Shown: positions 1-64,000 of the stretch, in pieces | How the letters are laid out: the number at the start of each line of letters is the position of its first letter | Position numbering within the stretch: position 1 is the stretch's first letter | NCBI RefSeq assembly: GCF_000007345.1 | Contig: NC_003552.1 | Coordinates: 62,001-126,000 of the forward strand | Origin: Methanosarcina acetivorans C2A | Lineage (GTDB): Archaea; Halobacteriota; Methanosarcinia; Methanosarcinales; Methanosarcinaceae | Direction: 5' to 3' | DNA: 64,000 nt | Notes under the pieces: generated by a model | Database searches by the model: none | Told to the model about the DNA's origin: nothing | Seen by the model: the letters and a program-made list of their open reading frames with translations, nothing else | Position numbers and translations under genes: made by a program

Positions 1-1327
1 TTCTGTGTTTTATCGGGACTTTTAAGAAGAAATTAACAAATTCGGTGTCCCAGAATGGAATTCTCCATTCATATCTGAAAAACTCATAGACTCGCACTGA
101 ATTGATAATGAACTTTGCCTGTCTTTCATTGAAATCAAAGAATTCTATTGCGTTTGCAAATGTTTCGTTATCTTTGATTTCCGGCCCTGCTGTTGATTTG
201 CTTATCCTCTGTTTGAAGATGTTTTCAAATCCCTGCCCATTAGGCCATTTCCAGAGGTTATAATGTTTTTTCAAGGAGGCTTCCAGATAAGCTTCCGAAC
301 TGAAATCTCCTGAATTGTTGAGGCAATACGGAGGAATATGGCTGCCTGCAAGCATATCTCCACTGTGTCCGGGAATAAATACTGAATTTTCCGGAATCTT
401 CCCCTGGTTTTTCAGTTCCTTAACTGCCAGAAAGTCCTGCATGTGCGGAAGAGATGAAAGGTTTCCGGCCAGTATCCGGAATAAATCGGCTTCTTTTGAA
501 TTGTAACACCCATGCCATTTTTTCGCTGTGTATTCTACAAAAAGCCACTCATATCCGAGAGTTTCTGCTACGTGTCTGCTGATCTCTGATTCCCGGCTGC
601 CCTTCCTCCCATAGCTCATGCATATAACATCATTAACTCCGAGCCTTTTTAGCATTCCGACAATGATGCGCGAATCAAGCCCTCCACTTAACGGGACTAT
701 AAGCCTCTTTCCCTGCTTGCTGGTGCTTTCTATAAGCCTTGAGAAGGTATTTACAAGGGTCAGGTCCAGAAGTTCAAACAATCCGGCTTCAGGTAGTTCG
801 TAATAGTCTCCATGTAAAAATTGGAAGTAATGACAGGATTTCAGACGCTTCTCATTTTTCTGATAAAGTAAAAATTCTCCGGTTCTTATCTGCTTTACGT
901 CGTCAAAAAGTGTCTCATTACCTGTTACGTATCCTGCAACCATGAACTCTGCGGCATTTTCTTCATTCAGGGGCTGATCAATTTTATCTTTTAAATAATG
1001 GGCACTGTCCGATACAATAAAACCGGTTTTTGTTTTTATGTAAAACAGAGGAATGCTTCTTGTTTTATCAACAGCGCAAAATATGGTATTTTTAGTCTCG
1101 GCAACAAATGCAAACTCCCCATTTAATTTCTCGAGAAAAGCTCCAATTTCTTTTTCCCGGTCCTGCTCCTCTTTGCAGATTAAAGCGGATACCAGCTCAG
1201 CAAATTTTTCCAGACTCTGAAGTTTATTCTCGAAAAATACGTTTCCTTTCAGGTAACATCTGGCTCCCCTAAGTTTTACTTCTTTCCAGGGGTAATACTC
1301 ATTCAGTAACTTTATTTCATTTTTCAT
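1..1327 (-). CDS. Asparagine-synthase-like ATP-pyrophosphatase, partial (C-terminus beyond left edge)
   Basis: Reading the minus strand from ATG at 1327 gives an open frame of 442 codons that runs off the left edge. The N-terminal ~190 residues resemble the Ntn-hydrolase domain of AsnB, with a stretch LNGEFAFVAE followed by VDKTRSIPLFY. A synthetase PP-loop then appears as PLSGGLDSR near 690-710, the ATP-pyrophosphatase signature that adenylates a carboxylate. The protein begins MKNEIK, so the Cys-2 nucleophile needed for glutamine hydrolysis is missing. Such AsnB relatives either use ammonia or belong to surface-glycan or natural-product pathways. The substrate cannot be deduced. The next gene to the right is divergent and about 950 bp away, so no operon partner is visible here. 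The family is secure; asparagine synthesis itself is not. Confidence 0.8.
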   Translation of the reverse strand, partial: MKNEIKLLNEYYPWKEVKLRGARCYLKGNVFFENKLQSLEKFAELVSALICKEEQDREKEIGAFLEKLNGEFAFVAETKNTIFCAVDKTRSIPLFYIKTKTGFIVSDSAHYLKDKIDQPLNEENAAEFMVAGYVTGNETLFDDVKQIRTGEFLLYQKNEKRLKSCHYFQFLHGDYYELPEAGLFELLDLTLVNTFSRLIESTSKQGKRLIVPLSGGLDSRIIVGMLKRLGVNDVICMSYGRKGSRESEISRHVAETLGYEWLFVEYTAKKWHGCYNSKEADLFRILAGNLSSLPHMQDFLAVKELKNQGKIPENSVFIPGHSGDMLAGSHIPPYCLNNSGDFSSEAYLEASLKKHYNLWKWPNGQGFENIFKQRISKSTAGPEIKDNETFANAIEFFDFNERQAKFIINSVRVYEFFRYEWRIPFWDTEFVNFFLKVPIKHR

Positions 1328-1490
1328 AGTCCAGACCCCCGAAATTTGAAAGCTCAGAGTTCGTAATGGTTTTTCCTGGTACAGGTCTTGCAGTATTTCT
1401 TATTAATTTGGACATCATGTCTCCAGCTTTAAATTTCAATGTCTCTAAATTAATTATAAAGCCGGGGTTTTATTGCATCCAGGCATAATT

Positions 1491-1600
1491 TGGTGGTTTT
1501 CTCGTATATACTTCGGTGGTTTTCTTGTATTTACTGAGATTTTTCTTATATACTTAAGTGATTTTTCTCGTATGTACTTTGATAGTTTTCTGTACCTGGA
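1491..1600. repeat. Degenerate tandem array, ~22-bp period, five units
   Basis: Units such as GGTGGTTTTCTCGTATATAC recur at about 1491, 1514, 1536, 1558 and 1581 with increasing divergence. Each unit is a T-rich tract followed by TATA-like sequence. Spacing is 22-23 bp, close to two helical turns. No spacers or identical repeats are present, so this is not a CRISPR array. Confidence 0.6.
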
Positions 1601-1724
1601 TATATCCGGTCGAAGACACACTTTTGGTTGAATTCTGAGGATTATTTCAACAATAACAGGAAAGGGATGAAAGTGAAAAGGCTAAAAGTATGGGATTTTA
1701 GTCTGGAGCTAACTTTTGGTCGAG

Positions 1725-1784
1725 TTCTTGCTTTTGGCAAAATTCTTGTTTTTAGTCTAATTCTTGCTTTTGGCAAAATTCTTG
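1725..1784. repeat. 24-bp direct repeat, period 36
   Basis: TTCTTGCTTTTGGCAAAATT followed by CTTG occurs exactly at 1725-1748 and again at 1761-1784. The sequence between the copies is a diverged version of the same motif. Partial copies flank the pair. Confidence 0.7.
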
Positions 1785-2280
1785 ACTTTGTTTCCGGGCA
1801 AGTATCCGGAAAATTTAATTTCTGGAACCTCCAGTTTCTGGAACCTCTTCTTTTTGGGAAAGCTCTTCTTTCTGGATCGGTTTTCAGAAAGAACCTCATG
1901 AAATTTACTTATTTTTTTGGAATGTAATGCCTTTCCAAAGGAAGAACAAATACCTTATTTCAAATCAGTTAAGGCCTTGTCCAGCTATTTTCCCCCAATC
2001 TAGCCGTAATTTATTTCCCTTTAATTGCCTTTTTTTCCCCACAGGAGATTTTTTAGGGAATTTTTCCCCAAAAACTCCTATCGTTATATAGTCATCAATA
2101 CCTTAAAATTCTTTTTATATTCTATCAGTTAAATAATTTACTCTATATTATTTTTAGAACCCTGAGCCTCACTTCCGCATTTATTCTTCAATTAAAAACG
2201 TTTCAATACCCCTGCTTTTTAATTTATTATCCAGAGTAATTCCAATACTTATAATACCCGATCTGCCTTACATTACGCAT

Positions 2281-3324
2281 ATGCAGGACATCACTTTTAT
2301 CGACGGAGGCAGCCTACCCACACCTGAAGGTCTTACCAGGGAATGGGTAAAAGCGGCAGCCGAAAACCGGGATGAGGATGAAAAATTCTTTTCTCTGGTA
2401 AGGGAGACTTTCCAGAAAAAAATTAATGTTGGGGTACACGTTCCTACTTATCCGCAGTTCAGGGACATGATAGGGCAGTTTCTGGACATAATCAAGGATG
2501 AAAAGAACTGTTACGAGCCTTATGTGGTAAAAGAGGAGTACGCAAAAATCCTTGAACTTGAGATAATTGACGAGGTTGCAAAGCAGCACAGGGAAGAGAC
2601 AGGAGAGACTCTGGAAGTGAGAGTGTGCGTTGCCGGCCCCACGGATCTGTACCTTCAGGCTTTCGGAGCAACTCCTTTTGCAGATGCATACCATATCATG
2701 GCTCTGGATATCGAGAATTTCATAAGGCAGGCATTTAAAGCCGCGAAAAATTTCAAAATTAGGGTTATTGCCCTGGACGAGCCCAGTCTCGGAATGAACG
2801 ACCGAATCCAGTTTTCGGACTCCGATATCGTCTCTGCCCTTACTATGGCCTCTACCCACGCGCGGAAACAGGGTGCAGATGTGGAGATCCATCTGCACTC
2901 TCCATTGAAGTACAAACTTGTCTGCGAGACCCCTATCAATGTTCTTGGGTTTGAGTATGCTGCAACTCCTTCTTACATAGACCTCCTGGACAAAAAAATT
3001 CTGGAGGACTCGAATACTTACATAAGGCTCGGAGTCTCGAGGACCGATATTTCCAGCCTCATAGGTATGGTTAACGAGACCTATGAAGTCAATGCCTGGA
3101 AGGAAAGGAAGTATATGCAAAAGATTGTTACTGATCTTGAAACTCCCGACCTCGTAAAAAAGAGACTTGAGACTGCTTTTTCTATCCTTGGGGACCGCAT
3201 AAAATATGCAAGTCCTGACTGCGGGCTGGCATTCTGGCCGGACCAGGAACTTGCTTTCAGGCTGCTTGAGAATACGGCAAAAGGCATCAATGCATTTAAT
3301 GCCGAAATGAAAAACAAGGAATAA
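2281..3324 (+). CDS. MetE-like (cobalamin-independent methionine synthase core) methyltransferase, copy A
   Basis: This 347-aa protein has the length and motifs of the archaeal core MetE / UROD-like TIM barrel, which transfers a methyl group to a zinc-bound thiol. It opens with DGGSLPTPEGLTREWV, the usual MetE-core N-terminal type. The late Cys zinc ligand is in SPDCGL near residue 304. The position usually occupied by His-x-Cys instead reads IHLHS (His-x-His) near residue 206, so the metal site may be unusual. It lies 222 bp upstream of a paralogue in the same orientation. Methanogen members of this family can accept methyl from methylcobalamin or corrinoid proteins rather than folate; that is family knowledge and is not shown here. 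The methyl acceptor (homocysteine, coenzyme M or other) is unknown. Confidence 0.75.
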   Translation: MQDITFIDGGSLPTPEGLTREWVKAAAENRDEDEKFFSLVRETFQKKINVGVHVPTYPQFRDMIGQFLDIIKDEKNCYEPYVVKEEYAKILELEIIDEVAKQHREETGETLEVRVCVAGPTDLYLQAFGATPFADAYHIMALDIENFIRQAFKAAKNFKIRVIALDEPSLGMNDRIQFSDSDIVSALTMASTHARKQGADVEIHLHSPLKYKLVCETPINVLGFEYAATPSYIDLLDKKILEDSNTYIRLGVSRTDISSLIGMVNETYEVNAWKERKYMQKIVTDLETPDLVKKRLETAFSILGDRIKYASPDCGLAFWPDQELAFRLLENTAKGINAFNAEMKNKE

Positions 3325-3546
3325 ACCCTGAAAAATAGTGATCCATAAAAATCTCAGAAAAGAGAGTCCGGAATAACTCAGAAAAGAATAACCCAGAAAA
3401 ATGCGGGAAAAGAATAATCCAGAAAAATAACTCTGGAATAGGAGCAGGGAAATTTTTGATATCTTTCCTCTGCTTTCTCTTCTGTCTTTTTATAATTTTA
3501 CTGTCTTTCCAATAATGATAAATTCTTGCAGGTATACTAAGAGGGC

Positions 3547-4581
3547 ATGCAAGAAATCATCTTTGACGATATCGGAAGTTATCCTCTCCCTGAAGGAGTC
3601 AGTAAGGAATGGGTCCAAAACGCATTTAAAACGAGAGCTGAAGATGAGAAGCTCTTTACTGTGATCAACGATGCCTTCCAGCAGAAAATCGATGCAGGTG
3701 TAGAGGTTCCTACTTATCCTCAGTACCAGGACATGAATGAACAGTTCCTGAAGGTTATCCGGGACTCGGAATGCACTGAAAGTCCTTTTGAGGTAAAACT
3801 GGAATGTGCAAGAATCGAAGAGCTTGAGGCTATAGAAACGGTTGCAAAAGCCTATAAAGAAAAATTCGGGGAAACCCTGAAGGTCCGGATCTGTGTAACC
3901 GGTCCGACCGAACTTTACCTGAAGGAATTTGGGGGTACACGGTATACGGACATATATACTATTTTTGCAAAAAACGTCAACAAATTCGTCCGGAACTCAA
4001 TGAAATCTTCAAAGCATTTCAAGATTGCAACGGTTTCGATTGACGAGCCAAGCATAGGGCTGAACCCTGAACTTGCCTTTGACGAGAACGAAATCATCTC
4101 TGCACTTACCGAAGCCTCGAAGGCAGCGAGTAAGAGGGGGGCTGATGTGGAGATTCATCTTCATTCTGCTCTCTATTATAATTTTGCCTGCCAGACCCCT
4201 ACGATTAATGTGATAGGGATTGAGTCTGCGGGCACGCCTTCCTATCTGGAGCTGATCGACAAAAAAGTGCTTGAAGACACGGACTCTTTCCTGAGGCTCG
4301 GAGTCGCAAGAACCGATATCTACTCCCTGGCAGGGGTTCTGAATGAGAAATACTGTACCAACGTCTGGAAGGATCAGCAGTATCTGCCAGAACTCGTTAC
4401 GCAACTGGAAACCCCGGCTGTTATTACAAAAAGGCTGAGACTGGCTTACAGACGTTTTGGCAGCCTGATAAAGTACGTAGGTCCTGACTGCGGTCTGGGC
4501 TCCTGGCCCAACCAGAAGATAGCTTTTATCCTGCTTTCGAACGTTGCTCAGGGAATCAAGGATTTCAGGGAAAGTTGTTAA
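3547..4581 (+). CDS. MetE-like methyltransferase, copy B
   Basis: At 344 aa this is a clear paralogue of the preceding gene along its whole length. Shared stretches include VPTYPQ near residue 57, DEPS near residue 165, VEIHLHS, AGTPSY and GPDCGL. It shows the same His-x-His replacement in the expected zinc-ligand motif, so the change is not a sequencing error in one copy. A start at 3547 puts a GAGG-like sequence just upstream. The 222-bp gap between the two genes holds degenerate repeats of the type AATAACCCAGAAAA, so co-transcription is uncertain. The divergence suggests an old duplication with possible specialisation. Exact substrates are unknown. Confidence 0.75.
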   Translation: MQEIIFDDIGSYPLPEGVSKEWVQNAFKTRAEDEKLFTVINDAFQQKIDAGVEVPTYPQYQDMNEQFLKVIRDSECTESPFEVKLECARIEELEAIETVAKAYKEKFGETLKVRICVTGPTELYLKEFGGTRYTDIYTIFAKNVNKFVRNSMKSSKHFKIATVSIDEPSIGLNPELAFDENEIISALTEASKAASKRGADVEIHLHSALYYNFACQTPTINVIGIESAGTPSYLELIDKKVLEDTDSFLRLGVARTDIYSLAGVLNEKYCTNVWKDQQYLPELVTQLETPAVITKRLRLAYRRFGSLIKYVGPDCGLGSWPNQKIAFILLSNVAQGIKDFRESC

Positions 4582-5211
4582 CTCTGAAATCATTTCTTTT
4601 TGAGAATTAGCCAGAATTTATGTTGTATCCTGAAATGATTTCGCAGATCCGATACCATTTGAAAGTTCAATATACGATACAATAGCAAGCGGCTCAAAAG
4701 GTTAAACGTTGAGTAAATTCAAATTCTGTTTATGGTACTGTGAGATGATCATGTAAAATGAAACAAATTCGAAGTTGAAGTAAAATAGCGGGTCATCTGT
4801 CTACGATATATATCTGTAATAAAAGAAATTAAAAAAGTGAACTAATTTTGGGATAAAACAGAGAATTAGCCAGAAAGATTACCCTGATTAGCCGGAAATT
4901 TTGACCAGAGATTTTGCCCGGAAATTTCAACCCGGAATTTTGGAAAATCCTCTGAACTATATCCAGGTTAGCCCTCATTTTTTGTTCCAGTGGAAACACT
5001 GCTTGACCGTAGAAATCTACTAAAATTAGTCTACTGATGTCAATACACAGTAGAAATAAAGGGGTGGACTTTTCCGGCAGTTTTCCGGTCGGATGTGGGT
5101 TCTGGTTAAGTTTATGCTTGATTTATATTTTTACATATTTTTCTGTCTTTGAGTTTTATGGGTCTATTCATATGAGTTTCCATAGAGTTCGTTCATAAAT
5201 GTATCAGTGGT
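4582..5211. other. 630-bp intergenic region with ORB-like motifs
   Basis: No gene is visible. The left part has degenerate repeats of CCGGAAATTTT type around 4860-4945. At 4985-4997 lies TTCCAGTGGAAAC, which matches the core of the archaeal origin recognition box as I remember it. At 5046-5067 a diverged version, CACAGTAGAAATAAA followed by GGGGTGG, has the G-run that often follows the ORB core. The sequence is AT-rich around 5105-5150. This could be chance, and the only cdc6 gene in the window is 38 kb away. Confidence 0.35.
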
Positions 5212-5382
5212 TCACTCATTCAGCCTTCCGTGCCTTCTGTCTATGTCATCCATCATATCCAGCATTTTCCGAATAGAAGTCCGGATAGCATCAGATTGGC
5301 TGACGAACTTTTTGTTATCTCCTACATGCCTGTTGAGGTCATCCAGAAGCTCCTGAGGAATTTCAACACTTACTTTTGGCAT
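5212..5382 (-). CDS. Small ribbon-helix-helix (CopG/Arc-type) transcription regulator
   Basis: The minus strand encodes a 56-aa protein from ATG at 5382 to TGA at 5212. It begins MPKVSVEIPQELLDDLNRHV, the short beta strand plus first helix of ribbon-helix-helix DNA-binding proteins. A second helix, including SDAIRTSIRKMLDMMDD, follows. The size is normal for a stand-alone RHH dimer and there is no ligand domain as in NikR. A GGAG lies about 9 nt before the start. It stands alone between long intergenic regions, so it probably regulates a distant gene or itself. The DNA target is unknown. Confidence 0.8.
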   Translation of the reverse strand: MPKVSVEIPQELLDDLNRHVGDNKKFVSQSDAIRTSIRKMLDMMDDIDRRHGRLNE

Positions 5383-5778
5383 CAGGGTTGCACTCCAATG
5401 TTTTTCTTTTTTGATTTCGAATTTTGTCTTTTCTGATTGATAACTTCTTCCTTCAACTCATATTTCTCTCTTCCAGATCCGATGGATTCTTTTGGTTCCA
5501 GAAAGGACTATTCAAGTTACATTGATCGTTATCTGCAAATCATCTAAGGTGGAATTAAATCGGATGGAGGGATACCTGAATCTTTTTAGGTGAGGTTAGA
5601 GAATCGGATAAGGGAAAGTATCAGATAAGCGGAAACATTGGATCAGGACTTGAAAATGGTTTTCGAAAATGAATTATGGAATAGTTCTCGAAAAAGGTTT
5701 TTGAAAAGGATTTTGGAAATGATTTATACTAAAAAAATATGTAAAAGAGATAGCTGTAAAAGAGATTAATGAGATCAG
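5383..5778. other. Intergenic region, nothing recognised
   Basis: About 400 bp between the RHH gene and tRNA-Lys. It contains repeated GAAAATG/GAAAAGG motifs around 5650-5720. No gene, RNA or clear promoter was identified. Confidence 0.4.
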
Positions 5779-5852
5779 CGGGCCCGAAGGGATTTGAACC
5801 CCCGGCCTATGGATTAAGAGTCCATCGCTCTGCCTGACTAAGCTACGGGCCC
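5779..5852 (-). tRNA. tRNA-Lys (anticodon CTT)
   Basis: On the minus strand a 74-nt cloverleaf folds with acceptor GGGCCCG pairing to CGGGCCC. The D arm contains TAGCTTAGTCAGGCAGAGC. The anticodon stem is ATGGA/TCCAT around loop CTCTTAA, giving anticodon CTT (lysine). The T arm is GGGGGTTCAAATCCC, with its GTTCAAAT loop. CCA is not encoded. An AT-rich TATAAATA-like element lies about 50 bp upstream near 5903-5910. There is no intron. Confidence 0.95.
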
Positions 5853-6194
5853 ACGCATTGTTGTTCTCATTCAATGAGCGACTCTCACAATGTATTTTCA
5901 AATATTTATAGGTTGCGCCTAAGTGGGTACTCTATATAGTTTTTCAGGAAATGAACTCCGAATTTTTTCTGTGTTCTCTTTAAGATCCAGAAAAATTTTA
6001 CATTTATGTGAAACAGTTACTTTTTATGGTAAGACTAATTTTTATTCTGAATAGTTTTATTTTTTATATTAATTAATAATAACTGTCATTACTTATTGTG
6101 TTTTTGAAGCAAGAATGCTAAATTCCGGAAACCGAGTTTAAGATAATCTCCGAACTTCTTTATTTTTCTTTATGGCAGGGCATTAAAGCAAAAC

Positions 6195-6204
6195 GTTATA
6201 TACA
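6195..6204 (+). promoter_or_regulatory. TATA-box promoter of the TRAM cluster with long leader
   Basis: GTTATATACA follows the purine-rich AGCAAAAC, a plausible BRE plus TATA box. Transcription would start near 6225, leaving a leader of about 175 nt before the first TRAM gene. The only other promoter-like sequences nearby are weaker. Confidence 0.5.
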
Positions 6205-6287
6205 AGCGGATATGAGTATGACCAATTAATTGACTTATCCGAAGCTCTATTGGGGATTAGTTTACCGTAATAGATTAAGTAGAATGT

Positions 6288-6303
6288 GTACTTCCGAAAT
6301 TTG
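6288..6303 (+). repeat. Possible remnant of a fifth TRAM copy
   Basis: GTACTTCCGAAATTTG is identical over 16 nt to 6571-6586 inside the first TRAM gene (codons for VLPKF), and the same sequence recurs in the third copy. It is followed by GTTTTTCCAG instead of CATTTGCAAG. It could be a fragment left by unequal recombination or gene conversion. Confidence 0.4.
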
Positions 6304-6402
6304 GTTTTTCCAGTTTGGTTTATTAAGTACTGTTTTTACTCTTTTCTGTTCTATCGATGGAGCTTTCATAAGCTGGTTAATAAAGTCAAAGGAATGAACC
6401 TG

Positions 6403-6609
6403 ATGTTTAGAGATGAACGTACTTCTGTGCCCGTTGAAGAGGGCAAAACTTACGACGTAACTATTCAGGATATTGCTCGCCAGGGAGACGGCATTGCCCG
6501 TATCGAAGGCTTTGTGGTTTTTGTCCCGAATACAAGTGTTGGCGACGAAGTCCAGATTAAAGTCGAAAGAGTACTTCCGAAATTTGCATTTGCAAGCATT
6601 GTCGAATAA
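6403..6609 (+). CDS. TRAM-domain small RNA-binding protein, copy 1
   Basis: This 68-aa protein consists almost entirely of one TRAM domain, a beta-barrel RNA-binding fold. The core is VEEGKTYDVTIQDIARQGDGIARIEGF, then VGDEVQIKVERVLPKFAFA (motifs given in parts of the domain, residues ~13-66). I chose the second ATG because AAAGGA sits 10 nt before it; the upstream ATG at 6394 would leave almost no spacing. Small TRAM proteins of methanogens are known as cold-responsive RNA chaperones. This copy is the most diverged at the N-terminus (MFRDERTS). It heads a tandem set of four and follows a long leader. Confidence 0.85.
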   Translation: MFRDERTSVPVEEGKTYDVTIQDIARQGDGIARIEGFVVFVPNTSVGDEVQIKVERVLPKFAFASIVE

Positions 6610-6675
6610 GTGTGGGTTGAAAAATAAGTCAATTATGTTAATTTTTAACTAAAGTAAAATTAAGGAATGATTTTA

Positions 6676-6882
6676 ATGTTCAGAGAAGAAAGTCGCCCAG
6701 TCCCTGTCGAAGAAGGTGAAGTTTATGATGTCACAATTCAGGACATCGCCCGTCAGGGAGACGGCATAGCTCGTATTGAGGGTTTTGTAGTCTTTGTCCC
6801 TAACACCAGTGTTGGTGACGAAGTCCAGATTAAGGTCGAAAGAGTCCTTCCCAAGTTTGCATTTGCAAGTGTTGTCGAGTAA
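6676..6882 (+). CDS. TRAM-domain small RNA-binding protein, copy 2
   Basis: A 68-aa TRAM domain nearly identical to copy 1 from residue ~17 onward, with the same VGDEVQIKVERVLPKFAFAS ending. The start at the second in-frame ATG is supported by AAGGAATG placed about 10 nt upstream. The alternative start is 6667. The gap from copy 1 is short and AT-rich, and the same AAAATTAAGGAATG leader precedes copies 2 and 4. This shows the whole unit, including its ribosome site, was duplicated. The expected role is binding structured or misfolded RNA. Confidence 0.85.
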   Translation: MFREESRPVPVEEGEVYDVTIQDIARQGDGIARIEGFVVFVPNTSVGDEVQIKVERVLPKFAFASVVE

Positions 6883-6949
6883 GTGTGGGTAAGAGAATCA
6901 ATTTAATAGTACTAAAAATTAATTCAAGTAAATTTAAGGAATGGTTTTC

Positions 6950-7156
6950 ATGTTCAGAGAAGAAAGTCGCTCAGTCCCTGTTGAAGAGGGCGAAGTCTAC
7001 GATGTTACAATTCAGGATATTGCTCGCCAGGGAGACGGCATTGCCCGTATCGAAGGCTTTGTAATCTTTGTCCCGGGTACCAAAGTCGGCGATGAAGTCC
7101 GCATCAAGGTCGAAAGGGTACTTCCGAAATTTGCATTTGCAAGCGTTGTCGAGTAA
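6950..7156 (+). CDS. TRAM-domain small RNA-binding protein, copy 3
   Basis: A 68-aa TRAM domain. It differs from copies 1 and 2 in the central loop, where FVIFVPGTKVGDEVRIKVER replaces the NTSVGDEVQ version; copy 4 shares this variant. Its tail VLPKFAFASVVE is identical to copy 2. This mosaic pattern suggests gene conversion among the copies. A ribosome site, AAGGA, lies upstream of the chosen ATG; the alternative start is 6941. It is probably co-transcribed with its neighbours. Confidence 0.85.
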   Translation: MFREESRSVPVEEGEVYDVTIQDIARQGDGIARIEGFVIFVPGTKVGDEVRIKVERVLPKFAFASVVE

Positions 7157-7213
7157 GGTAGCCGGAAAACACTCGGTTACGCGAAATTCTACTAAATTAA
7201 AGGAATGATTTTA

Positions 7214-7420
7214 ATGTTCAGAGAAGAAAGCAGCTCTGTTCCTGTTGAAGAAGGCGAAGTCTACGATGTTACAATTCAGGACATCGCCCGTCAGGGAGAC
7301 GGCATTGCCCGCATAGAGGGCTTCGTAATCTTTGTCCCGGGCACCAAAGTCGGCGATGAGGTAAGGATCAAAATCGAAAGGGTACTTCCTAAATACGGTT
7401 TTGCCAGCCTTGTTGAATAA
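7214..7420 (+). CDS. TRAM-domain small RNA-binding protein, copy 4
   Basis: The last of the four 68-aa TRAM proteins. It carries the GTKVGDEVRIKIER variant and a distinct tail, KYGFASLVE, in place of KFAFAS. The start was chosen at the second ATG, with AAAGGA about 10 nt upstream; the alternative is 7205. An 11-bp hairpin followed by a T-run begins 26 bp after its stop, which marks the probable end of the TRAM transcript. Confidence 0.85.
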   Translation: MFREESSSVPVEEGEVYDVTIQDIARQGDGIARIEGFVIFVPGTKVGDEVRIKIERVLPKYGFASLVE

Positions 7421-7445
7421 ACAGGACAATTTATCAGAACAACAG

Positions 7446-7484
7446 GACTGAAAAATAATAAAAAATCATTTTTCAGTCTTTTTT
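7446..7484 (+). terminator. Hairpin plus T-run after the TRAM cluster
   Basis: GACTGAAAAAT at 7446-7456 pairs perfectly with ATTTTTCAGTC at 7468-7478, followed by TTTTTT. It is placed just after the last TRAM gene. Confidence 0.7.
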
Positions 7485-7653
7485 CTGTTAATTTCAGATA
7501 TTCTAACTAATTTCCGGCTTCCAGAACGTGCCGGAACCTCTTTTTCTGAAGTACGGATTTCTTTGTTTGGTTTCCTTTTTTAGTTTCCTTTTTTCTAAAC
7601 CCCCATTTGACCGATAGGCACTCACACTTGCCGTAGTTTGTTTCGCCCATCAC

Positions 7654-8394
7654 TCATTCCTCCTCATTTAAAATTCTTATGTATTCTTCTACTAGGGATT
7701 TTCCCATTCCCAGAATTTGTGCAATTTCCTCACTTTTCATCGTTTTGCTAAGCTTTTCTACCTTCTTGTATGCTTTAATGTACCTATCACACGCTTCCTG
7801 CGTGTGATTTGTCATTCTTGCAATATCCGGTGTTTGATATCCTTTTATGTACAAGTTTAGTATAATCCTCTTGTGAGTGACTGCTCTACCAATATCATGT
7901 ATGATTCCTCTTGTTGGCAATATCTCGCCTGTTCTTTGCATATACTCCTTTGCCTGTTTGCTTACCGTACCCGTGGAAACATTTAGCAGATATGCCATAT
8001 CAGAATGTGTTAGCAGTGCTTCCTGTTCATATGCCTCTTTAAATATCCTAACCACTTTTGTTTCCATTATTTCTCTATCTGAATACCCTTCCTTCTTCAT
8101 CTCCAGGTCATCTTTGGAAATCAAGGTCAAAACAATTGGTGTTAATGGTGTTTTCTTACTGTTTTTACCATAATTCGGCTTCTCTGAAGCCTTTGCTCCA
8201 TACCACAAAATCTGTCCAACTTCCAGTTTCCATGGCTCTCTATAAGATTTCCTCACCACTTCCACGAGATCATTGGCAAACATTTCCTGAATTTTGTCAC
8301 CTGCAATAAACTGGTAATCATTTTGTATCAGATCCAGAACTGAACCTTTCAGGGAGCTTGTTACCTTTGTTTCAATCATTGAAGGTACTTTCAT
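7654..8394 (-). CDS. DUF1670-type helix-turn-helix regulator, downstream member
   Basis: This protein of 246 aa has the features I associate with DUF1670. An N-terminal region of unknown fold is followed by an HTH (LLTHSDMAYLLNVSTGTVSK, residues ~135-155). A conserved ILPTRGIIHDIG segment follows, then VTHKRIILNLYIKGYQTPDI, and a C-terminal helix pair ending KSLVEEYIRILNEEE. I chose the ATG at 8394 because it overlaps the upstream gene's TGA as ATGA and has GGAG just before it. The two genes are therefore translationally coupled. It probably binds DNA; neither ligand nor target is known. Confidence 0.75.
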   Translation of the reverse strand: MKVPSMIETKVTSSLKGSVLDLIQNDYQFIAGDKIQEMFANDLVEVVRKSYREPWKLEVGQILWYGAKASEKPNYGKNSKKTPLTPIVLTLISKDDLEMKKEGYSDREIMETKVVRIFKEAYEQEALLTHSDMAYLLNVSTGTVSKQAKEYMQRTGEILPTRGIIHDIGRAVTHKRIILNLYIKGYQTPDIARMTNHTQEACDRYIKAYKKVEKLSKTMKSEEIAQILGMGKSLVEEYIRILNEEE

Positions 8395-9347
8395 CTTCTC
8401 CATCTCCCCGAACTGTTTTTTGGACCTGTTTCCGTGTTCATTCTGCTGATCTCTTTTTTTCCAAAAATGCTATGAAGCTGGTCTAAACGTTCCTGATATT
8501 CCTCGGTAGAATAAGTCTCAATCAGCTCTTTGTATTCCTGAATTGTTTTTTCAGAAAGCCCTGTTATGATCCTGAGTTCTTCATCTTCGAATCCCTCTTC
8601 AGTCAGCACCAGTATTCTTGCAAAATCCTTTACATAACGCATTATGGCTTCGCCACTATGTTGGGTCTTTCTCTCGATCTCAGTATATTCGTACCCTTTA
8701 AGATATAGCTCCAGAATCCGTTTTTTGTGGCTTACTCCGGGACCTATATCCTTCCATTTTCCTCTGGTTGGAACCAGTTCTCCATTCTCTTCCAGCGCTT
8801 CTATATGTCGTGAAATTGTCTTTGTACTCTCTCCCAGAAGAATTGCGATGTCAGCCTGGGTGAGCAAAGCGCCCTGAGTGTGTGCTTCATTACTTATGCG
8901 CATGATCCGTTTATCCAGCAGCTCTCGCTGGTTCTTAACTTTGCAGTCTTCAGGGTCGTAGATAGTGATAATGACAGAAACCAGATTCATCTCATTAACT
9001 GGTACGCCAGGAGGAACGTCTTTGGAAACTCCATGGAAGATAATCTGGCCTTCTTTGCGCTGACTGCTGAAATATAGGTCAATGTAAGACATGAAGAGCT
9101 CAGACAGAGATCTGCAAACAGCACGAGGAAAGGAATAATCCTGCATCAGTTCATTGTAAAGTTGAGTCTGTAATTGGCGATTAAAAGTTGAGAGATATTC
9201 TTTTGGGATTTTCAAGACCACTAGTGCCACCAACAATGTTTTGGTGACAAGAGTAGATAAACAATCGGTCAGAAGGGGGTATTTTAGTTTCCATGTCCAT
9301 ACGTTAAGCTTTACCAACCTTTTTTTCGGGCTTCTGATATTGAACAT
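8391..9347 (-). CDS. DUF1670-type helix-turn-helix regulator, upstream member
   Basis: Up to 318 aa. It shares with its downstream neighbour an HTH (LLTQADIAILLGESTKTISR), LVPTRGKWKDIGPGVSHK, a LYLKGYEYTEI segment and a C-terminal helical repeat. The true start is uncertain. A TATA-like TTATATAA lies at about 9356-9363 on the coding strand side, only some 10 bp before the ATG at 9347, which would put that ATG upstream of the transcript. A TTG at 9215 (274 aa, MKIPKEYL...) is an alternative that removes an atypical hydrophobic N-terminus. Two diverged paralogues in one operon suggest heterodimeric or sequential regulation. Confidence 0.72.
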   Translation of the reverse strand: MFNIRSPKKRLVKLNVWTWKLKYPLLTDCLSTLVTKTLLVALVVLKIPKEYLSTFNRQLQTQLYNELMQDYSFPRAVCRSLSELFMSYIDLYFSSQRKEGQIIFHGVSKDVPPGVPVNEMNLVSVIITIYDPEDCKVKNQRELLDKRIMRISNEAHTQGALLTQADIAILLGESTKTISRHIEALEENGELVPTRGKWKDIGPGVSHKKRILELYLKGYEYTEIERKTQHSGEAIMRYVKDFARILVLTEEGFEDEELRIITGLSEKTIQEYKELIETYSTEEYQERLDQLHSIFGKKEISRMNTETGPKNSSGRWRR

Positions 9348-9482
9348 TCGATGCTGTTATATAATAGCTATTCAATCATACTTTGAAATCCAACTGGCAA
9401 AGTTTTTACCGATGCCTTAAAAACCGTTGTTTGCGGCTTTCTTCGATCGATAGCCGGGGACAGTAACCCGGAGTGATTTCTA

Positions 9483-9908
9483 ATGATGAGCTTTATTAAG
9501 TACCACCCCCGGTCCAACACTTACGTGATTGAAAAAGGAGCTTTTCTCGAAGAAGACCTTATCCTGGAAGGCAATCTTATTGTCGGGCAGGACGTGAAGT
9601 TCTGGAAAAACCTCACCGTATCAGGCAGGCTTGAGCTCGGGAAAGGTTCGATTATCCAGGGCAATGTGAAAGCCAGAAGTGCCCTTATCTGTGCGGCAGC
9701 AAAAATCCTGGGTAGTATAGAAACGGTTTCCGAGCTTGTACTTCTTGACGGAACCTGGGTAAATGTTGTATCCTGTGAGGGGGATATCCGTGTAAGACCC
9801 GGATGCACTCTCGGTTCAGTAAAAGCAGGAGGGACTCTTGAGCTTGTAGGAAAAGTTGCCGTGAAAAGAGTCGAACCGCTAACAAAAGTGATCATTCGGG
9901 CCGAATAA
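9483..9908 (+). CDS. Bactofilin-like polymer-forming beta-helix protein
   Basis: This 141-aa protein is built from short repeating hydrophobic-glycine turns such as LILEGNLIVGQDVKFWKN, LELGKGSIIQGNVKAR and LVLLDGTWVNVV. The pattern is typical of right-handed or bactofilin-type beta-helices that polymerise into cytoskeletal or envelope filaments. There is no signal peptide or membrane helix, so it acts in the cytoplasm or at the inner membrane face. GGAGTGA lies 7 nt before the start. The flanking genes point away, so it is monocistronic. A left-handed-helix acyltransferase remnant is an alternative, but no catalytic His is evident. Confidence 0.6.
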   Translation: MMSFIKYHPRSNTYVIEKGAFLEEDLILEGNLIVGQDVKFWKNLTVSGRLELGKGSIIQGNVKARSALICAAAKILGSIETVSELVLLDGTWVNVVSCEGDIRVRPGCTLGSVKAGGTLELVGKVAVKRVEPLTKVIIRAE

Positions 9909-10016
9909 TGATTTCGGTTCGTTCATGACTTATAGCACTTTTTTCAGTGAATTTCTTAGCAGCTTTTTTAGTAGCTTCTTTTTAGCAGTTTTTTCTTTAT
10001 CGGCTTCTTCAGCATT

Positions 10017-10781
10017 TCACTTGCTGAACCGCTCCTCTTCCAGAAGTTTGAGGACATGATCTCTTAAACGGTTTACTTCTGGACTTGTGCGGCTTCTTGG
10101 GCGGGGTAATTCCACACTTACGATCTCCTTTACCCTTCCGGGTCTTGAAGTCATAACCACTATCCTGTCAGAGAGGAAGACAGCTTCGTCCACACTGTGA
10201 GTTACAAAAAGAAATGTTACATGTTTCTGTTCCCATATCTTCAGGAGTTCATCCTGGAGTACATTTCGAGTCTGAGCATCTAGAGCTCCAAAGGGTTCAT
10301 CCATGAGAAGAACCTCAGGTTCGTTAGCAAGAGCTCTTGCAATGGCTGCTCTCTGCTGCATACCGCCTGAGAGTTCGTGAGGGTAGCTGTTTTTGAACTG
10401 CCCCAGGCCCACAAGCTCCAGGTATTTTTCCACCTGTTTCCGGGCTTCGCTTTTTTTGATTCCTTGCATTTCCAGCCCAAAGGTGATGTTATCTATAACG
10501 GTTCTCCAGGGAAAGAGAGAATACTGCTGGAAAACCATGCCTCTCTTGGGATCAGGACCTGTTATAGGAACTCCATTGAGTGTAATCTCTCCTGAGGTCA
10601 GGGTCTCAAGTCCTGCAGCTATCCGGAGCAGCGTTGTCTTCCCGCAACCTGAAGGTCCGAGGAGGCAGATAAACTCGCCATCCTGCACATCAAAGCTTAT
10701 ATTGTGCAGAGCTTCGGTTCCGGACTCATCCTCTTTTTTGCTAAAGACACGAGAAACATTTTTTACACTTACTCTACCCAT
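10017..10781 (-). CDS. ABC transporter ATP-binding protein, nitrate/sulfonate/taurine type
   Basis: A complete 254-aa ABC ATPase. Walker A is GPSGCGKTT, the Q-loop is MVFQQYSLFPW, the signature is LSGGMQQR, Walker B is VLLMDEPFGALD, and the H-loop is FVTHSVDEA. This matches SsuB/TauB-type importers. I chose MGRVSVKNVSRVF at 10781 as the start: its ATG lies 1 nt after the permease stop codon, indicating translational coupling. The longer frame starts inside the permease gene. It energises import by the permease and lipoprotein encoded just upstream. Confidence 0.9.
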   Translation of the reverse strand: MGRVSVKNVSRVFSKKEDESGTEALHNISFDVQDGEFICLLGPSGCGKTTLLRIAAGLETLTSGEITLNGVPITGPDPKRGMVFQQYSLFPWRTVIDNITFGLEMQGIKKSEARKQVEKYLELVGLGQFKNSYPHELSGGMQQRAAIARALANEPEVLLMDEPFGALDAQTRNVLQDELLKIWEQKHVTFLFVTHSVDEAVFLSDRIVVMTSRPGRVKEIVSVELPRPRSRTSPEVNRLRDHVLKLLEEERFSK

Positions 10782-10782
10782 T

Positions 10783-11571
10783 TTATACCACAGTTCCTGT
10801 CTTCCATCTGAGTAGTTTTTCATCCACGTAGTATCTGAAGAAGCGGTCTATTAGAAGCCCTATGAACCCCAGCAGGAGCATATAGACGAGTACGAAATCC
10901 ATCCTGTGCAGGTAGTAATTGTGCCAGATCTGGTAGCCAAGCCCTCTATTGCTGACTCCGAACATCTCTGCAGCTACAAGGCACATCCAGCCTACGCCCA
11001 TCGCAATCCTTATCCCTGCAGCAATCGAGGGCATGGCTGAGGGAATCGCAACAAAACGGATGAGGTCTATATTTCGGGTACAGCCGAGGACCTTTGCTGC
11101 TTCAACATAAACCCTCGGTACGTTTTTAAAACCCGTATATGTATTGATGATAATAGGGAAGATCATTCCTACAAAAACAACAAACCCTGCTGCCTGATGG
11201 GTAAGCCCGAACCATACTATTGCAAAAGGGATCCAGGCAAGAGGAGGAATCGGGCGCAGGATTTCTATTATAGGGTCAACAGCTCTGTTTACTGCTTTGA
11301 ACCATCCCATAGCTATTCCCAGGGGAATTCCGAGGATAAAAGCAGCGGCTATGCCAATTGAAAAGTGAAGTAAACTTGTCAGGGTATCCGTATAAATTAG
11401 TCCATTTTTGACAATCACGGAAAAAGAGATCAGCACATCATAAAAACTCGGAAGAAGCAATTTATTCTGTACGATCCTATCCGCTGCAAACTGCCATATG
11501 GCGATTGCGAATATAAGAGATAACGCTTCAACGCCTTTTTCTTCGATTGTTTTTGTGAAATTAATTTTCAT
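10783..11571 (-). CDS. ABC transporter permease, SsuC/TauC type
   Basis: This 262-aa permease has about six hydrophobic segments and an EAA-type loop, VEAAKVLGCTRNIDLIRFVAIPSA (residues ~150-175), which contacts the ATPase. The N-terminal part has LLPSFYDVLISFSVIVKNG, common in sulfonate and nitrate permeases. It lies between the binding-protein gene, 138 bp upstream, and the ATPase gene, in the usual order. The substrate class is an organic or inorganic anion such as sulfonate, nitrate or bicarbonate, or a thiamine precursor. The sequence does not decide between them. Confidence 0.88.
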   Translation of the reverse strand: MKINFTKTIEEKGVEALSLIFAIAIWQFAADRIVQNKLLLPSFYDVLISFSVIVKNGLIYTDTLTSLLHFSIGIAAAFILGIPLGIAMGWFKAVNRAVDPIIEILRPIPPLAWIPFAIVWFGLTHQAAGFVVFVGMIFPIIINTYTGFKNVPRVYVEAAKVLGCTRNIDLIRFVAIPSAMPSIAAGIRIAMGVGWMCLVAAEMFGVSNRGLGYQIWHNYYLHRMDFVLVYMLLLGFIGLLIDRFFRYYVDEKLLRWKTGTVV

Positions 11572-11709
11572 GTCTAATTAAAAGGATTCTTAGTTTTTTA
11601 TCTTTCCGGCAGTTTCTCATTTTTTAGAATAAATTGGAGTCCAAACCACCCCCTTCTTATAAAAGAGGCAGCTTGAACTTATCTCAAAATTTTATTTTAA
11701 AACTCTTTT

Positions 11710-12723
11710 TTATTCCTCATTTTTGGCTTCTTCGTAGAAGCTCGTGTCAAAGATTTCTTCCTTTGTCAGGGGCTTCTGGATGTACCCGAGTTCATACTGA
11801 ATGTTTGCATACTCGACAGTTGAGTTTTCAATCAGTGTGGGATCTGTAATCCAGGCGCCGTCCCATTCTTCAAGGGATTTCTGTACAACTTCCACGTCCT
11901 CTGAAGTCTTGTTTGAAAAGATCTGGGCTGCTTCGTCCACGTTTGCCTGGTTGTATTCGGTTGCCTTAATGTGGGTTTTTACAACCTGCTCCACGATATC
12001 AGGGTGTTCCCTGATCATTTCTCCGCTTGCTACGAGTACACAGCAGGCGTGGTTTGCTTCCATTTCTCCGGAAGATACAATCGAACGTCCATTGCCTTCA
12101 CTTTCAATTATTGCAGGTGAGGGGTGAGGCAGGAAAACTGCATCGACCTGTTTGGCTGAGATGGCGGTAACCGCATCTCCTGGGCCCATTTCAAGGATTG
12201 TCACGTCTTTATCAGGGTCAAGTCCATTTTCCCTGAGCCAGTTTCTGAGCAGGGTGTCCTGAATTGTCCCTACCGGGAAAGTGGCAATTTTGAGCCCTTT
12301 CAAGTCTTCGGGACTTTCGTATTCGTATTCAGGTCGCAGGACCAGGTCTGAACCTTGGATCTGAACGGGAGCAATGATCTTTGCGTCAAGTCCCTGGCTG
12401 AGGGCTGTAATCACAGGGGCTGCCCCAACATATGCAAAGTCCAGTTCTCCGGCCATCATAGCCTGCATTTCCGGGGCACCTGTTGGGAACTGGTATTCGT
12501 TTATTTTTTCAATTCCGTAAGGTGCAAGATCTTCCTGCCACCATCCTTTCTCATAGGCAGTCATGTATGCAATCTGGTGGGTACTCGGCTGATAGCCGAA
12601 GTTCAGCTCTGTAATTGCAGGGGCTTCTTCAGTTGCGTTTTCATCCGTATCTTCGGCGCAACCGGATACGAAGATAGATACGGCCAGCAGTAAAATAAGG
12701 ATAAGTATACTTGATTTTCTCAA
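11710..12723 (-). CDS. Periplasmic-type substrate-binding lipoprotein, NMT1/SsuA family
   Basis: A 337-aa lipoprotein with signal peptide MRKSSILILILLLAVSIF and lipobox VSGC at residues ~19-22. The mature domain has the SsuA/NMT1 motifs: LNFGYQPSTHQIAYMTAYEKG, ELDFAYVGAAPVITAL, KGLKIATFPVGTIQDTLL and AVFLPHPSPAI. It captures the ligand outside the cell for the permease and ATPase encoded downstream. The Cys pair in NHACCVLVAS is unusual for the family and might sit near the ligand cleft. The ligand is not determined. Confidence 0.85.
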   Translation of the reverse strand: MRKSSILILILLLAVSIFVSGCAEDTDENATEEAPAITELNFGYQPSTHQIAYMTAYEKGWWQEDLAPYGIEKINEYQFPTGAPEMQAMMAGELDFAYVGAAPVITALSQGLDAKIIAPVQIQGSDLVLRPEYEYESPEDLKGLKIATFPVGTIQDTLLRNWLRENGLDPDKDVTILEMGPGDAVTAISAKQVDAVFLPHPSPAIIESEGNGRSIVSSGEMEANHACCVLVASGEMIREHPDIVEQVVKTHIKATEYNQANVDEAAQIFSNKTSEDVEVVQKSLEEWDGAWITDPTLIENSTVEYANIQYELGYIQKPLTKEEIFDTSFYEEAKNEE

Positions 12724-13143
12724 AACTACACCTCAATAATTGCTTCTTCTAACGTTAAACACTAACACTAAGAACACTAACACTAATAGACCTTACCTGC
12801 TAAATAAGATCTATTGGGATCGGTTTTTCTTCGGAGAAATTTGAAGGCTTTTACGTCCTTTTTTCTTAGCTTTTTTAAATTTGTTAAAAAGCCATCCTGT
12901 TCCTTCCATCCTGTTCTTCCATTTTTTTGCCTGAAAGAACAATTCCCGTGAAAATAAATAGCAGTCTCTTACGCGCCAATATTCTTTGAAATTTGCTATA
13001 TATATTTTCTCAAATGCTTTTCTATTATGACCCAAATGTATTAATACATCTGGAGGTATTTCTCATTCAGGAATAAAACTCCTGTAAAACGTAAGTTGTT
13101 TATAATTATTGAAAATTTTTACAGGATCAGAGGTTGAATTTTA
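12724..13143. other. 420-bp intergenic region between divergent genes
   Basis: It holds the promoters of the ABC operon (left) and the HTH gene (right). Repeats of CACTAACACTAA lie at about 12760-12790. A TATATATATT element lies near 12997-13006, and a 14-bp palindrome follows at 13036-13049. A 74-codon basic open frame on the minus strand starts inside the TATA region and was not accepted. Confidence 0.5.
13036..13049. promoter_or_regulatory. 14-bp palindrome, possible operator of the HTH gene
   Basis: ATGTATTAATACAT is a perfect palindrome about 30 bp downstream of a TATA-like element (near 12997-13006). It lies 95 bp before the HTH gene. That is where an autoregulator would block transcription. 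No second copy was noticed elsewhere. Confidence 0.4.
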
Positions 13144-13665
13144 ATGAACGTTGCAGACAAGGTCATCAAATCCGCATTCGAATCCGATGAAGTGTTTCAG
13201 AAAACACTTTCTGCTGTAATTAAGGAGGACCTTAACCTGACTGCTGTGGATTTTGCAAAAAAGGCAAACATCCCTCCCAGTACCCTCTATAAGATCCTAT
13301 CGGGTAACCGGGATCCCAACATCAAAACCCTCCGTCAGATTGTAAAAACTATCCGGGATATCAAGGAGTCGGATAGCGGAGAATTTATTGCTGTAATTGC
13401 AGCCCGATCGGTACTTGACAACATCGTGGAAACGAAGAAAAAAATCGCTGGCAGGCTTGTCACAATAAGGGAATATTCGGCGACCTCGATGGAAGAAGCC
13501 ATAATTGCAGCCGTTAATGCTGAAAGGGATGGGGCAAAAGCCCTGGTCTGTGCTCCCATAGTAAGCCCGACTGTTGAGAAAATCCTGAACATCCCAGTTA
13601 CAACCATTATCCCAAAAAGCAGCCTTATAGATGCCATCGAGCTTGCACTTAAGAAGATGGAATAA
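13144..13665 (+). CDS. XRE-type HTH regulator with PrpR-like C-terminal domain
   Basis: This 173-aa protein has an N-terminal helix-turn-helix (LTAVDFAKKANIPPSTLYKI then LSGNRDPNIKTLRQIV, residues ~37-75). Its C-terminal domain runs from about residue 100 to 170: REYSATSMEEAIIAAVNAER, a GAKALVCAPIVSPTVEKIL stretch and IPVTTIIPKSSLIDAIELA. It resembles the N-terminal sensor of propionate regulator PrpR. I infer a ligand-responsive repressor. The gene stands alone, with a palindrome in its upstream region. The ligand and regulon are unknown. Confidence 0.75.
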   Translation: MNVADKVIKSAFESDEVFQKTLSAVIKEDLNLTAVDFAKKANIPPSTLYKILSGNRDPNIKTLRQIVKTIRDIKESDSGEFIAVIAARSVLDNIVETKKKIAGRLVTIREYSATSMEEAIIAAVNAERDGAKALVCAPIVSPTVEKILNIPVTTIIPKSSLIDAIELALKKME

Positions 13666-13715
13666 AACACATGTAAAAAACACACGTAAAACACATGTAA
13701 AAAACACATGTAAAT
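13665..13715. repeat. Tandem ACACATGTAA array (four units)
   Basis: Four units close to AAAACACATGTAA, with one ACGTAA variant, follow directly after the HTH gene stop. The same motif in the opposite orientation occurs at 22772-22810. Confidence 0.7.
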
Positions 13716-13788
13716 CGTTTGATAGTAAAGCTCGAATAAAACTGAAAACTATTTATTATTAATTTAACATTTTTTAAAAATAGAAAAA

Positions 13789-13812
13789 CCCGCGTTTTTC
13801 AGTTAACGCGGG
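13789..13812 (-). terminator. Hairpin terminator of the S-layer-like gene
   Basis: CCCGCGTT at 13789-13796 pairs with AACGCGGG at 13805-13812. On the minus strand it is followed by a TTTTT run. It lies about 50 bp after the end of the large minus-strand gene and may act in both directions. Confidence 0.65.
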
Positions 13813-13865
13813 AGTTTAAACTCGTTTTTGTTTAAGCTTTCTTTTTCTCAGCTTACTTTCTCAGT

Positions 13866-16800
13866 TTACTTTTTTACAGACCTGATGAGTTCATCCATCT
13901 TTGCCTGCAAGGCTGAAGCATCCATGCCACCTTTGGTAAACATGTAAGCTATCCCACCGCCCAGTAACAGGATAATAGCTATCAGGGCATAAAGTAGGAT
14001 AGAAGACTTCTCTTTTACCGTATAGGTGGCTTCCTGGCCTTCTATTTCGACAGTATAGGAGCCTGGGGCCTCTTCGATGTGTTCAAAGGTTACTGTTGTG
14101 CTTTGTCCCACATCAAGGGAGATCTGCTGGGAATCAACCGAACTGTCGTTTACAATCAGTTCAACATCATATTCTCCTGCAGCATTCCCCGTGTTTTCGG
14201 CATCAATAGTGATTGTTGCCTCCTTTCCGGCTGTAACCTCTATCGGATCAACTACCAGGTTCGAGAACTCGAAGATAGCTTCATAGTCCTTTACATTGAC
14301 TTCAGTACTTTTGTCAATGAAGCCCTCTCCACTGGCGCTTATTTTTATTTTCCCGACTTCTTCCGTGGTGTAAGTGATCTGTCCGTCGGAGTCGGTTTCT
14401 CCAATCAGATCACCATCGACTGAGACGTTTGCACCTTCAATCGGATCTCCTCCGATTGTTTTTAAAGCTTCTATGGTTATCGTATCTCCCACATACACAG
14501 TTTCGGGAGAAACATTGAGGCTCATCTTCTCTTTTTCAACATTAACTTCCATATTCTTGTTTGCGGTGGTGTAGTCGTCCTTTGTTGCGGTTATCTTGAA
14601 AGTACCTACCTCTTCGGCAGTGTACTCAACAAGTCCATCAGCATCGGTTTCGCCTATTGTGGATGTGTTGACCTTTACAGTGACACCTTCTACCGGTTCG
14701 TCTTCTGCAGTCACCTCGATATCAAAAGTGTCGCCTACAATAATATCATCAGGCACGCTTATCGAGAGTTCCCTGCTGGCATCACTTCCAGTTTCGACTT
14801 CAACGAAGGGGTAGAACCTGAGAGTGCTGTCATCAGCTGTCTTGAACTTGACATCACCCATTATGTCAATGGTTTCGTCATCATCAAGCCCGATGTCGTC
14901 ATCGTTCTTCATTGTGATGCCGCTTTCCGAGACGCTGCTGATCTCCATCTCATCGAAGGAATCTCCGTTATTGATTTCAATGTACTCGTCCGAGATCTGG
15001 AAGATTCCCTGTGTGAAGACTGCAGAGGTTTCTTCACCTGCAAAAACCGTACCGAAGTGGACAATGATTATGGGTACGTCTTCTGCATCCCCAAGTTCGG
15101 TTTCGTAGATGTAGTCATCGCCCGATGCAATGAAATTGTCGTCAACGACGTCTCCGTCTTTTTCAAGCTGGACCCAGACGATTTCCCCATTAACATCGAC
15201 TTCCAGGATGTTCAGGGAATAGCCTTCCTCAAGCACAAGGGCAGAACCTGAATTCATGGACTCTTTGTCGTCGCTGTCTGTAAGGACTTTGGAAAGGACA
15301 TTGTCCGAAAGAAGGCTCACATCGTCAATTTGTCCGTCGACGGTATCATCGGGATATCCTGCAAAGTATTTTTCTGCCATGAACCCGACAACTGTGAAAT
15401 TGCCCCACTCGTCGTGTTCAAACTCAACTTCCTGAGGTGTGGATGTGTAGACCAGTTTTCCGTCAGGGATTTCCCTGTCATTCAGTTCTTCGATTGCCAT
15501 CTCTTCGGTTCCTATTCCCTCATCTATGTTGTAATAGAAACCTTCAAAGTTGTAGGGAGTCCAGGTTGGGAGAGAGTTATCTTCATCTTCATCATAGACA
15601 GTTCCGCGCAGTTCGTAAGTCCCTTCTTCAGAGGTATCAAGGACCGGGGCAAAGCGCAATGTATTGTCATCAGCCACCTGAATCTGTATCTTGCCCATAA
15701 GGTCAATTGTGTCGCCCTTATCAAGGCTTATATCATCCTCATTCTTCATTTTTATTTGATCGCTGCTGAGGGACGTTACTTCCATTTCCCCGTAGGAATC
15801 TCCGTTTTCAAGTTCCAGATAAGTATCCGAAATCTGGAAGATCCCCTGTATGTAGACTGCAGAGATTTCAGTACTTTGGAAGACTGTTCCAAAGTGGATA
15901 ATGATTATAGGTACGTCTTCTGCATCTCCTATTTCGGTTTTATAGACGTAGTCCTGGCCTGAGGCTATGAAATTGTCGTCAACTACGTCTCCGTCCTTTT
16001 CAAGCTGGACCCAGACGATTTCCCCATTAACATCGACTTCTACGATGTCAAGGGCATAACCATCTTCAAGTTCAAAGGAGTCTCCTGTATATGCGGACTC
16101 TTTATCATCACTGTCAATAAGGATCTTGGAAAGTACTCCGTCGGATATCAGGCTTACGTCGTCCACATCGTCAACTGTGGTGTTGTCAGTGTAGCCTGCG
16201 AAGTATTTCTCTGCCATAAACCCTATTATCTGGTACGAACCCCAGTCATTGTATTCAAAGTCGGTTTCGGTAGGTTTTGTGATGTACTCGATGTCCCCTT
16301 CATCTATGTTTCTGCCTATATCCGTGATTGTCATCTCTTCGGAAGACTCCCCGGAATCAAGGTCATAGTAGAAGCCTGAGTAACTCTGGGCATTCCATGT
16401 GTATGTGGTGGACAGCCCGAGGTCTTCATCCCAGATCCTGTTCCCGCTTAAATAGTACTTGGACTGGACTGTCACATTCCAGGTTTTTGTAACCGAATCA
16501 TAATTATCGTCAGGGTCCGTGACCACTGCTTCAATATTGTAGGTGCCAGAAGTATCTGGTTCAAAATCGTATGAAGAAGAAGTTACGCCATCTTCGGTTT
16601 TACTTGCTTCCGTTTCATTGTTGACAAACCACTCAACGTTGATATAACTCGGACTGTCTGTAGCATTGACATAGAAAGTCTGGGATTCTCCTTCAGACAT
16701 CTCAATTGTGTCATCGGAAGGATCAATTTCTACATCTATTTCATCGTCTCCTGATGATGAGGAGGAGGACACTGTCCATGTCCAGGACTTTGATTCTGCT

Positions 16801-17369
16801 GCAGTTCCGTTTCCATCTACTGCGTTCACTGTGAGTGTGTGTGTACCCTCTACTGCAGAACTGTTAGTATATGAAGACGAATCTACAGATGAGTTTGTTT
16901 GAACATCAACACCATCAAGGGACCAAGTCATATCCGATGTCCGGCTCACAGTCGCGGTGAACGTTCTTGAATCTCCTACATTATCGCTGACACTTGACGA
17001 TGAAGGGTCGGATAAAGTGATCACAGGAGCTCCTTCTGTTCCGGTTACGTTCCAGGCTGCTATTTGCCCTACACCGTCTATGGAAGCTGTTATCTGGTAC
17101 GACCCCGACTGGATTTCGTGACTGAGAGTTGAAATATTGCTTGAATCAGTTGATCTTGTTGTGTCCGAACCATTTACAGTCCATATAACATCAGCGCTTT
17201 CGTTTAAAGGAATGGTGAAGTCTTGAGTATCTCCTACCGTTCCTGTAACTGTAGAATTCTGGTTGGGGTTGACATCTCCTGATATGGATGGAACTGCAGC
17301 CGCAGTCCCGCTGAATAGTAGCCCCAGCGCCAGAATTGCTGTGAAAATTTGTAGACTAGCTTTTTTCAT
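13866..17369 (-). CDS. Large S-layer-family surface protein, membrane anchored
   Basis: This 1,167-aa protein starts with a signal peptide (MKKASLQIFTAILALGLLF, cleavage after GTAAA). Residues ~30-300 contain three Ig/PKD-like domains rich in Ser and Asp. Two copies of the Methanosarcina S-layer duplication domain follow at about 305-560 and 580-850. They share WVQLEKDGDVVDDNFIASG, MAEKYFAGY and VHFGTVF or IHFGTVF. Two carboxypeptidase-regulatory-like beta-sandwiches (VGDTFDIEVTA..., VGDTITIEALK...) and a CARDB-like domain come next. A membrane helix (ILLYALIAIILLLGGGIAYM) and a short basic tail close the protein. It probably projects through or under the S-layer. It is longer than the lattice-forming S-layer protein, which has only the two duplication domains. 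Confidence 0.85.
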   Translation of the reverse strand: MKKASLQIFTAILALGLLFSGTAAAVPSISGDVNPNQNSTVTGTVGDTQDFTIPLNESADVIWTVNGSDTTRSTDSSNISTLSHEIQSGSYQITASIDGVGQIAAWNVTGTEGAPVITLSDPSSSSVSDNVGDSRTFTATVSRTSDMTWSLDGVDVQTNSSVDSSSYTNSSAVEGTHTLTVNAVDGNGTAAESKSWTWTVSSSSSSGDDEIDVEIDPSDDTIEMSEGESQTFYVNATDSPSYINVEWFVNNETEASKTEDGVTSSSYDFEPDTSGTYNIEAVVTDPDDNYDSVTKTWNVTVQSKYYLSGNRIWDEDLGLSTTYTWNAQSYSGFYYDLDSGESSEEMTITDIGRNIDEGDIEYITKPTETDFEYNDWGSYQIIGFMAEKYFAGYTDNTTVDDVDDVSLISDGVLSKILIDSDDKESAYTGDSFELEDGYALDIVEVDVNGEIVWVQLEKDGDVVDDNFIASGQDYVYKTEIGDAEDVPIIIIHFGTVFQSTEISAVYIQGIFQISDTYLELENGDSYGEMEVTSLSSDQIKMKNEDDISLDKGDTIDLMGKIQIQVADDNTLRFAPVLDTSEEGTYELRGTVYDEDEDNSLPTWTPYNFEGFYYNIDEGIGTEEMAIEELNDREIPDGKLVYTSTPQEVEFEHDEWGNFTVVGFMAEKYFAGYPDDTVDGQIDDVSLLSDNVLSKVLTDSDDKESMNSGSALVLEEGYSLNILEVDVNGEIVWVQLEKDGDVVDDNFIASGDDYIYETELGDAEDVPIIIVHFGTVFAGEETSAVFTQGIFQISDEYIEINNGDSFDEMEISSVSESGITMKNDDDIGLDDDETIDIMGDVKFKTADDSTLRFYPFVEVETGSDASRELSISVPDDIIVGDTFDIEVTAEDEPVEGVTVKVNTSTIGETDADGLVEYTAEEVGTFKITATKDDYTTANKNMEVNVEKEKMSLNVSPETVYVGDTITIEALKTIGGDPIEGANVSVDGDLIGETDSDGQITYTTEEVGKIKISASGEGFIDKSTEVNVKDYEAIFEFSNLVVDPIEVTAGKEATITIDAENTGNAAGEYDVELIVNDSSVDSQQISLDVGQSTTVTFEHIEEAPGSYTVEIEGQEATYTVKEKSSILLYALIAIILLLGGGIAYMFTKGGMDASALQAKMDELIRSVKK

Positions 17370-17586
17370 ATTTTACCTTCTGAACCTTGTGCGTAAATTT
17401 TAGTTGTCGTGAGAATATTGCAATTTGAATTATCTTACTTGAGTTAACCTTGTTCTATTTTTTTTCCTGAATTTGTGGACTTTTAGAAGTCGATTGTTTT
17501 TTATTTTATCTCTCGATTTGTAAAATTTTGTATTTTGCGAATTTTTGTATTAGGTGGTTAACTTTAATTTTTATCAGGATGGACGA

Positions 17587-18603
17587 TTAACTGTTTTCGG
17601 CTTTCAGCTGCAGGTATCCCCGCTGTTCTATATTTGTCAGCCTGAATTCCGGGGATTCGAGCGCAATACCGGTATCGTACTTTGTGCATTCTCCTATGAT
17701 AGTCAAGTTACATATATTTTGTACTTTTTTCAGCCGTCCCGGGTCAACTGTAAAAATGAGTTCGAAGTCTCCACCTGTGTAAAGGGCAAATTCCAGCAGT
17801 TCGTCAGGGTCCGAAGTAAAATCTTCGACTTCCGGGAGGATTGGAAGAGCTTCTTCCCGGATCCGGAAACCCACCTTACTCTGCCTGGCAAGGTCGTAGA
17901 GAGACATGGCAAGGCCGTCACTTGTATCCATCATGGATGTAACTGCCTCCGACTCCGCAAGTTTCCGGGCTTCCTTGGTGCGGGGAACGGGTTCAAAAAG
18001 AGCCTTCAGGACGTTTTCGCTGACTGACTTTTTTGATTGAATCGCTTCAAGGGCGGCTCCGGCTGATCCTGTATGTCCTGTGACACAGACAAGATCTCCG
18101 GGTTTTGCCCCTTTTCGCAGGAGAAGATGGCTTTTTTTAACTCTTCCGAGAGCTGTCCCTGTAATTGTTAGTTCTGCGTGAGTATCGAGGTCACCTCCGA
18201 TAACAGCAGTTTCGCAGAATTCGGCGCATGCCTGTATGCCTTTTGCAAGTTCTTCGATAAAAGCAATTTCAGTATCTGCAGGTATGCCTATTGCCATAAG
18301 GAGGCCTGTTGGCTCTGCACCCATGGCTGCGATATCGCTCAGGTTTACGGCTGCGGACATCCAGCCCATCTGCCAGGGGGTCATTTCCGGAGGAAAATCC
18401 GTAGTCCTGTGCAGCATATCGGTCGTGACAACCAGACAGTCTTCACCTTTCAGGTCAAGGACGGCACAGTCATCGGAACCGGCACCTACAAGGATTCCTT
18501 CCTGTCCTCTTTCCTTTCCTTCAGGGGTATTGAAAATCCCAGATAAGCGGGAGATTAGAGCGCGCTCTCCGATTGAATATACTTTTGTTTCTTTCATGGT
18601 CAT
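17587..18603 (-). CDS. thiL: Thiamine-monophosphate kinase
   Basis: This 338-aa member of the AIR-synthase/ThiL superfamily phosphorylates thiamine monophosphate to the diphosphate cofactor. Visible motifs are VGAGSDDCAVLDL (the acidic Mg-ATP site), TTDMLHRTTDFPPEMTPWQMG, AVNLSDIAAMGAEPTGLL, VIGGDLDTHAELTITGTALG and SMMDTSDGLAMSLYDLA. The end has GGDFELIFTV. The length is normal. There is no thiamine gene next to it in this window. The 217-bp gap to the S-layer-like gene suggests separate transcription. Confidence 0.9.
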   Translation of the reverse strand: MTMKETKVYSIGERALISRLSGIFNTPEGKERGQEGILVGAGSDDCAVLDLKGEDCLVVTTDMLHRTTDFPPEMTPWQMGWMSAAVNLSDIAAMGAEPTGLLMAIGIPADTEIAFIEELAKGIQACAEFCETAVIGGDLDTHAELTITGTALGRVKKSHLLLRKGAKPGDLVCVTGHTGSAGAALEAIQSKKSVSENVLKALFEPVPRTKEARKLAESEAVTSMMDTSDGLAMSLYDLARQSKVGFRIREEALPILPEVEDFTSDPDELLEFALYTGGDFELIFTVDPGRLKKVQNICNLTIIGECTKYDTGIALESPEFRLTNIEQRGYLQLKAENS

Positions 18604-19192
18604 TTTTTGGAAGCGATTACTTCTGCTTTCCTTTTTTTAGATACGTACCCTTCTCCGGGTTAAAATGGACTGAGTCTCTCTCCTTTATTTAACTTTTGTA
18701 ACCCCTGTGGTTACACAAAAGTTTGGTGGTGCACATACAGGATTTTTCGATCTATTGTCAGGAGTACAACAGGGAATATCCCCGGAGAAAATATGGGGGA
18801 ACTTTCCGGAATATCTGTACTTTCGAATACAGGCAATTGAATTCCAGGTAATGGGGTTTTACCAGGGGTTTAATCATTTTCTTTTATGCTTTGGCATGTA
18901 TAAGGCTTTTGTAAACTTCAAATTCATTTGAACCTAAAACATATTTTTTCTGTAAAAGTTTTGGTAAGATAACAATTAGTAAAAAGATAAATGGATGGCG
19001 CAATGAAAGAACGGGTGGACAGGATAAAAGAGTTAATGGACACTATCAGGTCCGGGTAAGTTTGCTTTATAGTCAGGTATCTATAAGGTTGTTTCATCTC
19101 AGGTTATAGTCAGATTAGTTTTGTATTCAGGCATCAGTAAGGTCGTTTTATAGTCAGGTTGCAGTAAGGTTGATTGCAGGCGCCAGATAATC
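18604..19192. other. Intergenic region with degenerate repeats
   Basis: Almost 600 bp between thiL and nrdG. The right part has imperfect repeats of TATAGTCAGG...AAGGTTG around 19065-19175. A very short open frame sits at 18991-19059. Nothing else was recognised. Confidence 0.4.
18991..19059 (+). CDS. Possible 22-aa small ORF or gene remnant
   Basis: ATG at 18991 opens a 22-codon frame, MDGAMKERVDRIKELMDTIR plus SG, ending at TAA. It reads like an amphipathic helix at the start of a normal protein, so it could be the remains of a truncated gene. AAAAAGATAA precedes it, but there is no clear ribosome site. Support is weak. Confidence 0.15.
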   Translation: MDGAMKERVDRIKELMDTIRSG

Positions 19193-19987
19193 TCAGATAA
19201 TTTCTTCCCCTTCTTCTCTTGTCCTTATCCTTACTTTTTCCAGGAATCCTTTTGCTATTTTTCCAAGTTCAAGAAGTTTTTCTCTCTCCAGAACCCTGTT
19301 TTTCCTGAGTTTCTCCTCCAGGCTGTGTTCCGGAATTCCTTGCTGCAGCACATATGTGACCTCTTTATTTTTGACGTGCTCCGAAATCCAGACTGCTATC
19401 CGGGAAATTTCCTTTTCGTTTCCGATGAAGTCCCTGATTACCGTTGTCCGGAGTTCCAGTTCAAGGTCGCTAGTATCTGCTGTCTCGATGGTTTTTGCAA
19501 CGGCTGCAGCGATCTCTTCCGGATTCCTTTTGACAGCAACGCTTGCCCCTTTGTATTCAACCCAACCTGAAACTTTTCCGTAAAGCTCCGGGTCGTCAAG
19601 AGGGGCTTTTACGTCGATAAAGAACTTATCAACCAGTTTTCGCTCGACCAGTTCGGCTGCTCTTTCGGGGTAACAACCGTTTGTATGGACCCCTACCGCA
19701 AGCCCGAGAATTTTTGCAAACTCTGCAAGGGGAATTATAGCTTCCTGCATAAGGGGTTCTCCTCCTGAAAAAACAACTGCACTTACAAAAGGTTTCGATA
19801 TTTTGATCTGCTCTTTCAGAAAATCAAGTTCTACCAGACCCGCTCCTTCAAGATAGGGATAGTTCTGGCAGTAAGGGCAGCGGAGGGGGCATCCCCTAAA
19901 AAAGATTGTGACCGCAGATTTTCCTGTCCAGTCAAGGGTTGAAAGCGGGACAGTGCCTGCGTAGTTTACCTTCATAGAAGTTACCAT
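19193..19987 (-). CDS. nrdG: Anaerobic ribonucleotide reductase activating protein (radical SAM)
   Basis: This 264-aa radical-SAM enzyme generates the glycyl radical on NrdD. The cluster motif is FFRGCPLRCPYCQNYPYL (CxxxCxxC, residues ~30-45), and the SAM-binding region includes VVFSGGEPLMQ. The protein belongs to the archaeal NrdG group, which is longer than the ~155-aa bacterial form. It lies 32 bp downstream of nrdD on the same strand, so the two are an operon. An in-frame ATG four codons later (MKVNYAGTVPLST) may be the real start. Confidence 0.9.
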   Translation of the reverse strand: MVTSMKVNYAGTVPLSTLDWTGKSAVTIFFRGCPLRCPYCQNYPYLEGAGLVELDFLKEQIKISKPFVSAVVFSGGEPLMQEAIIPLAEFAKILGLAVGVHTNGCYPERAAELVERKLVDKFFIDVKAPLDDPELYGKVSGWVEYKGASVAVKRNPEEIAAAVAKTIETADTSDLELELRTTVIRDFIGNEKEISRIAVWISEHVKNKEVTYVLQQGIPEHSLEEKLRKNRVLEREKLLELGKIAKGFLEKVRIRTREEGEEII

Positions 19988-20019
19988 TTTCAGTTTAAAT
20001 AAAAAAGGCTAAGGAACTC

Positions 20020-22404
20020 TTATCTGAGTTCCCTTGTACCGTAGCGCTTCCTGTCCTTGAGTTCCTGGCGCTTACCCCTGTTCCAGCCTTCCACGGACTG
20101 GAGGTACCCTGTGATCCTTGAAAGGTGCTGTACATGTTCGGACCCGCATTTCGGGCATTTGTCCAGCAGGCCGGCGGCTACGTATCCCTCGTCGATGCAT
20201 ACGGTCATGTCCCTGGTGAAGGCAAAGTAGCCTGTCTGGGTGTTCTTTGCTATATGCATGGCAAGTTCTTGAAGGCCTTCAGGGTCCGGTTTTCCTTCCC
20301 CAAGCCAGATATGCATGATATTTCCTCCGTCTACGATCGGGAAGAAAGTGTGTTCATACTTTATCCTTTCAGGAAGAGACACGTCTGCGCCTGGCGGGAT
20401 GTGAGTCCCGTTGGTATAGTAAATGGGCAGGTCATGGGTCTCATTGATCTCTTTCTTTGCACTTTTCAGGTCCCCTTTAATTGTGAATTCGGCTTTTTCG
20501 GCATATTCCCAGTGCAGGAGATCTGAGACTGCAAAGCGCTGGGCTGTAGTTTCTGCAGGCGTCCTTGCAAGGGCAATCTCCATGTCGTTTTCCTTTGAGA
20601 GCTTCTGAGCATGCATTTTCATCTCAAACATTGCTCTGATGGCAAGCTTATATGCAACAGGAGATTCGTGGATCTGGTAGCCGGTGTGGTACTGGACCAT
20701 CTCATTGATCCCTACGACCCCTATGGTATACACAAGGCTTTCGAAGTCCACAGCCATTGATCCTTTTTCTCCGGTGTTCGGGTCCTTGGGACACTGGGAT
20801 GCAAAGGGGATCCTGTTTTTCTTGATCAGGCTGTTCATCCATCTTCGCTTGATCTTGAAAACTTCCACACACCTGTTCATCAGGGTCTTGAGTTCGGTGA
20901 AAAGTTTCTCATCATCGTATTCAGCCCTGTACGCAGCTCTCGGGCAGTTCAGGGACAGAACCATCCACGAACCCATAGAGAAGTGTTTTCCATCTTTGAA
21001 ATGCAGCTTGTCATCGAATTCTTTATCATCGGTAGGGTTTGCAGAGAACTGGTAGGCACAGCACTGGTAGCATGAAATTCCTTCACCTGCACCCCTGTAT
21101 TCGGGAAGCTGGTTGTCAAAGTAGGGAGTTCCGAATTTGGCAGCCAGTTCAAAGGTCAACCTGTATAGTTCTTTGTAAGTCGGAATTTCGGGGTGAGCCT
21201 CGTTAAAGCTCTCGTCTTCTTGCATGAAGTCGGGTTCGAGAGAGATTTCGGGCTTTGGGAAGCTAAAAGGTTTACCCCAGGCGTCTCCTTCAAGCATGAC
21301 GTCCATAAGGGCCTTAAACCCAAGACGGACCTCTTTTTCGAATTCTCCGTAGGTTCTGAGAGGGGCATGTTTTCCGTCCCAGACTTTGCCCATAGCAACA
21401 ACCGGAATGTTTTTCCAGAGCTTCGGGACCCCCGGGGAAAGCTGCACTGAGGAAAAGACAGTCTGTCCGCCTCTTGCACACATCATCTGCATCATTTCAT
21501 AGACGAACATCTGCATGAGCTGCTTTATTTCGACCTCGGACTTGCCTTCAAGATAGGGCGCAATAAAGGTCAGGAAGTTATAAAAGCCCTGCCCGCCTGC
21601 GAAATTGGTCTGGGCAGAACCCATTGCCTTTACTGCATGCAGGAAAGCTACTTCGGCATTTTTTGCAGGTTTTGCAACGCTTGATTGGGTTCCTACGCCG
21701 TCAGGCATGAGCCCGTAATAAAAGAAGTAGCGAAGGTCCCAGTCCTGGCAAAAAGGCCTTGTGCCCATGTATTCGAGGTCATGGATATGAAAGTCCCCGT
21801 TCAGGTGCAGGTCTGCAAGTTCTTTTGGCATCAGGAGGAGATTTTGCTCTTTGGACATTTTGTCGGCTTTTCTTTTGTGGGAGGTCTCGGCATTGTTTAG
21901 CTGGTTTGCATTATCGTTTGCCCCAAAGCCGTATCCGGAGTCGATTTCGTAAGCATCATAAACAGATGCCCCGACTCTTGTCATTATGTTTCTCCATTCC
22001 ACGCGCCCTCTGTCAAGAAGGATATTGTTTACTATTTCCCGGATAAGGGGGCCTGAAAGAAACTTGATGTTCATCTTTCGGATGATTTTTTCCGCTTCTT
22101 TTGCAATATCAACGGCTTCCTCTTTTGTGATTGCAGGTTTGGCGTAAAATATTTCGCTCAGTTTTGTTTCTTTCAGAAGCTGGTTCACAATGATGTTCCG
22201 GTCCCAGTTAAGCATGAAACCGTCTGTTGTCCTTACCTTGGGGAGAGCGGAGACAGACAATCCGTCAAGTGTCTTTTGCACGGGCTGATTGTCGGATAAC
22301 TGGTCATTTTTAGGAAGGGGAGAGATTGAGAGTCTGTCAAGTGTTTTTTTCCCTGACTGGTTCTCAGATAATTCGTCATCGTGTAAGAGAATATCGCCTG
22401 TCAT
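20020..22404 (-). CDS. nrdD: Anaerobic (class III) ribonucleoside-triphosphate reductase
   Basis: This 794-aa glycyl-radical enzyme reduces ribonucleotides for DNA synthesis without oxygen. After an unusual N-terminal extension (residues 1-56) comes a degenerate ATP-cone-like region (TDGFMLNWDRNIIVNQLL). The barrel follows with motifs such as FHIHDLEYMGTRPFCQDWDL, ARGGQTVFSSVQLSPGVP and GISCYQCCAYQFSANP. The C-terminus has a zinc CPKCG, the glycyl-radical loop RITGYLQSVEGW and a basic tail. The extension contains an imperfect 24-residue duplication (LSENQSGKKTLDRLS / LSDNQPVQKTLDGLS). A glutaredoxin gene precedes it and nrdG follows. Confidence 0.93.
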   Translation of the reverse strand: MTGDILLHDDELSENQSGKKTLDRLSISPLPKNDQLSDNQPVQKTLDGLSVSALPKVRTTDGFMLNWDRNIIVNQLLKETKLSEIFYAKPAITKEEAVDIAKEAEKIIRKMNIKFLSGPLIREIVNNILLDRGRVEWRNIMTRVGASVYDAYEIDSGYGFGANDNANQLNNAETSHKRKADKMSKEQNLLLMPKELADLHLNGDFHIHDLEYMGTRPFCQDWDLRYFFYYGLMPDGVGTQSSVAKPAKNAEVAFLHAVKAMGSAQTNFAGGQGFYNFLTFIAPYLEGKSEVEIKQLMQMFVYEMMQMMCARGGQTVFSSVQLSPGVPKLWKNIPVVAMGKVWDGKHAPLRTYGEFEKEVRLGFKALMDVMLEGDAWGKPFSFPKPEISLEPDFMQEDESFNEAHPEIPTYKELYRLTFELAAKFGTPYFDNQLPEYRGAGEGISCYQCCAYQFSANPTDDKEFDDKLHFKDGKHFSMGSWMVLSLNCPRAAYRAEYDDEKLFTELKTLMNRCVEVFKIKRRWMNSLIKKNRIPFASQCPKDPNTGEKGSMAVDFESLVYTIGVVGINEMVQYHTGYQIHESPVAYKLAIRAMFEMKMHAQKLSKENDMEIALARTPAETTAQRFAVSDLLHWEYAEKAEFTIKGDLKSAKKEINETHDLPIYYTNGTHIPPGADVSLPERIKYEHTFFPIVDGGNIMHIWLGEGKPDPEGLQELAMHIAKNTQTGYFAFTRDMTVCIDEGYVAAGLLDKCPKCGSEHVQHLSRITGYLQSVEGWNRGKRQELKDRKRYGTRELR

Positions 22405-22491
22405 TTTCTCATCTTCAGTAGTTATTTTAAGGAAGTTGTTTTAAGGAGGTTAAGTACGTTGTTTAGTCGTTTTTAAGTTTAGCGGGTTTTG

Positions 22492-22743
22492 TCACAGAAT
22501 TCCCCGGAGTTTTTCCGGATTAACTTCTTCCCCGCGGAAGATTTCGTCGTGTGTCAGGAATTCGCTATTGATCTGTAATACAGGCGCTGTCACTGTGAAG
22601 ACTCCGTTGAAACGTAGTTCGGTCAGAGCTTCCGGGGTGGACATATCTGCTACTTCGAAGGGTACTGAATTTGCTTCAAGATATTTTTTTAATTTGTTGC
22701 ACTTCGGGCAACGTTCAGTTGTATAGACGATTATTTTTGCCAT
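22492..22743 (-). CDS. Glutaredoxin-like protein, likely NrdD-associated
   Basis: An 83-aa glutaredoxin/thioredoxin-fold protein with the redox pair CPKC in VYTTERCPKCNKLKKYLEAN (residues ~11-15). The expected cis-Pro segment TAPVLQINSEFLTHDE replaces the usual TVPqvfi. It stands 87 bp upstream of nrdD on the same strand. It probably supplies electrons to, or keeps the thiols of, the reductase system, as NrdH does elsewhere. The upstream TACATG repeats lie in its promoter region. Confidence 0.85.
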   Translation of the reverse strand: MAKIIVYTTERCPKCNKLKKYLEANSVPFEVADMSTPEALTELRFNGVFTVTAPVLQINSEFLTHDEIFRGEEVNPEKLRGIL

Positions 22744-22771
22744 GCTTGCGCCCCTCTGATTTATGGTACAG

Positions 22772-22810
22772 TTTTTTTACATGTTTTTTACATGCCTTTT
22801 ACATGTTTCG
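22772..22810. repeat. Tandem TTTTTTACATG array (three units)
   Basis: Three units of TTTTTTACATG or CCTTTTACATG lie just upstream of the glutaredoxin gene. They are the reverse complement of the array at 13665-13715. Confidence 0.65.
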
Positions 22811-22839
22811 TTTTTTGTCACTACATTCTTGTTTTATTT

Positions 22840-23035
22840 CCATTGTGGGGAGGGTGAGTGTGCCGGCGCAGAGCGCATCACAGCAACAAAACAAACCCCC
22901 ACATGGGTACCATTCCTTAGCCAACCCGATTTATTCTATAATAATTTTCCCAGACTCGTCAGCAACATCGGAACAGGGCATGTGGTTCCCAAAGACTGCC
23001 CCTCTAGATATCATTTTTCACTCTACTGAGTGAAG
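22840..23035. other. GC-rich intergenic block, unexplained
   Basis: This ~195-bp stretch is markedly richer in GC than the surrounding DNA. It contains runs such as GTGCCGGCGCAGAGCGC. Both strands have short open frames but none with a start, ribosome site and plausible composition. It could be a structured RNA, a decayed gene or a fragment of a mobile element. Confidence 0.3.
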
Positions 23036-23483
23036 GTTATCTTAATTTCCAGGTAATTATTCTAAATGCTCGATCTTACTTATAATGGTTTTTAACCTCA
23101 GGTTTGAATACAAAAGATCCTTTGTTTTGTATACAATATCCACTTTCAACACTCTTACTTTGTATACAAAGAACTTCCTTTGTTATCAGATCTGATAACA
23201 ATCTTAATGGCTTCTGTTTTTAAAATAATGTCTGATTTGTGAGAATATTTTCAAATACATGAGACTTTATCTTGTATGGAAGGCACTTTAACAAATACAG
23301 GTACAGTTATTATATATATGGCTCTATTCCTTGAAAACATTATAATATATTAGGGAGAGAAACCCTCCCAGTTTCAAGGGAAAGGCTGAGAATTTGGCCT
23401 TCGTTTCTGCCTCCTTTGCCTTTCAAGCTTTTAAGCCTTTCATTTTAAAAGAGGGAAAAAAATATGAAAAAAGCATTATATCA

Positions 23484-24197
23484 TTGATCTCTCATACCTC
23501 TGTCAAGTGCAAAGAGAGGTGTCACACCATAGAGAGACTATTATCTTCCGGTTGTAAACCACTTGATGAGCTCCTGGGAGGAGGTTTCGAGCGAGGGATT
23601 GTAACTCAGGTCTTCGGAGCCGCAGGGACCGGAAAAACAAATATCTGCATTCAGCTTGCAGTGGAATGTGTAAAGCAGGGGCAAAAAGTCATTTTCATCG
23701 ATACTGAAGGGCTTTCTCCTGTTCGTTTCAAGCAGATTGCAGGGGAAAATGCAAAGGAAATAGCTGGGAGCATAATTATCTACGAACCTCTGAGTTTTGA
23801 AGAGCAGTATTCAGCCGTAAGAGAGGTGGAAAGGATAGCAGGTGAGAACGTAGGACTTGTGATTCTGGATTCTGCCACCTCATACTACAGGTTTGAACTC
23901 GAAGATGAGGATACCGGCATAAAAAGCCGCAGAGAGCTTGCTAACCAGATAGGGTTCTTACATGCCCTTGCGCGCAAATACGGCTTTGCCGCAGTTATAA
24001 CAAATCAGGTCTATTCTGATGTCGTTGGAGGGGGGGTGCGCCCACTGGGGGGCAGTTCCCTGGAACATATCTCAAAAACAATCCTCAGGCTCGAAAAAAC
24101 AGGTGAAGGGAAAAGGCGCGCTGTCCTTTACAAACACCGATCCCGTCCTGAAGGCTCAAGTGCGGAATTTACAATTACAGCAGAAGGAATTCGTTAA
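23484..24197 (+). CDS. radB: RadB recombinase paralogue
   Basis: A RecA/RadA-fold ATPase without the RadA N-terminal DNA-binding domain. Motifs are Walker A VFGAAGTGKTN, KVIFIDTEGLSPVRF, Walker B GLVILDSATSYYRF, and AAVITNQVYSDVVGGGVRPL. RadB modulates RadA-mediated recombination in euryarchaea. The start is uncertain. The frame is open from TTG at 23394, but homology begins at HTIERLLSSGCKPLDELLGG. I chose the TTG at 23484 (237 aa), which gives the normal family length; no ATG is available and no clear ribosome site precedes it. A hairpin with a T-run follows the gene. Confidence 0.85.
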   Translation: MISHTSVKCKERCHTIERLLSSGCKPLDELLGGGFERGIVTQVFGAAGTGKTNICIQLAVECVKQGQKVIFIDTEGLSPVRFKQIAGENAKEIAGSIIIYEPLSFEEQYSAVREVERIAGENVGLVILDSATSYYRFELEDEDTGIKSRRELANQIGFLHALARKYGFAAVITNQVYSDVVGGGVRPLGGSSLEHISKTILRLEKTGEGKRRAVLYKHRSRPEGSSAEFTITAEGIR

Positions 24198-24246
24198 ATC
24201 GGGAAACATGCTGAGATAAATTTAGTAAAAAAAATTTTGTTTTGCA

Positions 24247-24330
24247 GGAAGTATTTCAGAAAAGGAAAAAAGTAAGATTCTCGGCTATCTCATTTAATGG
24301 AAGTATTTCAGAAAAGGAAAAAAGTAGGGT
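24247..24330. repeat. 28-bp direct repeat downstream of radB
   Basis: GGAAGTATTTCAGAAAAGGA followed by AAAAAGTA occurs at 24247-24274 and again at 24299-24326, offset 52 bp. It lies between the convergent radB and inositol-phosphate synthase genes. Confidence 0.75.
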
Positions 24331-24352
24331 TCCCGAATATTTCCGGGATTTT
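24331..24352 (+). terminator. Hairpin plus TTTT after radB
   Basis: TCCCG pairs with CGGGA across an 8-nt loop, followed by TTTTCT. The stem is short, so support is moderate. Confidence 0.4.
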
Positions 24353-24406
24353 CTGGGTTAAACTGCTTTTTGAAACTTTTCTCTCGGGAATATTTTGTTT
24401 TTTGCT

Positions 24407-25507
24407 TTAACGTTCCCGGGTGCCAGCTATAAACTCTTCAGTCCTGCAATATGCCACATCATCAGGATACTGGATAGCCGGATGTTTCATGAAGTAGGAA
24501 GCTGGAGAATACAGAACTCCTCCTATTCCACGGTCAAGAGCAAGCTTGCAGCAGCGAATGGCATCAATAACTACTCCCCCGGAGTTAGGGGAATCTTCTA
24601 CCGAAAGCCTCATTTCAAGGTTCATGGGCACATCCCCAAAGAGTTTGCCTTCCATTCTAAGGAAGCAGACCTTGTTGTCTTTCTGCCAGGCAACATAGTC
24701 ACTCGGTCCGATGTGGATATTTTCATCTGCAAGCTTATGCGAGAGCACGGACTGGACGGCTTCGGTCTTGGATTCACGCTTTGAGGCAAGCCTGTTCCTG
24801 TTGAGCATATTGAGGAAATCGGTGTTTCCGCCCGTGTTCAGCTGGTATGTCCTTTCGAGTTTTACACCGCGTTTTTCAAAAAGGTCTGCAAGGACTCTGT
24901 GAGTGATTGTTGCTCCAAGCTGGGCTTTGATATCATCACCTATAATTGGAATATTCTTTTCTTCAAACCGTTTTGCCCATTCAGGATTGCTTGCAATGAA
25001 AACAGGCATGTTGTTGATTAAAGCCACCCCGGCTTCAAGGGCGCATTCGGCATAGAAACGGACAGCTTCTTCAGACCCCACAGGGAGGTAATTAAGAAGC
25101 ATTTCGGCGCCCGAATTCCTCAGTTCTTTCACAATATCGGCTTTTGTGGCTTCAGGCTCTTTGCTGACAACAAATGTGTAATTTTCTCCATAATTCTTCA
25201 TGTGGTCAGAGACCCCATCAAGAACTCTTCCCATCTTAACCTTCACGCCTGTGAGGGGGATATCAGGACAAAAAACCGCAGTGCAGTTTGGAGGAGCAAA
25301 AATAGCTTCGGATACATCTTTCCCCACCTTCCTGGCATCAATATCGAAGGCAGCAACAACTTTGATATCTCCGGGCCTGTATCCCCCAATGTCCCTGTGC
25401 ATAAGTCCTATGGGATCTTTATCATCGGTTTTATAGTACTCGATGCCCTGTATCAAAGAGCTTGCACAGTTCCCGATTCCTGCGATTGCTATTTTTATTT
25501 TTGTCAT
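24407..25507 (-). CDS. ino1: Myo-inositol-1-phosphate synthase
   Basis: This 366-aa NAD-dependent enzyme converts glucose-6-phosphate to inositol-1-phosphate, the head group of archaetidylinositol lipids. It starts with the Rossmann motif [20 protein letters not shown]. The family signatures [24 protein letters not shown] and [12 protein letters not shown], and the tail [20 protein letters not shown], are all present. The length matches archaeal and actinobacterial members. It converges on radB and stands alone. Confidence 0.93.
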
Positions 25508-26182
25508 AAGCGCTTACTCTCCGATTAATACCCTGACTCTCATAAACCATAGTTCGCATGAAACAACAGATTCTCAGAACTTCCGAAATTTAAGGATTTA
25601 TGGGTTCAAGGTCCCTGAAATTTATGAAATTATGATTCCTGAAATTACGAATCTTCCTGTATCTCAGCTATGGATTTTAAATCTTCTCTTATTTGTACTG
25701 TTACTTTATAAATCTATTATATCTAACTTTGCCCCCCGTGAAAGAAATATTCTTTTTGCTTATATATATTCAGAGAGCACTCTAAAATTTGCTAGCTTCT
25801 AATGAAACAAAATTATTAATCTGATGTCCGTTTCTGAACAGCTTACTTATATGTTATTTTTTATCCGAGGCAGAGCTTTTTTTTATTTAAACCCTTATTC
25901 AAGTTTTCAGGTTGCTTTATACAGGATATAATAATGCAGGTAATAATGCAGGGTATCACGATAAGGGGGTAAGCAATTCCGAATACACAAATGCCGGATA
26001 AACAAATGCCGGATAAACAAATGCGGATAAACAAATGTAGTGTATAAAGGCAGTTTCCGGTAAATGAAACACTCCCCTTTGAGAAGGAACGAGTTGAATA
26101 GGTTTTTATCGGATGGATGGCTTGAAAGTGAAGTCGGGAGATTTCCCGGCAGAACTTGATGTTCACATCGGAAAGTGATTTA
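25508..26182. other. Intergenic region with short tandem repeats
   Basis: Divergent promoter region of ino1 and the mtnA-like gene. It includes TTTATGAAATTATGATTCC repeats near 25615-25650, TATATATATT at 25759-25769 and an array at 25987-26037. No gene was accepted. Confidence 0.45.
25987..26037. repeat. 15-bp tandem repeat
   Basis: ACAAATGCCGGATAA is present twice exactly, once with a 1-bp deletion, and once as a partial copy. Two TAATAATGCAGG units lie about 40 bp to the left. Confidence 0.75.
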
Positions 26183-27202
26183 ATGAGGACAATTGACTGG
26201 AATGAAGAGTCCAATTCTGTGGTACTGGTAGACCAGACCTTACTCCCGCAGGAATACAAAGTAATAGAATGCAAAACCCTGAGTTCGCTCTGTGAAGCTA
26301 TAAAATCTCTCCGGATCAGGGGCGCACCTGCGCTTGGCGCTGCAGGAGGTTTTGGAATTGCCCTGGCAGCTTCCCTCAGCGGGGCAAAAGATCTAGAATC
26401 AATGACAAGAGACCTCAAGGTTGCGGCAAAAGCCCTTAAATCGACCCGCTCTACAGCCGTAAACCTGGGCTGGGGTGTGGACAGGGTTTTAAATGCAATT
26501 TCTGATGCCTTCGATGTCCAGGGAGCCAGGGATATTGCCCTTCAGGAAGCTAGGGACATTGCGGAAGAGGATATAGCAACAAATAAGCTGATAGGTAAGT
26601 ACGGGACAAAATTCCTGAAAGACGGAGATTCCGTCCTTACTCACTGCAACGCGGGAAGGCTTGCCTGTGTTGACTGGGGTACGGCTCTCGGAGTTGTACG
26701 TTCGGCTATTGAAGAAGGCAAAGAGATCAAAGTTATTGCCTGCGAGACAAGGCCTTTGAACCAGGGAAGCAGGATCACTACCTGGGAACTCATGCAGGAC
26801 AAAATCCCTGTAACCCTTATTGCAGATTCGATGGCTGGCTGGGCAATGCATCAGGGGCTTGTGGACAGTGTGCTCGTAGGAGCCGACCGGATTACCCAGG
26901 ATGTTGTTTTTAACAAGATCGGAACCTATACACACTCGATCCTTGCAAAAGAGCATGAAATTCCCTTCTATGTGGCAGCTCCTATCTCTACTTTCGACTT
27001 CAAAGGCTGGGAAGGAAGTGTAAAAATTGAAATGCGTGATCCTGACGAGCTGCGGTTCTCAGGCTGCCAGCAGCTTGCCCCGAAAGATGTTGAGGTTTAT
27101 AATCCCGCTTTTGACGCAACCCCCATGGAAAACGTGACTGCGATAATCACGGATAAAGGAGTATTTTATCCGCCTTTCCTGCTGGACGAGGTTCTTGTCT
27201 GA
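26183..27202 (+). CDS. mtnA: MtnA-family sugar-phosphate isomerase (methylthioribose-1-P isomerase / aIF2B-like)
   Basis: This 339-aa protein belongs to the MtnA/eIF2B-alpha superfamily. Signatures are IRGAPALGAAGGFGIAL, the catalytic region THCNAGRLACVDWGTALG, ACETRPLNQGSRITTWEL and VLVGADRITQD (catalytic Asp). Members isomerise 5-methylthioribose-1-phosphate in methionine salvage or ribose-1,5-bisphosphate in nucleoside recycling. The Cys and Asp fit an enzyme rather than a translation-factor subunit. I chose ATG 26183 (MRTIDWNEE), with GGAAAGTG upstream; the frame also opens at 26156. Its neighbours do not help. Confidence 0.85.
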   Translation: MRTIDWNEESNSVVLVDQTLLPQEYKVIECKTLSSLCEAIKSLRIRGAPALGAAGGFGIALAASLSGAKDLESMTRDLKVAAKALKSTRSTAVNLGWGVDRVLNAISDAFDVQGARDIALQEARDIAEEDIATNKLIGKYGTKFLKDGDSVLTHCNAGRLACVDWGTALGVVRSAIEEGKEIKVIACETRPLNQGSRITTWELMQDKIPVTLIADSMAGWAMHQGLVDSVLVGADRITQDVVFNKIGTYTHSILAKEHEIPFYVAAPISTFDFKGWEGSVKIEMRDPDELRFSGCQQLAPKDVEVYNPAFDATPMENVTAIITDKGVFYPPFLLDEVLV

Positions 27203-27461
27203 GATCTCCCGCCTCCGGTTTTTGGAATTTGAGGACACAGTTTTTCCATCCTTGAGTAACCCTGTTTCGGAATAGCTCTGCAGGATTTATATATGAGAAC
27301 TGTAAATTATCTGATAACTATCTAAATGAGAAGTTCAAAAGTAATTTACTAGTGTTTTACAATCAAAAACAAATCAATTAATCAATATTATATAATCAAT
27401 CAATATCATATGTGTATTCAATTAATCAATACTATATGTATTCTTAAAGGTGTTATTACTC

Positions 27462-27629
27462 ATGGCTAAAAGATCAGGTTCCGGACTTCAGTCCTCAGCA
27501 GGGCTCATGCGCTACTATGAAGCTGACAAAAATGCAGTTCACATCCAGCCAAAAACAGTGCTGATTGTCGGTGCCCTCGCAGGCATAGCAGTACTATTCT
27601 TAAGTGCTGTAAACGGCTTCTGGCCATAA
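27462..27629 (+). CDS. Preprotein translocase subunit Sec61-beta (SecG homologue)
   Basis: A 55-aa tail-anchored protein starting MAKRSGSGLQSSAGLMRYYE. Its conserved GLMRYYEAD box is followed by one membrane helix, VLIVGALAGIAVLFLSAV (residues ~33-50). This is the archaeal Sec61-beta pattern, the small third subunit of the SecYE translocon. AAAGGTG stands 11 nt before the ATG. It is too short for many gene finders. The next gene starts 25 bp downstream, so they may be co-transcribed. Confidence 0.9.
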   Translation: MAKRSGSGLQSSAGLMRYYEADKNAVHIQPKTVLIVGALAGIAVLFLSAVNGFWP

Positions 27630-27653
27630 CTACAGTTTTCCGGCAGGGTTCCT

Positions 27654-28631
27654 TTGAGCAGGCATAGTTCTGGAAAAAAAGATACCAAAAACGCGAAGAA
27701 ATTTCCTTCAGGCGCCAGAACACCTAAACCTATAGTTTTTATTCTGGGTTTTCTCCTGATAGTTGTGGGTATCTTCGGGGTCATATACAACCCCTCCAAT
27801 TCCATAGAGGAAGCTCTTTCCTGGGAAGTTTCGAAGGCAGGCACATTATCTTTTTCTCCGAGAGAAGAGCCCGTGTTCACGGTTCAAGAAATTGAGGATC
27901 CTTACTCTCCTGAGGACCCGGATATTCTGAAACTGGTCTCTTTTGAGAGCAGCGGCGAAAATGTCCAGGCCCTCCTGAGAATTCCTGATAATGCTTTTTC
28001 TGTCCCGGGCATAGTTTTGCTGCCTGGAGCAGGAGTCAGCAAAGAAGGTGAACAGGGGCTGGCTGTAGAACTCTCTAAAATGGGCTATGCGACCCTTACC
28101 CTTGACCAGCGCAACAAGGGTGCAATAAACGTTGATAGGGACCTTGAACTCTTCAGGGCAGGGCTCGAACCTGTCGAATACCTTATGGTTTATGACGTCC
28201 TCAAAGCCGCAGACGTGCTTTCCGTCCAGCCTGAAATAGATCCTGAAAGGCTTGCAGTCCTCGGGGAAAGTAACGGCGGCAGGTTTGCAATTATTGCCTG
28301 TGCCCTTGAGCCTTCCCTTAAAGGAGTTATGGGGATCAGCACGTCGGGGTACGGCACCGAAGGGGTCGACCCTGCAAGTGTGGCTGACTCCGAAGCTTAT
28401 CGGTTTTACCGTTCAATTGACCCAGACACATACCTCAGTGCCCTACCGCCCTCAAGGCTTGTCATGTTCCACTCTTTTAATGATACCGTGGTCCCGCATG
28501 ACCTGGCACTCAGGACCTTTGACCTTGCAGAAGAACCAAAGGCAATGTATAATACTACCGAAGAAACGCACGGATTCACAGCTTCCATGCGCTCTGATCT
28601 TGAAAAAGAACTTGCACAAATTCTTTCTTGA
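27654..28631 (+). CDS. Membrane-anchored alpha/beta hydrolase
   Basis: This 325-aa protein has a basic N-terminus, one membrane helix (PIVFILGFLLIVVGIFGVIY, residues ~25-44) and an alpha/beta-hydrolase domain. The nucleophile elbow is LGESNGGRFA (GxSxG) near residue 205. The acid is probably the Asp in HSFNDTVVPHD, and the His is in EETHGFTAS. LLPGAGVSKEGEQGLAVELS supplies the oxyanion region. The domain faces outside if the basic end is cytoplasmic. The start is a TTG 25 bp after the Sec61-beta stop; no better in-frame start precedes the membrane helix. The substrate is unknown. Confidence 0.75.
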   Translation: MSRHSSGKKDTKNAKKFPSGARTPKPIVFILGFLLIVVGIFGVIYNPSNSIEEALSWEVSKAGTLSFSPREEPVFTVQEIEDPYSPEDPDILKLVSFESSGENVQALLRIPDNAFSVPGIVLLPGAGVSKEGEQGLAVELSKMGYATLTLDQRNKGAINVDRDLELFRAGLEPVEYLMVYDVLKAADVLSVQPEIDPERLAVLGESNGGRFAIIACALEPSLKGVMGISTSGYGTEGVDPASVADSEAYRFYRSIDPDTYLSALPPSRLVMFHSFNDTVVPHDLALRTFDLAEEPKAMYNTTEETHGFTASMRSDLEKELAQILS

Positions 28632-28761
28632 TTTTATTCTAATATTCTTTTTGCTAAGCTTAGCTGATTTTATTTTTCAGGTTTTCTTATTTGCGATTTT
28701 CTTTCTGCTCATTTGTATCTTTTGCAATTATACTGTTCAATTTTATATTCCATAACAAAAC

Positions 28762-28789
28762 TGTTATATAACAAATTTGTTATATAACA
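28762..28789. promoter_or_regulatory. 28-bp perfect palindrome: twin operator and TATA upstream of the ATPase pair
   Basis: Two copies of the 12-bp palindrome TGTTATATAACA are separated by AATT, giving a perfect 28-bp dyad. Each half contains a TATATAA sequence usable as a TATA box. It sits 40 bp before the first ATPase gene, at the correct promoter distance. This is the pattern expected for an operator where a dimeric repressor covers the TATA box. Confidence 0.7.
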
Positions 28790-28828
28790 ATATGCTGAAC
28801 TTTGAATGGTAAATTTGAGTGATATCTT

Positions 28829-30013
28829 ATGATGCCTGTAGGGAGCCCTGCAATTGGAGAAGACTTTGTTGATCGTGAACAGGAGATCAAACAAATTCTG
28901 GCAACATTAAGAAAAGACAATGTTCTTCTTGCCGCACCTCGAAGATTTGGAAAAACCTCGATTATGCGAAAGTTAGAAAGAGAATTATTTGGTGATGGTA
29001 ATGTTGTCATTTTTCTCGATGTTGAAAGTATAAATTCTCCACAAAGATTCTTATCTGAAATTATCTTGGAGTTGACTGACTTCAAAGAGTTCAGTATCAA
29101 ATCTGGGTTTCTACCTAAAATAAAAAATATTTGTAAATTAGTTCAAGATAACATAGAGGAAATAGAGATTCATACGATTTTCAAGGCTAAACTAAGAAGT
29201 AGCGTTGAGGAAAGTTTGAAAGAAGACTGGATAGATAAATCTGATGCAGTATTTAGAATGATCAATAATAATAATTTAAATGTCTATTTCATTTTTGATG
29301 AATTTCCCATTGCTATCAAAAATATGGATTCAATGGATGCAAAAATATTTTTATCTTGGTTCCGAGGGTTGCGGCAGACCTGTACTCATGTACGTTTTAT
29401 TGTTGGGGGTTCTGTAAGTATTGAACGTGTCTTGAGAAATGTTGGGGGCACCAATGTCATTAATGATTTTAAAACAATAAGGGTAAATGGTTTTGAAAGG
29501 GATGTCGCACTCCAAATTGTCAAAAATGGTTTTGAGGAAGAGGATTGGGAATATACACCTTTATTAGGAAATAAAATCCTAGATTGCGTTGGAGAATCTT
29601 ATATTCCTTATTTTGTTGGAATTATGCTCAGTGCTATAGTGGACGAGCAAATTATCACCCGTAAGGCTGTAGATAGTGATTTAATTGAAAATGTTTATAA
29701 TGCTCGTCTCCTTGGGAGTAAAAGTAAGCATTATTTTGATCCTTACTTCGATAGGCTTAGAATTTTTTATCATGAAATGGATGTAAAAGCTGCAAAAGCA
29801 ATATTAGGAAGAATTTCAACTACAGAAAATTACCCTCTTGAACTTGCTTTTGACGCTTTCCAGCAAGAAACAGGGTCTTATGATTATGAACATTTTTTAG
29901 ATCTGATTTCTGACCTTGAAAATGATTTCTACATCGAAATCAATAATGGAGAACTTAATTTTTACTCCAAGATGCTCAAAGATTGGTGGAGGATTTTCCA
30001 TGGAAAGGTCTAA
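28829..30013 (+). CDS. Archaeal P-loop ATPase (AAA-like), first gene of the coupled pair
   Basis: A 394-aa protein of the archaeal AAA-like ATPase group. A short motif, GSPAIGEDFVDREQEI, precedes Walker A AAPRRFGKTS (residues 36-44). Walker B is YFIFDEFP near residue 156, and a sensor-like RFIVGGSVSIERVL follows. The C-terminal half is helical and contains a possible winged-helix region. Composition is clearly more AT-rich than the neighbouring hydrolase and mutS-like genes. The stop overlaps the start of the next ATPase gene by 14 bp. I infer a nucleotide-driven switch acting with it. No enzymatic effector domain can be seen, and the function is unknown. Confidence 0.8.
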   Translation: MMPVGSPAIGEDFVDREQEIKQILATLRKDNVLLAAPRRFGKTSIMRKLERELFGDGNVVIFLDVESINSPQRFLSEIILELTDFKEFSIKSGFLPKIKNICKLVQDNIEEIEIHTIFKAKLRSSVEESLKEDWIDKSDAVFRMINNNNLNVYFIFDEFPIAIKNMDSMDAKIFLSWFRGLRQTCTHVRFIVGGSVSIERVLRNVGGTNVINDFKTIRVNGFERDVALQIVKNGFEEEDWEYTPLLGNKILDCVGESYIPYFVGIMLSAIVDEQIITRKAVDSDLIENVYNARLLGSKSKHYFDPYFDRLRIFYHEMDVKAAKAILGRISTTENYPLELAFDAFQQETGSYDYEHFLDLISDLENDFYIEINNGELNFYSKMLKDWWRIFHGKV

Positions 30014-32453
30014 AGGTACTATGTCTGATTGCATCAATTGTAATTCATCTATTGCTGTTAGCACTTCTATTAGCGTTTCTTCTAATAATCCTAAAGGGAT
30101 CACTTTATACAGGTATTCTCCAGAAAATGTTCCTCCTGAAATTTTAAAAAATATCTTTGTTGGAAGAGATGACCTTTTTGAAAAAACATTTAAAGATCTT
30201 GAAACCGCTGGAAAAAATAAAACTCCAAGGTTTTATTTGATTGTAGGTTCGCGAGGAATAGGAAAATCGCATTTTTTAATCATGCTGTATTACAGAATAA
30301 AGCAGGAGCTAAGCTCTCTTTACATTCCGATTAAATTTGCAGAAGAAGAATATTCAGTTTACCGAGCTTCAGATTTCTTCTTGAGGGTTTTGCAAGAGAG
30401 AAATGAAGATATTTCCGGTATTTTGTCTCTTACTGATGAAGACGAGATCCTTGGTGCTTCTCTTGATAGGCTTAAAGAAATTGCCAAAAAAGAAAATAAA
30501 ACATATCTGATCTTTGTTGAGAATTTACACGAAGTGTTCCGACAATTCGACGCAAAAGAAGTTCAAAAATTAAGGTCAATTTTCCAAAAGTATGATTTTT
30601 TTTCAGTAATAGCTTCTTCTCCAATTATTTTTCCTGGAGTGGCTGAAAGCGAAGAACCTTTTTATAACTTTTTCAGAATTCAGCATTTGAGAGAACTCAC
30701 AATTGATGAAATAAAGATCCTGCTTAAAAAAATTGCTGAAATTGAAGGTAACATCGAATTTCTGGAGAACTTTAAAAAATGTGAACCAAGAATAGAAGGT
30801 ATATCACATCTCACAGGTGGGAGTCCCAGGCTTATAATCTTTTTTTATGAACTGATTACCAGAGATAATTTTGATGATATGGAGAGAGTATTTTTCAAAA
30901 TATTGGATGAACACACCCCCTATTATCAAGAAATATTCCAGCTTTTAACAGGTCAGAGAAGATTGATATTCGACGCAGTTATCTCTTCTGAGTCTCCCAT
31001 AACTCCAAAGCAGATTTCTGAGAAAACGAGAGTTGATGCTTCAGTTGTCATAACACAACTTCGGAGACTTGAAAAGGATGGTTATGTTCTTTCAAGGCCT
31101 TCGGGAAGAGAGACTTATTACGAAGTGCGTGAGAGGCTTTTCCGTCTCTGGAGGGATATGCGGCAGCCTCTTGGAAGAAATAGAATTTCTGTATTTCTAG
31201 ATTTCTTGAAACTCTGGTATACTTCGGAAGAACAAAAAGAACTTTTTGAGAAAAAATTCTACCTTCTTGGGTCCGGCAATAAAGAAGTTCTAAAAGATCT
31301 CTGCTACTATGTTGAAGTTTTACCGGATGAATATAAGACCAAAGCTCTCTTGAATCTCATCCCAAAAATTATAAAGTTTGAGGAATGGGAAGAAGCTGAT
31401 CATGATATTCAAAAATTAAAGGAAAGTGCAAGTAAAAGTACGGATAGTGATCTGAAAGCAAAATCCCTGATCCTTGAAAGCCTTTCCAATTATAAGCATG
31501 ACAAAACTGCTCTTGAAACATTTAAAAAAACTCTAAACTTTGATACTAAAGACTATTCTGATCTTTTGGATTCTGGCAATGTTACAATATATAAGAAGCT
31601 GTTGAAGGCATTTGATAAAATTCTGGATCTAAATCCTGAAGACGAGTATGCGCTATCAAGAAAAGGAAATGCTTTAATTATATTGGAAAGATACGAAGAA
31701 GCTACTGAAGTTTTAGACAGTATTCTTGACCTAAATCCTGAAGACGAGTATGCGCTATTAAGAAAAGGATACGTTCTAAATCATTTGGAAAGATATGAAG
31801 AAGCTGTTGAAGTTTTCACCAAGCTTTTGAACCTAAATCCTGAAAATGAATATGCGCTATCCGGAAAAGGGCATACTTTATTTTCATTGGAAAGGTACGA
31901 AGAAGCTATTGAGATGTTTGTCAAAGTCAAAAACATAACAAGTAATGAATCGTTTAAATTTGAAAGTACCCTTGAGTTGATTGAAGCCTATCTTTCCCTT
32001 GATCAAGTTGCTGGAGCAATTGCTGAAATCGAGTCAATTAAGAGTAAAATATCTGACCAAACTCCTAACTTAATTGAAAAGTTCCTTGACGTTTGTTGGG
32101 AAATTGTTTTTAAAGAATTAAGAACTGGAAATCTTGGAAGTGGAAGAAAGTATATAAATGCTATTTTTGATCTAGAACATCTACTTACAAAAGAAATATT
32201 TGAAGCTTCAATGATCAACTTTTTCAAAACAGCGATCGATTCTGGTGAACTTGAAATTTTAAAAATATCTATTGGTGAAATTTCAGAACTTAAAGTAGAT
32301 GACTATCTTGGACTTCTCAAACCTATTATAAAAGCAGTTGAAATTATAGAAACAAAAGATGTTCAGAAATATTATAAACTACAGGTAGAAGAAAAGGAGA
32401 TTGTGGCTGATCTTGTCCGGAAAATCTCCAAATCCGAAGATCTGTTACCGTAA
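30000..32453 (+). CDS. P-loop ATPase with winged helix and TPR repeats, second gene of the coupled pair
   Basis: This 817-aa multidomain protein starts at ATG 30000, which has GGAGG about 8 nt upstream and overlaps the previous gene by 14 bp. An N-terminal linker is followed by FVGRDDLFEKT, Walker A LIVGSRGIGKSH (residues ~80-91) and a degenerate Walker B TYLIFVENLHE. An ORC/STAND-like sensor region (SHLTGGSPRLI) and a winged helix (SPITPKQISEKTRVDASVV, ~residues 340-385) come next. A helical region leads to three 34-residue TPRs (~530-645) whose DNA units recur every 102 bp. The long helical C-terminus is not recognised. The layout resembles NTPase switches that sense a partner through TPRs. 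Confidence 0.8.
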   Translation: MERSKGTMSDCINCNSSIAVSTSISVSSNNPKGITLYRYSPENVPPEILKNIFVGRDDLFEKTFKDLETAGKNKTPRFYLIVGSRGIGKSHFLIMLYYRIKQELSSLYIPIKFAEEEYSVYRASDFFLRVLQERNEDISGILSLTDEDEILGASLDRLKEIAKKENKTYLIFVENLHEVFRQFDAKEVQKLRSIFQKYDFFSVIASSPIIFPGVAESEEPFYNFFRIQHLRELTIDEIKILLKKIAEIEGNIEFLENFKKCEPRIEGISHLTGGSPRLIIFFYELITRDNFDDMERVFFKILDEHTPYYQEIFQLLTGQRRLIFDAVISSESPITPKQISEKTRVDASVVITQLRRLEKDGYVLSRPSGRETYYEVRERLFRLWRDMRQPLGRNRISVFLDFLKLWYTSEEQKELFEKKFYLLGSGNKEVLKDLCYYVEVLPDEYKTKALLNLIPKIIKFEEWEEADHDIQKLKESASKSTDSDLKAKSLILESLSNYKHDKTALETFKKTLNFDTKDYSDLLDSGNVTIYKKLLKAFDKILDLNPEDEYALSRKGNALIILERYEEATEVLDSILDLNPEDEYALLRKGYVLNHLERYEEAVEVFTKLLNLNPENEYALSGKGHTLFSLERYEEAIEMFVKVKNITSNESFKFESTLELIEAYLSLDQVAGAIAEIESIKSKISDQTPNLIEKFLDVCWEIVFKELRTGNLGSGRKYINAIFDLEHLLTKEIFEASMINFFKTAIDSGELEILKISIGEISELKVDDYLGLLKPIIKAVEIIETKDVQKYYKLQVEEKEIVADLVRKISKSEDLLP

Positions 32454-32604
32454 GAATATAAAATGCTATGAATTGAATTCTGAGTAATACATAGTTCGAC
32501 AGTAAGCTGCACTAGCTTAATTTGTTTGCCAAGGTTTTTATATTGAAACTTTTATTTTAATTCTCTTAACTATATTATTTAAATAATTTCAAATTGTTAT
32601 TCGA

Positions 32605-34728
32605 ATGATGTCAGGGCAAAGTATCTCAGGCTTACAGGAACTTAATGGAATAGGAGAGCGAGTAGCCTGCAGGCTTGTCGAGCACTTCGGAAGTGAGGAG
32701 GCAGCTCTCCAGGCGATCCTTGAAGGGGACATAGCTTCGCTTTCCGAGGTCAATGGGGTCAGCCATACCTTTGCTCTTTCTCTTGCCAGGGACTTCAGGG
32801 CCAGGGTTGAAGGCTGTGCAATTTCCGATTTTCTGAAGACAAAAGAAGCCCTTGACCTCTACTCCCGCCTGCTCGAGCTGATAAAAACCTTTGCTCATAC
32901 GGCGCATGCAAGGGACAAGCTGGACCTTTTTTATCCGTTCCCTGCATCCCGCATGGACCTTATTCAGGAAAGACGGGCTTTTGTAGGGGAGTATCTGGAG
33001 CTTGGCGATGTTCTCTCTGCAGATAAAGAGTTCCTGGACCTCCTTTCCAGCGTGAAAAAGCTCAGGCCGGTCCCGGGGAGCCTGAGGGTAAGGGACAGGG
33101 TCATTCTTTCCGGAGACCGGAAAACTCTGGATGAAGCAAAGGAAAGGTTCCAGGCATTTTTGCCTGTTCAGGCGGTGGAGAGCTTTTCCGAGTTCGTGGA
33201 CCTCGCAAGAGGCTACTCGAATGTGATTATTTTTGACGATACTTATCTTGCTTTTGACCTGCCTGAAGGGCTTGAACCCGAGTTTTTCCAGGACCCTTCA
33301 AAAGCGGAATTCTGGCAGATCCTTCCCGAAGTAGAGCTGGCTTTTTTTGCAAGGAACCTGGACTGCATTCTTGCCTGCCTGGATATCACATCAACCCTGC
33401 GGGTTCTTGGCTTTGATTTCTTTGAGGAACTCTCTGATGAGGAGCTTGAGACTCTCAAAACAGCCCTTCTGAAAGTGGGAGATGACGGAAAGCCTGTTGA
33501 AGGGTTTGACCCCGAACTTGACAGGCTCGAAGCTGCCCTGCAAAACCTTGATCCTGTGCTGACCTCCGTTTTAAATGAGGCAAACCAGCGCATGAACCGA
33601 ACACTTGAAGCAAGTTCTCTTACCCTGAGCGGGCAGGAACTCATCAAGCTTGTGAGCGGGGGAATGGAAATTAAAGACCTGCTTGCAAAAGAACTCCACA
33701 GGGTCTATACAGGCGAGATCGAAGCTGTAAAAGAGGAACTTGCAGAAAAGCTCGATTTCCAGAAACAGGAAAAACTGCTGCTTGACTCTCTCTTCTCCGA
33801 TGAAATCGCCTATCCTCTCAGGGCCGAACAGGCTCAGCTGCAGCTTCTCAGGCAAAAGCTGAACATGTCCTTTGAAAAAGTAAGGCTTGCCCGCAAAAGG
33901 GAGCTTGCAAAAGTTCTCTCAAGCTTCCGCCGGCCTGTAGAAAGGCTTGTCAGGGAGGTCCTCGACTTTGACCTGGGTTTTTCCATAGCCTGCTTTGCCT
34001 CCCGGTTCAGGCTGAAAATGCCGGAGCCAATCTCTGAAGCCGGAATCGGCTTTGAAGAAGGAGAAAACCTTTTCCTGAAAGCCAGGTACGGAAAAATCGA
34101 CCCTGTCAGTTATTCCGTCGGAAAAACTCGTTTTTCTCCGGAAGGGTTTGAAAACAGGGTTGTACTTTTGAGCGGAGTAAACTCCGGGGGCAAGACCTCC
34201 TTACTTGAACTCCTTGCCCAGTGTGTGGTTCTGGGGTACATGGGCTTTCCTGTCCCTGCAAAAGAACTTGAGCTGGGTTCTGTAGAAGAATTCTATTATT
34301 TCGGAAAATCAAAAGGAACACTTGATGCAGGAGCCTTTGAAACCACCCTCAAGCAGTTTTCCGTGCTTTCCGAAGCTTCCGGGAAACTCGTGCTTGCCGA
34401 TGAGCTGGAATCAATTACCGAACCCGGAGCTTCAGCCCGGATCATAGCAGGAATCCTTGAATACCTTACCCGAAGCGAAGAGAGCCTTGGGGTTTTTGTT
34501 TCCCACCTTTCGGAACTGATCCTTGAAAATACCGGGACAGATATCAGAGTGGACGGAATAGAAGCCGAGGGGCTGGACTCCCGCCTGGAGCTGATCGTAA
34601 ACCGAAATCCGATATACAATCGCGTGGCAAGAAGCACCCCGGAACTTATTGTAGAAAGGCTGCTGAGAAAGACAACGGGAAAAGAGCAGGAGTTCTATGC
34701 CCATTTAAAGAATAAGTTTAAAAATTAA
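32605..34728 (+). CDS. MutS-related ATPase with N-terminal helix-hairpin-helix
   Basis: A 707-aa protein. Residues ~5-65 form helix-hairpin-helix motifs (LQELNGIGERVACRLVEHFG, LSEVNGVSHTFALSLA). The central region has the helical lever and clamp of the MutS family. The C-terminal ATPase has Walker A LSGVNSGGKTSLLELLAQC (~residues 522-540), Walker B LVLADELES and a FVSHLSEL switch motif. The mismatch-binding N-terminal domain I (FxE) is absent, so canonical mismatch repair is unlikely. It belongs with archaeal MutS-like proteins that recognise branched or recombining DNA. It is GC-richer than the ATPase pair just upstream. Confidence 0.8.
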   Translation: MMSGQSISGLQELNGIGERVACRLVEHFGSEEAALQAILEGDIASLSEVNGVSHTFALSLARDFRARVEGCAISDFLKTKEALDLYSRLLELIKTFAHTAHARDKLDLFYPFPASRMDLIQERRAFVGEYLELGDVLSADKEFLDLLSSVKKLRPVPGSLRVRDRVILSGDRKTLDEAKERFQAFLPVQAVESFSEFVDLARGYSNVIIFDDTYLAFDLPEGLEPEFFQDPSKAEFWQILPEVELAFFARNLDCILACLDITSTLRVLGFDFFEELSDEELETLKTALLKVGDDGKPVEGFDPELDRLEAALQNLDPVLTSVLNEANQRMNRTLEASSLTLSGQELIKLVSGGMEIKDLLAKELHRVYTGEIEAVKEELAEKLDFQKQEKLLLDSLFSDEIAYPLRAEQAQLQLLRQKLNMSFEKVRLARKRELAKVLSSFRRPVERLVREVLDFDLGFSIACFASRFRLKMPEPISEAGIGFEEGENLFLKARYGKIDPVSYSVGKTRFSPEGFENRVVLLSGVNSGGKTSLLELLAQCVVLGYMGFPVPAKELELGSVEEFYYFGKSKGTLDAGAFETTLKQFSVLSEASGKLVLADELESITEPGASARIIAGILEYLTRSEESLGVFVSHLSELILENTGTDIRVDGIEAEGLDSRLELIVNRNPIYNRVARSTPELIVERLLRKTTGKEQEFYAHLKNKFKN

Positions 34729-35553
34729 AGGATAAGTGGAGTGGGCATTAAGATGCAAATTGGGTGTCAAATTGCGAATTGTGTCAAATTGCGAATTATT
34801 TGACCGTTAAACTGTGAACGATTTCCCCTTTACATTGTGAATTATTTTACTTCAAATTAGGAATTATTTTACTTTTAAATCAAGAATCTTTTTATTGTCG
34901 AATTAAGGATTAAGCGATTTGGGAGGCAACTTTACAAAATAAGATCTTAATAATAAGTTTACTCTCTAATAAGTTTACTTTCCGGGTAATTTTTAAATTT
35001 CTTTTTAAAATATCCTTTAAAACATCTTTATCTCAAATCTCTGGCTATTTCTGGCGTTTTTCTCTGTATAATATCCTGCAATTTTCGTTTTTGTAAATCC
35101 ACTATATTCTTTTTTTGTTTATTTTTTCAGTTTTCTTAGAGATAATATTATAAATCTTTAGTACTATATATTAATAAATAGTAATGAGTTTGCTGGGATT
35201 TCGGACAGTTCCTATATTCCTGTTAATCCAAAAGTCTATATACGTCTTAGTGTCAATGCATCTCCGATCACTTTAATAAGAAGATGCGCTTTACCCCCGG
35301 ACAGGAAATCGAAAACTCAGCCGGCTAAACGATTATCTAATAGGTTGGTGCGCAGTTCTGGAAATTTTTCCCGGAAACTGGTTACTCTGGCCGTTGAGTG
35401 GATTGGGGGCTTATCTTCTTTTCAACCCTACTAACTTATACTGAACAAATATCTGGTAATAATGTCAAATAATAACACAGGCAAAAATCTTATATCCCGA
35501 TCTTCTTATATTTTTGAGGATGGATCTGAAGAAACACAAAACCTGAACCACGC
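34729..35553. other. 825-bp intergenic region, possible leader or ncRNA before ppk
   Basis: The left half has degenerate repeats of ATTGTGAATTATTTTAC type (34770-34910) and AATAAGTTTACT pairs. TATA-like sequences occur at 35165-35175 (ACTATATATTAA) and 35235-35243 (CTATATACG). A GC-richer stretch, 35280-35430, follows them. This would place a long leader or a separate small RNA ahead of ppk. A 14-codon frame at 35284 is probably not a gene. Confidence 0.35.
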
Positions 35554-37749
35554 GTGATAGGAATGGAGCGGAACTTCCCAATTCAGTGTGCAGATTTTGA
35601 TAGATTGGTTACGGATAGTGTTGAGGGGATCCGGGTTGAAGTATCAGGCATGACTGACCTGAGCAACCCATGCCTTTATGCGGACAGGGAATACAGCTGG
35701 CTCCAGTTCAATGACCGGGTACTCGAAGAAGCTCTGGATGAACGTAATCCCCTGCTTGAGAGAGTTAAATTTCTTTCCATCTTCGGGAGCAATCTTGATG
35801 AGTTTTTCATGGTCAGGGTCTCCGGAGTCCAGAAACGTATTGCTGAAGGGGCAAAAGAAGACCAGGCAGATGAACTGGCCCAGGAACAGCTGCAGGTAAT
35901 CCGGGAAGAACTTCTAAAGCAGCTTCCCGTAAACGACAGTTGCTGGAACGAAATGCTCGAACCGGCTCTGAGGGAAAGGGGAATTAAAGTCCTTAACTAC
36001 TTTGAGCTTTCCGGAGAAGACAGAGAAAAACTCAGGGACTACTTCGAAAGAAATATTTTTCCATTACTTACTCCCCTCGGTTTCGATTCGGGGCATCCTT
36101 TCCCCCATATATCAAACCTCAGTCTCAACCTTGCCGTACTTATTGATGACCCTGACTACGGGGAACGTTTTGCCAGGGTTAAGATCCCTCCAATGTTTGC
36201 AAGGCTTATTGTTGTCCCTGAAGAAGGTCAGGAAAAAATAAGTTCCAGTTTTGAAGAACTGAAATCAGGACGTTTTGTGTGGCTCGAACAGCTGATTGCT
36301 GCAAACCTCGATTTGCTGTTCCCCGGGCAGCGTATCCTCGGAGCCTATCCTTTCAGGATCACCCGGGATGCTGACTTAGGCTTTGACGAAGATGGGGACA
36401 AGGACCTCCTGACCGCTGTTAAGCAGAGGGTGGGGAGAAACTACTTCGGGCCTGCTGTTCGGCTTGAGACCGACGATACCATGCCTGAAAGGGTTTCTGA
36501 GATTCTCCTTAAAAATCTGGAGCTGACTTCTCCTCTTATGTTCAGGTCAGCGGCGCCTCTGGGCCTCTCAAGCCTCATGAAGCTTACTCAAATTAACCGC
36601 CCTGAGCTTAAATATAAGCCTTTTAAGCCAAGAAAACATTCCCTTATGGCTGATAAAGAAAACATTTTTTCAGCCCTGAAAAAGCAGGATATCCTGCTCT
36701 ATCACCCTTACGACAGTTTTGAATCGGTAGTCGATCTGGTCGAAGAAGCCGCTGATGACCCGGATGTCCTGGCAATTAAAATGACTCTGTACAGGGTAGA
36801 CGACAACTCCAGGATTATCCAGGCTCTCATGAAAGCCGCGGACCGGAACAAGCAGGTTGCAGTCCTTGTCGAACTTAAAGCCCGCTTTGACGAAGAGAAT
36901 AACATTGGCTGGGCAAAGGAACTCGAGCGCAAAGGCGTTCACGTAGCCTATGGTTTTCCGGGGCGTAAAACCCATGCCAAGATGTGCCTTATTGTAAGAG
37001 CCGAAAAAGAGGGCATTAAATATTATGTGCATATGGGCACTGGAAACTATAATGCCGTCACCGGAAGACTCTATACAGACTTCGGCTATCTTACAAGTGA
37101 CCCCTTCATAGGCAAAGATATCTCTGACCTTTTCAATGCCCTCACAGGCTATTCAAGGAAGGATCATTACATCAAGCTCCTTGTAGCGCCCCAGAACATG
37201 AGGCATCAGATCCTCGAACGCATCAGGCGCGAGATTGACATGCAAGAAAAATTCGGAAACGGACACCTGATCTTCAAGATGAACTCCCTTGTGGACTACC
37301 AGTGCATCCGGGAACTCTACAGGGCTTCACGGGTTGGAGTAAAGGTAGATCTCATTGTCAGGGGCATCTGCTGCCTCAGGCCCGGAATCTACGGACTGAG
37401 CGAAAATATCAGGGTCACCTCAATAGTCGGGCGTTTTCTTGAGCATTCAAGGGCATACTATTTCAGGAACGGCGGAAAAGAAGAGATCTTCATGGGTAGT
37501 GCAGACCTTATGCCCCGAAATCTCGACAATCGGGTCGAAGTCCTCTTTCCCGTTTCTTCGGATTACATCCCTATTCTGCGCGATGCTATTCTCGGGACCC
37601 ACATGAAGGATAACATAAAAGCTCGCCTTCTCCTCCCCAACGGCAGAACTGAAAGGATCTACCCGCAGCCTGAAGAAGAAGAACTGGACTCCCAGCTCTG
37701 GATGCTTGAGAATAGAGGCGTCTGGGAGCTTAAAACGGAAAAGAGCTGA
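35554..37749 (+). CDS. ppk: Polyphosphate kinase
   Basis: This PPK1 polymerises the terminal phosphate of ATP into polyphosphate. Family motifs are present in order: N domain YADREYSWLQFNDRVLEEA and FLSIFGSNLDEFFMVRVSG, head domain FPHISNLSLNLAV, then MTLYRVDDNSRIIQALM. The first catalytic His is in GRKTHAKMCLIVRA and the second in LEHSRAYYFRNGG. The end, with EEIFMGSADLMPRNLDNRVE, matches the family. The frame opens with GTG at 35554 (731 aa). Homology starts near ATG 35650 (MTDLSNPCLYADRE, 699 aa), which may be the true start. The exopolyphosphatase gene lies 467 bp downstream. Confidence 0.95.
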   Translation: MIGMERNFPIQCADFDRLVTDSVEGIRVEVSGMTDLSNPCLYADREYSWLQFNDRVLEEALDERNPLLERVKFLSIFGSNLDEFFMVRVSGVQKRIAEGAKEDQADELAQEQLQVIREELLKQLPVNDSCWNEMLEPALRERGIKVLNYFELSGEDREKLRDYFERNIFPLLTPLGFDSGHPFPHISNLSLNLAVLIDDPDYGERFARVKIPPMFARLIVVPEEGQEKISSSFEELKSGRFVWLEQLIAANLDLLFPGQRILGAYPFRITRDADLGFDEDGDKDLLTAVKQRVGRNYFGPAVRLETDDTMPERVSEILLKNLELTSPLMFRSAAPLGLSSLMKLTQINRPELKYKPFKPRKHSLMADKENIFSALKKQDILLYHPYDSFESVVDLVEEAADDPDVLAIKMTLYRVDDNSRIIQALMKAADRNKQVAVLVELKARFDEENNIGWAKELERKGVHVAYGFPGRKTHAKMCLIVRAEKEGIKYYVHMGTGNYNAVTGRLYTDFGYLTSDPFIGKDISDLFNALTGYSRKDHYIKLLVAPQNMRHQILERIRREIDMQEKFGNGHLIFKMNSLVDYQCIRELYRASRVGVKVDLIVRGICCLRPGIYGLSENIRVTSIVGRFLEHSRAYYFRNGGKEEIFMGSADLMPRNLDNRVEVLFPVSSDYIPILRDAILGTHMKDNIKARLLLPNGRTERIYPQPEEEELDSQLWMLENRGVWELKTEKS

Positions 37750-37975
37750 AAAAGTTTTCAGTCCTCTTTTTCCTTCTTTTTTCCTTTTTTTCTTTATATT
37801 CTTCTTTCTTCCCTTTGTTTTCCCTTCATTCTCGTTTCCATTTTCTCATTTTTGTCTTTTCTTTTGCTTCTCATTTTTTGTTTTCTCTTTCTTCTCTCGT
37901 TTTTGTTTTCTCTTTTCTTTTTATCTCCCTTTTTTTCTTCTTTCCCTCTAATTTCCTGTGTTTTCCTTTCCCACC
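37750..37975. repeat. Polypyrimidine tract (~225 bp) after ppk
   Basis: Directly after the ppk stop, the plus strand is almost purely C and T for about 225 bp, with only scattered purines. It offers many T-runs for archaeal transcription termination. The extreme strand asymmetry could also favour triplex (H-DNA) formation. Frames inside it are meaningless Phe/Leu/Ser strings. Confidence 0.8.
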
Positions 37976-38216
37976 TGAAGTTTTTATGCTGCTCTCCGGA
38001 ACTTCATATGGGCAGGGTTTTTGAACTTATAATTTTACATATATAGAAAGTAGAATTCAAGACAAAACAGAATTCAGGACAAAACAGAATTCAGGAAAAT
38101 ACGAGTCCGAAAAATAAATCTCAAATAGAATAAAAATGTGAAATGATATTGTGAAGCTTATGAAGCTTGCAAATTCTTCTATAAAAACGAGAGGCAGGGC
38201 TTTCAGGTGGTCATGA

Positions 38217-39848
38217 ATGGAACCCGAGAAAATTTCCGAAGGCAGGGTTGTTGCATTTATTGATATAGGAACTAACTCGGTCCGGCTTCTTCTGGTCCGG
38301 ATCAATCCTAACGGGTCTTATCAGCCTCTGACCAAACAGAAGGAAACGGTTAGGCTCGGGGAAAAAGAGTTCATTGACAGGATTCTGCAGCCGCAAGCAA
38401 TGGAAAGAGCTGCTGTTGTTTGCAAAAAATTCGTGGAACTTGCTAGGGCCTACGGTGCAGAAGAGGTTATAGCTGTGGCTACCTCGGCTACCCGGGATGC
38501 AAGCAACAAAGTCCAGTTCCTCGAAATGTTGAAAAAAGAAGCATACCTCGAAGTCTGCCCTATTTCCGGAATCGAAGAAGCACGGCTGATTTACTTGGGG
38601 GTCTCAAGCGGGCTCCGGCTCGGATATTCAAAAGCTCTTTTCATTGATATCGGGGGTGGGAGCACTGAAGTGTCGATAGGAGATCAGAATCAGCATTATT
38701 TTCTTCATTCTTTTAATCTCGGGGCAATCCGCCTGACAAACATGTTCCTTCCGGACGAAACAGGTCCGGTGTCCGAGGAGCGTTATGAGCAGATCAAGGC
38801 ATACATCAGGCGCAAGAGTGCGAATATAATAAAGGAGTTATCCAGATACAGGATAGGGTGTGCGGTTGGAAGCTCAGGCACTATCGAAAATCTTGCAAAA
38901 ATAGCTTTTGTTTACCTGCGTAAGGCAGGCCATGAAAGTTTTGAGAAACTTGAGTACGAAGACCTGAAGAAAATTGTCAGGGCAATGTGCGCTTTGCCGC
39001 TTGAAGAAAGGCGTAAATTCCCTGGGATAAACGCCCAGAGGGCAGACATAATTCTTGCAGGCTCCGCAATCATCGAAACTCTTATGGAAGAGCTTGAACT
39101 TCCAGAGATAACGGTCAGCAAGCGAGGGCTCAGGGAAGGACTGCTTGTGGACTATATCTCAAAGAGCGAGTTCTCTTACATGGTCACGCAGATGTCGGTA
39201 AGAAAACGCAGTATCATGCAGCTCGGACTTGCCTGCAACTTTGACGAGGAACACGCCCATATCGTTACCAGGCTTGCCCTCGAACTCTTTGACAGTATCC
39301 AGGCCCTTGGGGTCCATGAGTTTAAGGAGAGTGAGAGGGAGCTTCTCGAATACGGTGCAACCCTGCATGACATAGGGACGTTTCTCTCATACGATACCCA
39401 CCAGGCACATGCCTATCACCTCATAAGGGAAAGCAGCCTCCCCGGTTTCCAGCCTGAGGAAATAGAAATTATCGCAAATCTTGCGTATTTTCACAGGAAA
39501 AACACCCCTAAAAAGAAGCATCCAAATCTTGAAGGGCTCAGCAAAGAAGCCGTAAAAAGCGTCAGACTGCTCAGTGCCCTGCTCCGTATAGCTGAAGGGC
39601 TTGACCGTTCCCATACAGGAATTATCTCCCACGTCCGTTTCTATATCGCCTCAACCGACAGCCTTGTGCTTGAGATGCATGCCCGGGAGGAGTGCCAGCT
39701 CGAAATCTGGGAGGTCGAGAAACAGAAGAAGTATTTTAAAAAGATGTTTGGGTATAACCTTCAGTCCAAAGTTCTTATAGAACAGGCCGCAGGCGCCCCT
39801 TTAATTTTTGAGGGCAGCGCTGAGGTCGAGAAAGTCCCTCGGGAATGA
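38217..39848 (+). CDS. ppx: Exopolyphosphatase / guanosine pentaphosphatase family protein
   Basis: A 543-aa Ppx/GppA protein. The ASKHA fold begins with VAFIDIGTNSVRLLLV (phosphate 1 loop), then PISGIEEARLIYLGV, FIDIGGGSTEVSIG and AVGSSGTIENLAKI. The C-terminal half is an HD-type domain with ATLHDIGTFLSYDTHQAHAY and ALLRIAEGLDRSHTG, retaining His-Asp pairs. It releases orthophosphate from polyphosphate ends. AGGTGG stands 7 nt before the ATG. Its position between ppk and the convergent CYTH-CHAD gene marks a polyphosphate cluster. Confidence 0.93.
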   Translation: MEPEKISEGRVVAFIDIGTNSVRLLLVRINPNGSYQPLTKQKETVRLGEKEFIDRILQPQAMERAAVVCKKFVELARAYGAEEVIAVATSATRDASNKVQFLEMLKKEAYLEVCPISGIEEARLIYLGVSSGLRLGYSKALFIDIGGGSTEVSIGDQNQHYFLHSFNLGAIRLTNMFLPDETGPVSEERYEQIKAYIRRKSANIIKELSRYRIGCAVGSSGTIENLAKIAFVYLRKAGHESFEKLEYEDLKKIVRAMCALPLEERRKFPGINAQRADIILAGSAIIETLMEELELPEITVSKRGLREGLLVDYISKSEFSYMVTQMSVRKRSIMQLGLACNFDEEHAHIVTRLALELFDSIQALGVHEFKESERELLEYGATLHDIGTFLSYDTHQAHAYHLIRESSLPGFQPEEIEIIANLAYFHRKNTPKKKHPNLEGLSKEAVKSVRLLSALLRIAEGLDRSHTGIISHVRFYIASTDSLVLEMHAREECQLEIWEVEKQKKYFKKMFGYNLQSKVLIEQAAGAPLIFEGSAEVEKVPRE

Positions 39849-39894
39849 AACTTCTTCACCATGGATTATATTTCAAAGATAAACTTAAAATTCG

Positions 39895-42516
39895 TCAGAG
39901 GCTTTCATACAGGCTTCTAATCACACTTTCAATTCTCTTTCTGAAATCTCCCGCCCGGACTTTTTCCCAGGCATCCGGAAAAGTGTTGAGAAGGGTCAGA
40001 AGTTCTTCTTCCCTATATGCAAGGTAAGCTTCCACTCCCGAGCTTTCGGAAACCTGCGTTTCGTTCGGCACTTCTTCACTTTCCGAAGGGTTCCAGGTCC
40101 CTGTCTTCAGGTAAAAACCCAGCATATCGGTTGCAACGACTGCATCATGCAGGTCTCCCAGGTGGTCCTGCAAAACTTTGAAATCTTTGATTAAGGATCC
40201 GACTTCTTTTCCGAGCACGCTTTCAAAGAACTCCAGAGTATAACGCAGCCCTTTGGCTGCAATCCTTAGCCTGTGCAGCCTTTCAACCGAAACATAGGGC
40301 CCTTCCACCCATTCGGAGTAGGCACTTATGTCGGCTAAACGGGCATAGAGGATCGAAGGGAGCACATCTTTTACCCTGTGCGGCAGAGCGTCATGTTTCT
40401 TCGTAGTTGTGGGAAAAGCCCAGGTTTCCGGAAACTCCAGAAATTCCGAGAAGTCTTTCTTAATACGGCTGTACTTTTCACTGTCAAGGTACTCAAGCAT
40501 GTTTTCCCGGGCTTTTTCTCTCTCCTCTGTAAGCGTGACAAAAAGGAGGTCAAGGTCGTGTTCGTGTCCGGTAGGTAGGGTTTCCAGATAAGTTTCGGCT
40601 TTTTCCCGGAAAACGTCCAAATCCCGGACTCCTCCGAGAGCTCCAAGTGTTCTTTTGAGCCCTTTAAGGTGAGGTTCCAGTTTTTCGGATTCCAGATATT
40701 TATTAAATACTGTTGCTGCTGCCCTCGTCCTGCGGACTGCAACGCGCATGTCGTGGAGCTCTTCGATGTCTTCCCCTTTTCGGGTACCTTTTTCATGGGC
40801 GAGCATCTGGGAAAACTGGTATGCAAAGATCCTGTGCGCAACAAAAGCCATGGAATCTTCCGGGCTGACCGTGAATTTCTGAGATTCTTTTCTTTTTTTC
40901 TTTTCAGTCTTTTTCTCTGCTTTTTCTTCAGCTTTCTCTTCAACTTTTTCTTCAATTTTCTCCCGGGTTTTTTCCAGAGTTTTTTCCGAGTCTCCTGATA
41001 CCGGTGGTTCCCTTGCCTGCGTAAACCGGAGTTTGGTGCTGAAGAGATATTCCCAGAGTTCACTTCTTTTTTCCGCTTTTTTTGCAGTTTTTTCCGCATC
41101 AAGTCCCGTAAGTTCTATTTCAACGGTTCCTTCAAGCTGCCTGAATCTGCAGGGGAAAAAATCCTGAGCTCCTGTTTCGGAAAGGTTTGCGATCCGGAGA
41201 AAAGCTGCAAGAATGAGGGTTTTATTCTGAAAAGCCGGAGAAAGACCCGTATTATTTTCTTCAAGGGCTGCAGGAAGCTTTTTTTCACTTATTTCAGGGC
41301 TCTGGAGTTCCGTGATAAGGGCAAGCATTCGCAATTCGCTTAGTTTCAGGCCTTTAACCGGATGGGTAAGGAGGATTTCCCTATTCATTAAGGCTTCTTC
41401 TCCTCTGGATACTGAACTTCCGATGCCATGCAGGAGAGCTGAAAAGCTGAGAAGCTCCTTTTCCTCCTTTCCGAGCCCATGGTAGGCAGAAAGCCCGTCA
41501 AAGAGGGCTAAAGTTCCTGCCTTTATATTTTCTGCCTTTTCTCTGTCAACCCCATAGAACTTTAAGAGGGTCTCAGGAGTCCACTCCTTATAACCTATTT
41601 CTGTCCAGCCCTTCACCGGACTTCCTCTTTCTGATTGAAAATAAAATATCGGATTTTTTCCGGGAATTTTTTCTTTAGCTCCTGTAAAAGGAAAGATTGA
41701 AAGCCTTTCTTTTTCAAACCGAGAGAGCAGAGCTTCGACCTCGGGTTCGGGGATTTTGATCAGAAGGCTGATTTCTGAAGGGCTGCTCCCCCTATCAAGT
41801 AAAAGAAGGATTTTAGCCTGTTTGCCGTAGACGTTTTTGTGGTTTGCCAGCTGTGCACAGACAGCTCTTTCTCGCATATTCAGGAAGGTTTTTTCCGGAA
41901 GATTTTCCCTGAAAAGATAAGCCCTTTCAAACTTTGAAAAACGGCTCTCTTCAAGGTTATAGTTGTCGAGGAGGAAATCCCGGACAGCTTCTAGGTCTTT
42001 AACAGTCCCTTCGCTTTTAAGTTCCACCTCAAACTCATTGTAGAATTTTTTCCTGCTTTCGCTTTTGAGGTTCACTCTGTCCAGATAGATTTCAGCTACC
42101 AACTTTTTTTCCAGATTTAGCTGGCGAATTATCCTTTTCTGTTTGAGAGTAATAAGTGGAGTCAGGTCAAGCCCTGAGGTAAAATCAAAAATCATATCTC
42201 TTATCCGGAGAGAGGGACATTCAAGCACGGAAAGCCCTTCGGGCAGGAAACTGGCGTATTCTTCTCTCCTGTGGGTCCCGCCTTCAAAGCCTCCCAGGCT
42301 TTTGATTGTAACCCATTTCCCTTTTTCTCCGGCGGCTTTTCTCACTCTCAGATAATACCCGGCAGCCATAATATCCTTATTTTTTGTATCAAGAAAAGTG
42401 TCCTCGATGACCTGTATCTGGGCCTCCGAAATAGTATATGAAGCAAGCTTGGAGAGATTTTCAAGAGCTTTAAAATCAATTTCTTCCGGTACCAGAAATT
42501 TTGACTCTATTTCCAT
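39895..42516 (-). CDS. CYTH / degenerate-HD / CHAD fusion protein (polyphosphate-related)
   Basis: An 874-aa fusion. Residues 1-~190 form a CYTH triphosphate tunnel domain beginning MEIESKFLVPEEIDFKALEN, with the ExExK motif EIESK. A helical segment, including SPSEISLLIKIPEPEVEALL, may be an HTH. Residues ~360-480 resemble the HD domain of the neighbouring Ppx, but the HD pair reads LLHGIGSS instead of LHDIG. A charged Glu/Lys linker leads to a C-terminal CHAD domain, with conserved His and Arg in HDMRVAVRRTRAA and LHRLRIAAKGLRYTLEFFE. CHAD domains bind polyphosphate; CYTH enzymes cleave tripolyphosphate. GGGGAG precedes ATG 42516. It converges on ppx with a 46-bp gap. Confidence 0.88.
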   Translation of the reverse strand: MEIESKFLVPEEIDFKALENLSKLASYTISEAQIQVIEDTFLDTKNKDIMAAGYYLRVRKAAGEKGKWVTIKSLGGFEGGTHRREEYASFLPEGLSVLECPSLRIRDMIFDFTSGLDLTPLITLKQKRIIRQLNLEKKLVAEIYLDRVNLKSESRKKFYNEFEVELKSEGTVKDLEAVRDFLLDNYNLEESRFSKFERAYLFRENLPEKTFLNMRERAVCAQLANHKNVYGKQAKILLLLDRGSSPSEISLLIKIPEPEVEALLSRFEKERLSIFPFTGAKEKIPGKNPIFYFQSERGSPVKGWTEIGYKEWTPETLLKFYGVDREKAENIKAGTLALFDGLSAYHGLGKEEKELLSFSALLHGIGSSVSRGEEALMNREILLTHPVKGLKLSELRMLALITELQSPEISEKKLPAALEENNTGLSPAFQNKTLILAAFLRIANLSETGAQDFFPCRFRQLEGTVEIELTGLDAEKTAKKAEKRSELWEYLFSTKLRFTQAREPPVSGDSEKTLEKTREKIEEKVEEKAEEKAEKKTEKKKRKESQKFTVSPEDSMAFVAHRIFAYQFSQMLAHEKGTRKGEDIEELHDMRVAVRRTRAAATVFNKYLESEKLEPHLKGLKRTLGALGGVRDLDVFREKAETYLETLPTGHEHDLDLLFVTLTEEREKARENMLEYLDSEKYSRIKKDFSEFLEFPETWAFPTTTKKHDALPHRVKDVLPSILYARLADISAYSEWVEGPYVSVERLHRLRIAAKGLRYTLEFFESVLGKEVGSLIKDFKVLQDHLGDLHDAVVATDMLGFYLKTGTWNPSESEEVPNETQVSESSGVEAYLAYREEELLTLLNTFPDAWEKVRAGDFRKRIESVIRSLYESL

Positions 42517-43131
42517 ATTCTTCTCCCCGTCCTTCCATGAATACTGAATGTATCTGTACTTGCTCTTCAATTATCTGTACTTGCTCTTCAAATATGTACT
42601 CCGTCTTAAAATATGTGTTCAGGAATTTACGAAATTTAGTTCCTTAGTTCCGCATTTTTAAGTGCATAGATGTCGTCTGATGCTGACTTATGCGCTTAAG
42701 CTTAAGCGCATTAGATTCAAGGTAGAATCATCTCTAAACCGCAATCAACTGACTTCACAGATTTGCGGAAAAACATGTATGCGCTTAAAAAGACGGAAGT
42801 CAGATTAGTTATTTTCTATATTTTTTATTTGTTTTTCCTTACCCAAATATTCAAGTGGTAAAATAGTAGTCCATAAGTAGCTCATTAATCCGGTAAAAAT
42901 TCAAAAAGCTAAAATGTAATAAAACATATTTATTAAAAATTTAAACAGAACAATAGCTATATTTACTAAAAATTTAACTTATTTATATCAAAACGGGAGT
43001 ATAATGTTTTAAAGACACTGCTCAAACTGTAAAACTTCTAATATTTACTCACTCTGAATATTAAATTAAACCTAATGTTATTTACGCTGAATATTGCTTA
43101 CCCCGAATATTTAATTGCATGGCATTAGATT
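42517..43131. other. Divergent intergenic region, AT-rich with palindrome and repeats
   Basis: Between CYTH-CHAD and cdc6. It contains a 22-bp palindrome at 42690-42711, a further half-site ATGCGCTTAA at 42779-42788, direct repeats ATATTTATTAAAAATTTAA / ATATTTACTAAAAATTTAA near 42930-42980, and three TGAATATT-type units near 43050-43115. The 42820-43110 part is strongly AT-rich, as an unwinding element would be. No canonical ORB was seen. Confidence 0.5.
42690..42711. promoter_or_regulatory. 22-bp palindrome of ATGCGCTTAAG half-sites
   Basis: ATGCGCTTAAG is followed directly by its exact reverse complement. The half-site ATGCGCTTAA recurs at 42779-42788, and AAGTGCATA at 42660-42668 is a looser match. 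Position between divergent genes suggests an operator, or a Cdc6-binding site. Confidence 0.5.
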
Positions 43132-44394
43132 GTGATTCAGCCATTCAAATATGCTTTTCCAGACCAGTACTCAACTGGCAGTATCCAGCAATTGCAAAAG
43201 ATCCCTCAAAAAAATCCGGGGCAAAAAGGATACATTATAAAGGATACATCAATAACAAAGGAGCAAGTTTCCTTGACAGGCAATGATATTCTACTCTGGG
43301 ACGAAACCCTATTTAAGGACCTTTCGGTGCTTGAGCCGGATTATCTCCCGGAATATTTTCCCCACAGGGACTCACAGTTAAATGCGCTCAGGTTTGCGCT
43401 CAGACCGTCCCTGCGCGGCATGAGGCCTTTGAATTGTCTGCTGGTCGGCCCCCCGGGGACTGGAAAGACAAGTGCCGTTATGAAGGTTTTCAGGGAGGTT
43501 GAAGTTCATGCTCCCGGGGTTGTAGCTGTAAAGGTCAACTGCCAGATCGATTCCACACGTTTTGCCGTAATTTCCAGGATTTACAGACAGCTATTCGGGA
43601 TCTCCCCTCCGAATTCCGGGATTGCTTTTCGGAAACTCTTCGAAACCGTTGTAAATTTCCTGGTCTCTTCGGAAAAAGTCCTGATTGTAGCCCTGGACGA
43701 TCTTAATTATCTTTGCTGTGAAGGGCATGCCAATGAAGTAATGTACTCCCTGCTCAGGGCTCACGAGCAGTATCCTGGAGCAAAGATAGGGGTTATCGGG
43801 ATCGTAAACGATGCATCTGACCTTTATTGCTTGGATTCAAGGGTCAACTCTGTTTTCCTGCCTGAAGAAATCTCCTTCCTGCGGTATGGGGAGGCAGAGA
43901 TTCTGGATATCCTTAAAGACAGGGTTAAATACGGTTTTTACCCGAAAGTAATTTCTGACGACGTACTGGAACTTGTTGTTTCGTATGTGGAAAAGACAGG
44001 CGACCTGAGGGTCGGGATAGACCTTCTAAGGCGTTCGGGTTTCAATGCCGAGCGCAGGGGAAGCCGCACGATCTCATCCGGGGATGTGGAAAAAGCCTAC
44101 GAAGCTTCCAAACTTCTCCACCTGTGCAGGGGCATAAGCCTCCTTTCGGACTCTGAAAAACAGCTGCTTGAACTGATAGCAAAGGCAGATGATGTTAAGG
44201 CCGGAGAACTCTACAAATCTTTCCACGAACTGACCCAGCTCGGATACACCCGTTTTTACGGCATGGTCAACAGACTCCAGACGCTTAACTATGTGGATGC
44301 CGACTTTACTGGCAAGGGCAAGCGAGGCAGGACACGGATAATAAAAGCAAAGTATGAAGCTGAAGATATCCTTAACTGCCTTAAAAAAGGCTGA
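43132..44394 (+). CDS. cdc6: Cdc6/Orc1 family replication initiator ATPase
   Basis: A 420-aa ORC/Cdc6 AAA+ protein. An arginine-finger-type N region, YLPEYFPHRDSQLNALRFAL, precedes Walker A LLVGPPGTGKTSAVM (~residues 103-115). Walker B is VLIVALDDLNYL, with IGIVNDASDLYCLDSRVNS as sensor 1 region and TGDLRVGIDLLRRSG as sensor 2. A C-terminal winged helix follows from residue ~340 (LTQLGYTRFYGMVNRLQTLN). Start is a GTG; an in-frame stop lies just upstream. DDLN rather than DE at Walker B fits the second archaeal Cdc6 type more than the origin-linked Orc1-1. The AT-rich upstream region might be an origin, but this is unproved. Confidence 0.9.
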   Translation: MIQPFKYAFPDQYSTGSIQQLQKIPQKNPGQKGYIIKDTSITKEQVSLTGNDILLWDETLFKDLSVLEPDYLPEYFPHRDSQLNALRFALRPSLRGMRPLNCLLVGPPGTGKTSAVMKVFREVEVHAPGVVAVKVNCQIDSTRFAVISRIYRQLFGISPPNSGIAFRKLFETVVNFLVSSEKVLIVALDDLNYLCCEGHANEVMYSLLRAHEQYPGAKIGVIGIVNDASDLYCLDSRVNSVFLPEEISFLRYGEAEILDILKDRVKYGFYPKVISDDVLELVVSYVEKTGDLRVGIDLLRRSGFNAERRGSRTISSGDVEKAYEASKLLHLCRGISLLSDSEKQLLELIAKADDVKAGELYKSFHELTQLGYTRFYGMVNRLQTLNYVDADFTGKGKRGRTRIIKAKYEAEDILNCLKKG

Positions 44395-44732
44395 AAAGCG
44401 AGTTAATTTTCAAAAAAACTCTTTTATGAATTCTCTTATGGATTTTTTATAAATTTGTTTATAAGTTCTTTTATGAATTCATTTATAAGGTTCCGGCTGC
44501 AAAAATAGCCTATAATTAAAAAAACCTGAAAGAATTCTGATTATTCGAAAAATCTGAAAAGAAGCCTGAGAGAGAAAAAGAGGATGAAGATTCACATGGA
44601 TTTTTTCCGGTGAGAGGCCGGAAAACAGGCTTTCAGGCTTGAAATGTTTTCTGATCGAACTTTATAAAAAGGGGCAGTATGGAAACTGCACCCTTTTTGA
44701 TTCAATCAGTATTCGGTTTTACTTTTGGAGAA
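44395..44732. other. Intergenic region between convergent genes
   Basis: AT-rich 340 bp between cdc6 and the thermosome gene. It has repeats of TTTATAAATTTGTTTATAAG and TTTTATGAATTC around 44420-44490. A weak GGCCGG hairpin lies near 44610-44630. No gene was seen. Confidence 0.4.
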
Positions 44733-46391
44733 TTACATCATTCCTGGTGGCATTCCGCCCATTCCTGGTGGCATTCCGCCCATTCCTGGTGGCATTCCGC
44801 CCATTTCTTCAGGGCCAGGGGCTGCACGAGTAGAAGCGATGATATCGTCAATCCTGAGGATCATGACTGCAGACTCGGTAGCTGCATTGATGACCTGGGT
44901 CTTGACTCTAAGGGGTTCGACTACGAAGTTATTCCACATGTCAACGACCTTGCCTTCATAGACGTCAAGGCCTGCTGTCTTCATGCCTTTCTCATGCTGG
45001 GAGCGCAGTTCCATGAGCATATCGATCGGGTCGAGACCTGCGTTTTCTGCAAGAGTCCTGGGGATAACTTCAAGGGCTTCGGAGTAAGCTTTAACTGCAA
45101 GCTGTTCCCTGCCTTCGAGGGTTGCTGCGTATTCCTGAAGCCTGAGGGCAACTTCAACTTCCGGAGAGCCGCCACCGGATACGAGCTTTTCGTCTTCGAT
45201 TGCAACTCCTACTACACGAAGGGCGTCTTCAAGAGCGCTGTCGACACTGTCAACTACGTGTTCTGTGCCGCCGCGCAGCAGAATGGTAACGGCTTTGGGG
45301 TTGTCGCAGCCTGTGACAAAGGTCATGCTGTCGCCTCCAACCTTCTTCTCTTCAACGAGCTTGGCAAAACCGAGATCTTCGGGGGTAATTTCGTCGAGGT
45401 TGGTGATGAGCTTGCCGCCTGTTGCCCTTGCGAGTTTTTCCATGTCGCTCTTCTTGACTCTGCGGATAGCGAAGATGCCTGCTTTTGCAAGGTAGTGCTG
45501 GGCAAGGTCTTCAACGCCCTTCTGGCAGAAGACAACGTTTGCACCGCTGCTGATTACCTTCTGGACAATCTTCTTGAGCATGGCTTCTTCCTGGTCAAGG
45601 AAAGACTGGAGCTGGTCAGGAGAAGTAATTGAGATTTCCGCATCCACTTCGGTGTCTTTAAGTTCGATTGCACTGTTCAGGAGGGCAATCTTTGCGTCCT
45701 TGACCTTTTCAGGCATGTTTGTGTGAACTCTTTCCTTGTCGATGATCATGCCCGGGATTAGCTCGGAATCCTCAATCCTGCCGCCGACTTTCTTGACTAC
45801 GCTGATGTTGTCCTTGTCAATTGTCTTCTTCCCGTTTGTGTCTACAACGCTTGTGACAGCGTCAACGGCAATTCCGGAGAGGAGTTTCTTGGAGGCCTCT
45901 GCACCCTTTCCGGTCATGGCGGTTTCGGCGATGCTGACAAGCAGTTCACGGTTGGACATTTCAACGTTCATTGCGAGGGAGTTTAAGACTTCTACTGCCT
46001 TTTCGGCTGCCAGCCTGTACCCGGACGCAATAATTGTCGGGTGTATTTCCTGCTCGATTAAATCTTCAGCTTTCTTTAAGAGTTCGCCTGCGACCACGGC
46101 TGCACTGGTAGTTCCGTCTCCGACCTGTTCGTCCTGGGTCTTGGATACTTCAACTACCATCTTTGCTGCAGGGTGTTCAATGTCCATCTCTTTGAGAATG
46201 GTTGCCCCGTCGTTTGTGATGACCACGTCACCCATAGAGTCCACAAGCATCTTGTCCATGCCTTTGGGACCGAGGGTTGTTCTGACCGCTTCGGCTACTG
46301 CCTTTGCAGCCATAATGTTATTGCTCTGGGCATCCCTGCCTCTGGTTCGCTTACTTCCTTCTTTCAAAATGAATATTGGCTGTCCTGCCAT
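44733..46391 (-). CDS. Thermosome subunit (group II chaperonin)
   Basis: A 552-aa CCT-type chaperonin subunit that forms an ATP-driven double-ring folding chamber. The expected motifs are all visible: [50 protein letters not shown] and [14 protein letters not shown]-type ([16 protein letters not shown]). The C-terminus is a repeat of GGMPPGM, three to four times, ending GMM; such tails hang into the cavity. GGAGG precedes the start, and a TATA box lies 75 bp upstream. Which of the alpha, beta or gamma paralogues this is cannot be decided from the window. Confidence 0.95.
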
Positions 46392-46462
46392 GATTTAATC
46401 CTCCATTAGTGTGAATTTGGAATAGCTCTGGAATTAAAATCGCATTTTACATGTTTGTACTT

Positions 46463-46471
46463 CTATATAAA
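46463..46471 (-). promoter_or_regulatory. TATA box of the thermosome gene
   Basis: On the minus strand TTTATATAG follows a GATGAG sequence. It is 72 bp before the start codon, giving a leader of about 45 nt. Confidence 0.6.
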
Positions 46472-46640
46472 CTCATCCCGTAGTTCTCTCTGTAATAAGT
46501 ATGTCTTGGGATTTGCTTCTTTTAGAAAACAGCCTGGAATGAACTCGATTTATACCGGATTTCTTTAACAGAAAACCGGAGTAAAAAGCCCTGATTTATA
46601 ACTCATTCTAATTCATTCCGCCAATTTTCCAGAAAAGTCT

Positions 46641-46725
46641 TGCAATTTATTAAATCCTGCAATTTATTAAATCTTAAAATTTGTTAAATCTTGAAATTTG
46701 TTAAATCTTGAAATTTATTTCATCA
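46641..46725. repeat. 17-bp tandem repeat, five units
   Basis: Five consecutive 17-bp units begin at 46641, 46658, 46675, 46692 and 46709. The consensus is TGAAATTTGTTAAATCT. The ends are more diverged than the centre. Confidence 0.85.
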
Positions 46726-47060
46726 ATTCTTATAGACCCCTACTTCTTATTATTAAAAAATATTTTTATCTGTTTTCATGTTTTTACTAAGAATATCTTA
46801 TAACTGTAATTTAGGTTGTAAATGTTTACTTCCACTTAGCTCTATATCCTTCTCCATAATTGCAAAAAATACGGAAAGATAGAGAAAACTTTGAAATTGT
46901 TTGGGATTTTGACACTGAGTTGCCAGATTATTTTATTTCTCGCGAAAACGTTTTTTAATCTCATTTCCTTTATATTGCTAAAAAATATAAAGAAGAATAT
47001 TTTATATCTGTGTAAATATTGTATTCTATCTTTGCTTGATCTGCCCAATTTAAATCAATG

Positions 47061-47066
47061 TATATA
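47061..47066 (+). promoter_or_regulatory. TATA box of the Hsp70-like gene
   Basis: TATATA, preceded by TTAAATCAATG, lies about 50 bp before the start codon. This is a normal archaeal promoter distance. Confidence 0.5.
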
Positions 47067-47116
47067 GTCTTAACCATAGTAGAAAAATTAATATCTTTTG
47101 GAAACATTGAAATATT

Positions 47117-48610
47117 TTGGGGGATGTGCCAACGGCAAATATTAGAGGAAAGGTACTGGGTATAGACCTGGGAACAACTAATTCTTGTATGGCGATAATT
47201 GAGCTTGGTGAACCCAAGGTCATTACTAATTCCGAAGGAAAAAGACTTACGCCTTCAGTTGTAGGTTTTTCAAAGAGGAACGAGTTACTTGTAGGAGACC
47301 TTGCTAAAAGGCAGATGATTTCAAACCCTGAAAATACTGTCCAATCCATAAAAAGGCATATGGGAAAAGCCGATTTTAGGGTGACACTGAATGGCGAGCA
47401 ATACACTCCTCATGGAATTTCCGCAAAGATCCTTCAAAAACTGAAACATGATGCGGAGAAGTATTTGGGGGACGCCGTTGAAAAAGCGGTAATTACTGTC
47501 CCTGCCTACTTTAACGATTCCCAGCGCTTTGCCACAAAAAAAGCAGGTGAACTTGCGGGTCTGGAAGTACTTCGAGTCATAAACGAACCTACTGTAGCTG
47601 CTCTCGCTTACGGCCTGAAGGATGGAGTTGACAACCGGAAAATTCTGGTTTACGACCTTGGGGGCGGTACTTTCGATGTTTCAATTCTTAAGATCAAAAA
47701 CGGAATTTTCGAAGTCCTGGCTACCAGTGGGGACACCGAACTCGGAGGCGACGATTTCGACGGGCGGATTGTTGAACACCTGCTTGCTGAGTTCCAGAAG
47801 GCTGAAGGCACGGACATCTCAGGTATACCGCAGGTGATGCAGCGCGTTAAAGAGGCTGCAGAACGCTGCAAGATTGACCTGTCCACCCTTACAACTGCAA
47901 ATGTTAACCTGCCCTATATTTTTGAAAGTAAAACCCTGGATATAGATGTAACAAGAGACCAGTTCGACAGGATGACAGAAGACCTTGTTAAAAAAACTTT
48001 ATCAATTATGAAAAAAACCCTGCAGGATGGAAAGCTTTCTCCCTCCGAAATTGATGAAGTAATCTTTGTAGGCGGCTCTGCCAGAATCCCTTCTGTAGTG
48101 AAAGCCGTAGAGGATTTCATGGGAAAAAAATCTCTTCAGAGTATTAACCCTGACGAAGTGGTAGCAATGGGGGCTGCGGTTCAGGCAGGAATTCTTGGAA
48201 ACGAGTTTCTTAAGTCTCCCAGAGAAGAAGTTGATGCAGGCAACCTTGTGCTTCTTGACGTGATCTCTCTTTCCCTGGGGTTTGAAACTGTGGGAGATCT
48301 GATGGCGCCAATAATTCTCAGAAATACAACAATTCCCACAAGGAATAGTAAAATTTTCACCACACATTACGATAACCAGAGGGTTGTGAGAGGTAAAATC
48401 CTTCAGGGAGAGGAACGGGTCGCATCAAAAAACGTTGCCCTTGGAATGCTTGTGCTCGATAACATTCCCTCTGCCCCAAAAGGCATCCCGCGTATAGAGG
48501 TTACTTTTGACATTGACGCTAACGGAATAATAAATGCTACGGCAAAAGACCTTGGGACCGGAATCATGCGAAGTGTTACTATCGAAAGGCCCGAAGGTCT
48601 CAACGAGTAA
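47117..48610 (+). CDS. Hsp70 (DnaK) family protein lacking the C-terminal lid
   Basis: A 497-aa Hsp70 relative. The ATPase domain is complete: VLGIDLGTTNSCMAI, VPAYFNDSQRFATKKAG, NEPTVAALAYGL, VYDLGGGTFDVSIL and VIFVGGSARIPSVV. It continues into the beta-sandwich substrate domain, with LSLGFETVGDLMAPII and FDIDANGIINATAKDLGTG. It then stops, about 120 residues short of a normal 610-640-aa DnaK, so the alpha-helical lid is absent. It is not a simple frameshift, because the end is clean. The start is TTG 47117 or GTG 47126; neither has ideal spacing from GGGGGA. A J-domain gene follows, likely its partner. Confidence 0.9.
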   Translation: MGDVPTANIRGKVLGIDLGTTNSCMAIIELGEPKVITNSEGKRLTPSVVGFSKRNELLVGDLAKRQMISNPENTVQSIKRHMGKADFRVTLNGEQYTPHGISAKILQKLKHDAEKYLGDAVEKAVITVPAYFNDSQRFATKKAGELAGLEVLRVINEPTVAALAYGLKDGVDNRKILVYDLGGGTFDVSILKIKNGIFEVLATSGDTELGGDDFDGRIVEHLLAEFQKAEGTDISGIPQVMQRVKEAAERCKIDLSTLTTANVNLPYIFESKTLDIDVTRDQFDRMTEDLVKKTLSIMKKTLQDGKLSPSEIDEVIFVGGSARIPSVVKAVEDFMGKKSLQSINPDEVVAMGAAVQAGILGNEFLKSPREEVDAGNLVLLDVISLSLGFETVGDLMAPIILRNTTIPTRNSKIFTTHYDNQRVVRGKILQGEERVASKNVALGMLVLDNIPSAPKGIPRIEVTFDIDANGIINATAKDLGTGIMRSVTIERPEGLNE

Positions 48611-48620
48611 TCGCTTAATA

Positions 48621-48745
48621 GGTTAACAGCTCAGCAATAAAAATCGGTTAATCACTTAATACTCAAAATCGGTTAATTGCTCAATACTCAAAATCGGTTA
48701 ATTGCTCAATACTCAAAATCGGTTAATTGCTCAATTATACAGGTT
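48621..48745. repeat. 25-bp tandem repeat, five units, between Hsp70-like and J-protein genes
   Basis: Units start at 48621, 48646, 48671, 48696 and 48721. Units 3 and 4 are identical (GGTTAATTGCTCAATACTCA then AAATC); units 1, 2 and 5 are progressively diverged. The array ends about 20 bp before the J-protein start. Confidence 0.9.
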
Positions 48746-48762
48746 CAGAGGGTTGGAAAGCA

Positions 48763-49479
48763 GTGGACTATTATCAGTTATTCGATATTCCCAGAGGTGC
48801 AAACCCGGAGGAGATCGAAAACAGGTATCACTATTTTGCAAAGAAATATCATCCGGACAGAGCTAAGTCCCCTGATGCCCATGAAAAGTTCATAAAAATC
48901 AAAGAAGCTTACGAAATTCTCAAGGATCCTCAAAAAAGAAAGGCATATGACATGTTTTTGCCCCCGGAAGAAAAGGCAACGGAAATTTCTGCCAATTCTG
49001 AGAATCCTGGTAACCGGGAAGTTACGCAGGAATCTCTGGTTCCGGAAGTTCCCGAGATACCTTCAGGCTCTAAATCTCCCTTCAGGTCGACTACCATCTC
49101 CTACGTTTCGTTCAAATCTTCCAGTGACCCCCTGAGCTCTGCCCAATCAAATTCCTCTCCCGAAACAGATACTGTTGACTGGTCCAGATATGTCTATTCC
49201 GGAAAAAAACAGGATTCTGAGGATGAAGACCCGTCAGGAAAATCAAAAGGGGAAAATGCCGACTGGTCAAGTGTAAAAGTCAGTTATCAGGGACTGCTAG
49301 AAGAAGTCGATGACAGCAAGCACAAAGAGAATTTTTCAGCGGGCTCATTTTTAATGAAGGTATTTGCCTTTGCTCTAGTCATGATCTTTCTTCTGGCAAC
49401 CGTTGCAGTTGTTGCTCCGGGCCAGTTAAAAGCTATGTGGATCGAAAGTGTGGTGAACCTCTTCGCCAAAATAATATGA
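48763..49479 (+). CDS. Membrane-anchored J-domain protein
   Basis: A 238-aa protein starting VDYYQLFDIPRGANPEEIEN, the J domain, with the Hsp70-stimulating HPD in KKYHPDRAK (residues ~31-33). After residue ~70 comes a low-complexity Ser/Pro/Glu linker. A C-terminal membrane helix, VFAFALVMIFLLATVAVVAP, is followed by a short tail. It lacks the Gly/Phe and zinc-finger regions of DnaJ. I chose GTG 48763, which begins exactly at the conserved DYY and has GGAAAG upstream; the frame extends to TTG 48727 in the repeat array. It probably recruits the lid-less Hsp70 to the membrane. Confidence 0.85.
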   Translation: MDYYQLFDIPRGANPEEIENRYHYFAKKYHPDRAKSPDAHEKFIKIKEAYEILKDPQKRKAYDMFLPPEEKATEISANSENPGNREVTQESLVPEVPEIPSGSKSPFRSTTISYVSFKSSSDPLSSAQSNSSPETDTVDWSRYVYSGKKQDSEDEDPSGKSKGENADWSSVKVSYQGLLEEVDDSKHKENFSAGSFLMKVFAFALVMIFLLATVAVVAPGQLKAMWIESVVNLFAKII

Positions 49480-49531
49480 GAAGCCTCCTCTTTTATTTCT
49501 TCGTTTCCTATCGAGTGACTCTTACTACCTT

Positions 49532-50209
49532 TCATTGCGTTGTTTCGGGAAGCTTTGAAAGCCCTTCCTCGATTTCCTCTATTTTTTTAAAAGCAATCCC
49601 GAGAGGGACTTCAAAATCTTTGTATCCGCTATGTTTTCTTGAACCTTTGCACCCGAAAGATAAACCAATGCCTTTTTCAAGAGCCAGTACGGTGCAATCT
49701 CCACATATTGAAGCCGCTCCCATCGTGTCCATCAATGTCCTTTCTCCTTCGGAATAGGCATTTGCCTGAATAATACGCATGGCTTTCTCAGGTTTAAGGA
49801 AAAGAATTAGCACATCAAAGGTGCCCCTGTTAAGGGACAGAGGCTCTATCGCTACGGAACAGAATTTTCTCTTTAATCTCGGAAGGGACAGGGCTGCCTT
49901 TTCCGCAGCCTGAATATCCCTGTACCTTCCGGATTTAAGATAATATCCGGCAGGGCTTTCCTCAGAAAGCCCAAGGATATAATCTCCGGGAGCGCAGTTC
50001 TGTCCGGAAATCCGGAATTTCTCTCCCATACGGGCTTTCTGCACAAGTTCGCAAAATAGAAAGCCGGATTTTTCAGGAAGCTCTTCACCTCCTTTTCCGT
50101 CTTTTTCATCCGTTTCAAAGGTAACACAGGCAGGCTCTCCTGTTCCCATCAATCGCCTGAGTTCAGGGTATCTTGAAAACGGCACTTTTTCTTTCTGCAT
50201 GCAGCTCAT
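49532..50209 (-). CDS. DUF169 family protein
   Basis: A 225-aa protein that I assign to DUF169 from its overall pattern. It has LIRRLMGTGEPACVTF-like (PELRRLMGTGEPACVTFE), FLFCELVQKARMGE, YILGLSEESPAGYYLKSGR, VAIEPLSLNRGTFDVLILF and GAASICGDCTVLALEKG. The Cys residues in KFCSV, SICGDC and FGCKGSRKH could bind a metal or cofactor. The function of the family is not known to me. It begins 21 bp downstream of sepS on the same strand, so the two are probably co-transcribed. Confidence 0.75.
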   Translation of the reverse strand: MSCMQKEKVPFSRYPELRRLMGTGEPACVTFETDEKDGKGGEELPEKSGFLFCELVQKARMGEKFRISGQNCAPGDYILGLSEESPAGYYLKSGRYRDIQAAEKAALSLPRLKRKFCSVAIEPLSLNRGTFDVLILFLKPEKAMRIIQANAYSEGERTLMDTMGAASICGDCTVLALEKGIGLSFGCKGSRKHSGYKDFEVPLGIAFKKIEEIEEGLSKLPETTQ

Positions 50210-50230
50210 TTCCTGTTTTTACTGCCTGTT

Positions 50231-51850
50231 TCACTCGAATTCCGCTTTTGCGGAGGTGAAGATCGGGCCTCTCATATCTATTTTTTTGTTTTTGCCCGTG
50301 ATATAACGCTGGGCAGTAGCGCCTATTTTGATGTTGACTTCCGAGGGAACTTTTACAATCCTGACCCTGACGATATGTTCATCTGCTCCGGACATTGCAG
50401 CTTCTTCAATTTCCCTGGCAGCCTGGGCTGCAAAGGCTTCTATGAAGCGGATGCCTGCCATTGCGGAGTGGTTCTCAAAGGCTTTCTGCCACTTCTTCGT
50501 GTTCGGGATGCCAAGGATATCTCCCTGATAGGTAACGACTTCATTGAAGGCAGCAGGCCCGCAGAGTTTCGTATTCTCTTCGGGTTCGATTACGGAGACT
50601 TTTACTTTCCGTCCGCAAACTTCCCCCTCCCAGGCAGGGAATTCACAGGGGCTTGGCTCTTCCCCGTGCAGTTCGCACTGGGCGACCACGGCATCTGCAA
50701 TTTCCCTCCCTTCGGGGGTTTCCGGGGTCTTGTCCACAAAGACCTGTTTTGCAAGTTCGCTGTCCGACATCTCCCATTCGGAATACTGGGGGATCTGCGG
50801 ATAGGTCAGGGAGCGGATGTCAGGGGCGTCATGAAGGATCATGGCAAGCCTTTCGACTCCGAGTCCCAGGTTCATGACAGGGCACGGGATGTCGTATTCG
50901 GCAAGGGCTGTCGGGGAATAGATCCCGAAGGTTGCGATCTCGATCCAGCCGTCCGAGTACTTGGAGTTCGAACCCACGAGTTTCGGGTGGAAGGCAAAGA
51001 CCTCAGTCTGGGTGTCAGGCACATAGTACTTGCTGCGTTTTTCATCGGGCCTGAAGAGGAACTTTTCAAAGCCAAACTGGGAGAGAAGCCCTTCAGCAAC
51101 GGCTTTTCCATGGTCTACGGTCACGTTTTCGTCCATGATAACACAGGAAGCCGAGTAGTAGGTCATGAGCCTGGAAGCGTCTTCCTGCTGTTCCCGCCTG
51201 AAACAGCGGTCTATTGAGAAAAAGTGAAAAGGCGGTTCTTTTCGCTCAAGGAGGGCACCAAGGGATATGAACCAGCCGCTTGTCATGTGGCTGCGCAGTG
51301 TTTTTGTGCTTGCCTGGGCTACAAGTTCTTTGAATTCGGGAAAGACCTTTTCAATCATGTCGGCTACAAGGGCATCCGAAACTTCAAGAGCTGCCGAGAT
51401 TTCAGGCACAAGGTCATCGCCTTCGACTTTCCCTTTTTTGTAAGCGTGGAGGACTTTCCTTACCTTGTCTATGCCTTCGTCCCCTATATCCCCCAGGATT
51501 CCGTTTATCTGTGCAATACGCTCGTCGGAAATCCCCACATTCGGGCGAGGCAGCCCTGCAAGATAGAAACAGCGGTCAAGGACTGCGAGGGCTTCGCTTC
51601 CGAACTGCTTGTGGACCTCTTTTTCATCAACTATAAGGGGGTTCATCATCTCTTCGAAACCCATGCGCAGATAGGCTTCTCTCAGTTTCTGGATTGTATC
51701 ATAAACAGGGTGAGCTTTCCCGTATCTAAAGGTGGTTCTGGGGTAGCGCTCATTAAGGGTAGGGGTTTTGACCATTTTTTTACCCTCGTTCCAGGTAAGG
51801 TCAAAATTCTCCTTTGCATCTTTTTTTATTTTTTCTGGATCGAATCTCAT
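50231..51850 (-). CDS. sepS: O-phosphoserine--tRNA(Cys) ligase (SepRS)
   Basis: A 539-aa class II synthetase that charges tRNA-Cys with phosphoserine, later converted to Cys-tRNA by SepCysS. The N-terminus MRFDPEKIKKDAKENFDLTW is typical. Motif 2 is HFFSIDRCFRREQQEDASRLMTYY and motif 3 is MNLGLGVERLAMILHDAPDIR. The phosphoserine-binding region HMTSGWFISLGALLERKEPP is intact. The length matches methanogen SepRS. This gene is a strong marker for methanogens and Archaeoglobus. AGAGGAT precedes the start. Confidence 0.95.
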   Translation of the reverse strand: MRFDPEKIKKDAKENFDLTWNEGKKMVKTPTLNERYPRTTFRYGKAHPVYDTIQKLREAYLRMGFEEMMNPLIVDEKEVHKQFGSEALAVLDRCFYLAGLPRPNVGISDERIAQINGILGDIGDEGIDKVRKVLHAYKKGKVEGDDLVPEISAALEVSDALVADMIEKVFPEFKELVAQASTKTLRSHMTSGWFISLGALLERKEPPFHFFSIDRCFRREQQEDASRLMTYYSASCVIMDENVTVDHGKAVAEGLLSQFGFEKFLFRPDEKRSKYYVPDTQTEVFAFHPKLVGSNSKYSDGWIEIATFGIYSPTALAEYDIPCPVMNLGLGVERLAMILHDAPDIRSLTYPQIPQYSEWEMSDSELAKQVFVDKTPETPEGREIADAVVAQCELHGEEPSPCEFPAWEGEVCGRKVKVSVIEPEENTKLCGPAAFNEVVTYQGDILGIPNTKKWQKAFENHSAMAGIRFIEAFAAQAAREIEEAAMSGADEHIVRVRIVKVPSEVNIKIGATAQRYITGKNKKIDMRGPIFTSAKAEFE

Positions 51851-52213
51851 GGATATCCTCTTGTAACTGATTATTGGAATTCTGGGTCTATCAGACCCTT
51901 ACGGTTTTATCGTTTATATGAATATGTTGAATTGTCTGGCAGCCCTATGAAGTATATCGGATAGCGGGCGTCAGGTAGCTGGTTCTAAACTGCAATTTAT
52001 CGCGTTAAATTGTAATTAATCGCGCTAAGCTGTAATTAAACATGCTAAGTTGTAATGTAACTGCGCTGAATAGTAAATGATTTTAATGGTTGAAATTTAT
52101 CCAGTTTTTCTTCTCATCCTGGAGCTCTACTAGGGTGCTGAAGGAGTAAATTGTCTTACAGCCCTGTAGTCTTACAGCTTTGTGGTCTTATATTCTGATA
52201 TATTCTGATCGTC
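51851..52213. other. Intergenic region with tandem repeats
   Basis: The left part holds a 20-bp tandem array (51981-52080). The right part holds GTCTTACAG units near 52152-52215. No gene was seen. Confidence 0.5.
51981..52080. repeat. 20-bp tandem repeat, five units
   Basis: Five 20-bp units start at 51981, 52001, 52021, 52041 and 52061. The consensus is CGCGCTAAGTTGTAATTAAT. The second and third are the closest pair. Confidence 0.85.
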
Positions 52214-52846
52214 TTACAGCCTGGATTCCAGGCTCTTCATTGCAAGCTCAAGTTTTTTCTGTTGAATTGAGTTTACCACATCTCCGCGTGTTTTTTCTAT
52301 CAGGGAGCGGGAGATATCGGTCTTTCGCCTGAGCCCGCCGGTTATCGCGTCAGGGTAATCAAAGTCCATAAGGACTGCATGGATATTTTCCATGATCCCC
52401 AAAAATACTTCGGCATTTTCAAAGGATTCTTCCCTTATAAGGTCAAGGACATGTCTTCTGAGCTCCCCCACCAAATCTCCGAGCCCGTTAAGATAGGCAG
52501 CATACTCGACTCCCAGTTCATCCGGGGAAGGAAGATTCTGTATCTTTCCTTCTTCTTTTAATAAGCTGTAGAGAACTGCAACTTCTGAATATTCCTGCTG
52601 GGCATGTTCTACAAAACCGGCATGGTAAATGTCAGCATGCCCTTCGAACCGGGATTTGAGTTTCTTTAAAGCTCTTCCAGCCGCGTCTATACTTCTATTT
52701 GCTTTTTCAAAGTCTTTCCCTTGCAGGGCAAAGCTTGCTATCCTGCATTCCCTGACGATTTCCCTTGAAATTTTCAGTCCTTCTTCTCTGATCTTATCTT
52801 TAGTCTCGAAATTATCCCTTATCCGGATAGAAATTTCTTCCAGCAT
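52214..52846 (-). CDS. Translin-family nucleic-acid-binding protein
   Basis: A 210-aa all-helical protein resembling archaeal translin/TRAX. Supporting segments are FETKDKIREEGLKISREIVRECRIASFAL, the central FVEHAQQEYSEVAVLYSLLKE and LPSPDELGVEYAAYLNGLGDLVGELRR. The last is the best-conserved translin motif. Translins form ring octamers that bind RNA or single-stranded DNA; some have RNase activity. Glu pairs that could form such a site occur in the second half. It stands alone, with GGGGGG before its start. Confidence 0.85.
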   Translation of the reverse strand: MLEEISIRIRDNFETKDKIREEGLKISREIVRECRIASFALQGKDFEKANRSIDAAGRALKKLKSRFEGHADIYHAGFVEHAQQEYSEVAVLYSLLKEEGKIQNLPSPDELGVEYAAYLNGLGDLVGELRRHVLDLIREESFENAEVFLGIMENIHAVLMDFDYPDAITGGLRRKTDISRSLIEKTRGDVVNSIQQKKLELAMKSLESRL

Positions 52847-53644
52847 TACTTTTACCCCCCCTGTAAATATTTCATATTTCTATGATACCGTTTTTCCACC
52901 TGCTGGCTTTCCGCCCGTATCATGTTATCCCCCTGTATCATGTTATCCCCTATTTTTACGCATTTAGATGTGTTCCCGGTTTTATATTCTTTTTCAAGCT
53001 TTCACGCCACTATCTCAGAGTTTCTTTTCTGATATCTTTCCTACTGCATTCTTTATGAATTTCCTTTAAATTGTATTCTTTCTTTGATTTTTTCTGATTA
53101 TCTTGTCTGTAGTCTTACCCCTCTTACCTGATCAAATCTCTAATTTTTTTAATATGTATAAAATGATTCTGAAGTTCTTTATATCTTTATCCCTTTTTTT
53201 GCCTTTTCTTTCGCTAACAAGCTTTAAGCATTTATTTTCTTTCGAAGCTCTGGTCATAATCTGAATTTTAATTCGAGTAGGGAAAACATGGAAGAAGGTC
53301 AAAATCAGATCGAAAAAAGACCGGAAAAATCGAAGTAGATTGAAGTTAGAAAGAAACAAGATTGGAGTTAGAATGAAAAAAGATGAAAAAGGTTTTTACC
53401 TTGTCGGTATCCCTGATCCCCTGATTTAATTCTAAAATCAGCCGGAGACGACTATCAAAATTACCAAGTCGCTTCCCGGCAGTTTTTAGTTTAGAATCAG
53501 ATAAAGTTCGAGATTTTTAACAGAATCGTCTCAAGGAACGAATCTGAGCATATTTTCTTTCCGGGAGCCAAATTTTTTCTCTAAGGAACTCTCGGAGCAA
53601 ATCCTTTTTACAGGATTAAGAAGAACTCTTCTGTTTTTCTTTTT
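52847..53644. other. 800-bp intergenic region, mostly unexplained
   Basis: It begins with a 19-bp direct repeat (GTATCATGTTATCCCC, at 52916 and 52935). The rest is T-rich on the plus strand up to 53170, then A-rich. A 75-codon minus-strand frame at 53132-53359 and an 18-codon plus-strand frame at 53373 are unconvincing. A 3' stretch near 53440-53540 has degenerate CCGG motifs. Confidence 0.4.
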
Positions 53645-53917
53645 TTACTCATCTACTGGAATGGTTTCAAGCTGGCTTGAAAGGTTCCATATCAGAGTCC
53701 TTGTGTGCAGTGGGAGGTTTGGGTCGTTGCTTATATCTTCGAGAATTGAAATGCTTGATGCTGCTCTAAGGAACAGGGGTTCGGATTCATTGTTCAGGAT
53801 ATCCATGATTTCATTCACAGAACGCCTGATATTTCTTGGAACTGAAGAGTCACTGGTTATGCTGTCAAGGACCTGAAGACATTGTCTGATAACTTCTGCT
53901 GAATCATTTGATGACAT
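53645..53917 (-). CDS. UPF0147 family protein
   Basis: A 90-aa helical protein with the family pattern [20 protein letters not shown] and [20 protein letters not shown]. It closes with [19 protein letters not shown] chose ATG 53917 because AGGTGAT stands 6 nt before it; a TTG seven codons earlier would extend the frame without a ribosome site. UPF0147 is widespread in archaea as a small helical protein of unknown function. Its neighbours do not suggest one. Confidence 0.88.
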
Positions 53918-54163
53918 TTGAATCACCTTCGCAGTCAATTATGATGTAAAAATTAGAGCTAATAAATTAGTGTAAGACAGGCTAGTTATATAAAATATTA
54001 TCGGTAATCCGTGAAATCGATTGTGTTAGTGTTTTCTCTTTGCGATTCCGTAAACAACCCATTTTCCGTTTTGCACATGATAAAGGTAGTTTCATATAGA
54101 GGGAGCTACACGAGAAATCTTATAATATGAGTGAAAAACCGTGCAAAAAGGAAGGTTAGGCAT

Positions 54164-54844
54164 ATGGATTCTGACAGAGACAAAAAAGTAAAGCGAATCG
54201 CTCGTTTCCTGGAACTCGGGGGCACAATGCTTGCCGAACACTGCAAGGTCTGCGGAGCCCCAAAATTTCGTTACCAGGGTACGGTAATCTGCCCTATCTG
54301 TGATGTCCGGGAAGAAGGAGAAGAAACTCCGGCTCCAGAACCTGCGGCAGAAGTCCAGGTTCCAGAAGCCAGATCTTCACCTGAGCGAGACAGACCTTCA
54401 CCTGAACAAGACAGATCTTCACCTGAAAGGGGCAGAGTTCCAGCTGAGCGAGACAGGTCATCTTCTGAGACAAGAAAGAAAATACAGGCACGCAGACCGA
54501 AAACGAGGTTCGGGCAAAAAGCCCCGGAAACCGAAGGGGAAGAAGATAAGGTCCTCCGGTTTGCAGAAGAAGAGATTCCGGAACCCTCTTATGAGGCTGA
54601 AACCGCAAGAAGCACGTTTCCCGAAGTTCAGGCTGCTCCTGCGGTCCGGACAGAGAAAAGGACGGAGCAGGAAGTGGTTTCTTCAGTTCATGGAGAACGC
54701 GAGGAGCTGGAAAACCTTCTCTTTGAAAAGATGGTCAATATTGCAGCTTCCCTTCAGAATGAGAAGAATCCGCGTAGTATTGCCGAGCAGCTTGAGCTAA
54801 TCGAAAAAGGCATTGGCCTGATAGAGCGGTTGAGGCGGATCTAA
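54164..54844 (+). CDS. Autoantigen p27 / SSSCA1-type zinc-binding protein
   Basis: A 226-aa protein. Residues ~8-45 form the archaeal and eukaryotic p27-type zinc ribbon: ARFLELGGTMLAEHCKVCGA then PKFRYQGTVICPICD, with CxxC...CxxC. A long linker follows, with repeated SPERDRPSPEQDRSSPERGR-like units. A helical C-terminal stretch (EELENLLFEKMVNIAASLQN) resembles a dimerisation helix. The ATG at 54164 has GGAAGG upstream; a GTG at 54131 also opens the frame. In eukaryotes this zinc ribbon is linked to centromere and tankyrase biology; the archaeal role is unknown. Confidence 0.85.
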   Translation: MDSDRDKKVKRIARFLELGGTMLAEHCKVCGAPKFRYQGTVICPICDVREEGEETPAPEPAAEVQVPEARSSPERDRPSPEQDRSSPERGRVPAERDRSSSETRKKIQARRPKTRFGQKAPETEGEEDKVLRFAEEEIPEPSYEAETARSTFPEVQAAPAVRTEKRTEQEVVSSVHGEREELENLLFEKMVNIAASLQNEKNPRSIAEQLELIEKGIGLIERLRRI

Positions 54845-55747
54845 ATTCTAACATCTGATACATTTGAATTGACTGTATTTAAACTAAAAATTTAAATTAA
54901 CTTTAGTTAAACGATAAATTCAAGTTAATAATGGGCAGAAATAGCGCTAAAAATATTCGGGATTAAAGATATGCCGAAAAACCTCAGCTGATAGAGGAAG
55001 CCAGGAAAAAATGATTGTATATATATCTGATAATCGGAATAAACGGCTACAATAAAACCGGTTGGTATAAAAAAGCTTTTGAAGGGTAGAAAGAGCAAAA
55101 AAGAAGATTTTCAGGCTAAAAACTGGAAAAAACAGATCTTTTATGAATTTGCTTGAAGAATCTGGATTTTCCTGCTCTTTTTTCGTCCTTAAAAAGTTTA
55201 ATATGCCCTGACTGGCTGGACTTTCGCCGAAAAACTGAAGCTTTTGCTCAGGAAACTCCGATCTCAATATGCAACTTTTTTCTCTCATACCTGCGGCAAA
55301 CCCCGACAGATATCGATTTAGCTTTGTGGGGTCTCATTCAAGGCATTTCTTTCATTGTATATGGACATTTTAATTATAATTTCAATATATATCTATTATA
55401 TATTCAATAGTTTTTATTTCTCCCATATTTCCTGATCTTTCATTACAGTTTTACGCTTTTTGATTACAGGAATCCCCTTTCCTGTTTTTCATTTCTACAG
55501 GGACAGCATTTTATAAAAGTATGTATCTTTTCCATGCGATATCGGTTTTGCCCTTAACTCCGTTAACTTCCACAAAGTGATTTGGGAGGATGCTTTTTCT
55601 ATCATTATCTTTCGTTATAAATTTTGCCCTTTTTCTGAAAACCGGCATTTTGAGGGTGAACAGATCTATCATGATTTATCATAAATTTCTTTTAGGAGTG
55701 TTTATATTTTAGGACACGATAAATGTATATTGAGAGGTGATGAAAGC
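54845..55747. other. 900-bp intergenic region
   Basis: Mostly AT-rich. It includes TTTAAACTAAAAATTTAAATT near 54880, several TATA-like sequences and the promoter of the small gene at 55748. Two overlapping frames on opposite strands (54947-55288 and 55153-55410) have no ribosome sites and an unnatural composition. No RNA gene was recognised. Confidence 0.4.
55701..55710 (+). promoter_or_regulatory. TATA box of the small membrane protein gene
   Basis: TTTATATTTT lies 38 bp before the chosen start codon. The spacing fits a short leader. Confidence 0.45.
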
Positions 55748-55930
55748 ATGCGAGAGATATACAGAGACCTGCTTTCGTATCTGGTTACCTTTTTGAGGTT
55801 GCTTGGAGCGATGATTCTTCTTTTCCCTCTGGGATGGGTTTTCATCCTCCTCGGTGTACTGCCTGAGCCGAAGTGTACGGTTCACAGGCGGCACATGGAA
55901 AAAGTATTCTGCAACGTCAAAAAGTATTGA
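55748..55930 (+). CDS. Small membrane protein of unknown function
   Basis: A 60-aa protein starting MREIYRDLLSYLVTFLRLLG, with a central hydrophobic stretch of ~25 residues (LLGAMILLFPLGWVFILLGV) and a Cys/His-containing tail, PEPKCTVHRRHMEKVFCNVK. A strong GAGGTGA lies 7 nt before the ATG and a TATA box stands 38 bp upstream, so it is likely a real, expressed gene. The tail's Cys-x2-His...His...Cys could bind a metal. I do not recognise the family. Confidence 0.7.
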   Translation: MREIYRDLLSYLVTFLRLLGAMILLFPLGWVFILLGVLPEPKCTVHRRHMEKVFCNVKKY

Positions 55931-55952
55931 TAAGACAGGTTTTTTTCTCGCG

Positions 55953-55972
55953 GGAATTCCCTCGGGAATTCC
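55953..55972 (+). terminator. GGAATTCC hairpin after the small membrane protein
   Basis: GGAATTCC at 55953-55960 pairs with a second GGAATTCC at 55965-55972 across loop CTCG. It lies 22 bp after the stop codon. A T-rich tract flanks it. Confidence 0.45.
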
Positions 55973-56190
55973 TTGTTAAAAACGTTTTTCCCGGAGCCTA
56001 CAGTTGAATCCTGTTATTGCAGGCTTATAGTATGCGGTTTTCCTCCGATTCTGTTGCCGGCTTCCTCCTAATCGCCATATGGGTCTTTTCAGCCTCAGTC
56101 TCCGGGGATCATTATATTTTTTATATGCGAATTTATATATTTATGGAACATGTATGGATTCATAAACGTACATAAATGTCAGTAATTTCT

Positions 56191-56198
56191 CATTTTCA
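56191..56198. repeat. Left 8-bp target-site duplication of the insertion sequence
   Basis: CATTTTCA here is repeated exactly at 57796-57803, flanking the inverted repeats of the element. It marks the insertion point; the duplication could be 9 bp if the next G is included. Confidence 0.85.
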
Positions 56199-57795
56199 GA
56201 GTCTTTTTAATTTTTTCTGGTTTTTCTTCAATCTCAAGACAACCACAAAATTTTATCCCAATTTGAGCAAATCAATTCACTCATTTAAAAATGTTGATTC
56301 ATTCACACAAGCATCCACCAAAATTTTCCAAATTGTGGAACTATTTTTGTGGGAATTTCCGACAGCTACAGCTATAAGCCATCAAGTTTAAGAACTAATT
56401 ATTCTCCAATTCTAGCATTATCCATATTGGAATCTTGCTCTCATTAAAGGTGAGAAACCTTTCCATTTTCCAGTGCTGAAACACCGTTTGTTGAAAAAAG
56501 TAAATAGATTGTAACAAAAATTAGTTAGTCCATTATTGGTTTTGAATGACCTCGCTTTGTCTACTATATCACATATCAAAGAAAATATCTGTTCCATTGT
56601 ATTATCTGTCTCAGATGTAAAACCTTTTTTCAAGAAGCTCACATTCTTGCTGAAAATCTCTTCGGCATAAGAAATCGCTTTATGAGACGCTTCAGAAAGT
56701 TCAAGATCAGAGTTAAATTCTCGTATCTTCTGAATATGCGCAACAGCACTGATAACCGTATCAGAAAGTATCAATTGAGATATCTCATTGTAGGTAATCT
56801 TATCGTTATCTGGAATCTCTTCAATAGAACTGAATTCCTCATAATACCTCTTACTAACGTTTTTTAATTGATGAAACACACAAAAAGAATGAGTCACTTC
56901 AGGAAAGACCATTTTTACGGCTCCAATGATCGCTTTATCCTCATCAGAAACAATCTTTTTGATTTTATCTTCAGGAAATCGGTTCTTTATTCGTATAAAA
57001 AGAGGCATCAGAGCCTCAATTGTTGGTAACCTCTCAGTTACTTCAAAATCTAAAATGACCTTCTCTTTGGTAGCAACAACGTAAACAGATTTATATCGCA
57101 TTTTTTTCCATTCTTTCTTTGTGAGTTTCGTTCCAATAAATTCTTCAAGCTTTTTTTTCCATCCATTCTTGATCCAATTCCCATCAACATACAATGTTTC
57201 TTCAAAGCTAACTCCTTGGTTCAAAAGTTCTTGCTTTGAAAGTTTTGCTAGTTTCTGTTCATATAACCACAATGAAGTGGGACAAGGAGCTCTTCCACAG
57301 ACATTTATTACTCCTTCTGTATATGTTTCCCCAATTCGCCGAGAATTGTGCAGACTGCATCGTCCATCGTATCTGACATTTATTTGTGTATCATAATATT
57401 CAGAACTGTAATTTGCAGAACCCTGAACACCAATAACCTGATCATGATAATGTTTCTTACAAGTGGGACAAAGCCAGTATGTAACATTGAGAGATATAGT
57501 GCCGTAACGTGATATAATAAAACGAGTGTGATGAGAGTTAACATGTAATTTACTTCCACAACTATCACACTGAGTAGGGGAGAATATAGAGAACATGGGA
57601 TAGTATCGATTTCCAACCAAAACTTTTGGCAAAGGAATTATTATTTTGCCGTCAACTATCGTTTTTATCATTGATTTATCTATTGCAATGTTTCCTTTTC
57701 CCATAAATAGAAAAAATATATCAATATAATTAAAATTTTATTGTTTTGCACGATATAGAGGGAAAACGAAAAACCAGAAAATAATAAAAAGTCTC
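56199..57795 (-). mobile_element. Complete insertion sequence, 1,597 bp, ISH6/IS256-like
   Basis: The ends form ~28-bp imperfect inverted repeats. The left end GAGTCTTTTTAATTTTTTCT and the right end (reverse complement) GAGACTTTTTATTATTTTCT are followed in both by GGTTTTTC. An 8-bp direct repeat, CATTTTCA, flanks them. One intact transposase gene fills most of the element. It lies 14 bp past the stop of hef and hits no gene. Intact ends and frame suggest recent insertion or continued activity. Confidence 0.88.
56418..57704 (-). CDS. DDE (MULE-type) transposase
   Basis: A 428-aa transposase. An N-terminal zinc-binding region has CDSCGSKLHVNSHHTRFI and CPTCKKHYHD. The catalytic triad is probably Asp in LYVDGNW, Asp in KIVSDEDKAIIGAV and Glu in TDNTMEQIFSL. 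The conserved FCVFHQLKNVSKRYYEEF between the second and third is typical of MULE/IS256/ISH6 enzymes. The frame is intact. It moves the surrounding element by cut-and-paste or copy-out; the exact IS family needs a database comparison. Confidence 0.9.
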   Translation of the reverse strand: MGKGNIAIDKSMIKTIVDGKIIIPLPKVLVGNRYYPMFSIFSPTQCDSCGSKLHVNSHHTRFIISRYGTISLNVTYWLCPTCKKHYHDQVIGVQGSANYSSEYYDTQINVRYDGRCSLHNSRRIGETYTEGVINVCGRAPCPTSLWLYEQKLAKLSKQELLNQGVSFEETLYVDGNWIKNGWKKKLEEFIGTKLTKKEWKKMRYKSVYVVATKEKVILDFEVTERLPTIEALMPLFIRIKNRFPEDKIKKIVSDEDKAIIGAVKMVFPEVTHSFCVFHQLKNVSKRYYEEFSSIEEIPDNDKITYNEISQLILSDTVISAVAHIQKIREFNSDLELSEASHKAISYAEEIFSKNVSFLKKGFTSETDNTMEQIFSLICDIVDKARSFKTNNGLTNFCYNLFTFFNKRCFSTGKWKGFSPLMRARFQYG

Positions 57796-57803
57796 CATTT
57801 TCA
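57796..57803. repeat. Right 8-bp target-site duplication of the insertion sequence
   Basis: Matches the left copy at 56191-56198 exactly (CATTTTCA) and lies just before the end of hef. Confidence 0.85.
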
Positions 57804-57809
57804 GGTTCG

Positions 57810-60311
57810 TCAACCTTTATACGGGCTTTCGAGAACTTCCTTTATCCTGGCTGCGGTCTTTGGCCCTATTAATTTTACTTTCTTGAGTTCTTCCGTATCA
57901 GCCTGCAGGACCGCTTTTACGGAGCCGAAGTGCAAAAGGAGGTTTCTGGCGGCTTTCGGCCCGATATTCGAAATCGAAGAAATGAGATATTCCTGCTGCT
58001 CGGAAAGAGTGCTGGCAGATTTCTTCCCGTGAGGGTTGATTTCACGTTTGTTCTCTGTCTGCTCGCGTTTTGCAAGTATCTTTAAAATGGAAGCTGTTTC
58101 TTCCTCGTCCCGGGAGTGGAGAATGGATACTCCAAAATCGATAGCAATGGATACAAGTGTACCATAAATGGCATTAGGATTGATCTGCCTGGAAGTAAAA
58201 AGGTCCTCTCCTTCAATGATCAGGACAGGTTTTTCATACACTCTCGCAAGGTCTGAGAGCTGGGCAAAAAGGTTTCTTTTTCCGTCAATCAGGGAACTTG
58301 TAAAGTCGTCAGTACGCTTTCTTTCCACAGCAAGGCGGTCGCTTACCACGTAGTCCCCTACTTCGAGAACTGCAAAGCTGAGTCCCATGCCGAGCCTGTC
58401 CAGGGTTTTTGCAACCCCGCTTTTAGTCTCCCTGTGGTCTATCACTATTCTGAGGGATTCGCTTGCGTTGTCTTCGGATGCGGTTCCGAAATCCACAAGG
58501 GTTTTTTGCCTCTCTTTTGCGTTTATATCAGCTTGTTCATTTCCGCTCTTCTTGCCATCCCCATTTACGCCTGTTTCAGGGTGTGAGCTTTTTTCCGAGT
58601 ATAGATCTGTTCTGTTCTCGAAACCGTCCCCTTCTTCATCCTCTTCTTCTTTTTCAATTTCAATTTCTATTTTTTCAGTTTTCAACTGTGGGTCCGGGGT
58701 ACAGGGCAGGTTTTCGAAATCCGAAAGTGCTGCACTTTTTTTTGAAACCTTTGGGGTAAGGGCGGTTTCAAGCCCGTGCATGCTTTTAAGCATCCTTTTT
58801 TCCTTATTTTTGCTGCTCCAGTAATAGGCTTCGTCCCGCGTGCCCTTTGTCACAAGCACGATTACCCTGCCTTTTTGCTGCCTGCCGGTCCTGCCCTTAC
58901 GCTGGATGCTGCGGATTTCCGAAGGGATAGGCTCGTAAAATAGTACCATGTCCGTGGCAGGGATATCAAGGCCTTCTTCAGCAACTGAAGTGGCTACCAG
59001 GACGTTGTATTCTCCAGCCCTGAATTTATCCAGGATTTCTGCCTGTTGCTTCTGTGTAAGCCCTTTGTTCTTGTTGCGCGAACCCTGACCTACAAAACGG
59101 ATCGGAATAATTCCGGAAAACCCGGATAGGGCATTTGCCACTATTTCGGCAGTGTCCCTGTAGTTGGTAAACACAATTACCCTGGAATCAGGATTTTTCT
59201 TTAGCTGTTCGGATACGATTTTCCTTGCAAGCTCGAGTTTGGGATGTTCAACATCGCATTCCTTTACCCTGTACAGGGCTTTTCTCATGTAAAGGTCGTC
59301 CATGAGCCTTTTTGCAGCCTTGCTCGCACTTTTCGAGGAAGCTTCCGAATCCAGCTTTTCCAGGTACTTCCTGAGAGTCTCAAGCCCCTGCGTCTCCACC
59401 ATCTCCACTGCATGGTTCACCTTCATCATTTCGGCAACCACAGACATGGCAGAGAATATCGCAGGGTCTCCTCCCACACGGATTTCTCCCTGGAGCTGTT
59501 TCTGGAGAAGCAGGAGGTCTTTTTTGGAGATATATTTCCCGCTGCCTGCAGAAAAACCGAGATCTTTTATGATTCTGAGCCGGTCGTCGAGGATCTTTTC
59601 CAGATAGCTCCGGATTTCGGCCATTTCGGGAGGAAGCTGGACCTGAAGCCACTCTATTTCTTTTTCCTGCACATAAGGGCGAACATCCCTGTCTTTCTCG
59701 GTTTTCACAGCTACGTTTTCAACATGTAAAGCCTGGCAGACCTCTGCGATTTTCTCGTCCGAGCTGCCCGGACTTGCGGTAATTCCGAGTATATGGGGAT
59801 TTTTTGCGCTTTCAAAGTACTTTTCCGCAATAAAGGTATAGGCGTAATTTCCAACAGCCCTGTGGGCTTCATCAAAGGTGATGTGGCTTACGTCCTCAAG
59901 GCTGATCCTTTTTGTAAGAAGGTCGTTTTCAATTACCTGGGGGGTGGATACTATCAGTTTTCCCTGTGCCCAGAGCTTTTCCCTCTCTGCAGGGGCGATG
60001 CTGCCTGTAAAAGCCAGAATCTCTTCTTCGGGAAGGGCCATCACCTTTTTGAAAAAAGCAGCATGCTGGTCTACAAGAGGTTTTGTGGGCGAAAGGATCA
60101 GGGCTTTTCCCCCGAAACGCTGGAGCCTTGAAGCAATTACAAAAAGAGCTATTATGGTTTTTCCAAGCCCTGTAGGGAGCACAACAAGGCTTGACCCTTC
60201 AAGGGCTTTGCCTGCAAGGTTGAGCTGGTATAGCCTCTGCTCAACTGTGTCGGGCTTAATCAACGGATGCTTCATGCATGCCGGTTTCTCAGGAAAAAAA
60301 CTCTCTTTCAT
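57810..60311 (-). CDS. hef: Hef-type helicase-nuclease
   Basis: An 833-aa fusion of an SF2 helicase with an XPF-family nuclease. The helicase has SLVVLPTGLGKTIIALF (motif I), FDEAHRAVGNYAY (DEAH), GITASPGSSDEK (motif III), VIVFTNYRDTAE, and motif VI IQRKGRTGRQQ. An acidic insertion of about 100 residues includes EIEIEKEEEDEEGDG. The nuclease has VIDHRETKSG, VGDYVVSDRLAVERKRTDDF (ERKxxxD) and then two helix-hairpin-helix repeats (ISNIGPKAARNLLLHFG, LIGPKTAARIKEV). It processes stalled forks, like FANCM/XPF. The insertion sequence lies 14 bp past its stop codon. Confidence 0.93.
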   Translation of the reverse strand: MKESFFPEKPACMKHPLIKPDTVEQRLYQLNLAGKALEGSSLVVLPTGLGKTIIALFVIASRLQRFGGKALILSPTKPLVDQHAAFFKKVMALPEEEILAFTGSIAPAEREKLWAQGKLIVSTPQVIENDLLTKRISLEDVSHITFDEAHRAVGNYAYTFIAEKYFESAKNPHILGITASPGSSDEKIAEVCQALHVENVAVKTEKDRDVRPYVQEKEIEWLQVQLPPEMAEIRSYLEKILDDRLRIIKDLGFSAGSGKYISKKDLLLLQKQLQGEIRVGGDPAIFSAMSVVAEMMKVNHAVEMVETQGLETLRKYLEKLDSEASSKSASKAAKRLMDDLYMRKALYRVKECDVEHPKLELARKIVSEQLKKNPDSRVIVFTNYRDTAEIVANALSGFSGIIPIRFVGQGSRNKNKGLTQKQQAEILDKFRAGEYNVLVATSVAEEGLDIPATDMVLFYEPIPSEIRSIQRKGRTGRQQKGRVIVLVTKGTRDEAYYWSSKNKEKRMLKSMHGLETALTPKVSKKSAALSDFENLPCTPDPQLKTEKIEIEIEKEEEDEEGDGFENRTDLYSEKSSHPETGVNGDGKKSGNEQADINAKERQKTLVDFGTASEDNASESLRIVIDHRETKSGVAKTLDRLGMGLSFAVLEVGDYVVSDRLAVERKRTDDFTSSLIDGKRNLFAQLSDLARVYEKPVLIIEGEDLFTSRQINPNAIYGTLVSIAIDFGVSILHSRDEEETASILKILAKREQTENKREINPHGKKSASTLSEQQEYLISSISNIGPKAARNLLLHFGSVKAVLQADTEELKKVKLIGPKTAARIKEVLESPYKG

Positions 60312-60463
60312 TTCTATTCAGTTTTGTTTATTTCGGTTTTATTTGGGGCTTTATTTCAATTATAAAAAAGTAATATAAAATTAAAAACTTTGCTGCAGGC
60401 TTTTTACCTGCAGATCAGGAATTTAGAGGACCCTTAATTTAAAGGGTTCTTAAATCCTTTATT

Positions 60464-62302
60464 TTAGAAGTTAAAGGGCTTGCCTGCGGATTCGAAATCT
60501 CTGCCCCTGTAGATAAGCTCATAGAGCACGTTTTCGATCCCGTTGATAGGAGCCCGAACCTGGCGCATGGAGTCCCTGTCCCTTATTGTGACAGTCCCAT
60601 CCTGAAGAGTGTCATAGTCCACGGTTACCGAGTAAGGAGTCCCGATTTCATCGTTTCTCCTGTAACGGCGCCCGATGGTCCCGGAGTCATCGTAATTGAC
60701 AAGCAGGGTCTTTTCCCTGAGTTTTGCAATAATCTCCTTTGCCGGGTCTGCAAGCTCTTTTCTTGTTAGGAGCGGGAGGACTGCAACCTGCACGGGGGCG
60801 ACTGCACTTGAGAAATGCATCACAAGGCGGGCTTCTTCGCCTTCGGCTTCACTCTCACTCTTTGCTCCCCCTGACTCTTTTCCTGCATCCTCTGTACCTT
60901 CTGCTTCTCCTGCACCTTTAAGTCCGGATTCGGCCGCTTTCTGGGCAACGTTTTCTTCGTCAAAGGCATGCTCCATTATGCCGTAGAAGATCCTGTCTAT
61001 CCCGTAGGAAGGTTCAATCACGTGAGGAATGACGTTTTCTCCGCTGACTTTTATATTCTCCTCGGCAAAGTCCACAACGTCCGGGCTGACAGTCAGTTCT
61101 TCTCCATCCAAGGTAACCTTGATTTGATCCTTTGAGAGCTCTTCTTCCGAAAGCTGTTTTAAGGCGTCTGCAACGGCTTTTGCTTTGCCCTTGAAGAGGG
61201 GGCCGAGTTTTCCCATGTTCGGTTTTACGACAAAGCGGGTAACTATTTTGGGTTCGTCATATTCCACATAAACATAAAGGTCGGTCTTGCTGACCCTTGC
61301 ATGGGCTTTGAGGTCGTAATCCGTCCTATCGGCGATGCCCACGATCTCTACCCAACCGAAGCGGTCCGTTTCGATTTCGGCGTCCCAGCAGTCGATTGCA
61401 TAGTGAGCCATCTCATCCGTCAGGTGCTGCCTGAACCTGAGTTTTTCAGGGTCGATCCCTACTTTTGTCAGGAACTCGTTTGTGAGCGCGATGTTGTAGC
61501 CCAGAATCTCATGGGCAATAACGCCGGTTTCTACAGCTTCCCGCACGGTCAACCTGACAGGTTCGCCGGTTTGCTGGGCTGCCTGCGAATAAAGAACGAG
61601 CTCTTTGTCTGCGAATCGCTCGAAGTTAGGATGTTTTTTGTTCCTGGGGTCAACGAAAAGTTCGCACTCGGCCTGGGTAAATTCCCTGAGCCTTATTACA
61701 CCCTGCCTTGGAGCGATTTCGTTCCTGTAAGACTTGCCGATCTGCACCGCCCCGAAAGGCAGCTTATCCCTGTAGAAGCGGGACAGCCTCTGGAAGTCCA
61801 CGAACATCCCCTGTGCCGTTTCCGGCCTGAGGTAACCCTGCCTCCCGGTCCCGGGACCGATTGTGGTCTTGAACATCAGGTTAAATTCATAAGCGTCCTC
61901 GAACTCTCCGCCGCACTCGGGACACCTGATTTCTTTTTCCCTTATGACCTTCGTAAGTTCCTCTGCACTCAGGGTCCCTGCCGCTTCAGTTACGTTTTCC
62001 ACAAGGTGGTCAGCCCGGAATGCCTCTTTACAGTTCATGCACTCACACAGAGGGTCAGAAAAGCCTCCTACGTGCCCGGATGCGATAAAGACCTCTTCAA
62101 TTCCTATGGTCGGGCACTCGATTTCCATATGCCCTTCCTGGATAACGTAAAACTCTCTCCAGACCTGTTCGATCCGCCTCTTCAGCGTGCTCCCGAGCGG
62201 CCCGTAATCATAAAATCCGCGGCTTCCGCCATACAGCTCAAAGGAGTTCCATAAAAAGCCGCGGCGTTTTGCCAGCTCGAATACTTTTTCGTATTTATCC
62301 AT
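60464..62302 (-). CDS. glyS: Glycyl-tRNA synthetase (alpha2 type)
   Basis: A 612-aa class II synthetase. It begins MDKYEKVFELAKRRGFLWNS, then YGGSRGFYDYGPLGSTLKRR. Motif 2 is FRDKLPFGAVQIGKSYRNEI-like, with YLRPETAQGMFVDFQRLSRF and IRLREFTQAECELFVDP. Motif 3 is EPSYGIDRIFYGIMEHAFDE. A zinc-like CECMNC...CPEC pair sits near residues 85-155. A Gly/Glu/Ala/Ser-rich insert of about 40 residues (GAGEAEGTEDAGKESGGAKS) precedes the anticodon-binding domain. A Methanosarcina-type expansion there is possible. Confidence 0.94.
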   Translation of the reverse strand: MDKYEKVFELAKRRGFLWNSFELYGGSRGFYDYGPLGSTLKRRIEQVWREFYVIQEGHMEIECPTIGIEEVFIASGHVGGFSDPLCECMNCKEAFRADHLVENVTEAAGTLSAEELTKVIREKEIRCPECGGEFEDAYEFNLMFKTTIGPGTGRQGYLRPETAQGMFVDFQRLSRFYRDKLPFGAVQIGKSYRNEIAPRQGVIRLREFTQAECELFVDPRNKKHPNFERFADKELVLYSQAAQQTGEPVRLTVREAVETGVIAHEILGYNIALTNEFLTKVGIDPEKLRFRQHLTDEMAHYAIDCWDAEIETDRFGWVEIVGIADRTDYDLKAHARVSKTDLYVYVEYDEPKIVTRFVVKPNMGKLGPLFKGKAKAVADALKQLSEEELSKDQIKVTLDGEELTVSPDVVDFAEENIKVSGENVIPHVIEPSYGIDRIFYGIMEHAFDEENVAQKAAESGLKGAGEAEGTEDAGKESGGAKSESEAEGEEARLVMHFSSAVAPVQVAVLPLLTRKELADPAKEIIAKLREKTLLVNYDDSGTIGRRYRRNDEIGTPYSVTVDYDTLQDGTVTIRDRDSMRQVRAPINGIENVLYELIYRGRDFESAGKPFNF

Positions 62303-62579
62303 TTTATAAATCCTCGTAAAATTGATCGGGGGATATAGGGTAATTGTGAATTTTTGACTTGTCCGAAATACTATGGATAAAGGGAATCATTATATTAAAT
62401 TTGCACTGCTCTGAGACGGCGGGTTGAAGAAGGTGAGAAGAAGATTATGGATTCGATTTTGCTCTAAATAATAGTTTCTTTATACAAACCTAAACCTCTG
62501 TGTCCTAATTTTTACATAAATTCCTTATATCAAAAAACCAATATATGCCCATAAAAATAGGGATTATGAGGTAGATTGC

Positions 62580-63614
62580 GTGGTCAAGTCTTTCGAGGCG
62601 CAGAAACTTTCATTTTCAATCGATGGAGAAGAAAAAATACCTGCAATCGAAATGGTTGGGACTATACAACACATACAAAATATTATTTTTCACTTGGGTG
62701 ACTATTTTTATGGCAATCCAAGTCGTCCGAAAGGGGACTTTCCGCAGGTTATCAAAGATTCATGTACCCTTTTTGTAACAAATATAGAAATGGGTAGCGT
62801 TCATGCTGAAATGCAAATAGGTGACGCTCAAGTTGGTATAACAGATTTGGGAACATTGGGTGAGAGAGCGATTTGTGCAACAAACGAGTTAATTGAAACT
62901 CTTTCTCACGCAGATGTTTCAAAAGAAGAACTGGGCGAAATAATTAAAGATCCTCACAGGTTAAACAAAGTATTAAAAGAATTCTACTTAATGTGGCCTG
63001 ATCCGCAATCGAAAAGAAGTCTAACTTTTGGTTTCTCAGGAAAAGTTGAAGAAAATTTAAATCCAGAACAAAAAGAGGTAATACGATCCATCTTACGTAA
63101 ACCCGTTGAAGAATACGAAAAAGAGGTTTTTGGAAGAGTTTATGAGCTACGGGTCGACAAAAACAGAAGGATTCAAATCGACACTCCGGAAGGAGCAATA
63201 GATTGTAATTTCACTGCGGATATCGAAGAAGATATCAAAGATATTATTGGAAATATTGTTACCATACGTGGTGTAATGAAGCCTTCAAAAGGCAAATTCG
63301 TTTTGAGTATTGACAGCGAAGTTTCGATTGAAAGAAATTCACGATACTATCTTGCCTCAATTAAAAGAGATGAGATTGAAGTGAAATTGAAAGAAGAAGT
63401 TCCAATTGATATTGAATTTGAGGATGATTATTATATAGCTTCAAATGATGATTTAGGGCTTCTTGCTGTTCAACCAAAAATGAAGCTTTTGATCGAGGAA
63501 CTCAAAGGACAGCTTAACGTTTTATGGCAAGAATATGTGCTTGCCGATGAAGAGGAGTTGGCACCCAGTGGCAAAGATCTGAGGGAAATGTTAATTTCAA
63601 TTGTGGGTGCTTAA
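62580..63614 (+). CDS. Uncharacterised 344-aa protein, first gene of a putative toxin-antitoxin-like operon
   Basis: Start is GTG 62580, with GAGGT 7-11 nt upstream. I do not recognise the N-terminal ~200 residues. The middle, with KEVFGRVYELRVDKNRRIQI then GNIVTIRGVMKPSKGKFVLS, looks like a small beta barrel. The C-terminus, LIEELKGQLNVLWQEYVLA then DEEELAPSGKDLREMLI, resembles the tails of proteins often encoded beside HicA/YcfA-type toxins. The next gene starts 1 nt after this stop. The AT-rich composition differs from glyS. An antitoxin or sensor role is inferred, not shown. Confidence 0.65.
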   Translation: MVKSFEAQKLSFSIDGEEKIPAIEMVGTIQHIQNIIFHLGDYFYGNPSRPKGDFPQVIKDSCTLFVTNIEMGSVHAEMQIGDAQVGITDLGTLGERAICATNELIETLSHADVSKEELGEIIKDPHRLNKVLKEFYLMWPDPQSKRSLTFGFSGKVEENLNPEQKEVIRSILRKPVEEYEKEVFGRVYELRVDKNRRIQIDTPEGAIDCNFTADIEEDIKDIIGNIVTIRGVMKPSKGKFVLSIDSEVSIERNSRYYLASIKRDEIEVKLKEEVPIDIEFEDDYYIASNDDLGLLAVQPKMKLLIEELKGQLNVLWQEYVLADEEELAPSGKDLREMLISIVGA

Positions 63615-63615
63615 A

Positions 63616-63894
63616 ATGTCTAAATATAAAGTAAAAGACATCGAGTCTTCTTTATCTAAAAAGGGATTTCAGCTTCAAAATTCTCATCATAAATTGTATA
63701 CATACTATGTTAGTGGAACCAAAACAAGAATTCATACTTTTATAAGCCATGGAAAAGATGAATATGGTGACAAGCTGTTAGGCAAAATGAGAAATCAACT
63801 TAAGTTATCACATCAACAATTTGATGATCTGATTCGATGTCCTTTATCTAAAGAGGAATTAAATGAAATTTATTCTAAAAACAAATATATTTAA
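63616..63894 (+). CDS. HicA/YcfA-like putative mRNA interferase
   Basis: A 92-aa basic protein with a double-stranded-RNA-binding-like pattern. It has KYKVKDIESSLSKKGFQLQN, then SHHKLYTYYVSG and a THTF-type strand (RIHTFISHGKDEYG), closing with KMRNQLKLSHQQFDDLI. The SHHKxY position corresponds to the catalytic His loop of HicA toxins. I chose ATG 63616; a TTG five codons earlier overlaps the upstream gene. It probably cleaves mRNA or binds RNA, held in check by the upstream protein. This is longer than a classical HicA and could instead be a related RNA-binding fold. Confidence 0.65.
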   Translation: MSKYKVKDIESSLSKKGFQLQNSHHKLYTYYVSGTKTRIHTFISHGKDEYGDKLLGKMRNQLKLSHQQFDDLIRCPLSKEELNEIYSKNKYI

Positions 63895-64000
63895 TTCTCT
63901 TTCAATCCCTCTGTCTCTTCCTCAATATGCTTTTTTTAATTTTTCAAAGTTGTTAACAGTAAATTCATGTATTTAAATCCATAGATGAATAATAGATGAG

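Follow-up and report, generated by a model that had tools for sequence, protein, structure and literature searches.

The TRAM array and its setting

The window analyzed here, a 64,000-nucleotide stretch of the Methanosarcina acetivorans C2A genome (G000 in our numbering of genomes), carries four short open reading frames arranged head to tail at 6403–7420. As the earlier note had proposed from the letters alone, these are tandem genes for standalone TRAM proteins: all four translations match the Pfam TRAM family (PF01938) over residues 10–67 of 68, at 66–69 bits against a cut-off of 21. The second copy aligns along its entire length of 68 residues (E 1.1e-36) with PDB 1yez, the solved structure of the M. 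mazei protein MM1357. An RNA-binding or RNA-chaperone role is known for relatives, and may by analogy be expected of these four products. The features discussed below are as follows, in positions of the window.

6196–6202, plus strand: TATA-box-like TTATATA (TATATA upstream in 33 of 33 clusters)
about 6220–6402, plus strand: conserved 5′ leader (leader model R1 matches 6220–6381)
6227–6237 with 6369–6379, plus strand: predicted long-range helix P1
6241–6250 with 6357–6366, plus strand: predicted long-range helix P2
6273–6322, plus strand: probable fossil TRAM 3′ end in the leader, aligning with gene nt 153–203 (from nt 135 in several other genomes)
6288–6330, plus strand: predicted hairpin P3, made of the fossil tail (GTACTT at 6288–6293 with AAGTAC at 6325–6330)
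6333–6345, plus strand: twin U4 tract TTTTTACTCTTTT, candidate termination signal directly 3′ of P3
6403–6609, plus strand: TRAM copy 1, 68 aa; NTSVGDEVQ loop; most conserved of the four copies
6676–6882, plus strand: TRAM copy 2, 68 aa; loop of copy-1 type; inner copy
6950–7156, plus strand: TRAM copy 3, 68 aa; GTKVGDEVR loop; nt 61–113 the same as in copy 1
7214–7420, plus strand: TRAM copy 4, 68 aa; distinctive IERVLPKYGFASLVE tail
7446–7484, plus strand (read by eye): hairpin GACTGAAAAA..TTTTTCAGTC with T run, 3′ of copy 4

From its sequence, we infer that the TTATATA at 6196–6202 serves as the promoter. The hairpin and T run at 7446–7484 likely mark the end of the operon; a pattern scan listed the stem for the minus strand alone. 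A scan for bacterial-type promoters, which is ill suited to archaea, found three candidates against 3.0 in shuffled sequences. An Rfam search of 5900–7600 gave no match to the leader up to E 1, and two sub-threshold matches downstream, at 7354–7553.

The whole genome (5,751,492 bases, a single contig) contains seven Pfam TRAM matches, three of them outside the array. Two of these three are TRAM tails, one on a 202-aa protein that presumably resembles aIF2-beta and one on a 272-aa protein that we take to be an FtsJ-like methyltransferase; the third lies within a 436-aa open frame.

Some neighboring features deserve mention in their own right. Upstream of the leader, at 5778–5852 on the minus strand, there is a tRNA-Lys (CTT) in the opposite orientation. 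The spacer between copies 3 and 4 contains, by eye, a possible hairpin at 7158–7180 (GTAGCCG with CGGTTAC), of which near relatives such as G066 share part only. Further downstream, also on the minus strand, two adjoining predicted proteins of 249 and 318 aa (7654–8403 and 8391–9347) each appear by eye to have a helix-turn-helix-like part; the pair look like diverged tandem paralogues, and thus like another tandem duplication next to that of the TRAM genes.

Copy number and distribution

The copy-number comparison suggested in the earlier note reveals a stable array. The gene occurs in all 30 genomes of the genus, and four matches at E <= 1e-28 are found in 21 of them; the nine with fewer are drafts of at least 120 contigs, and every Methanosarcina genome of one or two contigs has four copies (11 of 11). 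Near-identical middle copies may collapse in assembly, and three-copy clusters in fragmented drafts were therefore excluded as evidence of loss. The four-copy array is old in the genus. A single-contig genome of the sister genus g11 (G011) has five copies, and in other genera of the family the TRAM matches are mostly far apart, among the matches listed. Two Methanothrix (Methanosaeta) contigs carry two or three tandem TRAM matches about 280 nt apart (L129, 2712–3436; L122, 2726–3170); such arrays are therefore not confined to the Methanosarcina group.

Exchange between copies

In this genome, copies 1 and 2 share the loop VVFVPNTSVGDEVQI and copies 3 and 4 the loop VIFVPGTKVGDEVRI, while the tail VERVLPKFAFASVVE is common to copies 2 and 3; this is the mosaic that the earlier note described, with the addition that copy 1 is only one residue away from the shared tail (I for V) and that the tail of copy 4 is the odd one out among the four. 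The pairing of loops 1 and 2 is particular to certain lineages: an NTS-type loop in copy 2 occurs in this genome's clade and in G076, but most other clusters examined carry the GTK loop there. A further exchange went unmentioned in the note; copies 1 and 3 are completely identical in DNA over nt 61–113 (P=0.008, before correction for six pairs). The 22 sites that divide the copies two against two comprise 11 of pattern 12|34, 7 of 13|24, and 4 of 14|23, and are clustered by pattern along the gene (P=0.023). This runs test gives P < 0.05 in just 6 of 22 four-copy genomes, however, and is therefore weak for any single genome. Between copies 1 and 2, 34 of 42 differences fall at third positions, from which it follows that protein change is constrained.

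Stronger evidence for the mosaic comes from the conflict between segment trees, built over the eight members of this genome's clade in which copy 2 carries the NTS loop—a group that was, given this choice, defined after the sequences had been seen. For nt 1–111, the test rejects 1+2|3+4 (AU p=4.7e-5) and 1+3 (p=0.0005) but not 2+3 (p=0.32). For nt 112–204, 1+2|3+4 appears in the best tree with support 97/98.8; the alternatives 2+3 (p=0.088) and 1+3 (p=0.054) are not rejected at 0.05. The two segments of the gene thus have conflicting histories, and the alignment and recombination check proposed beforehand did not recover a simple, unmixed phylogeny of the four copies. In the tree of the first segment, copy 3 of G000 stands away from the other copies 3 and beside the copy-1 branch, a placement that fits a recent transfer from copy 1 to copy 3.

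Positional comparison of 20 four-copy clusters (G001 and G025 dropped) extends this picture across the genus. At third positions of nt 1–111, copies 2 and 3 differ from each other by 0.12 and from their own orthologues by 0.19 and 0.20; the paralogues are closer than the orthologues at silent sites too, as expected of concerted evolution. Copies 1 and 4 are not closer to paralogues than to orthologues in this segment, and lie at 0.32–0.41 from their paralogues. The loop shows some closeness between copies 3 and 4 (0.28 vs 0.32 for orthologues), and in the tail, copies 1–3 are mutually close (0.15–0.22), with copy 4 apart (0.50–0.57). No special silent-site conservation was seen in the gene tails of these clusters. 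On average, 5.5%, 59%, 54%, and 15% of same-position orthologues are farther away than the nearest paralogue for copies 1, 2, 3, and 4, respectively. These figures, with the third-position differences, indicate that exchange mainly concerns the middle copies. The repeated exchange claimed in the earlier note is thus borne out, by the conflicting trees and by the closeness of copies 2 and 3 in the 5′ half. Its suggestion of slight specialization agrees with the behavior of the outer copies, since the loop of copy 1 and the tail of copy 4 are largely kept by position across the genus. High dosage, its other suggestion, would be compatible with the constant four copies in the 11 genomes of one or two contigs, which do not by themselves prove it.

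In some genomes the spacers are involved too: spacer 1 is the same as spacer 2 in G082, and the two share 96% identity in G047, but just 53–55% in G063 and G064. This is consistent with long conversion tracts, or with unequal crossing over, in certain lineages. The mosaic is real, and is an example of an evolutionary process already known, ordinarily read as gene conversion or unequal exchange. In G075 (contig L174), the spacer before copy 4 is 190 nt long and contains an insert whose ends, GAGCCTGTCCCAAAAC and GTTTTGGGATCAGCTC, appear by eye to be inverted repeats resembling those of a small mobile element.

A conserved 5′ leader

The array is preceded by a conserved leader that the earlier note did not mention. 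Leader and upstream TATATA are recognizable in all 33 clusters with usable upstream sequence, drawn from 38 loci (the five left out of this set are G021a, G078a, G079b, G080, and G071), and leader length ranges from 165 to 256 nt. Alignment A2 contains 32 of the 33 leaders (G070 left out); alignment A3 and model R1 were built from 22 of these 32, leaving out seven leaders with an extra repeat insert, G075 and G076 (other inserts), and G035.

Over 18 genomes (G001, G025, G075, and G076 left out), leader identity is 87%, against 47–51% for the spacers, from which the stop codon and last 19 nt were excluded. Among the other regions compared, the 100 nt upstream of the TATA region reach 68%, the TATA region itself 93%, third codon positions of the genes 72–87%, and the sequence downstream of the array 64% at 1–90 nt and 37% at 91–250 nt. 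The leader is far more conserved than the spacers, and is therefore very probably under selection; we lean toward a conserved regulatory role.

The leader is also specific to genomes with the array. Searched under stricter filters, 100 genomes of the family gave a match to the leader model in 28, with one main match each: 23 of 23 in the window's genus, 2 of 2 in genus g2, 3 of 4 in g11, and 0 of 71 in the other 11 genera. The three genera with the leader are those with the array in this sample, and the g11 genome without a leader match (G042) likewise has no array match at E <= 1e-28. In the M. acetivorans genome, the leader is present once.

Smaller peculiarities of the leaders were noted by inspection. 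A mini reading frame, ATG ACC AAT TAA, lies at 6218–6229, near the expected transcript start; versions of three or four codons occur in most other leaders, and G073 has none. The G070 leader (L167, 952–1206) contains several direct repeats of about 20 nt that resemble AATAGATTAAGTATTAATCA. One extra AATAGATTAAGTATTAATCA-like unit is present in the leaders of G054, G061, G062, G063, G079a, G081, and G083; these extra units sit between the fossil VGD and VLP regions described below.

Relation of the leader to TRAM gene tails

The leader is homologous to the 3′ end of the genes that it precedes. A profile of 124 TRAM genes, read on the sense strand, matches every one of the 33 leaders with the 3′ end of the gene: 28 at E <= 0.0066, and the five most diverged at 0.065–1.2. 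In the 64-kb window, both strands included, the leader is the top non-gene match at 16.3 bits, the next reaching 8.2. Among 2000 shuffles for each of seven sequences, the real score was reached 0 times for the consensus and five leaders, and once for G001. Single profile scores of leaders are low, and an unrelated match among the loci, a Methanolobus gene with the conserved peptide DEVQIKVE, reaches 14.8 bits; such scores are therefore not decisive individually.

Searches in the reverse direction return to the same place. A covariance model of the leader, run on the 100 family genomes, gave just three extra matches at E <= 0.1, all on TRAM gene tails. The leader model run over a selection of loci (30 sources, 164 kb) gave 105 matches at E <= 10, namely 30 leaders and 75 others; 59 of the 75 reach into the final 45 nt of a TRAM copy in the same orientation (21 on the first copy from the 5′ end, 19 on the second, 19 on the third, none on later copies), with 12 antisense on the leader and 4 elsewhere. 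The alignment of leader to gene can be followed across VGD, IK, and VLP-F-F as far as the stop codon, and beyond it into the spacer. From the end of the fossil tail to copy 1 is 79 nt including the stop codon; the G000 spacers, counted alike, are 69, 70, and 60 nt. Given the reciprocal matches, the continuation into the spacer, and the similar spacing, a further copy very probably once lay upstream, and we regard descent of the leader from the 3′ end of this fifth copy as highly probable. In the leader's first third, upstream of gene nt 135, homology is not significant when taken alone (51 of 1000 shuffles).

Inspection by eye led us to reject a live fifth gene within the leader, since the fossil tail lacks a matching start and has an interrupted frame. 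Conversion still under way between leader and genes is not supported: the leader is closer to copies 1–4 of its own genome than to those of other genomes in just 11, 7, 8, and 8 of 18 genomes, although the G000 leader has GTACTTCCGAAATTTG exactly in common with copies 1 and 3.

Predicted leader structure and the twin U4 tract

RNAalifold and single-sequence folds predict a long-range double helix (P1/P2) around a hairpin (P3/P4) formed by the fossil tail. P1/P2 would end shortly before the ribosome site, which is itself predicted to lie outside both helices. Mean helix probabilities over 22 leaders, at 37 and 15 C, respectively, are 0.85 and 0.87 for P1, 0.87 and 0.89 for P2, 0.91 and 0.93 for P3, and 0.70 and 0.70 for P4. 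For the inner helix P4, the probability falls close to zero in G000, G001, G015, and G072—in this genome it is 0.05, and the helix is not favored—and P3 is near zero in G073. The structure has a z of -2.66 and was equaled in 1 of 200 shuffles; helix partners can pair in 95% of alignment cells, against 28–55% once slid. Double-sided changes occur at 4 pairs, against 1.2 in shuffles, and at up to 5 with partners slid (3 against 1.3, and up to 4, in the 22-row set). With double changes few, and slid versions matching or exceeding them, the fold is plausible as a model but not proven.

Directly 3′ of P3, every one of the 33 leaders has a twin U4 tract; such a pair occurs in just 1 of 91 spacers, and in 110 of 672 background tiles. 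The distance from the first U4 to the first ATG is 60–71 nt in 27 leaders and 76–96 nt in the other six, three of which belong to g11 and have a longer leader 3′ end. For aCPSF1 in Methanococcus maripaludis, two U4 tracts are given as the minimum for efficient binding in the part of PMC8716108 on this question. The leader sequence has the two closely spaced U4 tracts of an aCPSF1-type terminator, and transcription may terminate there.

Discussion

The interpretation that we favor, at a probability of about 0.5, is of an exchanging four-gene operon whose leader derives from a fossil copy and acts as a feedback element. The tandem array evolved by exchange of segments between copies, whether by gene conversion or unequal crossing over, with outer copies 1 and 4 retaining their own loop and tail and inner copies 2 and 3 being repeatedly homogenized. 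Formerly, the array very probably extended further upstream, and the 3′ end of a fifth copy persists as the 5′ leader of the operon, maintained by selection in three genera. Its most likely role would be in cis: the fossil-tail hairpin P3/P4 would be followed by the twin-U4 termination signal, and the long-range helix P1/P2 would enclose both, stopping shortly before the ribosome site. TRAM protein could then tune how often transcription ends early or continues through its own leader. Pairing in cells, termination at the U tract, and TRAM as the effector are inferred. TRAM-controlled attenuation of this kind is the likeliest among working models, if a tentative one that we would not call probable. 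Similarly speculative is the idea that the lost first copy became the array's regulatory RNA, which the surviving chaperones would unfold, so that protein and switch would be of one descent.

The observations might also be explained by an ordinary array in concerted evolution, kept for dosage, with a leader that derives from a lost copy and is retained as promoter-proximal DNA or a generic 5′ UTR, without any feedback. Neither the descent of the leader nor the fixed number of four copies needs regulation, covariation in the leader is weak, and the TATA region just upstream is likewise highly conserved; this account is a realistic contender, if one to which we give somewhat less than even weight. 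It sits less easily with conservation that spans about 190 nt up to the ribosome site, well above that of the spacers, with the consistently pairable helix partners, and with the maintenance of twin U4 in every leader. A leader acting as a temperature-sensing RNA, in the manner of cspA, with its likeness to the gene tail a relic without function, would suit both the nearness of the long-range helix end to the ribosome site and the cold induction of TRAM genes described for Methanolobus psychrophilus in part of PMC5572242. Yet the predicted mean helix probabilities hardly differ between 37 and 15 C, and the ribosome site lies in neither P1 nor P2. A simple thermometer is unsupported because predicted pairing is unchanged between these temperatures, and we consider this explanation improbable.

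As for the mosaic itself, the protein patterns could in principle reflect convergent substitution under selection, with no exchange at all, since the loop variants differ at few residues and protein change is constrained. But silent sites carry the signal as well, both in the tract of nt 61–113 shared by copies 1 and 3 and in the third-position closeness of copies 2 and 3 (0.12, against 0.19–0.20 for orthologues), and it extends to the noncoding spacers 1 and 2 of G082 and G047; convergence is accordingly very improbable. Exchange within the array, combined with a fossil-derived feedback leader, remains our preferred reading.

Several published systems resemble parts of this one. The M. mazei operon MM1355–MM1358, as presented in the operon section of PMC11456600, likewise encodes four small TRAM proteins, with ribosome footprints along the coding parts and with 5′ and 3′ UTRs that are seen in RNA-seq and absent from Ribo-seq; exchange between copies and a leader derived from a fifth copy are not mentioned in that section. 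TRAM0076 of M. maripaludis is, like the array products, a standalone TRAM protein, and the RNA-chaperone activity is that established for TRAM0076: in the portions of PMC6705878 that deal with its function, it unfolds 5′-UTR hairpins and promotes read-through in an antiterminator-like manner, and binds its own transcript, with autoregulation predicted; loss of a chaperone of this type alters the expression of 55% of genes in M. maripaludis. Those portions predict no temperature change for its own 5′ UTR, and do not mention a tandem array or fossil leader. Paralogues undergoing recurrent gene conversion, including four Methanosarcinales methyltransferase genes, are likewise described as more alike within a genome than orthologues are, in a study whose main text and archaeal table do not include TRAM; unlike those cases, the TRAM array has its middle copies alone homogenized.

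Autoregulatory leaders are familiar from genes of RNA-binding proteins, as in ribosomal protein operons and the cspA leader. The analogy to the present case is a structured 5′ leader before the gene of an RNA-binding protein, with feedback proposed here and no homology claimed. Unlike those leaders, the TRAM leader would descend from a copy of the very gene that it would regulate. A limited keyword search of the open literature turned up no publication about this leader, nor any about pseudogene-derived leaders; the retention of a decayed copy as the leader of its operon appears to be what is new here, beyond the known mosaic mode of evolution.

With its stable ends and homogenized middle, the array offers a clean natural case of the tension between array uniformity and specialization in archaea. 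If the proposed role of the leader is correct, a cis-regulatory RNA can originate from a duplicate of the gene that it controls, and a type of chaperone with broad effects on gene expression would have a specific leader open to testing.

Follow-up and report, generated by a model that had tools for sequence, protein, structure and literature searches.

A probable Class 8 hicBA toxin–antitoxin operon in Methanosarcina acetivorans with a repeatedly gained or lost N-terminal antitoxin module

Among the described HicA–HicB toxin–antitoxin (TA) systems, the closest to the locus considered here is Class 8 hicBA of Gerdes (2024, mBio), in which the antitoxin gene comes first and is closely linked to the toxin gene or overlaps it. 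The encoded HicB, 331-356 codons long, is divided into three domains: the N-terminal one has no assigned function, the middle one (175-253) is LysRS-like and the C-terminal one (255-342) has the HicB fold (PMC10865869). The HicA of this class has about 95 aa and a dsRBD fold followed by two additional C-terminal helices, and a recognisable DNA-binding domain was reported to be absent (PMC10865869). Outside the hicBA systems, DUF6575 came up in a defence screen and was named as a defence domain, and one DUF6575 protein is a component of phage defence (PMC9519451). A literature search for experiments on Class 8 or on the genes described below, in which the locus tags used were guesses, found none.

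The locus lies at the 3' end of the window, i.e., the analyzed stretch of 64 kb (coordinates 62001-126000 of the 5,751,492-base genome of Methanosarcina acetivorans), where two genes on the + strand form an operon (Table 1). As in Class 8, hicB precedes hicA, with a single base (A at 63615) between them; the HicB length of 344 aa falls within 331-356 codons, a LysRS-like middle domain and a HicB-fold C-terminus are present, and the 92-aa HicA carries the two additional helices. No defining difference was observed; the middle domain is called an OB-fold here and is Stn1- and RPA-like too. Since every tested defining feature of Class 8 was found, the pair is regarded as a member of an already described class, and its reading as a Class 8 hicBA type II TA operon, composed of a predicted His25 HicA RNase and a tail-bearing HicB with an accessory N-terminal/OB module, is given a probability of about 0.88. 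The initial annotation, whose coordinates, 344-aa partner and 1-nt gap are exact according to ORF reading, had described a HicA-type toxin beside an unfamiliar partner that could represent a new TA type with an added sensing domain; the HicA-type toxin and the long multi-domain partner with an antitoxin-like tail stand, whereas the novelty of the type is contradicted by the fit to Class 8.

Classical hicAB systems with HTH or RHH HicB (Classes 3 and 4) share with the window pair the HicA fold, the functional His and a HicB-like toxin-binding domain, but in the window the gene order is reversed, the HicB-like domain is C-terminal, a recognisable DNA-binding domain is missing from HicB, and the toxin has two additional helices; consistently, no C-terminal HTH or RHH domain of the kind present in Classes 3 and 4 was detected by Pfam in the long antitoxin. 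The hicBA systems of Classes 5 and 6, whose HicB has an N-terminal Phd/YefM domain, are similar in placing the antitoxin first, the toxin-binding domain at the C-terminus and an accessory part at the N-terminus, whereas the accessory part in the window is an alpha/beta plus OB module.

Table 1. Features of the window pair (window positions) and loci of related pairs with RHH-type antitoxins
Feature	Position	Strand	Basis
Leader/promoter block conserved in relatives	62508..62579	+	alignment with three Methanosarcina relatives
TATA-like AATATATG	62540-62547	+	inferred assignment
Ribosome-binding-site-like GAGGT	62568-62572	+	inferred assignment
hicB-type antitoxin gene (Class 8 HicB, 344 aa, three domains, GTG start)	62580..63614	+	ORF
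N-terminal alpha/beta domain, about residues 1-171	62580..63092	+	AF2; boundaries as in Class 8 (PMC10865869)
Middle OB-fold domain, about residues 175-253	63102..63338	+	AF2, Foldseek
C-terminal HicB-like tail, predicted toxin-binding, about residues 255-344	63342..63611	+	AF2, hhalign
hicA-type toxin gene (Class 8 HicA, 92 aa, ATG start)	63616..63894	+	ORF
His25 codon, aligned with functional His of HicA GSH motif	63688..63690	+	alignment, hhalign
His45 codon, conserved SHG motif, aligned with His of HicA P-x-H motif	63748..63750	+	alignment, hhalign
Two additional C-terminal toxin helices, residues 66-74 and 79-88	63811..63879	+	AF2 model
RHH-type antitoxin hicBA loci	L017:1486-1902, L033:1076-1492, L037:1035-1472		
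RHH-type antitoxin hicBA loci	L090:1419-1838, L091:1199-1633, L092:1489-1935		

The 92-aa protein is a divergent HicA. In a single-sequence search, it matched Pfam PF07927 (HicA_toxin) with E=0.0016 and 18.9 bits, which is below the 27-bit cut-off; PF07927 matches were obtained for 18 of 28 toxin homologues (best E 1.2e-7), and the toxin profile aligned with four HicAs of its own genome at 94.7% in hhalign. The AlphaFold2 (AF2) model (pLDDT 86.6) has the order H-E-E-E-H followed by two more helices, and Foldseek returned HicA TTHA1913 as its best PDB match (1whz, probability 1.00, although the E-value against HicA was a modest 1.1e-2) and the HicAB complex 6g26 as the next (probability 0.77). 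The likeness to HicA is weak by single sequence and becomes firmer with the homologue family, the profile-profile comparison and the AF2 model. His25 occupies a nearly invariant column of the toxin alignment and falls on the GSH His of the own-genome HicA L046; its equivalent in a characterised HicA, His24, is required for toxicity (PMC3969222).

Searches with the antitoxin alone against Pfam, NCBIfam, PADLOC and PDB sequences gave nothing convincing. Its AF2 model (pLDDT 86.6, pTM 0.52) contains three domains, the arrangement of which is uncertain because of this pTM. The middle domain consists of E179-191, E197-202, E205-211, helix H213-222, E226-236 and E239-244, and its top Foldseek matches were Stn1, lysyl-tRNA synthetase and archaeal RPA, with LysRS entries predominating in the top 50, at a modest E-value of 2.8e-3. 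Nucleic acids are the usual ligands of OB-folds. In the C-terminal tail, beta strands are followed by helices H301-320 and H329-342, and the last 80 residues of the antitoxin aligned with HicBs of the same genome (hhalign 82%, E 1.1e-5 over 41 columns); weak Pfam PHD_like (PF12910) matches to the tail were also obtained in relatives. The three elements proposed by the initial annotation were recovered: a HicA-like toxin with both the fold and the catalytic-type His in structure prediction and alignment, a beta-barrel-like middle that is an OB-fold by AF2 and Foldseek, and an antitoxin-like tail that is HicB-like by AF2 topology and hhalign.

Conservation upstream of the operon, as judged by alignment with three Methanosarcina relatives, begins only at about 62508 and extends as far as the start codon, and an inverted-repeat search revealed no convincing palindromic operator upstream of the window pair.

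The two genes are conserved together far above chance, and a lack of joint conservation, which would have spoken against the initial reading, was not observed: the toxin lies directly downstream in 35 of 36 distinct long-partner loci (the exception being a contig edge), and a tail-bearing gene lies directly upstream in 68 of 69 distinct toxin loci. Across 67 homologous pairs, gaps are mostly between -35 and +15, and the two genes typically overlap or lie a few bases apart. Purifying selection acts on both genes, with dN/dS values against Methanosarcina relatives of about 0.06-0.08 for hicB and 0.09-0.11 for hicA. A search with the antitoxin profile matched 57 of 393 genomes of the phylum, representing 34 of 136 genera, many of them by the tail only. 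For nine homologues consisting of the tail alone, no HicA could be recognised next to the gene, a point against the TA reading. Solitary tail-only HicB-like genes of this kind occur at L094, L102, L103, L104, L109, L110 and L113; the L094 gene overlaps an ATPase-like gene, and those of L103 and L109 are flanked by enolase-like and transporter-like genes.

Within Methanosarcina, the full-length pair was found in four of 31 genomes and a short-tail version in two, whereas the glyS flank is present in all 31; in the three genomes inspected, the full-length pair is near glyS. The junction between glyS and the downstream nucleotidyltransferase gene in genome G395, which has no pair, measures about 170 bp compared to about 1.5 kb in the window; within this genus, the cassette is thus present or absent as one discrete unit. 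In genome G331 (L124:11944-12936), a DDE transposase gene and other genes are situated between glyS and the pair, as would fit a variable site adjoining glyS. Immediately after the pair, nucleotidyltransferase (MNT) and HepT-like genes, which are further TA-type genes, are clustered (window 63996-64000; L122:9996-11620). In one genome (G016), an in-frame TAG stands where the long antitoxin gene (L006:1579-2529) should encode the conserved Trp of the tail; the reading frame continues past this codon, and the downstream toxin gene is open. Decoding as pyrrolysine was rejected, as no PylS match above the cut-off was present in that genome, and the TAG therefore looks like a nonsense mutation.

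Carriage by a virus was also detected. MFTV1, an archaeal tailed virus of Methanocaldococcus, bears a full long-antitoxin hicBA pair (gp38-gp37, L081:4249-5542); both genes are annotated as hypothetical, and an ArsR-type regulator gene is located a short distance upstream. Scans of viral contigs using the window antitoxin and a relative's toxin as queries gave no relatives, and a plasmid search with both window proteins gave no match. A distant toxin is encoded by the cyanobacterial Geminocystis plasmid pGM3709_06 (L082:3-562), where a tail-like ORF overlaps it just upstream.

The partner of the toxin is variable outside its tail. In 25 paired tail-bearing genes, the N-terminal part is different or absent, so that the toxin-tail core is found with short partners, and seven paired antitoxins combine the same C-terminal tail with an N-terminal ribbon-helix-helix-like (RHH) domain (PF24434/PF02697; DUF7557/VAPB) (Table 1). 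According to the main text of the Class 8 paper, none of the 14 published HicA classes combines a leading antitoxin gene with an N-terminal RHH domain (PMC10865869). On a tree of 67 toxins, which has few columns and many weak branches, the partner architecture changes at least eight times, and the toxins with long partners fall into more than one clade (AU p 1.4e-5). Measured against the toxin, the long N-terminal module has thus been acquired or lost several times, which argues that it is accessory. Promoter palindromes were more pronounced in RHH types than in long types (mean z 1.37 vs 0.0, one-sided p 0.018), a weak contrast between related rows.

Beyond what was computed, namely the folds, the position of the catalytic His, the coupling of the genes, their selection and the modularity, a mode of action can be proposed. 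By analogy with the family, HicA would be a ribonuclease (mRNA interferase) using His25, and the long protein would be a HicB antitoxin whose C-terminal, partial-RNase-H-like tail binds and blocks it. The alpha/beta domain and the OB barrel would together be an accessory module, located where some other HicB-type antitoxins have a DNA-binding domain. The most likely ligand of this module, though proposed with low certainty, is nucleic acid or a nucleic-acid-bound partner, and binding could control how the toxin is made, placed or released.

What the accessory module does allows more than one explanation. It might serve autoregulation of the operon only, in place of the RHH, HTH or Phd domains that other HicBs possess, a reading that deserves consideration even if we lean against it. 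The same N-terminal slot does hold the RHH-like domain (PF24434/PF02697) in relatives, and the palindrome excess in RHH but not long-type promoters is consistent with a different binding mode; however, that contrast is weak, and Class 8 is without a recognisable DNA-binding domain (PMC10865869). A further point against autoregulation concerns the kind of ligand. Single strands or RNA are bound by OB-folds more often. It is rather unlikely, on the other hand, that the N-terminal and OB module is an infection sensor from which binding of a viral protein or nucleic acid frees HicA, leading to antiviral growth arrest. The repeated architecture changes around a constant toxin-tail core, the usual nucleic-acid binding of OB-folds and the adjoining TA-type genes fit such a sensor, and among the best viral Foldseek matches, with an overlap of about 270-290 columns, is one protein named DUF6575, the defence domain mentioned above. 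This overlap is loose (TM 0.33), though, and a DUF6575 profile gave no Pfam match in any of 16 antitoxin-family members at E up to 1; moreover, a virus itself bears the pair. The predicted structural similarity to phage proteins of the DUF6575 type is only a lead.

A more specific proposal seems clearly doubtful; in it, an exchangeable module akin to DUF6575-type defence proteins senses infection or nucleic acid and switches on the shared HicA-tail core, and RHH relatives use ordinary repression. Very improbable is the view that the genes are no TA pair at all and that a dsRBD-like RNA-binding protein and an OB-fold partner form a housekeeping RNA-binding complex: both predicted folds are of nucleic-acid-binding types and purifying selection is strong, but the patchy distribution as a discrete cassette (four of 31 Methanosarcina genomes), the carriage by a virus, the relative on a plasmid, and the conserved catalytic His together with the HicB-like tail speak against it. 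The Class 8 hicBA TA operon remains the preferred reading of the window pair.

Compared with the existing description of Class 8, the present analysis adds the short and RHH-type partners, the repeated gain or loss of the module and the carriage by MFTV1. That the module was swapped repeatedly while the toxin-binding core stayed constant suggests a plug-in design by which one RNase is controlled; if the sensor reading were true, the relatives with RHH modules would run the same HicA-tail core under ordinary repression. Class 8 hicBA has so far been described from sequences and models alone, and the copy in the genetically tractable Methanosarcina acetivorans makes the roles of the OB and N-terminal domains directly testable.
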